This document shows, one piece after another, positions 1 through 42,958 of a DNA stretch of 42,958 bases. The notes under the pieces were generated by a model. That model did not search any database and was not told the DNA's origin. It saw only the letters and a list, made by a program, of their open reading frames with translations. The DNA comes from Thermodesulfobacteriota bacterium (lineage in GTDB: Bacteria > Desulfobacterota > UBA8473). Positions within the stretch are counted from its first letter, which is position 1; every line of letters begins with the position of its first letter. Location of the stretch: the NCBI GenBank assembly GCA_040757775.1, contig JBFLWQ010000025.1:1-42958 (forward strand), written 5' to 3'. Position numbers and translations under genes: made by a program.

Positions 1-83
1 GTTTTTCCAACACAACTTTACTAAAAACCGCCAAGCTATATTCTCAGTCTTTACGGTATGTTCGAATGATTTTATGTCCATGA

Positions 84-101
84 CACCATTATATTATGGT
101 G
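84..101. promoter_or_regulatory. short inverted repeat upstream of the first binding-protein gene
   Basis: The arms CACCAT and ATGGTG (6 bp) flank a TATATT loop about 40 bases before the first start codon. The sequence could be an operator or the end of an upstream transcription unit. It is short and has no T-tract, so the assignment is weak. Nothing else recognisable was seen in bases 1-128. Confidence 0.25.
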
Positions 102-142
102 CCAAATCTTTTACAATCACCTAAATTAAAAGGAGGCGGATT

Positions 143-1339
143 ATGAAGACAAAGAGCAGAGTATTCGTATTTATTCTATTGGTAGGATTTATTTTTTTCA
201 TCACAGAGACAATAATTCAGGCAAAAGAGGTGAGAGGTGTAACTGATGATACCATCAAGATAGGAGTAATTGCAGACTTGACAGGCCCCATAGCTAATAT
301 ATTTCTGCCTGTTCTTGAAGGTTATAAAAATTATATGCAGTATATAAATAACCAGGGAGGAATCCATGGCCGGAAGATAAAAAATATTTACGAGGACAGC
401 CGTTATACCATTCCCGGTGATATAGCAGCCTTTAAAAAGCTTGTATTCAGAGATAATATACTTGCCATGTTTGGGGCATCATCAACAGGTGGGACAATTG
501 CCCTATTCCCTCAAATCGAAAAATTAAAGGTTCCCACTATTGCTGCTTCTCAGGCAGAATCTATGTATATACCACCTAAGAGATATGTCTTCTGTACTGC
601 AGCCGGATATTCAGAAGAGATCAAAGTGCTCTTTGATTTCATGATGAAGGATTTAAGTGCCAGGAATCCCAGAGTTGGCATAGTCTATCCTGATGTAGAA
701 TTCGGAAAGACTAACCTGGAGCAGGCCAAGAAGAGTGCAAAACACTACGGGGTCGACATATATCCTGAAGTGCTTAATATGGGAGCATTAGAGGCAAGTT
801 CTCAGGTAATGTTATTAAAGAGGGATAAAGTGACTCATGTGATAGTAGTTCAGGTTGTTGCCGGGGCTATCTGCTTCTTGAGAGAGGCAAGGAAATTTAA
901 ATTGAACGTTACGTTATTAGGGACGGGCTGGACCTGTAATGAGGATGTCATTAAGGGTTCAGGAGAAGCTGCAAATAACTACTATGGAGTTAATAGCTAT
1001 AGTTCCTGGTATGACGATACACCGGGTATGGCTAGACTGAGGGAAATCACCTTGAAACTGAATCCCAAGAAGAAGGACTATAGCAAGAATTATTCTAAAG
1101 GTTGGCTCTGTGCCATGATCCTGGAGGAAGGAATGAAAAGGGCTGGCAGGAATCTGGATAGCGAATCCCTTGTAGCTGCCATGGAAACCTTTAAAAACTT
1201 TGATACAGGAGGGGTTAGCGGATATATTACATACGGCACCAATGAGCGTATGGGCGGGGAGTATTTGAGGATGTATAAAGCCGATCTTGAAAACAATAAA
1301 CTCATTCCCGTCGGTGACTGGAGAAAGGCTGCTCACTGA
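143..1339 (+). CDS. ABC transporter substrate-binding protein, branched-chain amino acid type (copy 1)
   Basis: This is a 398-residue periplasmic binding protein of the LivJ/Peripla_BP_6 family, the group that captures branched-chain amino acids, amides or aromatic acids for an ABC importer. A Sec signal peptide (residues 1 to about 27, no lipobox Cys) precedes a mature start KEVRGVTDDTIKIG, the hallmark entry strand. A two-lobe periplasmic fold fills the rest. An AAGGAGG ribosome site lies 8 bases before the ATG. It is the first of five paralogues that share the EVRGVT...TGP...DDRYSIP pattern. No permease or ATPase gene is present in the window, so the transport partner must be elsewhere. 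Its ligand cannot be told from sequence; the neighbourhood of CoA-ester catabolism suggests an organic acid (inference). Confidence 0.9.
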   Translation: MKTKSRVFVFILLVGFIFFITETIIQAKEVRGVTDDTIKIGVIADLTGPIANIFLPVLEGYKNYMQYINNQGGIHGRKIKNIYEDSRYTIPGDIAAFKKLVFRDNILAMFGASSTGGTIALFPQIEKLKVPTIAASQAESMYIPPKRYVFCTAAGYSEEIKVLFDFMMKDLSARNPRVGIVYPDVEFGKTNLEQAKKSAKHYGVDIYPEVLNMGALEASSQVMLLKRDKVTHVIVVQVVAGAICFLREARKFKLNVTLLGTGWTCNEDVIKGSGEAANNYYGVNSYSSWYDDTPGMARLREITLKLNPKKKDYSKNYSKGWLCAMILEEGMKRAGRNLDSESLVAAMETFKNFDTGGVSGYITYGTNERMGGEYLRMYKADLENNKLIPVGDWRKAAH

Positions 1340-1408
1340 GCTGTCCATTAAAGCGACAGATGCATAAGGTACACTTGAAACCATAATAAGTTATATTAGG
1401 AGGGCATT

Positions 1409-2620
1409 ATGAAAAAGAGATATATTTTATTAAGGATGGTTACTTTTGTTTCAATCCTGGTCCTTTTAGGGAACGTATCTGCTTATGCAGAAGAGATCAG
1501 GGGTGTTACGGGTACAACGATAAAGATTGGAGCCATATTGGATCAAACAGGGCCTATTGCAGGGGATATAACAGTACCGATAACCACGGGCTTCAGAAAT
1601 TACACAAGAGATGTCAACGATAAGGGCGGAATATTCGGGAGGAAAATAAAATTGATAGTTGAGGATGACCGCTATTCCATACCTAGCTGTATAGCTGCTT
1701 TTAAGAAGCTCCTCTCCAAAGATGAGATATTTGCCTTGTTTGGGCCTGCCAACGTAGGTGGAGCAAGGGCACTCTTTGGACAGATAGAAAAACTGAAGGT
1801 TCCAAACTTAACCGGAGCTCCTGATGAGGCTGCGGTGAATCCGTTAAAAAGGCATGTATTTATGCCCTTCAATCCCTATAGCGATCAGTGGGGAGTGGTC
1901 TTAGATTATATCGTAAACGTTCTCAAAACCAAGAAGATCGATATAACATTTGTATATTACGATGCAGAGTCGGGCAAAGTAGCCTTTAGATCTGTCCAGA
2001 AATATGCCAAGTTTTTCAATTTTAATCTCAAAGCCGAGGTAATAAGCCTGGGCTCCCTCGATGTTACCTCCCAGGTGATGAGTATCAAAAGGAATAATTC
2101 AACCCATATTCTAATACACCATGGTGCACCAGGCACTGTGTTGTTACTCAGAGATTTAAGTAAATTTGGTCTTAACATTCCTGTCTATGGAACCATGATG
2201 TCAACTACGGAAGATATATTAGGAATGGGAGGCAATGCATCGAAGAATTATATAGGCGGTGCTCCCTTCTCTTCCTGGTATGATGACGGAAAGGGCGTGG
2301 AAGAGATGCGAAGGACCACTCTCAAGTATAATCCTGGCACTGAGATGCCATATCGCAATAAGTTTTATACTGCAGGCTGGCTTTTTGCTACCGTCCTTTA
2401 CGAAGGACTAAAAAGGGCCGGGAAAGAACTGAACACCGGGGGTTTGTTAATTGCCCTGGAAAGTATAAGAGATATGGATACCGGAGAACTTTCCGGTCCG
2501 ATCAGCTTTTCCCCTACAAACCATCAAGGGGTACATCATACAAAGCTTTACAGAGCCAATCCGGAAAGCGGGAAATTTATCCCAATTACGGATTGGAGAA
2601 AGACTCCAGAAATAAAATGA
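1409..2620 (+). CDS. ABC transporter substrate-binding protein, branched-chain amino acid type (copy 2)
   Basis: This 403-residue paralogue of the preceding gene starts 69 bases downstream and is probably cotranscribed with it. It has a signal peptide ending near AYA-EE, the conserved EEIRGVTGTTIKIG mature start, and the DDRYSIP segment typical of this local family. A TTAGGAGGGC ribosome site precedes the ATG. Overall similarity to copy 1 is clear but diverged through the ligand-binding lobes, which suggests different ligands rather than a recent duplicate. The family assignment is secure and the ligand unknown. Confidence 0.9.
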   Translation: MKKRYILLRMVTFVSILVLLGNVSAYAEEIRGVTGTTIKIGAILDQTGPIAGDITVPITTGFRNYTRDVNDKGGIFGRKIKLIVEDDRYSIPSCIAAFKKLLSKDEIFALFGPANVGGARALFGQIEKLKVPNLTGAPDEAAVNPLKRHVFMPFNPYSDQWGVVLDYIVNVLKTKKIDITFVYYDAESGKVAFRSVQKYAKFFNFNLKAEVISLGSLDVTSQVMSIKRNNSTHILIHHGAPGTVLLLRDLSKFGLNIPVYGTMMSTTEDILGMGGNASKNYIGGAPFSSWYDDGKGVEEMRRTTLKYNPGTEMPYRNKFYTAGWLFATVLYEGLKRAGKELNTGGLLIALESIRDMDTGELSGPISFSPTNHQGVHHTKLYRANPESGKFIPITDWRKTPEIK

Positions 2621-2751
2621 GGGCTATGTTATTTATAACGAATTCGGGGAATGGTAAGAACAGAAAAGTTTGAGAGGAAGATTATATATAACATCAAAAA
2701 GATTTTGTACATTTTATCATAGATTCAAAGGTCTTAGAAGAGGATGAAAAA

Positions 2752-5154
2752 ATGGATAACAAAATAGAATACTTAAAGAGCAAACTTGTTTCAAAGGCAG
2801 TTCGCAATGTTCGAGCGGGAACTGAAAAAGATGATGCAGCACGAGGAATGTATCGTCCTGAGATCAAATTAGACTTGCAGAGGTCGCGTCTTCTCACCGA
2901 GTCATATAAAGAGACAGACGGAGAGCCTATGGTTATACGAAGGGCTAAGGCTTTGGCAAATATCCTGACCAAAATGGATCTTTATATTCAGGATTGGGAG
3001 AGAATCGTCGGTAATCATGCCTCTACCCCTGAAGGCCTCTACTACGGTATAGATCAGAACTGGCGCTCCGTGAAGAGGATGGTGACCGGTGAAGACGGTC
3101 AGACGCTGCTCGATGACGCTGGTAGAAGAGAGTTAGCAGAGCTTTGCGAGTACTGGAATGGAAAATCGCTTAGCGACCGGCAGCAAGCGATGTTTACGGG
3201 AGATGAGCTGAGCAAGTACTGGAGATACGAGGGGACATTTATGTTCAGTCACTGGTCTGAAGGGGTTGTCCCCAATTATGAAAAGGTACTTAGGGTTGGT
3301 CTGAAAGGGATAATCAAGGAGGCAGAGGATCGGCTCATAGAGATCGATCGAACAGTTCCTCTGGACTACATCGATCAGAAGGAGTTTCTTCAGGCGGTTA
3401 TCATCTCTCTGAAAGCGGTTGTGAGGGTTGCAAACCGTTATGCTGAGAAAGCCCGTGAGATGGCTTCAAAGGCTATAGATCCAGCCGATAAGAAACGATT
3501 GGAGGAAATTGCGGAGACGTGTCAATGGGTTCCCGAGAATCCACCTCGGTCGCTACTTGAAGCCCTTCAATCATTCTATTTGATTCATGTCGTGAGCTAC
3601 ATAGAATTTTCCACATTAGGCATTGGAGTGCGCTTTGATAAAGTGTTTGGGCCTTATTATGAAAGAGATCTACATGCCGGCAGAATAACCAGGGACGAGG
3701 CACTGGAACTCATGCAGCTTTTATGGATGAAGTTTCAGGAGATGGGTCTAATCTACTCGCCTATGATATCCAGCGTTTATGGAGGTGTTGCCTCCCTTCA
3801 GGCAATTACACTTGGTGGTGTTGACGAGAAAGGGAGAGATGTTACCAATGAGATGACATATTTGGTTCTCGAGACGGCCAAGACTATGAGACTACTGGAG
3901 CCGAGTATTGCACTGCGGTATCATGATGGTACACCAGACGAACTTCTTTCAAAAGCAACCGATGTTGTCAGTACAGGCATAGGGTATCCGTCCTTTTTTA
4001 ACGACAAATCATTGATTCCAACATTGGAGAAATGGGGTGTTCCCCTTGAAGATGCCCGAGACTATAATATGATTGCATGTGTCTATATCGAAATCCCTGG
4101 AAAAAACATGCTGCGTAGAATGTTTGCGTATTTTGTACTTCCTAAGTGCCTGTGGTGGGCTCTCCACCAGGGGATAAATCCCGAGACAGGGGAACAATAC
4201 GGAGCACCGACTCCTGATCCCAGAACCTTTGAATCGGCAGAAGATCTGATGGATGCCTACTTGGAACAAGTCCGCTTTTTCGTGGGGAAATTTGTTAGGC
4301 TAGAAAATACCTGTCGTTCTCTCTACGAGAAATATCTCCCGAGACCATTTCATTCTGCCCTCTTAGACGGATGCATCGAACAGGGCAAGGACACCAGGCA
4401 ATGGGCATATCCAGCTATGATCAGTACTTATGCTGTAATTATCGGTCCGACCAATGTGGCCGATTCGATTACAGCGGTTAAGAAGGTTGTGTTTGAAGAC
4501 AAAAGGGTTTCTATGGAGGAACTCATCAAGGCAATGGACAGCAACTGGGAGGGGTTTGAGGATATACGGCAGATGGTGATACAGGCGCCCAAATACGGAA
4601 ATGACGATGATTATTCCGATAAAATTGCCGTCGAAGTTCATCACAGGACTTCCGAGGTTCTAGCTGAATTTACGGATCGGTTTGGGAATCGCTTAAAGGG
4701 GGACGGAAGCGGCGTTTCGGCCACGTATGGGTTGGCCCATGACACCCCTGCGACGCCAGATGGGAGAAGAGATGGAGATCCTTTTGCGGATTCGACGCTA
4801 GCTCCAATTCAAGGGGGAGATCATAAAGGTCCTACGGCGGTTCTGAAGTCAGCCAGCAAGATAAGTACGGAGAAGACGTATAATCACCTTCTCAACCAGA
4901 AGTTTTTGCCTTCAGTATTCGACGGGGATATGAAGCAGACTTTTCTAAGTTACTTAAAAACGTGGGCGGATTTGGGTATAAGTCATATACAATTCAATGT
5001 TGTGGATCGTGAAACCCTCTTAGCTGCTCAAAAGAATCCAGAGAACTACCAGGATCTTATAGTCAGGGTAGCGGGTTACAGTGCCTACTTTGTGGATCTG
5101 AGCAAGGGATTACAGGATTCAATTATCAAGAGAACAGAGCAGAGTTTTGACTAG
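2752..5154 (+). CDS. glycyl radical enzyme, pyruvate formate-lyase/diol dehydratase family
   Basis: This 800-residue protein is a glycyl radical enzyme. The C-terminal radical loop reads RVAGYSA with the radical-bearing Gly775, 25 residues from the end, and the catalytic thiyl Cys443 lies in the segment IACVYIEIPGK. The N-terminal stretch SRLLTESYKETDGEP is typical of the PFL-like/glycerol dehydratase branch (about 780-850 residues). In that branch the motif is normally GCVE; here ungapped alignment gives C-V-Y-I-E, so the usual Glu at Cys+2 is Tyr445 and Gly before Cys is Ala. This argues against a standard diol dehydratase or CutC-type lyase and leaves a decarboxylase, a fumarate-adding enzyme or a new activity open. 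No radical-SAM activating enzyme is encoded in the window, so it must be supplied from elsewhere. The gene lies between substrate-binding protein genes. The family is near certain and the reaction unknown. Confidence 0.93.
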   Translation: MDNKIEYLKSKLVSKAVRNVRAGTEKDDAARGMYRPEIKLDLQRSRLLTESYKETDGEPMVIRRAKALANILTKMDLYIQDWERIVGNHASTPEGLYYGIDQNWRSVKRMVTGEDGQTLLDDAGRRELAELCEYWNGKSLSDRQQAMFTGDELSKYWRYEGTFMFSHWSEGVVPNYEKVLRVGLKGIIKEAEDRLIEIDRTVPLDYIDQKEFLQAVIISLKAVVRVANRYAEKAREMASKAIDPADKKRLEEIAETCQWVPENPPRSLLEALQSFYLIHVVSYIEFSTLGIGVRFDKVFGPYYERDLHAGRITRDEALELMQLLWMKFQEMGLIYSPMISSVYGGVASLQAITLGGVDEKGRDVTNEMTYLVLETAKTMRLLEPSIALRYHDGTPDELLSKATDVVSTGIGYPSFFNDKSLIPTLEKWGVPLEDARDYNMIACVYIEIPGKNMLRRMFAYFVLPKCLWWALHQGINPETGEQYGAPTPDPRTFESAEDLMDAYLEQVRFFVGKFVRLENTCRSLYEKYLPRPFHSALLDGCIEQGKDTRQWAYPAMISTYAVIIGPTNVADSITAVKKVVFEDKRVSMEELIKAMDSNWEGFEDIRQMVIQAPKYGNDDDYSDKIAVEVHHRTSEVLAEFTDRFGNRLKGDGSGVSATYGLAHDTPATPDGRRDGDPFADSTLAPIQGGDHKGPTAVLKSASKISTEKTYNHLLNQKFLPSVFDGDMKQTFLSYLKTWADLGISHIQFNVVDRETLLAAQKNPENYQDLIVRVAGYSAYFVDLSKGLQDSIIKRTEQSFD

Positions 5155-5209
5155 GTGAGAAGATTAAAGTGAAACATTGTCTCAGAAACGAACCTAAAAG
5201 GAGGCCGCC

Positions 5210-6415
5210 ATGTATAAAATAAATCTTGTGATAGGTATTATTGTTTTATTAATTGTGCTAACCTTTTTTATAACCTCACTCTCCCGTGCCGGGGAGGTCA
5301 GGGGTGTTACCGATGATACCATAAAGATAGGGGTTATTTTAGATCAGACGGGAATAGTTGCCAATCTTAGCATCCCCATAACCAATGGCTCAAAGACATA
5401 CTTTAGACACATCAATGATCAGGGGGGTATCAATGGTAGAAATGTGAAGGTCATTGTTGAGGATGATCACTATACAATTCCCGGTGCTATTGCTGCTTTC
5501 AAGAAATTGGTCTTTAGAGATGAAGTTCTGTCCGTTCTCTTTGCCGGAGGTACAGGTCAGATATTTGCCCTCCTGAGCCAGATTGAGAAGCATAAGGTTC
5601 CTGTAATACCCGTGAGCCTCACAGAGGCAATAACGACTCCAGTGAAGAGATATATATTTACACCAACAGCTGGTTATGATGACACGATAAAGCTTGGCAT
5701 AGATTATATCATGAAGGACCTGAAGGCAAAAAACCCGAAAATAGCCTTTGTCTACCCGGATAATGAGTTCGGTAAAAACGGTTTGCAGGCTGCAGAAAAG
5801 TATCTTATAAACTACAACTTGAAATTCAGCAATAAGACAGTAATTAACCTTGGAGAAATCGATGCAACTTCCCAGGTATTGGTTTTGAAGAAAGAAAATC
5901 CGGATTATATAATCCTTCATAATGGCTTTGCCGGCCTAATTTCTTTCTTTAAAGCTGCGAAGAAATACGGTTTAAGAAGTAAGGTCATTGGAACATTTTA
6001 TGTCAGTGACGAGGACAATATAAAAGTTACCGGAGATGCCATGAAGGATAGCTTGGCGGTAAGCCCGATGGGTTATTGGAGTGATAATACCACTGGAATG
6101 GTTCAACTGAGAAAGATTACCAAGAAATATTATCCCGAGGCGAAGCGGATGGTAAGAAGTTATACACAGGGTTGGCTCACTTCAATGATATGTGCAGAAG
6201 GGCTAAAAAGGGCTGGCAAAAATCTAAATCCTGATACACTGGTTGAGGCTTACGAAACCTTTAAGCACTTTAGTACCGGTGGAATTGCAGGTCCCGTGAG
6301 TTACAGCAAGAATAATCATAAAGGCGGAACAATGGGCACCTTGTATAAAGTGGACATAGAAAATCAGACCTTTATACCGATTACTGAGTTCAGAGAGCCA
6401 GCTTTTAAGGACTGA
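5210..6415 (+). CDS. ABC transporter substrate-binding protein, branched-chain amino acid type (copy 3)
   Basis: This 401-residue Peripla_BP_6 paralogue lies 55 bases after the glycyl radical enzyme gene. It has a signal peptide with a long hydrophobic core (residues about 5-25) ending near SRA-GE. The shared mature start EVRGVTDDTIKIG and the segment DDHYTIPGAIAAFKKLV follow. An AAAAGGAGG ribosome site precedes the ATG. Its position next to the radical enzyme suggests that it delivers that enzyme's substrate or a related compound, but this is inference only. Confidence 0.9.
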   Translation: MYKINLVIGIIVLLIVLTFFITSLSRAGEVRGVTDDTIKIGVILDQTGIVANLSIPITNGSKTYFRHINDQGGINGRNVKVIVEDDHYTIPGAIAAFKKLVFRDEVLSVLFAGGTGQIFALLSQIEKHKVPVIPVSLTEAITTPVKRYIFTPTAGYDDTIKLGIDYIMKDLKAKNPKIAFVYPDNEFGKNGLQAAEKYLINYNLKFSNKTVINLGEIDATSQVLVLKKENPDYIILHNGFAGLISFFKAAKKYGLRSKVIGTFYVSDEDNIKVTGDAMKDSLAVSPMGYWSDNTTGMVQLRKITKKYYPEAKRMVRSYTQGWLTSMICAEGLKRAGKNLNPDTLVEAYETFKHFSTGGIAGPVSYSKNNHKGGTMGTLYKVDIENQTFIPITEFREPAFKD

Positions 6416-6535
6416 TGGTTGCGTAAGGTTTTGCATATCATCAACAACGCCAAAACTTTAGTTTATGAAGGGCTACACGAGCAAATGGTGGGTAGCGAGC
6501 TTGGGTGCTTCTAATATTAACAAAGGAGGCGGATT

Positions 6536-6939
6536 ATGAAGACAAAGAGCAGAATATTCGTATCTATTCTATTGGCAGGATTTATTTTTTTCATCACAGA
6601 GACAATAATTCAGGCAAAAGAGGTTAGAGGTGTAACTGATGATACTATAAAGATAGGAACAATAGCGGACATGACAGGACCAGTTTCTGAGACTTTTATT
6701 CCCTATGTCTTTGGAGCCAGGAATTACTTCAAGTATATAAATGATAAAGGGGGAATCAATGGGAGGAAAGTAAAGGTTCTCCTTGAAGACGACAGGTATT
6801 CGATACGGAGGGCATAAGTGGTCCGGTTAGTTTTAGTTCCAAAAGCCATAAAGGAGGAGAATATGCTACATTTGTAAAGGCAGATTTAAAAAAAGAAAGG
6901 TTTATTGCAATAACAGGATGGAGAAAATTTTCAGAATAG
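6536..6939 (+). pseudogene. internally deleted substrate-binding protein gene (copy 4)
   Basis: An open frame of 93 codons (6536-6817) encodes a perfect N-terminus of the local binding-protein family, including signal peptide and EVRGVTDDTIKIG, and then stops at DDRYSI-RRA. Immediately at the junction, from about 6808 in another frame, a remnant reads ISGPVSFSSKSHKGG and ends TGWRKFSE at 6939. That is the expected C-terminus of the same family (compare the copy ending at 8278). About 270 central codons are therefore missing and the two ends are out of frame. The first 111 bases differ from the copy at 143 at only five positions, and the ribosome site AAAGGAGGCGG is also shared, so the duplication or conversion is recent. 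A short secreted 93-residue product could still be made. Confidence 0.88.
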
Positions 6940-7072
6940 GGTCTGTGATATGTAAGAGTATAGTTGAAGGAAATTAAAGTTAAGGAAGTATCCGATGGTA
7001 TACAGACACCGAGGCCAGCAAGGGTCGAATGTAAGCTAGATGCTAATTGATAAATAAAAAAGGGGGATTTTT

Positions 7073-8278
7073 ATGAAGGTAAAAATGAATGTATTATTGT
7101 TAATTGGATTGTTAGTAAGTATTTCCTTCATTGGCAGTTCCTTGAGTCAGGCGGAGGATGTCAGGGGAGTAACGGATAAGTTGATAAAAATAGGCTTGAT
7201 TGTGGATCATACCGGGCCGGCTGTCAGCGTCACACTGCCGATAGCTAGAGGGATTCAGACTTGCGCCAGATATGTTAACGAACAGGGAGGTATTCACGGA
7301 AGAGAGTTAAAAATTCTTGCAGAAGATGATCGCTATTCAATTCCTGCTGCTATTTCAGCATACAAGAAGTTGATTTACAAAGACAGAATATTTACATTAT
7401 TTGCTCCTGGTTCCGCGAGTTTTCTTCCGCCGCTCTGGGGGAAGTTCCAAAAAGACAAATTGCCAACTATGGTATTGACATTCACTGAACTCGCCGTTGA
7501 CCCGTTTAAGAAGTACTTATTTATTGTCTGTGATACCTATGAGGGACAGATAAGGACCCTTACGGACTATATGATCAAAGATTATAAGTTGAAGAATCCC
7601 CGTATTGGTATAGTACGTCCCGATACCGAGCTTGGCAAGACCGATTTGAGAGCTGCATTACAGAGGTTAAAGGAATACAAGATAGAACCCGTAACGCAAG
7701 AGATACTGATGCCAGGTGCGGTTGAGGCTGGTTCGCAGGTGATGAGTTTGAGGAGATACGGGGTCAATTGTGTGATGAATATCGGAGGAATTACCTCTAC
7801 AGCTATTGTTTTACTTAGAGAATTGAGAAAGCTTGGAATGGTGATACCGGTTTTTCATAGCTGGGGCGTAATGCTTTCAGAAGGTCTAAATGAGGTTGGT
7901 GAGGTAGCAAACCAGTCGTATGTGGTGCATGCCATATCTCCCTGGTATGGTGAAGGTCCTGGGATAAAAAACATGAGGGAAGTCACACTGCGCTACTTCC
8001 CTGGGACAGAAAAGCCTTATAGAGGTACAGGGTTTAGTTACGGGTGGGGCTTTCTAGCCATTTTGGCTGATGGATTAAAGAAAGCTGGCAATGACCTGGA
8101 TGAGGACGGGTTGATAAATGCTCTGGAGAGTTTTAAGAACTATGATTCTGGTGGACTTCTTTCTCCTATTACCTTCAGCTCCAAAAGCCATAAAGGCGGC
8201 GATTCATCGAGGGTTTACAAGGCTGATCCTGTTGGTGGAAAATTCATCGCTATGACAGGATGGAGAAAGTCAGAGTAG
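7073..8278 (+). CDS. ABC transporter substrate-binding protein, branched-chain amino acid type (copy 5)
   Basis: This 401-residue intact paralogue has a signal peptide ending near SQA-ED and the mature start DVRGVTDKLIKIG. The DDRYSIPAAISAYKKL and C-terminal SSKSHKGG/TGWRKSE segments match the local family. The ribosome site AAAAAGGGGGA lies before the ATG. Its C-terminal segment most closely matches the remnant at 6808-6939. It is the last binding-protein gene before the mutase genes, 86 bases upstream of them. Confidence 0.9.
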   Translation: MKVKMNVLLLIGLLVSISFIGSSLSQAEDVRGVTDKLIKIGLIVDHTGPAVSVTLPIARGIQTCARYVNEQGGIHGRELKILAEDDRYSIPAAISAYKKLIYKDRIFTLFAPGSASFLPPLWGKFQKDKLPTMVLTFTELAVDPFKKYLFIVCDTYEGQIRTLTDYMIKDYKLKNPRIGIVRPDTELGKTDLRAALQRLKEYKIEPVTQEILMPGAVEAGSQVMSLRRYGVNCVMNIGGITSTAIVLLRELRKLGMVIPVFHSWGVMLSEGLNEVGEVANQSYVVHAISPWYGEGPGIKNMREVTLRYFPGTEKPYRGTGFSYGWGFLAILADGLKKAGNDLDEDGLINALESFKNYDSGGLLSPITFSSKSHKGGDSSRVYKADPVGGKFIAMTGWRKSE

Positions 8279-8364
8279 TATTAACTTGTATTATCATGAT
8301 GATAAGTACCTATGAATATAGGAATGTATTGTAACGGCATTTTTAGATAGAGAAGGAGGTTTTT

Positions 8365-10026
8365 ATGGCTGAGCTGAGTGAGATTGCGCAGATGTATTTC
8401 GAGAAGGTGACGGATTTTACTACAGCCTCTGGTATAAAGGTTAAAGGGTTTTACCGTCCGGAAGATGTACAGGGGATAGACTACGACAGAGACATTGCAG
8501 ATCCCGGTCAATACCCGTTTACCAGGGGACATCATAAGGACATGTACCGTGGGAAATTATGGAACATACGAGAAATCTCGGGATTATCAACCCCGAGGGC
8601 TTTCAATAAGAGGCTCAAGTTTCTGCTGGAACAGGGGCAGGGAGCCCTGGACTGGGAGATGGATGGACCAACACTGTATGGGATCGAGCCAGATCAGCCA
8701 ATGGCTGCGGGTCAGGTAGGCGTTGTCGGTATATCGTTGCACACATTGCACGACGTGGAAGAGCTGTGTGAAGGTTTGCCTCTGGATCAGATAAGCCTTT
8801 CTATGGCAAGTGGCCCGTGGGTCCAACAAGCCTATGTCTTGGGCGCCAAGAGACGGGGCTATGACCCAAAACAATTGAGGGTTGTCGGTGGGCATCTGCA
8901 CTATTACTTTCCAGGGTGTCTGCCCAGCATTCCCGAGTATTTGTTTCTCCCCAACGGACAAATTTCAACCCTGTGCCGGTGGGCAAATGACTGGTTAGAG
9001 CATGTGCTCATAAACTTTCCCAGATGGAATGCATGGTTCATCAGTGCGTATGATTACCGGGAAGCCGGTGGTAATGCTATTCATGAGATTGCGTTTACCA
9101 TGGCGTGCGCCAAAGAAATGATCCGGGAGATGCTGAGAAGGGGAGTTGACATAAACACCATAGGCCGGAAGCTCAGTCCTGTCTTTTCATGTGACCGGGA
9201 TTTCTTTGAGGAGATAGCAAAGCTGAGAGCAGCAAGGAGACTTTGGGCACGGATGATGAAAGAAGAGTTTGGCGCCACAGATTCGCAGGCTATGCGCCTC
9301 AGGTTTCACATTGATGTAGCCGGGTCCAATTATACCCGTCAGCAGCCCCTTGTCAACCTTGCCCGAGGGACTCTTGGTGCCCTGGCTGCTGTGCTTGGCG
9401 GTTGCATGGGGATACAGTTGCCTTCCTATGACGAAGCCTGGGCTACTCCCACGGAAGAGGCTGTGAGACTTGCCATCAGGACGCAGCAGGTCATACGCTA
9501 TGAATCAGGTGTGGCCAGGGTAGCTGATCCTCTTGCAGGTTCGTACTATGTGGAATCGCTCACGAACGAGCTGGAGGAGAAGATAAAGTCAATGGAAGAA
9601 AAGATAGAGGAGATGGGCGGTTGGATAGTTGCACTTCAGCGTAATTGGGTTGAAAAAGAGCTCAGAAAGAGCCTGCTGGATGTGCAGAGTAAGAACGAGC
9701 GTGGAGAGAGGGTTGTTCTCGGTGTGAACCGTTTCGCCATCCCTCCAGAGGAGGATTTCAAGCCGGAGATTTACACTCCTGACAGGTCTGATGTTGAGGC
9801 TTATCTCGATGAATACAGTGAGTTCAAAGAGCGGCGGGACAAGAAGAAGGTTAAGGAGTCATTGGAGAATTTGCGCAAGATTGCTGAGGATACACAGGAT
9901 AACCTTACGCCGCATGTTTTCGATGCCATAGAGGCAAACGCTACATTTGGTGAAATAATAGGGGTATTGAGGATGGTTGACGGGCTGGATTATGATTGGG
10001 CTGGTGAAAGAGAATATCCTTTTTAA
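8365..10026 (+). CDS. B12-dependent acyl-CoA mutase, large (substrate-binding) subunit, atypical active site
   Basis: This 553-residue protein matches the TIM-barrel large subunit of methylmalonyl-, isobutyryl- and 2-hydroxyisobutyryl-CoA mutases, which rearrange acyl-CoA carbon skeletons by adenosylcobalamin radical chemistry. Visible landmarks are LWNIREISGLST (for RxYAGFST), SAYDYREAGG (for SGYHMQEAGA), the barrel segment ending RRLWARMM, and ADPLAGSYYVESLTNELE. The small B12-binding subunit is the next gene, so this is a split enzyme. By hand alignment to the P. shermanii enzyme, Tyr89 is Ile71, Ala116 is Glu98, His244 is Asp230, and neither Gln197 nor Arg207 has an equivalent. The Ile plus acidic pair recalls 2-hydroxyisobutyryl-CoA mutase (Ile90/Asp117). 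Loss of Arg207 argues against methylmalonyl-/succinyl-CoA as substrate. An AAGGAGG site precedes the ATG. Confidence 0.9.
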   Translation: MAELSEIAQMYFEKVTDFTTASGIKVKGFYRPEDVQGIDYDRDIADPGQYPFTRGHHKDMYRGKLWNIREISGLSTPRAFNKRLKFLLEQGQGALDWEMDGPTLYGIEPDQPMAAGQVGVVGISLHTLHDVEELCEGLPLDQISLSMASGPWVQQAYVLGAKRRGYDPKQLRVVGGHLHYYFPGCLPSIPEYLFLPNGQISTLCRWANDWLEHVLINFPRWNAWFISAYDYREAGGNAIHEIAFTMACAKEMIREMLRRGVDINTIGRKLSPVFSCDRDFFEEIAKLRAARRLWARMMKEEFGATDSQAMRLRFHIDVAGSNYTRQQPLVNLARGTLGALAAVLGGCMGIQLPSYDEAWATPTEEAVRLAIRTQQVIRYESGVARVADPLAGSYYVESLTNELEEKIKSMEEKIEEMGGWIVALQRNWVEKELRKSLLDVQSKNERGERVVLGVNRFAIPPEEDFKPEIYTPDRSDVEAYLDEYSEFKERRDKKKVKESLENLRKIAEDTQDNLTPHVFDAIEANATFGEIIGVLRMVDGLDYDWAGEREYPF

Positions 10027-10037
10027 CCCTTTATAAT

Positions 10038-10192
10038 TGACGGACTCGTAAAAAGCCAAAATTGGGATGGCAAAGTAAAAAGCTCCAGATGCAAGGCGCG
10101 CAAATCCTGAGGAGTGAGGCGTACTTAGAGGTACGCTGCAACGACGAAGGATGTAGCGCAACGCCGCAGATGGACTTTTTATGAAGCCGTCA
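10038..10192. repeat. MITE-like palindromic repeat with 18-bp terminal inverted repeats
   Basis: A 155-bp element with ends TGACGGACTCGTAAAAAG and, inverted, TGACGGCTTCATAAAAAG occupies most of the gap between the two mutase subunit genes. An internal hairpin GCGTAC-TTAGAG-GTACGC is present. No coding capacity was seen. Its build is that of a non-autonomous element moved by a transposase encoded elsewhere. I recall similar short palindromes scattered through deltaproteobacterial genomes, but I cannot check this here. RNA from it could form a large stem between the two cistrons. Confidence 0.75.
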
Positions 10193-10223
10193 TGGTTAGA
10201 GTCTAAAAAGAGAGGTATATTAT

Positions 10224-10622
10224 ATGGAGAGAAAGAAGGTAAAAGTTATAACCGGTAAGATTGGGCTTGATGATCATTATAGAGGCATCATATCAGTGAC
10301 TGACGCTCTCAGGAATGCCGGGATGGAGGTGGTATACCTGGGGGCAGGGCAGAGATTTGATACAGTAATTAAGGCAGTTATTCAGGAAGATGCCGATGTC
10401 GTGGGCTTGAGCTTTTTATGCGGTGGTCATGTAGAGATTATGCGGCGATTCATGAACCTGATGCGTGAGAATAGGCTGGAACAGATTTTGGTCGTAATAG
10501 GAGGGGTAATTCCTGATCAAGACATTCCCAGGTTGAAAGAGTTGGGAGTGGCAGAGGTATTTCTGCCCGGTGCTCCTCTGAAAGACATAACTGACTATGT
10601 TTCAAGAAATGCTGGAAGATGA
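10224..10622 (+). CDS. B12-binding small subunit of acyl-CoA mutase
   Basis: This 132-residue protein is a stand-alone cobalamin-binding domain of the mutase type. The base-off/His-on motif D-x-H-x-x-G is visible as DDHYRG near residue 15, where the His coordinates cobalt. SFL follows near residue 58 and the GG loop in VIGGVIPDQD near residue 92. Length and motif order fit the small subunits of split mutases (about 130-140 residues). It should pair with the large subunit encoded just upstream, from which it is separated by a 197-base gap holding a MITE-like repeat. It has its own ribosome site (AGAGAGG). Confidence 0.93.
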   Translation: MERKKVKVITGKIGLDDHYRGIISVTDALRNAGMEVVYLGAGQRFDTVIKAVIQEDADVVGLSFLCGGHVEIMRRFMNLMRENRLEQILVVIGGVIPDQDIPRLKELGVAEVFLPGAPLKDITDYVSRNAGR

Positions 10623-10751
10623 TCTGGCACCTGTAGGGCTGTGTCAAAACACGGGAAAAGTCTGGACGACCATCATACATTCTTGAAGAAGCTTTGATTA
10701 CAAGAAAAAACAAACCGGCAATTCCGGAAAAACATTGATTGGAGATTCGAC

Positions 10752-11909
10752 ATGTCTTTATTGGAGAGATGTTATAGTGAGGAGCATCAGATATTCAGAG
10801 ATGCTGTACGGCGTCTTTTTGAAAAAGAGATTGCACCTAGATCAGAGGAATGTGAAGAAGAGAAAGCTGTTCCTCGAGATATTTGGAAAAAGCTTGCTGA
10901 GCAGGGTTTTTTGTGTCCCTGGGTTCCGGAGGAGTACGGTGGTGCTGGAATCGACTTCCTTTATTCCGTGATCATTATGGAAGAAGCCACCAGGACAGGT
11001 TGTAACAACATAATGTGGCCACTCGTACTTCATTCAGATATAGTTGTTCCTTATATCTATCACTTTGGTAATGAGGAACAGAAGAAGAAATGGCTGCCTG
11101 GTTGCGTATCAGGCGATCTTCTTGCATCAATCGTCATGACCGAGCCTGATGCAGGTTCAGACCTGGCAGCTATTCGTGCTACTGCTGTAAGAGACGGCGA
11201 TCATTATATAATCAACGGACAAAAGACATTTATATCCTGTGGGGCGATCTGTGATCTTGGTGTAGTTGCGGTAAAGACTGACACAAAGGCAGATCCGCCT
11301 TTTAAAGGAATGTCTTTGATTGTTGTGGAATATGGTACTCCAGGTTTTAGTAAAAGCGCTAAATTTGATAAAGTAGGTTTTCACGCAAATGCCACATCTG
11401 GGTTGATATTTGAAGATTGCAGGGTCCCGGTTGAAAATCTCCTGGGTAAGGAAGGTGAAGGTTTTAAGTATCTCATGACAGATCTGCAGCAGGAGAGATT
11501 GGTAATTGCACTGGGTTCTCAACTTATGGCTGAACAAGCACTTAAAGAGACGATCAATTACACAAAAGAAAGAAAAGTATTTGGGTCCCCTGTAAGCAGC
11601 TTTCAGCATATCTCTTTTGAACTGGCAAAGATGGCAACGGAGATAGAACTGGGCAGGACATTTATTGAAAGCCTTATTATCGACCATATCGAAGGGAAAA
11701 ATGTAGTAGAAAAAGTATCGATGGCCAAGTATTGGATTCCTGAGATGCTCAATCATATGATAGGTAAGTGCCTCCAGTTCCATGGCGGATATGGATATAT
11801 GGAAGAATATCCGATTGCCAGATTGTTCAGAGATGCGAGGTGCCAGACGTTACTTGGTGGAGCATCGGAAGTAATGCTTCTGATTATCAGCAGAAACCTT
11901 GGGCTGTAA
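10752..11909 (+). CDS. acyl-CoA dehydrogenase, isovaleryl-CoA/long-chain type active site
   Basis: This 385-residue FAD enzyme introduces an alpha-beta double bond into an acyl-CoA and passes electrons to ETF. The signature MTEPDAGSDLA (near residue 130) and the C-terminal FHGGYGYMEEYPIARLFRDAR are present. At the usual medium-chain catalytic site (YEGT) it reads LGGA, so no Glu is there. A Glu is present instead in LQQERLV (Glu248), the position used by isovaleryl-CoA and long-chain enzymes. It is therefore probably active and may prefer a branched substrate (inference). It follows the mutase small subunit and precedes an acyl-CoA ligase on the same strand. Confidence 0.93.
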   Translation: MSLLERCYSEEHQIFRDAVRRLFEKEIAPRSEECEEEKAVPRDIWKKLAEQGFLCPWVPEEYGGAGIDFLYSVIIMEEATRTGCNNIMWPLVLHSDIVVPYIYHFGNEEQKKKWLPGCVSGDLLASIVMTEPDAGSDLAAIRATAVRDGDHYIINGQKTFISCGAICDLGVVAVKTDTKADPPFKGMSLIVVEYGTPGFSKSAKFDKVGFHANATSGLIFEDCRVPVENLLGKEGEGFKYLMTDLQQERLVIALGSQLMAEQALKETINYTKERKVFGSPVSSFQHISFELAKMATEIELGRTFIESLIIDHIEGKNVVEKVSMAKYWIPEMLNHMIGKCLQFHGGYGYMEEYPIARLFRDARCQTLLGGASEVMLLIISRNLGL

Positions 11910-11994
11910 AAAATAAATGCATTATTATCAAACTTAAGGATTCTCGATTTTGAAAACAATACTTCCAATAATTGAACTTATAACGAGGTGAGAA

Positions 11995-13536
11995 ATGATA
12001 ACAGATTACAAAACCTATGAAGAAGCGAAAGCCGGGTTCAAATGGAGCCAGATATGGGATCATTTTGATGGAGATAGAGAACATTTTAATATAGCTCACG
12101 AGTGCATCGACCGTCACCCCCCTGGCGATACGGCCATCAGAATAAAATTTGATGATGGACATTCAGAAAAATATACATTCGGCGAGATGTCTGTATTAAC
12201 ATCAAAGTTCGCTCATGCCTTAGAGAAGTTGGGGATTGCCAAGGACGATCGGGTACTTGTGATGTTGGATCCTTGCCGGGAATATTACATTGCTCTTTTT
12301 GGAACCATGAAAAGAGGGGCGGTCGTTGTTCCCTGTTTTACATTATTTGGTCCGGACGCGTTGAAATTCAGGCTTAAAGATTCAGGGGCGTCCTTATTGG
12401 TGACTACCGAGGAGAAGGCCAGCATGGTCAAGGACTATCCTGTTGATCGTGTGATTATCATTGGGAAAGAGTTCGATGAGTTTATAGAGCAAGAACCTGA
12501 AAGTTACCCTTGTAGGATGAATCGTTCAGCCAATGATGTGGCAGTCTATCAATATACGAGCGGGGCAACAACAAAATTCCCCGAGGCGATAAAGCATTTT
12601 CATAAAAGCCTGCCCGTGGCTTCTCCTGCAGCGATATTCGGTTTCGGGTTGTCGAAAGGGGACAGATACTTTTGCCCATCATCGCCCGCCTGGGGGCATG
12701 GTTTATGGTATGGGACACTGACTCCTTTATCCCTGGGTATAGGAGTAGGTGCATACTCAGGTAAGTTTGATGAAAAGATTTTTCTTGAGGCATTAGAAGA
12801 ATGGGAGATCAGCCTCCTCAATTCTGCGCCAACGGTCTTCCGCAGAATCAAGACTTCTGGAATAGCTAGCAAATTTAAGTTCAAGATCAAGAAGATAAGT
12901 TATACAGGTGAACCTATGGATATGGATACGTTTAATTTTATAAAAGATACCTTTGGTGTTCCCCCTCATTCTGTCTATGGCTCAACCGAAGTAGGTCCGC
13001 TCATTGTCAACTATGCTGGGTTTAAAGATTGGGTAGTTGTCCCCGGTTCATTGGGTAAACCCATGTTGGGAGTGAACGTAGCGATTATTGATTCAGGAGG
13101 AAACCGCCTTCCACCTGGGAAACTCGGCGAAATTGCTATAATGCGCAAGGATGGGTGGTTTAGGGTCAAGGATGCAGCTATAGAGGATGAAAACGGTTAC
13201 TATTGGCATAAAGGCAGAATAGATGATATTATCCTGTCTTCAGGGTGGACGATCAGTGCTGTTGAGGTTGAGGACAAGCTTCAACAGCATAAGCATGTAT
13301 TGGAGGCTGTTGTGATAGGTGTTCCTGATAAGAATCGGGGAGAAATTGTAAAGGCTTTTGTGAGAACCGACGCTGAACCTACTGAGGAGTTTAAAAAAGA
13401 ACTCCAGGATTTTGTGAAGCTTGAACTGAGTAAACACGAGTATCCCAGGGAAATAGATTTTGTTGACGAGATTCCCAAAACAGAAGGTGGGAAGATTAAT
13501 CGTAAAGTAGTAAAAGAGTGGGGGACTGCGAAATGA
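11995..13536 (+). CDS. AMP-forming acyl-CoA ligase
   Basis: This 513-residue ANL-superfamily enzyme activates a carboxylic acid to its CoA thioester through an acyl-adenylate. Motifs visible in order are the phosphate loop YTSGATTKFPE (about 186-196, normally TSGTTGKPK), VYGSTEVG near 327, GRIDDIILSSGW in the hinge region, and KTEGGKINRK with the catalytic Lys500. The layout resembles benzoate-CoA and medium-chain (ACSM) ligases, but the substrate cannot be fixed. The phosphate loop departs from consensus (A for T, T for G, F for P), and TGD before the hinge reads VKD. It is probably the entry step that feeds the mutase and dehydrogenase encoded upstream. The ribosome site is GAGGTGAG. Confidence 0.9.
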   Translation: MITDYKTYEEAKAGFKWSQIWDHFDGDREHFNIAHECIDRHPPGDTAIRIKFDDGHSEKYTFGEMSVLTSKFAHALEKLGIAKDDRVLVMLDPCREYYIALFGTMKRGAVVVPCFTLFGPDALKFRLKDSGASLLVTTEEKASMVKDYPVDRVIIIGKEFDEFIEQEPESYPCRMNRSANDVAVYQYTSGATTKFPEAIKHFHKSLPVASPAAIFGFGLSKGDRYFCPSSPAWGHGLWYGTLTPLSLGIGVGAYSGKFDEKIFLEALEEWEISLLNSAPTVFRRIKTSGIASKFKFKIKKISYTGEPMDMDTFNFIKDTFGVPPHSVYGSTEVGPLIVNYAGFKDWVVVPGSLGKPMLGVNVAIIDSGGNRLPPGKLGEIAIMRKDGWFRVKDAAIEDENGYYWHKGRIDDIILSSGWTISAVEVEDKLQQHKHVLEAVVIGVPDKNRGEIVKAFVRTDAEPTEEFKKELQDFVKLELSKHEYPREIDFVDEIPKTEGGKINRKVVKEWGTAK

Positions 13537-13623
13537 CTTTTCTTCTTTTCACCCGTCATATATTACTGTTCCGATGGTGGGGCAGATCAAATTAAAAATT
13601 TTTATAAAATAGGGAGGAATAAC

Positions 13624-14913
13624 ATGAGTTCTAAGAATAAATGGGAAGAACATGCCCGAATTATTGCGTTAAGCAAGGAAAACAAGAGAGAAGAGGAGAT
13701 ACATGAAATTTATACGGATGAGGCACAAGAGAGGAGAAGAGGTCGAGCTAACAAACCCTTTTATCCCCGCTCTATTTATTTTAATACTCAGGCTACAAAA
13801 GACGGGATTCGGCATTTTGCTGAAGGTATGGGTGATACGAATCCCCTGTTTACAGATGAGGAATATGCAAGAAAAACGAAGTATGGGAATATCATTGCCC
13901 CTGGCAGTTACCTATATTCCATCAACTGGATAGTCATGGGATACGGGGGGCCGGGTGTACACGGTTGGTATAGCGGTGGAGATTGGGAATGGTACAGACC
14001 AGTTTTTACCGGTGATGAATTCAAGACCGTAAATATATTGAGAGAATTAGTGCCAAAGAAAGGCAAAATGGGGGGTGGAAGAACATGGATTGATTACGGT
14101 GACGTTATTTATGTAAATCAAAAAGGGGAGATTGTGGGCAAAGAGTATCAGCACATCGTACTGGGAGAGAGAGGGCAGGCAAGCTCGGCAAAAAAACACC
14201 GTGATGTTCCAAAACCTCAATACACAAAGGAAGATTGGATAAAAATACTCGATCTGTATGAACAGGAGGAAGTAAGGGGTTCTAATCCCAGGTACTGGGA
14301 AGATGTTAACGTTGGAGATAAGCTAGGCCCGATGATCAAAGGACCTCTCAGTGTAAGAGATATTGTTGCCTGGTCAATGGGAAGCGGAACACCATATATT
14401 AAAGCCCATAAAATACAGTATGAGTATGAAAAAAGACACCCAAAAACCCTAGAGTATGTCCAAACAGGAGAAGCGGATAATCCTGGGGATGTGCCTGAGC
14501 TGGTGCATTTTCTTGATCCATTTGCTCAGGCTATCGGAATTGAACGCATTTATGACTACGGGAATCAACGGATGTCATGGTTATGCAACTTCTTCACCAA
14601 TTGGATGGGCGATGATGGTTTCCTTTGGAAAATGAGTGGGGACCTGAGGACATTTAATCTGGCAGGAGATATAACCACTTTTGAAGGGAAGGTTGTTAAG
14701 AAATATAGAGAAAAAGATCACTGTTGTGTAGACATAGAGGCATGGGCTAAAAATCAAAGAGATCAATGGTCAATTACACCGCATATTTCAACAGTTATTT
14801 TACCATCGAAAGAGCACGGACCGGTTGTCTATCCTGACCCTGCCCCTGAAATTGAAGAGGAGGTAAAGCGTGCCAGACCCCTCAGTGATTTGATAAAGGA
14901 AGGACTGATTTGA
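13624..14913 (+). CDS. MaoC-like double-hotdog acyl-CoA hydratase family protein
   Basis: This 429-residue protein has two hotdog domains of the FAS1-like/MaoC dehydratase group. The N-terminal domain (about residues 45-190) carries GDTNPLFTDEEYA followed by GNIIAPGSYLYS. The C-terminal domain (about 220-415) begins in WEDVNVGDKLGP. Enoyl-CoA hydratases of this family use Asp and His in D-x-N-P-L-H. Here the His position is Phe76, and the second domain has no D-x-N-P-x-H. Catalysis may thus be altered, or the protein may bind an acyl-CoA without hydrating it. It is the last gene of the + strand catabolic cluster, and the GGGAGG ribosome site is strong. Confidence 0.82.
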   Translation: MSSKNKWEEHARIIALSKENKREEEIHEIYTDEAQERRRGRANKPFYPRSIYFNTQATKDGIRHFAEGMGDTNPLFTDEEYARKTKYGNIIAPGSYLYSINWIVMGYGGPGVHGWYSGGDWEWYRPVFTGDEFKTVNILRELVPKKGKMGGGRTWIDYGDVIYVNQKGEIVGKEYQHIVLGERGQASSAKKHRDVPKPQYTKEDWIKILDLYEQEEVRGSNPRYWEDVNVGDKLGPMIKGPLSVRDIVAWSMGSGTPYIKAHKIQYEYEKRHPKTLEYVQTGEADNPGDVPELVHFLDPFAQAIGIERIYDYGNQRMSWLCNFFTNWMGDDGFLWKMSGDLRTFNLAGDITTFEGKVVKKYREKDHCCVDIEAWAKNQRDQWSITPHISTVILPSKEHGPVVYPDPAPEIEEEVKRARPLSDLIKEGLI

Positions 14914-15055
14914 TCTGACTGTCTTTTTGGAAACCAAGCTTTAATTTTTCAAAAATTTCTGTGAAGCTTTAGGCATAGACAATCTCAGTAGCAGAGGGAT
15001 CAATCAGATCGGCAACTTGGAATAGAGGAAGAAAAGAGGGACATAGAGAGAAGAA

Positions 15056-15119
15056 GGGGCTCCCCCATATTTTTCAGAAATGTCAATTAACATATGATGA
15101 AAAATATAGGGGGTTCCCC
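15056..15119. terminator. bidirectional hairpin terminator between convergent operons
   Basis: A stem of about 20 bp joins GGGGCTCCCCCATATTTTTC with its near-complement, separated by a 21-base loop. It lies between the converging ends of the MaoC-like gene (+) and the six-cysteine gene (-). The A/T-rich inner stem plus G/C outer stem can serve either strand. No long T-run follows it, so rho-independent strength is uncertain. Bases 14914-15055 hold nothing else recognisable. Confidence 0.65.
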
Positions 15120-15144
15120 ATTGAGAATTATACCCTTATTGAAT

Positions 15145-15333
15145 CTACAGAGAAGATGCTACATAATCATCTCTCTTTCTACCACGAGAACCCTGTCTGC
15201 GACATAAGTGGCATCTATCATCACTGCACATTTGACATGAGTAACAGTCTTTGCAATCATACTTTTTTATATATCCTGATTTTTCATCCGGGACATAAAT
15301 TTTCCCCTTAAGACCAGGAATTTCAATAAAAGC
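15145..15333 (-). CDS. small six-cysteine protein
   Basis: This is a 62-residue protein with start chosen at the ATG giving MAFIEIPG, after an AAAGAGA ribosome site. A longer reading from 15369 would overlap the upstream gene by 26 bases. The core is a dense cysteine cluster C-x2-C-x2-C-x2-C-x4-C-x2-C (Cys28, 31, 34, 37, 42, 45), followed by a basic tail. That spacing suits an iron-sulfur or zinc site, but I do not recognise the family. It is the last gene of the - strand operon, 10 bases after the amidohydrolase gene, so it may be a partner or electron carrier for it (inference). Confidence 0.65.
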   Translation of the reverse strand, partial: AFIEIPGLKGKIYVPDEKSGYIKKYDCKDCYSCQMCSDDRCHLCRRQGSRGRKRDDYVASSL

Positions 15334-15343
15334 CATCTCAATT

Positions 15344-16474
15344 TTATCTCTTTGCATCCCTGGGAACATCGATCCCTTCTTTCCTTAGCATATCCAGAGG
15401 CGATACAGGTTCTGAATCGTGTAAACGAATAAAGTTCTCCCTTAAAACCTTTCTTTGCGTCTCTTCACTCCAGCCAAATCCTTTAAGTTGTTTAAAAGCC
15501 TTAAACCATGATTGCATTCCTACAAAGGGATAATCTGTTCCGAAAAGAATCTTTGGCTGATAGAATGGGGTGTTAGTAGATGCTACAAGGCTTTGGGGGT
15601 ATATCCTTGGAGAAGCACCTGATATGTCCAGATAGACATTGGGATGCCTGAATGCCAGTGACATTGCCTGATCATGCCATCCCCCGACACCGTAATGGAG
15701 GAGTACCAGTTTTAAGGTGGGAAAATCCACAGCTACGTCATCATAACAGAGGGGCATCATGTATTTGATCTTTGTGAAATACATCCCTGTTGTTCCACAG
15801 TGGCTCTGGACAGGGATATTATACTCGACGCACTTTTCATAGATTGGGTAGAAACGCTTCTCGTCATTAGGGTATGTTCTCACAGCAGCCGGATGGAACT
15901 TCATGCCTTTTAACCCCAGCTCTTTTATACACCTTTCAGTCTCCTCTACGGCGTCCTCTCTTCTGGGGTCCACCGAACCATACCCTATGAACCTGTCGGG
16001 ATACTGTGACACTAATTTAGCAACCTTGTCATTGCTTAACATTGATTCTTTAAATGCCCAATGATCTGACTTTGAAGTGTCTAAGCTCATTATTAAAGCC
16101 TTTTCCACATTGGCCTTGTTCATATCTTTTATCATATCGTCCAGACCTTTTGGGATAACTTCTTCCTTGAGTCTGAAATGTCTTGCAGCCATGAAAAGAC
16201 CAGGATTCCTTTTCAGATCATCCCGAAACATAGGATGGGCATGATTGTCTATGGCAGGTACAGGCGAAAATCCGGCATTTTCTGTCTGAACCTTTTCGAT
16301 CTCTTTTTCACACTCGGTGGCTTTGCTATTGTCTTTAGCTTCTTTTAAGAATTCCAGCGCCTGTTTGAATATCCTCTCTGCATCCATGTAGTATCTGGCA
16401 TTCAATGCAGACCTTGCCTCCTCATACAGCTTTTCTACTTTTTCCTGTACTTCATTTTTAGAATTTTTTGCCAT
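15344..16474 (-). CDS. amidohydrolase-2 family metal hydrolase/decarboxylase with N-terminal TPR-like helices
   Basis: This 376-residue protein starts at MAKNSKNEV, where AAGGAGG lies just before the ATG; an upstream in-frame ATG at 16510 lacks a site. Residues about 5-60 form charged helices that look like a TPR/MIT-like repeat (EKLYEEARSALNARYYMDAERIFKQAL). Residues about 70-360 are an ACMSD/gamma-resorcylate-decarboxylase type barrel with metal ligands HAH (His78/His80), KFHP, QSHCG, LLHYG and FGTDYP. Family members hydrolyse or decarboxylate cyclic or aromatic acids. The TPR-like fusion is unusual. The gene follows the 2-oxoacid oxidoreductase genes in what looks like one operon. The substrate is unknown. 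Confidence 0.88.
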   Translation of the reverse strand: MAKNSKNEVQEKVEKLYEEARSALNARYYMDAERIFKQALEFLKEAKDNSKATECEKEIEKVQTENAGFSPVPAIDNHAHPMFRDDLKRNPGLFMAARHFRLKEEVIPKGLDDMIKDMNKANVEKALIMSLDTSKSDHWAFKESMLSNDKVAKLVSQYPDRFIGYGSVDPRREDAVEETERCIKELGLKGMKFHPAAVRTYPNDEKRFYPIYEKCVEYNIPVQSHCGTTGMYFTKIKYMMPLCYDDVAVDFPTLKLVLLHYGVGGWHDQAMSLAFRHPNVYLDISGASPRIYPQSLVASTNTPFYQPKILFGTDYPFVGMQSWFKAFKQLKGFGWSEETQRKVLRENFIRLHDSEPVSPLDMLRKEGIDVPRDAKR

Positions 16475-16617
16475 TTCAAAACCTCCTTTTATTTTTATTA
16501 GAATATGCAAATATGCGTCTCAGCCGGAAGCCTCGTGCTTATATAAGACACCTTGAGAGAAAAGGATGACTGTAGGCAAGAAGAGAACTCCTGGGCAATA
16601 AACAGAGAAAGGTTATT

Positions 16618-17493
16618 TCAGTAAAGGGCCCTCTTCAAGAGATGCTCCCATTCTTCATCAACGTTCTTCTGTATAAAGGCTATTTCTTGCTCTGCCAGAT
16701 GGGCAAACCTTTCCTGAAGCTTCAGATACTCTTCTACCGGCAGGTTCTTCGGTTCCATGTTTATATGGAACGTGAAGCCATTTTCTACTTCGTAAAGGGG
16801 GAATACCTTTGTATGAACAGCAAGCCTCGCTATCTTAATGGAGAGGCTTGCTTCGCTCTTCCATCCGGTAGGGCATGGGGAAAATACATGAATGAACCTG
16901 GTTCCGGATATCCCCTTTGCCTTTGTTACCTTTGCTATGAGGTCATCAGGGTAGCCGATAGAGGCAGTAGCGGCATACGGTATTTCGTGGGCGGCTATAA
17001 TCTCTAGAATCCTCTTTTTGGGTCTGTCCTTGGGGTGTCTCACCGGAGTGGTTGTTGTCCATGCCCCGTAAGGGGTAGCTGAACTTCGTTGAATCCCTGT
17101 ATTCATATATGCTTCATTATCGTAACATACATAGATGAAATCCTCATTTCTCTCAGCGGCTCCTGATAGTGCCTGCAATCCTATGTCAAAAGTTGCCCCA
17201 TCCCCGGCGAATGCCAATACCGTGGTTTCGGTATCACCCTGAACTTCTAGGGCTGCTTTAATCCCTGAAGCAACTGACGCAGCCGTTTCAAAGGCAGTAT
17301 GAAAAAGAGGTACTTTTACCGATGAATAGGGGAAAACCCCGTCTATAACAGACCAGCACGAGGCAGGGAGTACGATAATAGTCTCTTTCCCCAAGCCCTT
17401 CAAAACATACCGCATAGCCAGGGTGGCTCCACAACCAGGGCACGCCATATGCCCCGGGCTTATATACTCTTCCTGGGATACTACCAGACTCAT
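16618..17493 (-). CDS. porB: 2-oxoacid (pyruvate-type):ferredoxin oxidoreductase, beta subunit
   Basis: This 291-residue thiamine-diphosphate-binding subunit carries MACPGCGATLAMRYVL near its N-terminus, the TPP/Mg motif GDGATFDIG (Gly97-Asp98) and YDNEAYMNTG. The start at 17493 was chosen because its ATGA overlaps the stop codon of the alpha gene by four bases, with GAGGG just upstream; a longer start at 17511 is possible. The sequence looks like PorB/VorB, so the substrate may be pyruvate or a branched or aryl 2-oxoacid. Its partners are encoded directly upstream. Confidence 0.92.
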   Translation of the reverse strand: MSLVVSQEEYISPGHMACPGCGATLAMRYVLKGLGKETIIVLPASCWSVIDGVFPYSSVKVPLFHTAFETAASVASGIKAALEVQGDTETTVLAFAGDGATFDIGLQALSGAAERNEDFIYVCYDNEAYMNTGIQRSSATPYGAWTTTTPVRHPKDRPKKRILEIIAAHEIPYAATASIGYPDDLIAKVTKAKGISGTRFIHVFSPCPTGWKSEASLSIKIARLAVHTKVFPLYEVENGFTFHINMEPKNLPVEEYLKLQERFAHLAEQEIAFIQKNVDEEWEHLLKRALY

Positions 17494-18644
17494 AACTTCC
17501 CTCTTATCCAAATGCTTTCTTCTGGAGGTGTATTTCTTTCAAGGGCATCACAGATGATATTGGTAATGACTTGAGGAGTTACATCCATACCCCCGAGTCC
17601 CGTGATATAACTGAAGATAAAGGGTTTTGAACTCTGGCTGTACAGGGCAGATTTTATCTCCTGGGCAAATATTCCACCGTGTCCAAATGATATTCCCCTG
17701 TCTACTACTGCAACCTTCTCTACATCTTTTAATGCCCCTGTTACCTCTTCAAAAGGAAACGGCCGGAACATCCTGATCTTCAGCATCCCTACTTTGCGGC
17801 CTTCTTTTCTTAGGCGATCAATTACGGTCCTTGAAGTACTTGTTACTGTGCCAGAAGTCACCAGGACCAATTCCGCTTCTTCACATTGGTACTCTTCAAT
17901 TATGCCATACCTCCTGTTAAATATGTTATTAAAATCCTCATCCGCTTTTATCGCTACTTCTTTTGCCCTCTTCATCGCCTCTTGAATTTTTTCCCGAAAT
18001 CCCTGGTAATAATCGGGAGTAGCAAGGCTGCCGAAGGAATGGGGATTCTTCACATCCAGTTTGTATCTGGGTTTATATCCCGGTAAGTACCTGTCTACAT
18101 CTTCTGTCTCGGGTATCTCTACAGCCTCTGCTGTGTGTGAGAGGAAAAAAGCATCCATGACCAACATTGTTGGTAACAGAACCTCCTCTGATATTTTGAA
18201 TGCCTGAATGACGGTATCCAGGACCTCTTGATTACTTTCGCAGTAAAACTGCAGCCACCCGGTGTCTCTTTGGGAAAGGGAGTCTGTCTGGTCATTCCAG
18301 ATATTCCATGGAGGAGCCAGTGCCCTATTTACATTAGCAATCACTATAGGCAGCCTGGCTCCCGATGCCCAGTGCAACATTTCATGCATGAGAGCAAGAC
18401 CCTGGGATGAGGTTGCTGTAAAAGCCCTTGCCCCTGCTGCCGATGCGCCGATACAGCATGCCATAGCCGAATGTTCAGATTCAACTTTAATGAACTTGGC
18501 ATTGAGATGTCCATCAGCGCAGAACTCAGAGAGTTCCTCCACAATAGAGGTTTGAGGGGTAATTGGGTATGCAGCTATAACCTGTGCTCTGGAAAGCATA
18601 ACCCCGTAGGATACGGCGTGATTTCCAACGATGACCTTAATCAT
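17490..18644 (-). CDS. porA: 2-oxoacid (pyruvate-type):ferredoxin oxidoreductase, alpha subunit
   Basis: This 384-residue subunit starts at MIKVIVGNHA, whose ATG overlaps the stop of the upstream flavoprotein gene in an ATGA. The signatures AAYPITPQTSIVEEL and VESEHSAMACCIGASAAGARAFTATSS are the PorA pyrimidine-domain hallmarks. A transketolase-like C-terminal domain occupies about residues 250-370 (VDRGISFGHGGIFAQEI). Overlapping stops and starts on both sides indicate tight translational coupling with the FAD/ferredoxin protein and the beta subunit. Confidence 0.93.
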   Translation of the reverse strand: MIKVIVGNHAVSYGVMLSRAQVIAAYPITPQTSIVEELSEFCADGHLNAKFIKVESEHSAMACCIGASAAGARAFTATSSQGLALMHEMLHWASGARLPIVIANVNRALAPPWNIWNDQTDSLSQRDTGWLQFYCESNQEVLDTVIQAFKISEEVLLPTMLVMDAFFLSHTAEAVEIPETEDVDRYLPGYKPRYKLDVKNPHSFGSLATPDYYQGFREKIQEAMKRAKEVAIKADEDFNNIFNRRYGIIEEYQCEEAELVLVTSGTVTSTSRTVIDRLRKEGRKVGMLKIRMFRPFPFEEVTGALKDVEKVAVVDRGISFGHGGIFAQEIKSALYSQSSKPFIFSYITGLGGMDVTPQVITNIICDALERNTPPEESIWIRGKL

Positions 18645-20395
18645 TTTCGTTCCCTCTCCATATACATGGCGTCCCTGGGACATTCTTCGATACATATGCC
18701 GCACCCTTTACAGTGGTCATAATCAATCGTATTTTGATCCCGGCCGCTCTGTTTTATAACTGCCATGTCAGGACAGAATATATTGCAATTATCGCAAAGA
18801 TTACACACACCGCAGTTAAAGCATCTCTTTGCTTCGTGCAGAGCGGTCTCTGCATCAAAACCAATATTGACCTCTTGAAAGGAAGAGACCCTCTCTTCAG
18901 TACAAAGGGCATTCATTTCTTGACGGGGTTGGTGTTCAAAGTAGTCTAAATTGAGGTTTCTAAATCGGACGATTTCCAGGCTCTTTCTTGAAGATAAATT
19001 GTCTCTTTGAAGATATCTCCTCATTGACAGGTTTGCCCCATCCCCTATTTGAATTGTGTCAATGACTTCTTCTAACCCCTTTCCCTGCAGATATCTGTCT
19101 ATTGAGATTGCTGCCCTTTTCCCTGAACCTATTGCATGTGCTACCGATCTTAGCGGAGAGGTTACGTCTCCACCCGCAAAAACCCCCTTCCTTAGTGTAG
19201 CCAGGCCCTCATCTGTCACTAATAACTGGTTATTTATATCCATCCCTTCCGGAAGGAAAGAGAGGTCCGGAACTTCCCCAATAGCTGAGATGACATTGTC
19301 CGCCTCTATGAAGAATCGAGACTCCTTTATCTCTATGGGTATTCTCCTTCCGCTGCTGTCCGGCGGTCCTAACCTATTCTTAACACATTCCAGTTTTTCT
19401 ACCCTGCCGTTTTGTGATATGACTTTTATAGGAGATGTCAAATAGAATATTTTTATCCCTTCTTTTTCGGTTTCCATGACCTCACTCTCTATAGCAGGCA
19501 TCTCTTCAGTCGTTCTTCTATACAATATGAAGGGCTTTGTGCCTAATCTTAAAGCCGATCTGGCAGCGTCAATAGCGGTGTTACCACCACCAATAATGGC
19601 GACTCTCTTCCCTACATGAACCTTTACCCCAAGGTGCATGTCCTTTAAAAAACTCAGTCCGGAAATGACACCGGAGGAATCATTACCGGGAATCCTCAGG
19701 TTTATGCTTTTATGGTTCCCTGTACCTATGAAAATTGCATTGAAATCTTTCAACTCCTTTTCAAATATCTCTCTGTCTATTTTGGTATTGGTCTGGATCT
19801 GAACCCCCAGTTCTAAAATACTGTCTATTTCCTCTTCAAGCACACGCTTAGGCAGCCGATAATCAGGGATTCCCACCCTTAACATTCCTCCAAGTACCGG
19901 CAGAGCCTCAAAAACGGTTACCTGGTATCCCATCCTTGTAAGATGATACGCACAGGTTAGTCCTGCCGGACCCGAACCTATAATGGCTACCTTCTCTTTT
20001 TTCTCTCGCTTCTTAGATGAGACCCTGTATCCCTGTTTAAGCGCGTAATCAGCCAGAAATCTCTCGACAGCATTTATGTTTATAGCCTTATCGAATTCTT
20101 CCCTGTTACATGTATTTTGGCATGGATGCATACATACCCTGCCGCACACCCCTGGGAAGGGGTTTTCTTCCTTAATCAGGTTCCATGCCTCTTTGTACCT
20201 CTTTTTCCCCACCAGATACATATAGCCTTCTACATCCTCGCCAGCAGGGCAGGAATTATTACAGGGCGGAGTTTTGTCCTGAAATGCAGGCCTCAGGTAT
20301 CTCCATGCCCCCGTCTTATTCCATGCCATGCTTCCATAGGATAAGGTTACTAATGGAAGGTCTTCTTCTTTGTCGAAAAAAAACTGTTCATCCAT
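18641..20395 (-). CDS. GltD-like NAD(P)H:ferredoxin flavoprotein fused to a 2[4Fe-4S] ferredoxin (PorD-like) domain
   Basis: This 584-residue protein combines three modules. An N-terminal Fer4_20-type cysteine region (about 45-120; PPCNNSCPAGED, CGRVCMHPCQNTC) is followed by FAD- and NAD(P)-binding Rossmann domains (IGSGPAGLTCAYHL near 137, GGGNTAIDAARSALRLG near 270) as in glutamate synthase small subunit and NfnB. At the C-terminus is a dicluster ferredoxin (CFNCGVCNLC...CP and CKGCGICIEECP, about 525-580). It stands where porD would be expected in a porCDAB operon. It probably carries electrons between the oxidoreductase and NAD(P) (inference). True glutamate synthase is unlikely because no large subunit is present. 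Confidence 0.9.
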   Translation of the reverse strand: MDEQFFFDKEEDLPLVTLSYGSMAWNKTGAWRYLRPAFQDKTPPCNNSCPAGEDVEGYMYLVGKKRYKEAWNLIKEENPFPGVCGRVCMHPCQNTCNREEFDKAININAVERFLADYALKQGYRVSSKKREKKEKVAIIGSGPAGLTCAYHLTRMGYQVTVFEALPVLGGMLRVGIPDYRLPKRVLEEEIDSILELGVQIQTNTKIDREIFEKELKDFNAIFIGTGNHKSINLRIPGNDSSGVISGLSFLKDMHLGVKVHVGKRVAIIGGGNTAIDAARSALRLGTKPFILYRRTTEEMPAIESEVMETEKEGIKIFYLTSPIKVISQNGRVEKLECVKNRLGPPDSSGRRIPIEIKESRFFIEADNVISAIGEVPDLSFLPEGMDINNQLLVTDEGLATLRKGVFAGGDVTSPLRSVAHAIGSGKRAAISIDRYLQGKGLEEVIDTIQIGDGANLSMRRYLQRDNLSSRKSLEIVRFRNLNLDYFEHQPRQEMNALCTEERVSSFQEVNIGFDAETALHEAKRCFNCGVCNLCDNCNIFCPDMAVIKQSGRDQNTIDYDHCKGCGICIEECPRDAMYMERERK

Positions 20396-20446
20396 TTTGT
20401 AGTTTTACCCCATAGAGGGCTTCTGAAAAGCCCTTTTTGCTCAGTG

Positions 20447-20995
20447 CTAAAATGTGACCCTTAAAAAGGCTTCTTTAGCAGCAGCAGCATTTCCTGCCTT
20501 GTTTGATGGCACAGACTCTCTTATCCCTTCAAGTATTGAATCTATACTGACCATTCCTGTAACTTTGGAGAATGCTCCGAGGATTGCTGTGTTGACAATG
20601 GGAAAGGTAGGGGTGCCAAGTTTGTATTCGATGGCTATACTATCTGCATCCACTGTTGCCACTCGAAACCCCTTAAAACCTTTAAAGTTAAATGGTTCAG
20701 TATCAGTGTTGATCAAAATCCACCCGTTCTCCTTCAAACCGTCTGTAACATCTGTACTATTTATTAGAGTGGGATCCAATACGATGATATGATCTGGTTT
20801 GTATATAAAGTTCCGCAATTGAATGGGTTGGTTATCCACTCTGGTAAATGCTGTGACAGGAGCACCGCGCCGCTCTACTCCAAAGGCAGGGAAAGACTGA
20901 ACATACTTCCCTTCCTGAAAGAAGGCGATAGCCAGTGCCTTTGAGGCTATTACAGCTCCCTGTCCACCTCTGCCATGAAATCGTATCTCAATCAT
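20447..20995 (-). CDS. porC: 2-oxoacid:ferredoxin oxidoreductase, gamma subunit
   Basis: This 182-residue subunit shows the gamma hallmarks [17 protein letters not shown] at the N-terminus, [18 protein letters not shown], and PNTAILGAF-like [16 protein letters not shown] near residue 135. It is the first structural gene of the oxidoreductase set, 51 bases before the flavoprotein gene and 38 bases after the XRE-cupin regulator gene. Length matches PorC/VorC (about 180-190). Confidence 0.93.
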
Positions 20996-21033
20996 CTTTT
21001 TCCATCAGTCTTCCTAAAAGAGAAAAGCGCAGG

Positions 21034-21630
21034 TTACTCCTGAGAGTATATAACAACGAGAGCCTTAGCATTTTCCTTGCCCAGAGCGCGAAAGGCATGC
21101 GGGACATTTGAATCGAAGTATAGGCTGTCTCCAGGAGTTAATTCATGCCTCTCGTCATCGGAGTTGAATTCAAGGATACCTTCTAATACGTGTATAAATT
21201 CCTCTCCTTTGTGATTAAAGAAGATCAAATCCTTTTTTTCCTTTTTCTCAAATTCCACGAGGAAAGGTTCCATGGATTTTTCAGCCTTGGGATATGCCAA
21301 AGAGTCGTAAAAGTAACCGATCTTTTCGTGCTCTTCATGACTCCTCCTAAAAACTCTTCTTCTTTCTCCCTCTCTGACAACTACGGCCTTCTTCTCAGAA
21401 GGTTCTTCGATAAAGAAATAACCGATGCTAGTATCTAATGCCCTGGATATCTTAAGGAGAGTTGCAATAGGGGGTGTTACTACCTCATTCTCAATCTGAG
21501 AGAGCAAAAGAGCAGATACGCCTGTCTTTTCGGCTATGTTTTGAATAGAAAACCTCTTCTTCTCTCGCAGGCTTTTTATCTTTGAACCTATATTGAGTTC
21601 TTTTACCTTTGCTTTATCATCAGGATCCAC
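21034..21630 (-). CDS. XRE-family regulator with C-terminal cupin
   Basis: This 198-residue protein has a helix-turn-helix of the Xre type (about 16-68; IQNIAEKTGVSALLLSQIENEVVTPP) and a cupin-2 sensor domain (about 118-190; GEEFIHVLEGILEFN, LTPGDSLYFDSNVPHAF). Such regulators often control the operon they lead and may sense a small organic ligand in the cupin. It is the first gene of the - strand operon. The 413-base region upstream, shared with purB, probably contains its operator, but no clear palindromic site was found. Confidence 0.92.
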   Translation of the reverse strand: MDPDDKAKVKELNIGSKIKSLREKKRFSIQNIAEKTGVSALLLSQIENEVVTPPIATLLKISRALDTSIGYFFIEEPSEKKAVVVREGERRRVFRRSHEEHEKIGYFYDSLAYPKAEKSMEPFLVEFEKKEKKDLIFFNHKGEEFIHVLEGILEFNSDDERHELTPGDSLYFDSNVPHAFRALGKENAKALVVIYSQE

Positions 21631-22043
21631 AGTTTACCCTCACGACTCATTGTACTGTAAATACACCACAAAAATCCAAGAGATAGATAAATATTCCCAT
21701 TCCTCTTTCCTCAATGCTATGGCAGATAACTGTCTTGTAACTGTATTTCCTTGAGAGGAGTTCTCTACGAAGGTCTTCAAAGGCTAACTCCCCTCTTAAA
21801 AACTTCCTTTTTTCCCAAAAGAAACCTTTTCGCTATTTTATGGGAGAACTAATAGAAAGGTCAAGCATTTTTACTTTCTATTTTTGAAATGCCCCTCTCG
21901 TCTGAGCTTTTCGGTTGACTTTTTCCTGAAAAGTTGCTAATTTGTCCCCACTTTGAGGCGTTTACATTGTGAAACTGGCTTTACAATTAGACTTAAGGGT
22001 TTTGTGGAGAATTTGTAAGATATCTAATTGACAGGGGTAAATC
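21631..22043. other. divergent intergenic region, XRE-cupin / purB
   Basis: This 413-base AT-rich region separates divergent genes and must hold promoters for both. A good sigma-70-like site facing purB is listed separately. No ORF with a ribosome site, RNA gene or riboswitch fold was recognised. A PurR-like or purine riboswitch motif was looked for and not seen. Confidence 0.6.
21915..21943 (+). promoter_or_regulatory. candidate sigma-70 promoter for the purine operon
   Basis: TTGACT (-35, 21915-21920) and TAATTT (-10, 21938-21943) are separated by exactly 17 bases. They lie about 100 bases upstream of the purB TTG start. The -35 matches five of six consensus positions, and the -10 is weaker. 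Confidence 0.5.
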
Positions 22044-23336
22044 TTGATTCCTCGTTATACCAGAGAAGAGATGTCCATAATATGGGAAGCCGGGAACAGG
22101 TTCAACAAATGGCTTAAGATAGAAATGCTCGTGTGCGAGGCACTTGCTGAACTAGGTGAGGTCCCTCAAGATGCCCTAAAAAACATAAAGGAGAATGCCA
22201 GATTTGACATAAAGAGGATCGAGGAGATAGAAAAGGTTACAAAACACGATGTTATTGCCTTTCTTACCTGTGTAGGAGAATATGTGGGAGATGATTCAAG
22301 ATATATACACATGGGTTTGACATCTTCTGATATCCTTGACACTTCAATGGCCATTCTTCTGAGAGAAGCAGCCGATATAATAATTGCTGACTTGGAACGT
22401 ATGCTTTCCGTTTTGAAGAAGAAGGCGTATCAACACAAAGACACAGTAATGGTTGGAAGAACACATGGCATTCATGCCGAACCCATTACTTTTGGTATGA
22501 AAATGGCAGTTTGGTATGATGAGACCAGAAGGAATCTTGACAGAATGAAGAAGGCAAAGGATACCATAAGCTATGGCAAGATTTCCGGGGCAGTAGGGAC
22601 TTTTGCCTTTATTCCTCCCTTTGTGGAAGAATATGTCTGCCAGAGGTCTGAGCTAAAACCTGCTCCTATTTCAACCCAGATTATTCAGAGAGACAGATAT
22701 GCTGAGTACCTTACCACATTGGCTATAATTGCAAGTTCTGTTGATAAATTTGCTACGGAAATCAGACACCTGCAGCGCACAGAGGTACTTGAAGCCGAAG
22801 AGTTCTTTTCTGGAGGGCAAAAGGGGTCTTCCGCTATGCCCCATAAACGTAATCCCGTCCTCTCTGAAAACCTCTCTGGTCTGGCAAGGGTAGTAAGGTC
22901 AAATTCTTTGGCAGCATTGGAGAATATCCCTCTATGGCATGAGAGAGACATCAGCCATTCATCGGTGGAAAGGATTATATTGCCAGACAGTACTATACTT
23001 GTTGATTTCATGCTGAATAGAGTTACCAGTATTATAGGGGAGTTACAGGTGTATCCGGAGAACATGCTGAAGAATCTGCATCGGACACATGGGCTGATCT
23101 TTTCCCAGGGGTTGCTTTTGGCACTTACCGGGAAAGGGGTGAACCGTGAAGATGCTTATGAGATGGTTCAGAGAAATGCCATGAAGGTATGGAAGGAAAA
23201 CGCTGATTTCCGGTGCTTGATCTTACAGGATGAGGTTATAATGGAACATTTAACTGAAAGCGAAGTAGAAAAGTGTTTTGATGTTAATTGGCACTTAAGA
23301 CACCGAGATGAAATCTTCAAGAGAGTGTTTGGATAA
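22044..23336 (+). CDS. purB: adenylosuccinate lyase
   Basis: This 430-residue enzyme cleaves SAICAR and adenylosuccinate, releasing fumarate, at two steps of purine synthesis. The fumarase/aspartase superfamily signature SSAMPHKRNP is at about residues 262-271. VGRTHGIHAEPITFG holds the catalytic-region His, and MGLTSSDILDT is conserved. The start is a TTG after CAGGGG, giving MIPRYTREEM, the usual N-terminus. It leads the purB-S-Q-L-F operon, with purS only 11 bases downstream. Confidence 0.95.
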   Translation: MIPRYTREEMSIIWEAGNRFNKWLKIEMLVCEALAELGEVPQDALKNIKENARFDIKRIEEIEKVTKHDVIAFLTCVGEYVGDDSRYIHMGLTSSDILDTSMAILLREAADIIIADLERMLSVLKKKAYQHKDTVMVGRTHGIHAEPITFGMKMAVWYDETRRNLDRMKKAKDTISYGKISGAVGTFAFIPPFVEEYVCQRSELKPAPISTQIIQRDRYAEYLTTLAIIASSVDKFATEIRHLQRTEVLEAEEFFSGGQKGSSAMPHKRNPVLSENLSGLARVVRSNSLAALENIPLWHERDISHSSVERIILPDSTILVDFMLNRVTSIIGELQVYPENMLKNLHRTHGLIFSQGLLLALTGKGVNREDAYEMVQRNAMKVWKENADFRCLILQDEVIMEHLTESEVEKCFDVNWHLRHRDEIFKRVFG

Positions 23337-23347
23337 GGAGATAAAAA

Positions 23348-23593
23348 TTGCTGGCAAAGATATATGTGACGCTGAAGAAAGGTGTGCTAGACCCACAGGG
23401 AAAAGCAGTGCAGCACTCCCTAGAATCCCTTGGCTATAAAGAGGTGAAAGATGTGAGATTGGGGAAGTATATGGAAGTTAAATTCGATGATATTGAAGGG
23501 GATGAGGCTAATATGAGAATCAGGGAGATGTGTGAGAAATTGTTGGCAAACCCTGTAATAGAGGATTATCGATTTGAGTTTAGTAATGAGTAA
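23348..23593 (+). CDS. purS: phosphoribosylformylglycinamidine synthase subunit PurS
   Basis: This 81-residue small subunit bridges PurL and PurQ in the multi-protein FGAM synthase. The sequence AKIYVTLKKGVLDPQGKAVQHSLESLGY is characteristic. The start codon is TTG after AAGGAG. Its presence fits the small-type PurL encoded downstream, which needs separate PurS and PurQ. Confidence 0.94.
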   Translation: MLAKIYVTLKKGVLDPQGKAVQHSLESLGYKEVKDVRLGKYMEVKFDDIEGDEANMRIREMCEKLLANPVIEDYRFEFSNE

Positions 23594-23598
23594 TACCG

Positions 23599-23690
23599 AA
23601 TCAGGGAATCAGGGAGTCAAGGGGTCAAGGATTCGAGTTAAATTGATTAAAAAAGAAACACTTGAACCCTAGAATCCTTGAATCCTCAAG
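23599..23690. repeat. intergenic imperfect palindrome (GAATCAGGG...CAAGGATTC family)
   Basis: Bases 23599-23638 consist of AATCAGGG/GTCAAGG-like units, and bases 23658-23690 are an imperfect inverted copy (CTTGAACCCTAGAATCCTTG). It sits between purS and purQ, has no coding capacity, and looks like a dispersed intergenic repeat. Part of the transcript would fold into a long stem inside the operon. Confidence 0.6.
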
Positions 23691-23769
23691 CCGGTTTAAC
23701 AACCAAATGGAAGAAGAACCATAAATTAATAGCCGTTTGAATACAAGTCGCAGAGCATTGAGAGTACCA

Positions 23770-24459
23770 ATGAAATTTGGAGTAATAGTCTTCCCAGGGT
23801 CAAATTGTGATCATGATTGCTACCATGTGATAAAGCATGTGTTAAAAGAGGAAGTGGAGTTTATCTGGCATAAGGAGGATAGTTTACCTTCTGTTGACTG
23901 TTTGATACTTCCTGGTGGATTTTCTCATGGTGACTACTTAAGACCCGGGGCTATTGCAAAGTTTTCTCCTGTAATGAAGGAAATAAGGAAGTTTGCTTAT
24001 AATGGAGGCTTGGTTCTTGGGATCTGTAATGGTTTTCAAATCCTCCTGGAAGCAGATCTGTTGCCTGGTGCTATGATGACAAATAGATCTTTGAAATTCA
24101 TATGTGATAATGTTTACCTTCGGCTCGAAAATAACGAGACCCCTTTTACCAAGGAAGGAAAGGTAGGGGGAGTCTTTAAAATGCCCATTGCTCATTTCGA
24201 CGGAAATTATTACGCTGATGAAAAGACATTGCAGGAATTGAAGGACAACCGTCAGATAGTGTTCAGGTATTGTACTAAGAATGGAGATATTACCGATGAT
24301 GCCAACCCGAATGGCGCTTTATGGAATATATCAGGAATATGTAATAAAGAGCGGAATGTCCTTGGAATGATGCCCCATCCCGAAAGATGTGCTGAGGATA
24401 TATTGGGTAATGAAGACGGCAGGGTGATTTTCGATTCTATTGTAAAAAGCTTTGCATAA
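23770..24459 (+). CDS. purQ: phosphoribosylformylglycinamidine synthase, glutaminase subunit PurQ
   Basis: This 229-residue class I glutamine amidotransferase supplies ammonia to PurL. The nucleophile is Cys86 in [15 protein letters not shown], and the His203/Glu205 pair lies in [10 protein letters not shown]. The start at the ATG giving [16 protein letters not shown] is the conserved PurQ N-terminus; an upstream TTG at 23737 would add 11 residues without support. The gene is in the purine operon after a repeat-containing gap. Confidence 0.95.
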
Positions 24460-24473
24460 TGTTTATATGAAAA

Positions 24474-24574
24474 TAGGCACAGAGGCACAGAGCACCAAAG
24501 GCACAAAGTAGGAAAAAACAACGAAATGGCCCCACTTTGCTTCGTGCCTGTGTGCTTTTGCCACTTTGTGCCTG
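24474..24574. repeat. intergenic imperfect palindrome (GGCACAGAGGCACAGAG family)
   Basis: GGCACAGAGGCACAGAG and CAAAGGCACAAAGT at 24474-24509 are mirrored by ACTTTGCTTCGTGCCTGTGT and CACTTTGTGCCTG at 24533-24574. It fills the purQ-purL gap and has no ORF with a ribosome site. Its composition is unlike the flanking genes, which suggests a dispersed repeat. Confidence 0.6.
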
Positions 24575-24613
24575 CACCATCCGCATAATATCCAACTGTG
24601 GAACTGATATACG

Positions 24614-26827
24614 ATGGATAATTTTAAAGAGCCTGAAATTACTGAAGGACTGATTAAAAAACACGGATTGACGGATGAGGAATATAAAAAGATAAAGCAG
24701 ATTCTAGGAAGAGACCCTAACTATACAGAATTAGGTATTTTTTCAGTAATGTGGAGTGAACATTGCAGTTATAAGAGTTCAAGGGGTTTTCTGAAGAACT
24801 TCCCCACCAGCGGAGAGCATATCATTCAGGGTCCGGGAGAGAATGCAGGTATAGTGGATATCGGTGATGGTATGGCGATTGTATTTAAGATGGAGAGTCA
24901 TAATCATCCTTCTTTTATTGAACCCTATCAAGGAGCAGCTACAGGGGTTGGAGGTATTTTACGTGATATTTTTACCATGGGAGCAAGGCCTATAGCTTCC
25001 CTGAATTCTTTACGTTTTGGCTCTTTCGATCATCCTAAAACCAGGTATTTGCTCAATGGGGTAGTAGGGGGTATAGCAGGCTACGGTAACTGTATTGGCG
25101 TACCTACGGTTGGAGGCGAGATTTACTTCAATAAATGCTATAATGGAAATATATTGGTCAATGTCTTTACTCTGGGATTGGTTAAAAAGGAGAGGATATT
25201 CAAAGGGGTTGCCTGTGGTGCCGGGAATCCTGTCATCTACGTTGGCTCTAAGACAGGGAGAGATGGTATTCATGGTGCAACTATGGCTTCAGAAGAATTC
25301 GATGAAAAGTCGGAAGAGAGACGTCCCACAGTTCAGGTTGGTGACCCTTTTACAGAGAAGCTATTACTGGAAGCCTGCCTCGAAGTAATGAGCAAAGATT
25401 ATATAGTTGGTATTCAAGATATGGGTGCAGCAGGACTGACATGTTCATCCTGTGAAATGGCAAGTAGAGGCGGGACAGGTATTGAGATAGACCTTTCCAA
25501 AGTGCCAAGGCGGGAAGTGGGGATGATTCCCTATGAGCTGATGTTGTCAGAATCTCAGGAGAGAATGCTTTTGGTTGTTAAGAAGGGTTACGAAAAAGAG
25601 ATAGAGGAAGTATTTAAGAAATGGGATCTGGATGTATCCGTGGTGGGTAGGGTTACAGATGATGCTTTACTTAGAGTGATGAATGATGGTACGGTAGTAG
25701 CTGAAATACCTGCCAGGGCTTTGGCTGAGGAATCCCCGATCTATTTACGTCCCAAAGAAAGACCTGAGTACCTTTCCACGACCCAAAAATTTTCTGCAGA
25801 TAACCTTCCTGAACCAACAAAATATACGGGAATTTTGCTTAAATTATTGGGGTCTCCTAATATTGCCAGCAAGTGGTGGGTTTACAGGCAATATGACCAT
25901 ATGGTGCGAACCAATACTGTGGTCTTACCTGGTTCTGATGCGGCTGTTATAAGGGTGAAGGGGACAAATAAAGGCATTGCGATGACGGTTGATTGTAATA
26001 GCCGATACTGTTACCTTGATCCTTACGTAGGTGGGATGATAGCTGTTGCCGAGGCATCGAGGAATCTGGTCTGCTCCGGGGCAAAGCCCCTGGCTATAAC
26101 CGATTGCCTTAATTTTGGCAACCCGGAAAAACCTGAGATAATGTGGCAGTTTGATCAAGCTACCCGCGGGATGAGTGATGCCTGTAGAAGACTGAACACT
26201 CCGGTGGTGGGAGGAAATGTCAGTTTTTACAATGAGACCCAGGGAGAGGCTATCTACCCTACACCTACAGTGGCTATGGTAGGTATTATTCCCGATATTA
26301 ACCTCCACCAAACCCAGTGGTTTAAAGATAATGGAGATGTAATAGTAATGCTTGGCATGATTTACGAAGAGCTGGGAGGCAGTGAGTACCTGGCGATTAT
26401 TTATGGCATTGAGGAGGGTATCCCTCCCAGGATTGAGCTGGATTTAGAAATCGCTGTGCAGAATACGTGTCTGGAGGCTATCCAGAAGGGAGTTGTCAAA
26501 TCAGCTCATGATTGTTCTGAAGGTGGTATTGCTGTAGCGCTGGCAGAGTGCTGTTTTTCGGGACCTTTTAATCGCGGCGCCACAGTAAATATTAGTAGAA
26601 ATATAAGAGGAGACTGCCTTCTTTTCGGAGAATCTCAATCTAGGATTATAATCTCATTGGATAAGGATAGTTTGGATACTTTTAAGGAGATTGCAGAAAA
26701 AAATAAAACCCCTTTTGAAATTATTGGAAGGGTTGGCGGAGAGGGATTGGTAATAAACGAACTTATTGATTGTTCTGTGGAGACCCTTAAGCAGAGATGG
26801 AAAAGGGCTGTTGAAGAAAGGGTTTGA
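24614..26827 (+). CDS. purL: phosphoribosylformylglycinamidine synthase, large subunit (small-type PurL)
   Basis: This 737-residue AIR-synthase-like ATPase makes FGAM from FGAR. The signature [17 protein letters not shown] is at about residues 43-60, [23 protein letters not shown] follows, and the second repeat half carries [18 protein letters not shown]. Length is that of the small PurL, which works with PurS and PurQ. Its 3' end lies 22 bases before the purF start. Confidence 0.96.
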
Positions 26828-26849
26828 AGAAGGGATCAGGCAACCCATA

Positions 26850-28259
26850 ATGTTTGATAAATTTAGAGAAGAATGCGGTATCTTTGGGGTCTTTGGACAT
26901 CCTGAGGCCGCCAACCTGACATATCTGGGATTATATGCCCTGCAGCACCGGGGGCAGGAAAGCGCTGGCATTGTGTCATCTGATGGCAGAATACTGCGTT
27001 CCCATCGCCAGATGGGGCTGGTTGCAGATATATTTAACGAAGATATTTTAAGTAAGTTAACCGGTTATAGCGCTATAGGTCATGTACGCTATTCAACGGC
27101 AGGCTCAAGTTTATTAAAAAACGCGCAACCCTTTGTTGTAAGTTATTCTCAAGGGGGTATAGCGGTTGCCCACAATGGGAATCTGGTGAATGCCGGACTG
27201 ATAAGGCATGAACTGGAGGAGAGTGGTTCAATCTTTCAATCTACAATGGATACAGAGATAGTAGTGCATCTTATGGCAACCTCCCGGGCAGGCGCACTGG
27301 TTGAACGTATAAGCGATGGTCTTTCAAGGATAAAAGGAGCATATTCTTTACTATTTCTTACGGAAAAAGAGATGGTAGCTGTACGTGATCCCCATGGCTT
27401 TCACCCTCTGGTTTTGGGAAGGCTTAAAGGTGCTTATATAGTATCATCTGAAACCTGTGCACTGGATTTAATAGAGGCAGAATACATACGGGAGATTGAA
27501 CCAGGAGAACTCGTACTTATAGATGATAACGGCATCACTTCCTATAAGCCATTCACCCCTTTGAACAGGTGCTGTATATTTGAATTAGTCTACTTTTCGC
27601 GTCCTGATAGCAATATATTTGGAAGAAACGTCTATGGTGTTAGGAAAGAGATGGGTAGGCAACTTGCCCGGGAAAACCCGGTTGAGGCAGATATTGTAAT
27701 ACCTGTGCCAGATTCGGGGATCCCTGCCGCGATTGGTTATGCTGAAGAGTCTTCTATACCTTTTGAAATGGGACTCATAAGAAACCACTATGTGGGAAGG
27801 ACATTTATTGAGCCCCAGCAGTCTATAAGGCATTTTGGTGCGAAGATTAAGCTTAACCCCGTAAAGGACTTTTTGAGGGGAAAAAGGGTGATAGTCATTG
27901 ATGATTCTATCGTAAGGGGGACTACTTCTCATAAGATAATAAATATGATACGAAACGCAGGAGCCAGAGAAATTCATGTTCGAATAAGCTCTCCTCCTAC
28001 CGCCTACCCGTGCTTTTATGGCATTGATACCCCCACAAGAACCGAACTTATTGCTTCTTCCCACACTGTTTCTGAAATCAACCAGTTTGTAACTTCGGAT
28101 TCCCTTGGGTATCTGAGTATTGAAGGGCTTAGAGAATCGGTTAAAAATGGCAGAGGTGATTTTTGCGATGCATGTTTTACCGGAGATTACCCTATAGAAC
28201 CTCCTGTTGATCTGGACTCAAGGCAACTGACCCTGTTCGAGAGAGAGATAGTGGTATAA
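26850..28259 (+). CDS. purF: amidophosphoribosyltransferase
   Basis: This 469-residue enzyme commits PRPP to purine synthesis. The start is placed at [13 protein letters not shown], giving an 8-residue propeptide before the catalytic Cys9; longer starts overlap purL. The PRPP loop [14 protein letters not shown] is near residue 350. Cysteines in [19 protein letters not shown] and FCDACF match the four [4Fe-4S] ligands of the B. subtilis-type enzyme, so this is the iron-sulfur form. It is the last purine gene of the run. Confidence 0.95.
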
Positions 28260-28290
28260 ATTCAAAAACTCCCCGCTCTGACAGGTCGAA

Positions 28291-28365
28291 TCCGCCTAAG
28301 GCGGAAATTCTCTACATTCCGCTCTCTAAGAAAGGTTCCCTAAATCCCGATAAAATCGGGATTTA
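28291..28365. terminator. two hairpins after purF
   Basis: TCCGCC-TAA-GGCGGA (28291-28305) and an 11-bp perfect stem TAAATCCCGAT-AAA-ATCGGGATTTA (28341-28365) follow the purF stop. Neither is followed by a T-run. They may stop transcription of the purine operon, or they may be dispersed short palindromes. The next gene starts 59 bases on. Confidence 0.5.
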
Positions 28366-28423
28366 ATTCAAAGGATATATCCTGCATTAAAGATGGGGGA
28401 TAATTAAGTAACGGAATCGTCCC

Positions 28424-29779
28424 ATGGAAGGTGCCAAGATACTAGTAGTTGATGACGACGAGGTAACAAGGAAGAACATCTCGCGTATTCTTTCCAATGC
28501 CGGATACTATGTTTCCGTGGCTAAGGATGGGACAGGCGCACTAACACAACTTTCAAAGGGTGGGGTGGATCTCGTACTTACCGACTTGGTGATGAATGGG
28601 CTGAGTGGACTGGAGCTTCTCGACAAGATTAAGCATGACGATCCGGAGATTGAAATCATTATGATGACTGGCTATGCTTCAATTCCCACTGCAATAGAGG
28701 CCATGAAAAAAGGGGCGTATCATTACCTGGAGAAGCCTTTTCGTAGGGAGGAAGTGCAGCACCTTGTAGGTCAGGCCATTGAGAAACGGCAGCTTCGCAG
28801 GCGGGTAAGCGAACTGGAATCCCGGGCCAAGGAAGATGTTAAAGAGCTAGCCTTCATCGGGGAAAGCAAGGAGATACAGGAAGTAACCAGGATAATCAAG
28901 CAGGTAGCGAGGACAGATTGTAACGTGCTCATCACCGGTGAGTCGGGAACCGGCAAGGAACTGGCGGCTTCCCTGCTACATCACTATAGTCACCGCTCGA
29001 AAAGCAAGTTTCTGGCAGTCAACTGCGGTGCCTTCACTGAGGAGCTTCTTGCCAACGAGCTTTTCGGACACGAGAGGGGAGCCTTCACCGGGGCCAACAG
29101 CCAAAAGGCCGGTCTCCTGGAGACCGCAAGCGGAGGAACATTTTTGCTTGACGAGATTGGCGACACTCCGCTTAGCATGCAGGTTAAGCTAATGAGGGCT
29201 ATTGAGGAACAGAAGGTGATAAGAGTTGGCGGTAACCAGCCTATCCCCATTGACGTTAGGATCATCGCTGCCACCAACAAAGACTTGAAGAAGGCGGTGG
29301 GGGCAGGAATATTCCGACATGACCTTTACTTCCGGCTTAATGTAATATCCATATCCATTCCACCTCTCAGGGAGCGAAAGCAGGACATACCTCTCCTTGC
29401 ATATTTCTTCTTAAATCGTGCTGCAATGAATGCCGGAAGGAAGTTCAAAGGATTTTCCGACCAGGCCATAAAAGCCTTGCTTGATTATGATTTCCCGGGC
29501 AATGTGCGCGAGCTCGAGAACATAGTGGAGCGAGCGGTGGCCATGGGCCGGGAAGAGGAAATCCAAGTACATGACCTGCCTTCAGATCTTTCCGAGATTG
29601 AGGTCTTTTCATTTGACCATGCCGGATCCAATATAAAGACCCTCAAAGATGTCCAGCACGATTATATTCAATGGGTTTTGAACCGCGTGGGTCGAAACAA
29701 GACCAAAGCAGCAAAGCTTCTTGGAATAGATCGGGTCTCATTATGGAGGCACTCTAAACAGAATCAGATTGAGGATTAA
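28424..29779 (+). CDS. NtrC-family sigma-54-dependent response regulator
   Basis: This 451-residue regulator has a receiver domain (about 4-120; phospho-acceptor Asp54 in LTDLVM, Lys in EKPF). The AAA+ sigma-54 activator domain (about 147-375) carries Walker A GESGTGKE near 172, the sigma-54 contact loop GAFTGA near 219 and Walker B GTFLLDEIGD. A C-terminal Fis-type helix-turn-helix (NKTKAAKLLGIDRVSLWRH) follows. A near-consensus sigma-54 promoter and a palindromic enhancer candidate lie directly downstream, before the stress-protein/permease genes, so that operon is its likely target. The kinase encoded at 33999 is a likely partner (inference). Confidence 0.95.
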   Translation: MEGAKILVVDDDEVTRKNISRILSNAGYYVSVAKDGTGALTQLSKGGVDLVLTDLVMNGLSGLELLDKIKHDDPEIEIIMMTGYASIPTAIEAMKKGAYHYLEKPFRREEVQHLVGQAIEKRQLRRRVSELESRAKEDVKELAFIGESKEIQEVTRIIKQVARTDCNVLITGESGTGKELAASLLHHYSHRSKSKFLAVNCGAFTEELLANELFGHERGAFTGANSQKAGLLETASGGTFLLDEIGDTPLSMQVKLMRAIEEQKVIRVGGNQPIPIDVRIIAATNKDLKKAVGAGIFRHDLYFRLNVISISIPPLRERKQDIPLLAYFFLNRAAMNAGRKFKGFSDQAIKALLDYDFPGNVRELENIVERAVAMGREEEIQVHDLPSDLSEIEVFSFDHAGSNIKTLKDVQHDYIQWVLNRVGRNKTKAAKLLGIDRVSLWRHSKQNQIED

Positions 29780-29782
29780 CTA

Positions 29783-29796
29783 TTGCATATTTCAAC
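29783..29796. promoter_or_regulatory. imperfect second enhancer half, TTGCATATTTCAAC
   Basis: This site matches the palindrome at 29874 at 12 of 14 positions (TTGCATACTGCAAC against TTGCATATTTCAAC). It lies 92 bases upstream of it, just after the regulator gene's stop codon. Two sites of this kind would suit an NtrC-type dimer pair, but one imperfect match could be chance. Confidence 0.35.
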
Positions 29797-29873
29797 AGAA
29801 CTGATGAAAAATTCAACTAATCTATATTCTCTAGTTATTTTAAGTAATTAGACAAGGCTATCTTACCCCCCCA

Positions 29874-29888
29874 GTTGCATACTGCAAC
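29874..29888. promoter_or_regulatory. palindromic upstream activator site candidate, GTTGCA-TAC-TGCAAC
   Basis: A perfect 6+6 bp palindrome with a 3-bp centre lies 80-94 bases upstream of the sigma-54 promoter. That is the usual distance for an NtrC-family enhancer. The adjacent gene encodes such an activator with a Fis-type DNA-binding domain. Confidence 0.6.
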
Positions 29889-29967
29889 AACGAAGTGCCA
29901 ATTATCTACATCCTTCTTTCAGGCTTTTTACCTTTAAATTCCTTCAGTTATAGCTACTTACCGCTTT

Positions 29968-29983
29968 TGGCATTATTATTGCT
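29968..29983 (+). promoter_or_regulatory. sigma-54 promoter
   Basis: TGGCATTATTATTGCT matches the -24/-12 consensus TGGCAC-G-N4-TTGCW, with GG at 29969-29970 and GC at 29981-29982 at the exact 12-base spacing. Transcription would begin near 29994 and run into the stress-protein operon. The rest of the 29780-30118 gap is AT-rich and carries only the activator sites listed separately. Confidence 0.8.
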
Positions 29984-30118
29984 TATTTCTCATTCAGGTA
30001 TCAACGGGCTTACGTCCAAATCCTTTTTCGCTCTGTTCAAAATGCTTTTTTGATGACCGCTCAAAGGAATTTTCGTTTGGGCAACAGTCTGTTAATTGAG
30101 GTGCCAAACGAGCAAAAA

Positions 30119-30532
30119 ATGTCAGGTAAGGCGATGGTTTTATTCGACTCCCTGTCCATCCGGGAGGATGCTGTTCAATACTCCATTGAATTGGCAAAGC
30201 GCATGGATTACTCCCTGGTTATCCTTATTGTTCTGGCGCTCGATAGCAAGGACGTCAGGTATCCAAACGATTTTGAGGTGCGAGTCAGGGAAGCTTTGGA
30301 GGGTCCTATGATGTCTGCAGGGCAAGCGGGTATTTCCGTGGAAACAGAGATTAGAATGGGAGATCCTGCATCCGAGCTCATGAAGTTTCTTGCCGGGTTA
30401 AAGTCGGTCGATACCATCATCTGGGGAGGTCACCGGGATGTAGGCACACCAAGGCTCAAAAAAGCGCATTGGTTTACCAGGATGAAAGAGACACTGGAGT
30501 GCCCGGTGGTGGTCCCATCAAGGAAGTCGTGA
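30119..30532 (+). CDS. universal stress protein (UspA family)
   Basis: This 137-residue UspA-like protein begins KAMVLFDSLSIREDAVQYSIELAKRM, the expected first strand and helix. It ends with a WGGHRDVG segment and CPVVVPSRK. The ATP-binding G-2x-G-9x-GS motif is not intact, so it may not bind ATP. The start is uncertain: 30119 gives the compact domain but has a poor ribosome site, and an ATG at 30053 would add 22 residues. It is the first gene after the sigma-54 promoter, 29 bases before the kinase-like gene. Confidence 0.75.
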   Translation: MSGKAMVLFDSLSIREDAVQYSIELAKRMDYSLVILIVLALDSKDVRYPNDFEVRVREALEGPMMSAGQAGISVETEIRMGDPASELMKFLAGLKSVDTIIWGGHRDVGTPRLKKAHWFTRMKETLECPVVVPSRKS

Positions 30533-30561
30533 AATAAATGTAAAAATTGGAGTAAGAGACA

Positions 30562-32124
30562 ATGCAAATCATATGTATTTCGAGCGGAGCCTACAGTGGC
30601 GGCCAGGATCTGGCTAGGCGCCTAGCCGAGAAGCTGGGTTATGGTTGCTTGAGCCGGGATGAGCTTATAGAGGCAGCAACCAGGGAAGGCATACGCGTGG
30701 GCAAACTGGAGATGGCCATGGTAAAACCGGGCATTTTCAGCGAGCGCCTTGCCCTTGAAAGGGACATTTACCTGGCTTTTTCCACCGCTTACCTGTGTGA
30801 GAGGGCAAAAGAAGGTGGGCTTGTATACCATGGTCGAACCGGCCATCTCCTGCTTTCCGGAGTAAGCCATGTGCTGCGCGTGCGTGTGCTGGCAGACGAG
30901 GAGTATCGTATTCGTGCGGTTATGCAAAAGCTCGGCCTGGTCCGTCAAAAGGCCCAAAAGTATATACAGGAAGTTGACGAGGACAGGAGAAGATGGGTCC
31001 ACTCCATGTACGGGGTGTCATGGGACGATGCAGCCAACTACGACATGGTTATAAACCTTGCCCGGTTGAGCCTGGAGAACGCAGCCACTGTCCTCATGAA
31101 CATGGCCCAGCTGCCCGACTTCCAGATGACCCCGGCCTCCATGAGAGCCATGGATAACCTCAGGTTAGCGGCTGGGACCAGGATGGCTATTGCCAAAGAT
31201 GAACGGACCCATGAGGCAAGTGTAAAAGTGAGGGCTGATAACGGCTTGGTCACTGTGACCTACCTGCCCCAAGATGCCGGGTTTGCGGATTTCATACCGG
31301 CGGTTTGCAAAAACCTGCCCGGTTTGAAGGAAATCCGCGCTACCATGGCTATGACCAATCTCCTCTGGATAGAAGAGGAATTCCAACCTGGATCGGAGGT
31401 ATGGGACCATGTGCTGGAGATAGCCACCAAGTGGAATGCAGCGGTGGAGCTTATGAGACTGGCACCCGAGGGCGGGGAAACCGTAGAAGAAGGGCAGGCT
31501 ATAGTGGGTTCGGCAAGGAATACAGCCATCCCCGGCTTGAGGGAGTATAACGGAGGTATCGAAGATGATGTGCCGGAGAATGAGGCAGCCGACAACGGGG
31601 GCCTCAAGGAAACCCGTGATGAGCTTGCCAGGATTGGAAAATCAGGCGGAGGGCGCGTGGTCTATGGCGGACAGGATCAATTGATAAATGCTATAGACCG
31701 AACCATCCCTTATACATTAGTAGTTATAGGGGAAGTATTCAAGTCAAAAGACCACTCCACGAGACTTCGGGCCACCCGGGACCTCAGTAGCTTTTTAAGC
31801 GACCGCATCAAGGCGCCGGTGGTGACCTCGGACGAACTGGGAAGCCAGTTCCTGTTCGGAAAGCGCGACATCCCGAAGGTGGCTACTCTCGTGATCGTGG
31901 TGTTTGCGATTTACCTTCTGGTGTTCACAAACCAGGAGTTTGTTTTGGCTTTTCTGTCTCAGGCTGGATGGTATGCTGAAGCAGTCAAGGATACCATCCT
32001 CTCAATAGTGGATTGGGGTCCCAAAATAATAGTGTCATTGTCGGTGTTTATTTTTGCGCCAATTGTGGCTTATTGTTATGGGACCGTAGTTAGGGCAATT
32101 ATGAAGTTGATAAAAATGGAATGA
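30562..32124 (+). CDS. cytidylate-kinase-like membrane protein with BON-like and stress-protein-like segments
   Basis: This 520-residue multidomain protein begins with a Cytidylate_kin2-like fold (about 1-190; SSGAYSGGQDLARRLAEKLG). Its phosphate loop lacks the usual Lys/Arg, so kinase activity is doubtful. A BON-like segment spans about 205-270 (ASVKVRADNGLVTVTYLPQDAG). A region at about 355-425 looks like a Usp core (YTLVVIGEVFK). Two membrane helices follow at about 440-460 and 487-508. Genes of this kind beside TauE/SafE permeases are known to me from sulfate reducers. The protein may sense a nucleotide or ion and act on the permease encoded 24 bases downstream (inference). Confidence 0.75.
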   Translation: MQIICISSGAYSGGQDLARRLAEKLGYGCLSRDELIEAATREGIRVGKLEMAMVKPGIFSERLALERDIYLAFSTAYLCERAKEGGLVYHGRTGHLLLSGVSHVLRVRVLADEEYRIRAVMQKLGLVRQKAQKYIQEVDEDRRRWVHSMYGVSWDDAANYDMVINLARLSLENAATVLMNMAQLPDFQMTPASMRAMDNLRLAAGTRMAIAKDERTHEASVKVRADNGLVTVTYLPQDAGFADFIPAVCKNLPGLKEIRATMAMTNLLWIEEEFQPGSEVWDHVLEIATKWNAAVELMRLAPEGGETVEEGQAIVGSARNTAIPGLREYNGGIEDDVPENEAADNGGLKETRDELARIGKSGGGRVVYGGQDQLINAIDRTIPYTLVVIGEVFKSKDHSTRLRATRDLSSFLSDRIKAPVVTSDELGSQFLFGKRDIPKVATLVIVVFAIYLLVFTNQEFVLAFLSQAGWYAEAVKDTILSIVDWGPKIIVSLSVFIFAPIVAYCYGTVVRAIMKLIKME

Positions 32125-32147
32125 ACCGGTTATGAAAGGAGCAGGTT

Positions 32148-33242
32148 ATGCCTGAGCTTATATTTTCGCATTTTATTCAAATTGACTTCGCTACCGCCCT
32201 CCAGGTGGTGATTCTGGGATTTATCGGTGGAATTTTGAGTGGTTTTATAGGGAGTGGCGGTGCCTTCTTCATGACTCCAGGCATGATGAACCTGGGTATA
32301 CCCGGCGTGATGGCAGTAGGAAGCAATATTACCCACAAGTTCGGCAAGGCCTTGATGGGTAGTAAGAAGCACAGCGAATATGGCAACGTGGACAAACGTC
32401 TGGCGGTGTGCATGGTGACAACCTCCCTCGTCGGCATCCGGCTGGCCGTCTGGATCAATAGCACCCTCTTCAAGATAGGGGGGGAAGGACATGGCGAGGG
32501 CGGTGGTGGTGCGGCTTCCGACCTCTATATTAGCGGGGTGTTCATCTTCATTCTGACCATAGTGGCTATATCAATGTTGCGGGATGCTCTCAAGTCCGGT
32601 AATGAGGGTGAAGGGCCGTCTATGAAGATCGTGAACTTCATTTCCAGGCATAACCTTCCACCTTACATAAACTTCAAAGTATCGGATGTCAGAGTATCCT
32701 TATGGGTGGTTCTTATCTGCGGTTTTGCCACCGGTTACCTGGCTGGCACCATAGGAGTAGGCGGGTTCATAGGCGTGCCGGCCATGATCTACGTTTTCGG
32801 AGTACCTACTGCCGTAGCTGCCGGCTCTGAGCTTTACCTGGCAATGTTCATGGGAGCATGGGGGGCGCTAGATTATGCCTTCCAAGGATTTGTAGACATC
32901 CGGCTCACCATGCTCCTATACCTGGGCTCACTCATCGGGGTATATATCGGAGCTTATGGTGTCAAAGTGGTGAAGGAGGTGGTTATAAGGATAGTGACCG
33001 GGGCAATCATCTTGATATGTGTGGGAAGCCGGGCAGTCGCGGTACCCATGTACCTGCGCCGGCTTGGCTGGATAAGCTTTAACCCTGCCTGGGATACCTA
33101 CTTCAACCAAGCCAGCAAGGGACTGCTTTTTCTGGCCGGAATATCGGGAATGATCATAATTCTCTACAATGTGGTTAAAGCTTATCGGCAAAGAAGGCAC
33201 ATCAGGACAACATTGATTGGGGCAGGGGCACTTCCGGAGTAG
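32148..33242 (+). CDS. TauE/SafE family anion permease
   Basis: This 364-residue inner-membrane protein has about eight hydrophobic segments and two homologous halves. Their signature loops are GFIGSGGAFFMTPGMM and GTIGVGGFIGVPAMIYVFGV. TauE/SafE proteins export or import sulfite, sulfoacetate, thiosulfate and related organic anions. A glycine-rich loop (GGEGHGEGGGG, near residue 110) separates two helices. It is the central gene of the sigma-54-controlled cluster, and its ligand is not determinable here. The ribosome site is AAAGGAG. Confidence 0.9.
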   Translation: MPELIFSHFIQIDFATALQVVILGFIGGILSGFIGSGGAFFMTPGMMNLGIPGVMAVGSNITHKFGKALMGSKKHSEYGNVDKRLAVCMVTTSLVGIRLAVWINSTLFKIGGEGHGEGGGGAASDLYISGVFIFILTIVAISMLRDALKSGNEGEGPSMKIVNFISRHNLPPYINFKVSDVRVSLWVVLICGFATGYLAGTIGVGGFIGVPAMIYVFGVPTAVAAGSELYLAMFMGAWGALDYAFQGFVDIRLTMLLYLGSLIGVYIGAYGVKVVKEVVIRIVTGAIILICVGSRAVAVPMYLRRLGWISFNPAWDTYFNQASKGLLFLAGISGMIIILYNVVKAYRQRRHIRTTLIGAGALPE

Positions 33243-33320
33243 GCATAGAAGAGTGCAACCGCGTATCAAAGATACAAATGGACACTCGCGTAGTCATACT
33301 TTTAGTAAAGGAGTACGGCC

Positions 33321-33935
33321 ATGGATGATAAAATCAAAAAAATAGACGACTGGATGGTAAGGATAACCTTCGCTGAAGCAGGAAAGCCGGAAACGGGTTT
33401 TCGTCTGACCGGTGCTGATCTGAAAACGAAGCTTGCCCTGGACAAGATAATGGTTGTGAGATCGGAAAAAACCAACGGCGAAATAAGGAGGGATGGAGAA
33501 ATCATGGAAATGCCAGATCAACAGAAACCGGAAATAAAAAAGGGTGGAAAGCTGAACGTTATGATACTGGACGATGAACCCATTGTTGGAAAGCGTCTGA
33601 AACCTGCGCTTATAAAGGCAGGGTTTGACGTTGAAGTTTTCCTGAATCCCAGAGAAGCCCTGGCTCGCCTGGACGAACAAGAGTTCGACATAGTCGTCAC
33701 CGACCTGAAGATGGAAGAGGTGGACGGTATTCAGGTACTGGAGAATGTCCTCTCCAAATGCAAAAAAACCAGGGTGATCCTAATTACGGGATATGCCACC
33801 GTAGAGGTGGCAAGAGAGGCACTGGTGAAAGGGGCCTTTGACTTTATCGCAAAGCCTTTCAAGCCCAACGACTTGAGAGCGGTGATTAATAAAGCGGCCT
33901 TGTCTATGGGGCATAAAGGGGTCACTTTTGATTGA
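33321..33935 (+). CDS. response regulator, receiver only, with an unusual N-terminal extension
   Basis: This 204-residue protein has a C-terminal CheY-like receiver (about 77-198) with acidic pocket DDEP, phospho-acceptor Asp128 in VVTDLKM, Thr in LITGYA and Lys in AKPF. No output domain is present. Residues 1-60 (DDWMVRITFAEAGKPETGF) are not part of a receiver and are unrecognised. An internal ATG at 33504 has GGAGG 13-17 bases upstream, so a receiver-only product or an ancestral two-gene fusion is possible. It sits between the permease and a sensor kinase and is probably phosphorylated by that kinase. Confidence 0.85.
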   Translation: MDDKIKKIDDWMVRITFAEAGKPETGFRLTGADLKTKLALDKIMVVRSEKTNGEIRRDGEIMEMPDQQKPEIKKGGKLNVMILDDEPIVGKRLKPALIKAGFDVEVFLNPREALARLDEQEFDIVVTDLKMEEVDGIQVLENVLSKCKKTRVILITGYATVEVAREALVKGAFDFIAKPFKPNDLRAVINKAALSMGHKGVTFD

Positions 33936-33998
33936 GCATTTTCATAGAGGTACTATCCGGTTGCTTACAGGTTCCATCCTGTGTTATAAAGATAGACT

Positions 33999-35510
33999 AT
34001 GACCACACCTACTATAGAATCACTTCCTTCATGGGAAGACCTAGCAGAAGAGGCTCAGCGTGCGCTCAGAAAACGTCCATCCGTGTCCATACGGGTCAGG
34101 CTCACGCTGGGGTTTTTGGCATGGTTCGTCTTAAGCCTTGCCATAGCGGTTTTTTCAATGGTCAATGTCTCCAGTATCAGAGAGAAGCTACAGTTCTTGG
34201 AATCCGCACAGAACTATATCTTTGAGATACAACAGGCAAGAAGGTTTGAAAAGAACTTCTTTTTGTACCACACAAATCTTGATGATGCACTTGAACATGT
34301 CCACAATGCCAGGGAAATCCTGAAAACCAACGGCCAAGAAATGGGCAAGGTTGTAGGGGGGAGAAACTACGACACCATGAAAAGTCACCTGAAACAATAT
34401 GAAGGCCTCCTCTTAGAAATCAAGAAAACTGAATCCAAAAATGAAAATCCAGCTCTCAAACTCAAACCCATAGAATTAAGACTGCGCCAGTTCGGCGCGG
34501 AGATGGTCATCGTGGGGAATCAGCTCGTAGCTAAAGAACGCGAGCAGGTGAACTCCTTGCTCGCCTTGTCCCATAAGATACCCCTCGTCTTTTTAGCCCT
34601 TCTCATCCTTCTCATCCTCTCAGTCGCGTACTTTATTGTCAACCAGATGCTGGCCTCCTTGAATCGAATGGTGCAGGCCACCACCCGCATCGCAGAAGGA
34701 GACTTTACTCCTATTACACCGAAGCGTCGATACAACGATGAGTTCTCCAGGCTTGCCATGGCTCTGAACCACATGATGCTACAGTTGGTCCGCCGCCAGG
34801 AGCAACTCGTACAAGCCCACAAGCTGAAAGCAGTAGGGACCCTTACCGCGGGCGTGGCCCACGAACTCAACAATCCCTTGAATAACATCATCCTGACCTC
34901 ATCCGCCCTGATGGAGGAATACAAGGGGCTCTCCGATGAAGAATTCGAGGACATGATAAACGACTTGTTGAACGAGTCCGAGCGGGCACAAAAAATCGTT
35001 CGAAAGCTCCTCGATTTCGCGAGAGAAAGCGAGATGGAATCAGAGGCCATTGAGGTCGAAGAGGTCATAGACCAGACACTGCAACTCGCAAGCAACCAGA
35101 TCAAATTGGCCAATGTTAAGGTAAAAGGCGAAATTAGTTCCGAGCTTCCACAGGTTTACGGGGACAGGCAGCAGCTCATCCAGGTATTTCTGAACATCGT
35201 CCTGAATGCCCTCGATGCCATGCCAAATGGTGGCACACTCAGCATTTCAGTCCACAATACCAAGGACCGTGAATACGTTGCCATAGACTTCACTGATACC
35301 GGCGTGGGAATACCCGAGCATAAGCTCGGGAATATCTTCGACCCTTTCTATACGACCAAACGAGACGGCAAAGGCACGGGCCTTGGCCTTTCAGTAAGCC
35401 TAGGGATAGTGCAAAAGCATGGCGGAGAAATCACAGTATCTAGCAAGTTAAACAAGGGAACAACTTTCTCTATGCTCCTTCCCGCCGCAAAGATACCGGC
35501 CAGCATGTAG
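33999..35510 (+). CDS. membrane sensor histidine kinase
   Basis: This 503-residue kinase has membrane helices at about 34-57 and 195-217 flanking a periplasmic helical sensor (QQARRFEKNFFLYHTNLDDALEHV). A HAMP linker follows (about 218-270), then a HisKA domain with phospho-His288 in GVAHELNNPLNN. An HATPase domain carries NIVLNALDAM, DTGVGIP and GTGLGLSV. The sensor resembles the all-helical periplasmic domains of chemoreceptors. It ends the sigma-54 cluster, and the two response regulators nearby are candidate partners. The signal is unknown. Confidence 0.93.
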   Translation: MTTPTIESLPSWEDLAEEAQRALRKRPSVSIRVRLTLGFLAWFVLSLAIAVFSMVNVSSIREKLQFLESAQNYIFEIQQARRFEKNFFLYHTNLDDALEHVHNAREILKTNGQEMGKVVGGRNYDTMKSHLKQYEGLLLEIKKTESKNENPALKLKPIELRLRQFGAEMVIVGNQLVAKEREQVNSLLALSHKIPLVFLALLILLILSVAYFIVNQMLASLNRMVQATTRIAEGDFTPITPKRRYNDEFSRLAMALNHMMLQLVRRQEQLVQAHKLKAVGTLTAGVAHELNNPLNNIILTSSALMEEYKGLSDEEFEDMINDLLNESERAQKIVRKLLDFARESEMESEAIEVEEVIDQTLQLASNQIKLANVKVKGEISSELPQVYGDRQQLIQVFLNIVLNALDAMPNGGTLSISVHNTKDREYVAIDFTDTGVGIPEHKLGNIFDPFYTTKRDGKGTGLGLSVSLGIVQKHGGEITVSSKLNKGTTFSMLLPAAKIPASM

Positions 35511-35639
35511 GGGTTCTCTTCCTGAACCAAGACCTACTGTTCATGTGCTACTTTTTCAAAAAGCTTATATGGTAACTACTCAGCCACCGATCCACGCTGA
35601 TCGTCACTGATATTTTTTTTATACCAGCTTTAATCTCAT

Positions 35640-35668
35640 TTGACATGTTCCTGATTCTGTTTTACAAT
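35640..35668 (+). promoter_or_regulatory. sigma-70 promoter for pyrE
   Basis: A perfect TTGACA -35 (35640-35645), a 17-base spacer and TACAAT -10 (35663-35668) lie 118 bases before the pyrE start. The resulting leader of about 110 bases contains a GC-rich palindrome. Confidence 0.7.
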
Positions 35669-35709
35669 TAAAAAAACTTTGAAAAGTACCAATTTTTGCT
35701 TCAGCATAA

Positions 35710-35764
35710 CTGTCTGCGTGCCTGCCTGTGCCAGCACGGTAGACAGGCATCGCAGAGGCAGGCA
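35710..35764. repeat. GC-rich tandem/inverted repeat in the pyrE leader (CTGCCTGTGC...AGACAGGC)
   Basis: TGTCTGCGTGCCTGCCTGTGC is followed after CAGCACGG by TAGACAGGCATCGCAGAGGCAGGCA. Interlocking 8-12 bp complementary units (GCCTGCCTG with CAGGCATCGCAGAGGCAGGC) can fold in several ways. The composition is quite unlike the AT-rich surroundings. It could be a dispersed repeat or part of a pyrE attenuator. Confidence 0.5.
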
Positions 35765-35785
35765 TAGTTTTTCAAACCAGGTCTC

Positions 35786-36340
35786 ATGGATTATAAAAGC
35801 AGACTGTTAAAAATATTAAAGGAAAAGTCATACAAAAGGGGAAAGTTTGTGTTAGTTTCCGGAAGAGAAAGCGATATGTATATTGATGGGAAACAGACAA
35901 CCCTTAGTGCTGAAGGCTCGTATTTGGTGGGTAAGATATTTTATGATATGATCCGACAGGCCATGGTTCCTATAGAGGGGGTAGGGGGGTTGACTTTGGG
36001 TGCAGACCCTATTGTTACAGCTATCTCTATGATTAGCTATATTGAAGGGAATCCCATCCATGCATTTATAGTCAGGAAAGAACCAAAGAAACACGGCACG
36101 TCGCTATGGATTGAAGGGGGAAAAGGTCTGAGAAAGGGAGCCAATGTTGCAATAGTAGATGATGTGGTGACAACGGCGGGGTCAACCCTGAGGGCCATCC
36201 ACCGAGCTAAGGAAGAGGGTTATGAAGTGGTTAAAGTTATGGCTCTGGTCGATAGGGAAGAGGGAGGCAGAGAGAATTTAGCAAAAGAGGGGTATCAACT
36301 GGAGGCTGTATTCACAAAAGCAGACTTTCTGAGCGGTTGA
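35786..36340 (+). CDS. pyrE: orotate phosphoribosyltransferase
   Basis: This 184-residue enzyme makes OMP from orotate and PRPP. The PRPP-binding motif VAIVDDVVTTAGST is near residues 121-133, and the catalytic-loop segment RKEPKKHGTSLWIEG follows the usual order. FVLVSGRESDMYIDGKQTTL is the typical N-terminal OPRT stretch. The ribosome site before the ATG is weak. It has its own promoter and stands apart from other pyrimidine genes. Confidence 0.92.
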   Translation: MDYKSRLLKILKEKSYKRGKFVLVSGRESDMYIDGKQTTLSAEGSYLVGKIFYDMIRQAMVPIEGVGGLTLGADPIVTAISMISYIEGNPIHAFIVRKEPKKHGTSLWIEGGKGLRKGANVAIVDDVVTTAGSTLRAIHRAKEEGYEVVKVMALVDREEGGRENLAKEGYQLEAVFTKADFLSG

Positions 36341-36351
36341 TGGTTTTTATA

Positions 36352-36413
36352 AATCGTAAATGGTAAATTGTGAATGGGAACTGCTAACGGCTTACGACTT
36401 GCGATTCACGATT
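36352..36413. repeat. intergenic inverted repeat (AATCGTAAATGGTAAATTGTG family)
   Basis: The left arm (36352-36375) and right arm (36391-36413, CTTACGACTTGCGATTCACG) are imperfectly complementary over about 20 bases. They lie between pyrE and the flavin-type oxidoreductase gene. The repeat has no coding capacity and looks dispersed in nature. Confidence 0.55.
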
Positions 36414-36447
36414 CATAATCTGGAAGAAGGTATAGGAAAGGTGAAAC

Positions 36448-37413
36448 ATGGAATGGAAGACTAGAGTTACAGAAATGCTAGGTATAAAGTACCCTATTAT
36501 TCAGGGGTCATACGGTGGATTTGGGACTTCAGAGATTGCGGCACCTGTCTCCGAAGCAGGTGGATTAGGTATTATTACTGCAGGGGCTTTGAAAACTCCG
36601 GAAGGGCTCAGAGAAGATATACGAAAGGCTATGTCCATGACTGATAAGCCTATCTGTGTGAATCTTAGTGTAGGTATCTGTCCTCATATAGATGATATGC
36701 GGGAAGTTGCCATTGAAGAAGGTATCCCTGTTGTTGAAACCTCAGCATTTCAAGCAAGTAATCATGGAAAGCGATTGAAGGATGCCGGGGTTAAATGGAT
36801 CCACAAGGTGGCTACTGTTAAGCATGCAATAGTAGCTGAGAAACAAGGGGCTGATGCAGTTGTTATTGTTGGCATGGAAGGGATTGGATTTAAGAGTGTC
36901 GAGCAACTTCCTACACTTACGAGTATAACATGGGCAGTGAAACAGATGAAAATACCAGTAATTGCAGCCGGCGGAATAGGGGATGCCCGGGGATTTCTTG
37001 CTTCTCTGGCAATGGGGGCCGAGGCAGCGTATTTGGGAACAGCCTTCATGGCAACCAAAGAATGCCCCATACCAGAACGGCATAAGCAATATCTTGTGGA
37101 TGTTGATCCGGCTGACCCTAAGCTTATGAAGAAGGTTTTATCTCCACCTAGCCCTCTTGCCCTGGAAAAGGTTATGAAACTGAGAGGGAATATCCCCCAT
37201 GGTGAGTGGATGATGAAGCTCGAAAGGGTTTTATTGAAAGAAGACCCTGATGATATGCTGCTTGAGAGCGATGAAGTGCTGAAACTTGCTCCTGGCTCTC
37301 TAGCCGTAAGCGGAATAGATAAGGTCTTGACCGTAAAGGAACTCATAGACAGCATTATTAATGGTGCTGAATATATTCTAAAAAGCGGGGTTTTTGCCGG
37401 GATAAAGGATTAG
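36448..37413 (+). CDS. FMN-dependent nitronate monooxygenase/enoyl reductase-like protein
   Basis: This 321-residue TIM-barrel protein belongs to the NPD/FabK-like group. FMN-site segments are [36 protein letters not shown] at the start, [13 protein letters not shown] near 172 and [18 protein letters not shown] near 192. Nitronate monooxygenases carry a catalytic His in G-x-EAGGH. Here the segment reads GMEGIGFKS, with no His, so that activity is doubtful. An NAD(P)H:flavin or enoyl-CoA reductase role is possible but unproven. Its stop codon overlaps the convergent nadB stop by four bases. Confidence 0.82.
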
Positions 37414-39044
37414 AGAGTTTGTGTCCTCCCTCTGGGATCAACAATGGTATCTATTTTCCAGTTTGCATCATTTCTTTCCGGGTAGTCTCTGTTGAAATGC
37501 AGGCCTCTGCTTTCCTTTCTTATCAGGGCAGATTCTATTATTAACCTGGCTACTACGGCTATATTTCTCAACTCCACCAGATCGCTGGATATGGTAAAAT
37601 TCCAATAGTAATCTGTTATTTCTTCTTGAAGAAGTTGGATTCTCCTTCTGGCTCTGTTTAACCGTTTATCGGATCTCACAATACCTACATAGTTCCACAT
37701 AAGGCGCCTGATCTCATCCCAATTTTGAGACACAACAACAGACTCGTCGCTATCTACTGCACCACTGGAGTCCCATTGCGGAATTTGGGGGGGGCTTTTT
37801 AGATCGTCCTTTAGATCCTTGACACTTTTGATAGATGCCCTATGGCTGAATACCAATGCCTCTAAAAGAGAATTGCTTGCCAGCCTATTTGCTCCATGTA
37901 GTCCGGTAAAGGCTGCTTCCCCACAGGCATAGAGTTTTTTGATGCTTGTCTCTCCATTGATATCCGTCATTACCCCACCACATATATAGTGAGCAGCAGG
38001 GACAACCGGGAGGGGTTCCTTTGTCATATCAATCCCAAAAGAAAGGCATCTTTCATAAATATTAGGAAACCTACCTTTGACAAAATCAGCATCCCTGTGG
38101 GTGATGTCTAAAAACACACAATCATTACCGCTCTTTTTCAACTCGTTGTCTATCGCTCTAGCCACTATATCACGAGGAGCCAGATCCCCTAAGGGATGGT
38201 ATCTTTTCATAAAAGGGGTACTGTCTCCAAGCCTGAGAATGCCTCCTTCTCCTCTGAGGGCTTCGGATATTAAAAAAGACTTTGCCTTAGGGTGATATAG
38301 ACAGGTTGGGTGAAACTGGATGAATTCCATATTAGCCGTTTTGGCGCCTGCCCTGTATGCCATTGCTATTCCATCCCCGGTAGCAATGTCTGGATTGCTG
38401 GTAACAAGATAGACCTTACCTGCTCCTCCTGTAGCCAGGAGGGTCACTTTTGAAAGGAAGGTGTGGATAGAATTCCCCCTGATATCCAAGACATATGCCC
38501 CCCAGCATGTATCCTCTCTGTCTACGCCAAATCTTCCCCACTTATTAACCTTTGACTGAATAATAAGGTCTATAGCAATCATGTTTTCATATATTTTGAT
38601 GTTTTTATTCAATTCTATCTTTTCTATTAATGCCTTTTCTATTGCTTGACCAGTAAAATCTGAGGCGTGGACAATCCTCCTCTTTGAGTGCCCACCCTCT
38701 TTACCCAGGTCGTATTTAGAACCGGTATTTCCTTCAGCACTGGTAAATTTTACCCCCCAACCTTCCAGGTCTCTTATTCTGTCAGGGCCGTTCTCCACGA
38801 CCATCTTGACCACATCCTCATGGCAGAGTCCATCACCAGTTTTCAAGGTGTCCTTAATGTGCAGATCGAAGCTGTCACCATGACTTAAAACCGATGCGAT
38901 GCCACCCTGGGCGTAGTTGGTACTTGATTCTATCTTATTTTTTTTAGTAACAATTGCGACAGTGCCAAATTTTGAGACCTTGAGGGCAAATGTCAACCCG
39001 GCAATGCCACTCCCTATAACCAAAAAGTCAGTCTTTATCTCCAA
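37410..39044 (-). CDS. nadB: L-aspartate oxidase
   Basis: This 544-residue FAD enzyme oxidises aspartate to iminoaspartate for NAD synthesis; anaerobes can use fumarate as acceptor. Motifs include [17 protein letters not shown] (FAD), [15 protein letters not shown] (hallmark of NadB), [25 protein letters not shown] and [19 protein letters not shown]. The C-terminal helical domain is complete. Succinate dehydrogenase/fumarate reductase flavoproteins are similar, but the NYAQGG motif and length favour NadB. A TTGACA on the - strand (39116-39121) about 70 bases upstream is a plausible -35, with no clear -10. Confidence 0.92.
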
Positions 39045-39250
39045 TAGTCTATTCCTTGTTTGTACAATTATAGTATAGTTACGATTGCCCTTTCTTTATT
39101 ATATATCCGGGTTAATGTCAAGGTTTTTTGCCTATGAGAGCCACTCCCTGAAATGGCGGAGTTTACCGAAAAATGGTACTATCATCTGGCTTAACCTAGC
39201 TTCACATTCCTGCTGATTAATGATATAAGTCAAGTTAGATTAAAATAAGA

Positions 39251-39280
39251 TTTACATAAACACATACATTATAGTATACA
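39251..39280 (+). promoter_or_regulatory. weak sigma-70 promoter candidate
   Basis: TTTACA and TATACA are separated by 18 bases in an AT-rich stretch upstream of the PAS-LuxR pair. The match is modest and AT-rich sequence gives such hits easily. Confidence 0.3.
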
Positions 39281-39303
39281 ATATAGTTGAATACCAATTA
39301 GTC

Positions 39304-39399
39304 CACCCTGAAAAATGAAAAATTTCCTTTGGAACGAACATGAGCAGGATTTTTGGGGAACCCATCTTGACGAAGTGGAAGATAAGCATTTTCAGGGTG
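39304..39399. repeat. MITE-like inverted repeat (CACCCTGAAAA...TTTTCAGGGTG)
   Basis: CACCCTGAAAAATG (39304-39317) is inverted as CATTTTCAGGGTG (39387-39399) around 69 bases of unique sequence. A small GCCC-AAA-GGGC hairpin follows at 39405-39415. There is no coding capacity. It resembles a short non-autonomous element; from memory I believe similar sequences recur in deltaproteobacterial genomes, unverified. Confidence 0.55.
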
Positions 39400-39447
39400 T
39401 TTGAGCCCAAAGGGCGAGTTTATGAAAATGCCTGAAGCAAGTCATAG

Positions 39448-39672
39448 ATGGGTCAAAAAACCTGCACTAGAGACTGGAAAAGGGAATTTTTCAGTGTGAA
39501 CCAATTAGTAACAATAAAGGGTCTCGACTCGAACGAAATGCTTGAATGGGCTATAAGTCTAGCCATGACAATGGAAAGCAAGTATGTAAATCATTCAAAA
39601 ATTTCTGAGACTAAATTTAGGAAACTTGTAAAGCATTTTTCTCTCGATATTGGTTCTCAAGAATATAACTGA
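39448..39672 (+). CDS. hypothetical small protein
   Basis: This is a 74-residue reading frame ending 25 bases before the PAS-LuxR gene. The stretch after residue 16 (NQLVTIKGLDSNEMLEWAISLAMTM) looks like folded helical protein. The N-terminal residues run close to the upstream repeat, and no good ribosome site precedes the ATG. No family was recognised. It may be a truncated or chance ORF. Confidence 0.35.
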   Translation: MGQKTCTRDWKREFFSVNQLVTIKGLDSNEMLEWAISLAMTMESKYVNHSKISETKFRKLVKHFSLDIGSQEYN

Positions 39673-39697
39673 TATATTAGGATGATATGAGGATTTT

Positions 39698-40996
39698 ATG
39701 ATGGCCAAGAAACTAAATAATAAAGAATTGATAAAAAGAGTCGAGAAACTGGAAAAGGAAATAGCTGAGTATAAACTTCGAGATATTACCAAATCAAAGC
39801 GTGTAGAGGATGAAATAAGAAACCTAACTTCTGCTGTTGAGCAGTCCATAGATGGTATAGCGATAAGTGACTTGGAATTAAAACTGATATACCTTAATAA
39901 AGCATTTGCCGAAATGCATGGTTACGCCGCTGACGAGATGGTAGGAATGAAAACAACAGAATTAGTTGAGAAGGAGGGGAGGGATAAATACAAATTCGGG
40001 ATGAGTCAAGTTATGGAATTAGGCTCATGGACGGGCGAAATAAGGCATACCAGAAAAGACAAAACATCTTTTCCCGTTTACATGTCAGTTACTTTATTGA
40101 AAGACGGCGAAGGAAAGTTCATGGGAATTTTGGGAATTGCAAGGGATATTTCCAAACAAAAAATGATGGAAGATGAGATGAGGATAAGGGATAACGCCAT
40201 AGCATCGTCAATTAACGCTATTGCGTTCTCTAGCCTGGATGGTTATGTTACGTATGCAAATGATTCTTATCTCAAGATGTGGGGATATGATGATGAGAAA
40301 GAGGTTCTGGGGAAATTTAATGCAGAATTCTGGAGAACAGAAGATGAACCCATGGAGGGACTGGAGGCTTTGGTTTCTAGGGGTAGCTGGATAGGGGAAC
40401 TTGTAGGAAAGAGAAAAGACGGTTCACTGTTCGATGTACAGCTTTCTTCCAGCATAGTTAAGGATGATTCAGGCAAGCCTATATGCATGATGGCTTCTTT
40501 TTTGGACATCAGCCAAAACAAGAGAGCAGAACATGCCCTGAGAGAAAGAGAGACAGATTTAGAGATTAAAACCAAGAGCCTTGAAGAGGTAAATACTGCC
40601 TTAAGAGTCTTGTTGAAAAAAAGAGATGACGACAAAACGGAAATTGAGGAAAAGATATTAATCAATGTGAAGGAACTAGTCGTTCCCTATCTTGAAAAAT
40701 TGAAGAAAAGCCGATTAAATGCCGATCAATTGACTTACATGCATATTCTTGAATCAAATTTGAACAACATTGTTTCATCATTTTCGCGGAATTTATACTC
40801 TAAATATTTAAAACTTACTCCTACGGAAATTCAAGTGGCAAATCTTGTAAAAGAGGGCAATACCACGAAACAAATAGCAGAATTGATGAATTTGTCAACA
40901 CGGACAATCGAGTCTTATAGAAAAAATTTAAGATTAAAAATTGGAATAAACAATAAAAAAGTAAATCTTATATCCTACCTATCATCTCTTTCATAA
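39698..40996 (+). CDS. PAS-PAS-LuxR transcriptional regulator
   Basis: This 432-residue soluble regulator begins with a coiled coil (about 1-40). Two PAS domains follow (about 45-155 and 165-280; GYAADEMVGM, DGYVTYANDSYLKMWGY), each ending in the ARDISKQK/LDISQNK PAC motif. A second coiled coil spans about 285-330, and a C-terminal LuxR/GerE helix-turn-helix is present (LTPTEIQVANLVKEGNTTKQIAELMNLSTRTIESYRKNLRLKIG). No kinase or receiver domain is present. It is probably a one-component sensor. A GAGG ribosome site precedes ATGATG. Its target and signal are unknown. Confidence 0.9.
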   Translation: MMAKKLNNKELIKRVEKLEKEIAEYKLRDITKSKRVEDEIRNLTSAVEQSIDGIAISDLELKLIYLNKAFAEMHGYAADEMVGMKTTELVEKEGRDKYKFGMSQVMELGSWTGEIRHTRKDKTSFPVYMSVTLLKDGEGKFMGILGIARDISKQKMMEDEMRIRDNAIASSINAIAFSSLDGYVTYANDSYLKMWGYDDEKEVLGKFNAEFWRTEDEPMEGLEALVSRGSWIGELVGKRKDGSLFDVQLSSSIVKDDSGKPICMMASFLDISQNKRAEHALRERETDLEIKTKSLEEVNTALRVLLKKRDDDKTEIEEKILINVKELVVPYLEKLKKSRLNADQLTYMHILESNLNNIVSSFSRNLYSKYLKLTPTEIQVANLVKEGNTTKQIAELMNLSTRTIESYRKNLRLKIGINNKKVNLISYLSSLS

Positions 40997-41141
40997 TTGG
41001 TAGTTTATTACCCCATTATTACCCCAATTATTCAGTATTGATTTTTAATGCCCACCTGGTAAGCTAATATATTCTCGCCTTAAAGAAAATTTCCAAAATA
41101 GTAAAGAGGCAAACTTTAAGGAAACCTGAGGTAATTATAAA

Positions 41142-42545
41142 ATTCAAAGTATAGAATGCATCTTCCACCCAAAATCCATAGCCTTAGTCGGAACTTCTCC
41201 TGACCCAAATAATTGGGCTGGGCAGATGATCCCTGAGGCATTAGTTGAATTCAAGTATGATGGCAACCTGTTTTTTGTCAGCCGTAAGAGCAGCGAAATG
41301 TGGGGTTTTAAGACCTATCCAAGCATTAAAGATATCCCCGTATCTGTAGACTATGTTATCTGTAGTATAGCCGCTCGCTTTACCCCCAAGCTTATGGAAG
41401 AGTGTGCCTCCAAAGGTGTCAGGGCAGTCCATCTTTTTACTTCAGGTTTCAGCGAAACCTGTGAAGAAGAGGGGATTAGATTGGAAGAAAAGATAACCCA
41501 AATTGCCCGTGATAACGGTATCAGAATCATAGGGCCAAATTCTCCGGGTATTTACTGCCCGGAGTCAAGATTAACCTTCAGTCCTATATTGCCCAAAGAG
41601 AGTGGACCGGTTGCCTGTCTCTCTCAGAGCGGTGGGCATTGCATCCGATTCTTAAGATTAGGGGGGACTCGTGGGCTTAGATTCAGCAAGGTTGTTGCCT
41701 ATGGCAATGGGTGTGACCTTAGTGTAACCGATTTTCTGGAATATCTTGCCCATGATCAAGAAACAAAGGTTATAGCCCTGTATATCGAAGGGATTAGAGA
41801 TGGGAGAAGATTCTTTGATGTGTTGAAGAATACAGCAAAATCGAAGCCGGTAGTGGTCCATAAAGGCGGACATACAAATGCTGGAACCAGGGCCGCTGCC
41901 TCTCATACTGGTTCCCTAACGGGGGAGGAAAGGATATGGGATGCTCTTTGCAGACAGGCTTCGGTTATTCGTGTCCATAGTATAGATGAGGTTGTAGACA
42001 CTGTATTAGCTTTTGCTTTCATGACTCCTCCGAAAGGGAAGAATGTAGCCGTTGTAGGATATGGGGGAGGGGTTAGCGTCCAGGCCGCTGACGACTGTGA
42101 GAGTACGGGGCTTTCAGTTCCCCTATTCCCTCAAGAGATCAGGGACAGACTGAGCAGTTTTACCCCTGATGCCAATAACAGTGTAAAGAATCCAGTGGAT
42201 ACCCAATGGTTGGTGTGGGACCCCGGTAAGTTTGTTGATACAGTGAGGATCGTTTCTGAGTGGAAAGGGATTGATTTTTTGATAATGCCTCTGGCAATAG
42301 ATATGTTCCCTATCGAAAGGGAACACGAATTGTTAGATCAAATGATCAAGTCAGTTACCGGATCTAAAAAGGTGTGTTCAAAACCAATAGCAGTGGTACT
42401 CCATGAAGGGACATCTCCTGAAATCCTTGGAAAGACTTTATTGCTCCAAGAAAGACTTTCATCTTTGGGTCTCCCTGTTTACCCCACCCTTGGAAGGGCT
42501 GCTGAGGCTATAGGCAGATTTATTCGATACCATCATCCTATTTAA
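41142..42545 (+). CDS. ADP-forming acyl-CoA ligase, alpha (CoA-binding) subunit, non-ATG start
   Basis: This protein of about 467 residues has a CoA-binding Rossmann domain (FHPKSIALVGTSPDPNNWAG) and a succinyl-CoA-ligase-like core. SQSGGHCIRFLRLGG and the phospho-His255 in AASHTGSLTGEERIWDAL fit the alpha subunit of ADP-forming acetate/acyl-CoA ligases, which conserve acyl-CoA energy as ATP. The first ATG is at 41226 and would remove the ALVGTS nucleotide-binding strand. The frame is open upstream to a TGA at 41127, with no ATG, GTG or TTG. An ATT at 41142, ten bases after GAGG, is the best start. Either this is a rare ATT start, the product is N-truncated, or the base sequence has an error. 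The beta gene follows. Confidence 0.8.
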   Translation: MQSIECIFHPKSIALVGTSPDPNNWAGQMIPEALVEFKYDGNLFFVSRKSSEMWGFKTYPSIKDIPVSVDYVICSIAARFTPKLMEECASKGVRAVHLFTSGFSETCEEEGIRLEEKITQIARDNGIRIIGPNSPGIYCPESRLTFSPILPKESGPVACLSQSGGHCIRFLRLGGTRGLRFSKVVAYGNGCDLSVTDFLEYLAHDQETKVIALYIEGIRDGRRFFDVLKNTAKSKPVVVHKGGHTNAGTRAAASHTGSLTGEERIWDALCRQASVIRVHSIDEVVDTVLAFAFMTPPKGKNVAVVGYGGGVSVQAADDCESTGLSVPLFPQEIRDRLSSFTPDANNSVKNPVDTQWLVWDPGKFVDTVRIVSEWKGIDFLIMPLAIDMFPIEREHELLDQMIKSVTGSKKVCSKPIAVVLHEGTSPEILGKTLLLQERLSSLGLPVYPTLGRAAEAIGRFIRYHHPI

Positions 42546-42750
42546 CCGAACTTCATATTATTGGTTGTTAATGATGTAAGCCCCTTGTATGCTAGATCCA
42601 GAATTAGCTTTTTATAAAAAACGCTCGTTTTGGTCGAATACCGTCTAGTAACAATGAATTATCCATAGGAAAGTAATCAGTTGTTATTGTAGCCAACCTC
42701 TATAAACATTGGCTCTAAGTTTATATACAAAGGAATGGAGGAGTAGAAAG

Positions 42751-42958
42751 ATGAAAATTTTAGACGAGGCTATAAAGAAAGGACAGAGCACACTCTCAGA
42801 GTATGAGTCGAAAAAGTTTTTGGCTTCTTACGGTATTCCAATAACAAAAGAGAAGCTGGCGAAGACGAAGGAAGAAGCAATCCAGGCGGCAAAAGAGATA
42901 GGATTTCCTTTGGTACTAAAGGGCTGCGCTCCGGAGATAACACATAAGACAGAGCTCA
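42751..42958 (+). CDS. ADP-forming acyl-CoA ligase, beta (ATP-grasp) subunit, partial
   Basis: This is the first 69 codons of a gene cut by the window edge. The product begins MKILDEAIKKGQSTLSEYES, followed by KKFLASYGIPITKE and GFPLVLKGCAPEITHKTE. This is the N-terminal start of the ATP-grasp_5 beta subunit of acetate--CoA ligase (ADP-forming). A GGAGGAG ribosome site precedes the ATG. It pairs with the alpha-type gene 205 bases upstream; that gap holds nothing recognisable. Confidence 0.85.
   Translation, partial: MKILDEAIKKGQSTLSEYESKKFLASYGIPITKEKLAKTKEEAIQAAKEIGFPLVLKGCAPEITHKTEL

Follow-up and report, generated by a model that had tools for sequence, protein, structure and literature searches.

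The window analyzed here is the complete 42,958 nt contig JBFLWQ010000025.1 (positions 1–42,958; assembly GCA_040757775.1), which is contig C25 of the 3.10-Mb genome of a Thermodesulfobacteriota bacterium (Desulfobacterota; UBA8473). Between purL-purF on one side and pyrE on the other, it contains a gene for an NtrC-type sigma-54 activator (28424–29779, + strand) and, after 273 noncoding bases, five genes that are all on the + strand and separated by short gaps. These code for a universal stress protein (Usp), a kinase-like fusion protein, a TauE permease, a single receiver and a histidine kinase, and the first-pass annotation had called all six genes correctly (in our analysis, NtrC-type activator with GAFTGA, Usp, Cytidylate_kin2-like, TauE, single receiver and HAMP histidine kinase). 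The GC content of the module genes is 47–53%, vs. about 44% for purL, purF and pyrE, and the module was not found in four congeners searched (some with incomplete genomes, one 98% complete); together, these two features suggest that the module was acquired. The kinase gene is followed, ahead of pyrE, by a strong sigma-70-like promoter (11/12; 35640–35668), as would be expected if the operon did not extend into pyrE.

Predicted products of the module

The activator comprises a receiver, an AAA+ domain with Walker A TGESGTGKE and GAFTGA (residues 219–224), and a Fis-type HTH with the recognition helix ...GIDRVSLWR.... The Pfam domains Response_reg, Sigma54_activat and HTH_8 all score above cut-off, and the acidic pocket and phospho-acceptor Asp are present; from its sequence, the protein is thus a predicted response-regulator-type bEBP. 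Its scores stay below the curated NCBIfam cut-offs for NtrC (431 of 558.6 bits), ZraR (390.5 of 760 bits) and AtoC (411.9 of 714 bits), and equivalog status with any of these was therefore rejected.

The Usp gene (30053–30532, + strand) has an uncertain start, which alignment with relatives would place at 30119. The next gene (30562–32124, + strand) had been noted as kinase-like; this holds in that the product is Cytidylate_kin2-like, its only Pfam domain found, but it is in fact a multi-part fusion of 520 aa with a degenerate nucleotide-binding loop, in which a cytidylate-kinase-like fold is followed by a BON-like domain (residues about 195–275), Usp-like segments (about 279–425) and two TM helices. 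The P-loop region reads GAYSGGQD in the window, an alignment of 15 orthologs has no conserved Lys there, and the best NCBIfam score is 34.7 bits against a cut-off of 102.1; for these reasons a true cytidylate kinase was discarded, the fold being nonetheless CMP-kinase-like. The fusion profile touches OsmY (BON) at residues 195–258, with a BON E-value of 0.0068 in one member. In the predicted model (mean pLDDT 75, pTM 0.59), the kinase fold is nearest to 3hdt and 3fdi and is accompanied by the BON-like part, a split alpha/beta part, which may be Usp-like, and two C-terminal helices, which we take as membrane helices. We read this fusion as a membrane-anchored pseudokinase, binding or sensing rather than phosphorylating.

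The permease (32148–33242, + strand) belongs to the TauE/SafE (TSUP) family, with 122.3 bits to Pfam PF01925 against a cut-off of 32.6; a search of solved structures with the TauE profile gave no sequence match. The single-receiver response regulator (33321–33935, + strand) carries a lineage-specific N-terminal extension of 77 aa (33321–33551) that sits behind a good ribosome-binding site and has no relative in 14 other loci. The histidine kinase (33999–35510, + strand) has two TM helices, a periplasmic helical bundle, HAMP, HisKA and HATPase. In sequence, its catalytic core comes closest to ZraS, which partners a sigma-54 regulator; among the matches listed in a fold search with the kinase model, all were to the catalytic core and none to the sensor.

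Promoter and paired palindromes upstream of the Usp gene

The noncoding region ahead of the Usp gene contains a -24/-12 sigma-54 promoter, TGGCATTATTATTGCT (29968–29983, + strand), which matches TGGCAYN5TTGCW exactly, and from which transcription would be expected to start at about 29994–29996. A perfect GTTGCA-N3-TGCAAC palindrome, GTTGCATACTGCAAC (29874–29888, + strand), precedes it by 94 bases start to start, with 79 bases between them, and a distal copy, ATTGCATATTTCAAC (29782–29796, + strand), with 10 of the 12 defined bases, starts three bases past the end of the activator stop codon. The first-pass annotation had described this same arrangement, with promoter, perfect palindrome and imperfect second copy between the activator gene and the Usp, kinase-like, TauE, receiver and kinase genes, and our analysis agrees with it in coordinates and position. 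The promoter has GG-N10-GC within TGGCAY-N5-TTGCW and the genome encodes rpoN (contig C11, E 7.9e-63). Likewise, the palindromes have the features expected of enhancer sites for the adjacent activator, namely a position within the 70–200 bases upstream of the promoter, conservation together with the activator gene, and co-variation with the HTH of its product (see below).

The exact pattern TGGCAYN5TTGCW occurs at 18 sites in the genome, vs. one for a reversed-pattern control, and one of the 18 precedes an amtB-like gene, which indicates that this genome uses such promoters. The perfect palindrome occurs only once in the genome. Additionally, when the 220 bases upstream of each of the 18 exact promoter sites are compared, only this site has a 12/12 palindrome, the next best reaching 9/12. 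The uniqueness of the palindrome and its absence from the other exact sigma-54 sites point to a dedicated local circuit, in which the activator seems to serve the operon of the window alone, leaving aside weaker targets, which this test would miss.

Conservation of the module and its control region

Across the phylum, 14 further genomes encode full-length orthologs of the fusion protein. Searches at the genus, family and class levels around the genome of the window, including seven relatives of the same family, gave none; the matches of about 260 aa that they retrieved are short paralogs in other contexts. A single-protein scan of the genome contigs matched only a remote kinase. In the relatives, the activator and Usp genes come before the fusion gene, those for TauE and the single receiver come after it wherever the contig continues, and the kinase gene is downstream or beside the activator gene, such that the order NtrC-Usp-fusion-TauE-receiver, with an adjoining kinase, is kept in several families of the phylum.

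The region upstream of Usp was usable in 11 relatives, and all of them have a -24/-12 element ahead of this gene, whose score ranks within the top 4%, or better, of the shuffles. A pair of GTTNCA-N3-TGNAAC sites is present in nine of these 11, and for each of the nine no more than 4 in 1000 shuffles gave such a pair; the proximal copy starts 70–94 bases before the -24 element and the distal copy either 23 or about 92–113 bases further upstream. In the other two, one (L045) has a variant operator, GTTGCG-N4-CGCAAC, and the other (L046) has none that is clear. The operator arms of L042, from another family, are identical to those of the window in all 12 positions (GTTGCATTCTGCAAC). Besides cross-matches between palindrome copies, the best parallel-order matches between the noncoding regions of the window and L042 are the palindrome and the promoter, and the match falls almost wholly within operators and promoter. 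This comparison can be considered a phylogenetic footprint in favor of the earlier reading, which had proposed to look for palindrome and promoter in orthologous loci and would have been abandoned had neither been conserved in relatives with the same genes.

These data also bear on whether the palindrome and promoter could have arisen by chance in an AT-rich gap. If one mismatch is tolerated, the window has three occurrences of the promoter pattern, against 2.96 expected, so that relaxed matches are about as frequent as chance predicts; the match here, however, is exact and coupled to a unique perfect palindrome, and dinucleotide shuffling of the intergenic region (1000 shuffles) never gave the palindrome pair and reached the promoter score about once. 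We regard a chance origin as exceedingly improbable, and conservation in the relatives rules it out.

Sequence variation in the operators parallels that in the activator. The half-site has a G at base 4 in the window, in L042 and in the L045 variant, and a C or T in the other relatives; a G at this base goes with the recognition helix IDRVSL(W/Y)R, and a C or T with (S/P)RTTLWR. This co-variation fits the neighboring activator being the binder of the operators, the helix and operator sequences falling into few clades, so that the cases are not independent.

The module is enlarged in several relatives. The additions, seen among L040 (15527–18043 and 2156–4744), L041, L042 and L043, comprise proteins of about 825–860 aa, PEP-synthase/PPDK-like by eye, as well as an additional TauE-type permease and its companion protein. 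A second, short kinase-like protein of the fusion's family is found in L045 (13745–14578), L046 (13382–14242), L073 (4705–5559) and L074 (4045–4869), downstream of TauE and the receiver and often with a duplicated receiver.

A putative sigma-54 circuit around a TauE permease

At the level of sequence, the genes, their conserved order, the promoter, the paired operators, the operator/helix co-variation and the single target in the genome are shown. The idea of a self-contained sigma-54 regulatory unit, put forward in the first-pass annotation, is supported by the conservation of gene order, promoter and operators, by the co-variation, and by the presence of rpoN and of many sigma-54 sites. As far as the regulatory circuit is concerned, we consider it highly probable that the locus forms a two-component sigma-54 circuit dedicated to a small-anion transporter. 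In our model, the membrane kinase would sense a periplasmic cue through its helical-bundle domain and phosphorylate the NtrC-type activator; phosphorylation of the stand-alone receiver is probable as well. Activator dimers would bind the two GTTGCA-N3-TGCAAC sites, which are spaced by about 90 bases, and the GAFTGA AAA+ ring would open the sigma-54 polymerase complex at the promoter, switching on the Usp, the fusion membrane protein, the TauE permease, the receiver and the kinase, the last of which would generate positive feedback. The fusion and Usp would probably gate the permease or couple it to the energy or nucleotide state, and its most likely cargo would be a sulfur oxyanion.

Two other readings deserve attention. 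The locus could be a general stress module in which Usp and the fusion are the effectors, the permease is secondary and the kinase senses envelope or energy stress instead of an anion; in its favor, the operon combines a BON-like part with two of Usp type, and DVU3305 with DVU3302-3298 of Desulfovibrio vulgaris is described as a stress system containing UspA domains (PMC3333781). Nevertheless, TauE is the most conserved product, with 62–69% identity in 12 relatives, vs. 39–45% for the fusion, and is never absent where the contig continues, which makes this reading rather unlikely. Of comparable, low probability is that the kinase pairs only with the adjacent single receiver while another kinase controls the activator, in which case the loop would not be self-contained, although promoter and output would be unchanged. 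The adjacency of the receiver and kinase genes agrees with this, as do the second kinase beside the activator in L040 and L043 and the kinase directly upstream of it in L047, L075 and L077; against it, only one kinase lies near the activator in the window, and the activator-side and receiver-side kinases are related, with the same helical type of sensor.

For the dedicated circuit that we favor, the nature of the cargo is less certain. The first-pass annotation proposed a sensing and anion-transport system, of which the regulatory unit is supported and anion transport is a prediction from TauE family membership only. The TauE family and the sulfate/sulfite-reducing lifestyle make a sulfur oxyanion (sulfite, sulfate or organosulfonate) our best guess, which we place slightly below an even chance. 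Gene dsrA scores above the curated cut-off in 10 of 10 module carriers tested, but also in six of seven family members without the module, and is present in congeners that lack it; the link of the module to sulfur is therefore weak, and the module would be an accessory to, and not a mark of, sulfite reduction. More speculative, and in our judgment quite unlikely as a whole, is a hitherto undescribed mobile module of sulfate/sulfite reducers, controlled by a sigma-54 circuit with positive feedback, in which the membrane-anchored pseudo-nucleotide-kinase/BON/Usp fusion reads the nucleotide state (energy or APS/PAPS) and gates a TauE permease dedicated to sulfur oxyanions.

Our literature searches for this gene combination found no description of it, although there are comparable systems. 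The sigma-54 operons of D. vulgaris include nine with transporters of the TSUP or PSE families that have no known substrate, and the substrates of TSUP operons are described as unknown (PMC4641369). As judged from its description, the nearest in logic is DVU0539-DVU0545 from Desulfovibrio vulgaris Hildenborough, which also has a two-component sigma-54 activator and kinase by an operon with Usp proteins and a transporter; DVU0539 activates the DVU0542 promoter in Escherichia coli, and the cluster has fitness effects under molybdate (PMC3333781, PMC10102598). Its transporter, however, is a putative sulfate-type exporter of the PSE family instead of TauE, its operons are divergent, and no kinase-like/BON fusion is described there. 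Sigma-54 activators and promoters likewise drive transport operons in DVU2956/DVU2957-DVU2964 and in DVU0110 or DVUA0057/DVU0132-DVU0133 (PMC4641369), where TSUP (TauE-type) permeases are represented by DVU2958 and within the DVU0132-DVU0133 operon (PMC5840216, PMC4641369); going by the descriptions, DVU2956 differs from the activator of the window in lacking a receiver domain, and the operon make-up is also different. The window unit shares with ZraS-ZraR and NtrB-NtrC a transmitter kinase, a receiver-AAA+-Fis activator, paired enhancer sites and a sigma-54 promoter, and differs in sensor domain and targets. By analogy, the unit may work like the Desulfovibrio sigma-54/two-component/Usp/exporter clusters, with respect to which, as described, the different transporter and the fused pseudokinase are new.

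Many TauE-type permeases of sulfate reducers have no known substrate, and the unit makes both cue and cargo testable, since a predicted activator, its operators, promoter and target set are found in one place and conserved across several families. The operator/helix co-variation offers a ready test of specificity, and the fused pseudokinase, so far unstudied, is a candidate for regulating a permease.

A separate observation concerns the dsr genes of the same genome, where a layout of histidine kinase, NtrC-type activator and sigma-54 promoter heads a gene run to dsrAB. An exact TGGCATGTTTTTTGCT (6742–6757 in L097, corresponding to 44742–44757 of contig C8, - strand) lies behind the activator gene and about 2.1 kb before dsrA. 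Control by sigma-54 at the start of a dsr gene run would merit a separate study, and our literature search found no paper devoted to it. A -24/-12-like element is present in the matching dsr region of all five family members examined (G001, G004 and G005, and, as CGGCAC, G006 and G007).
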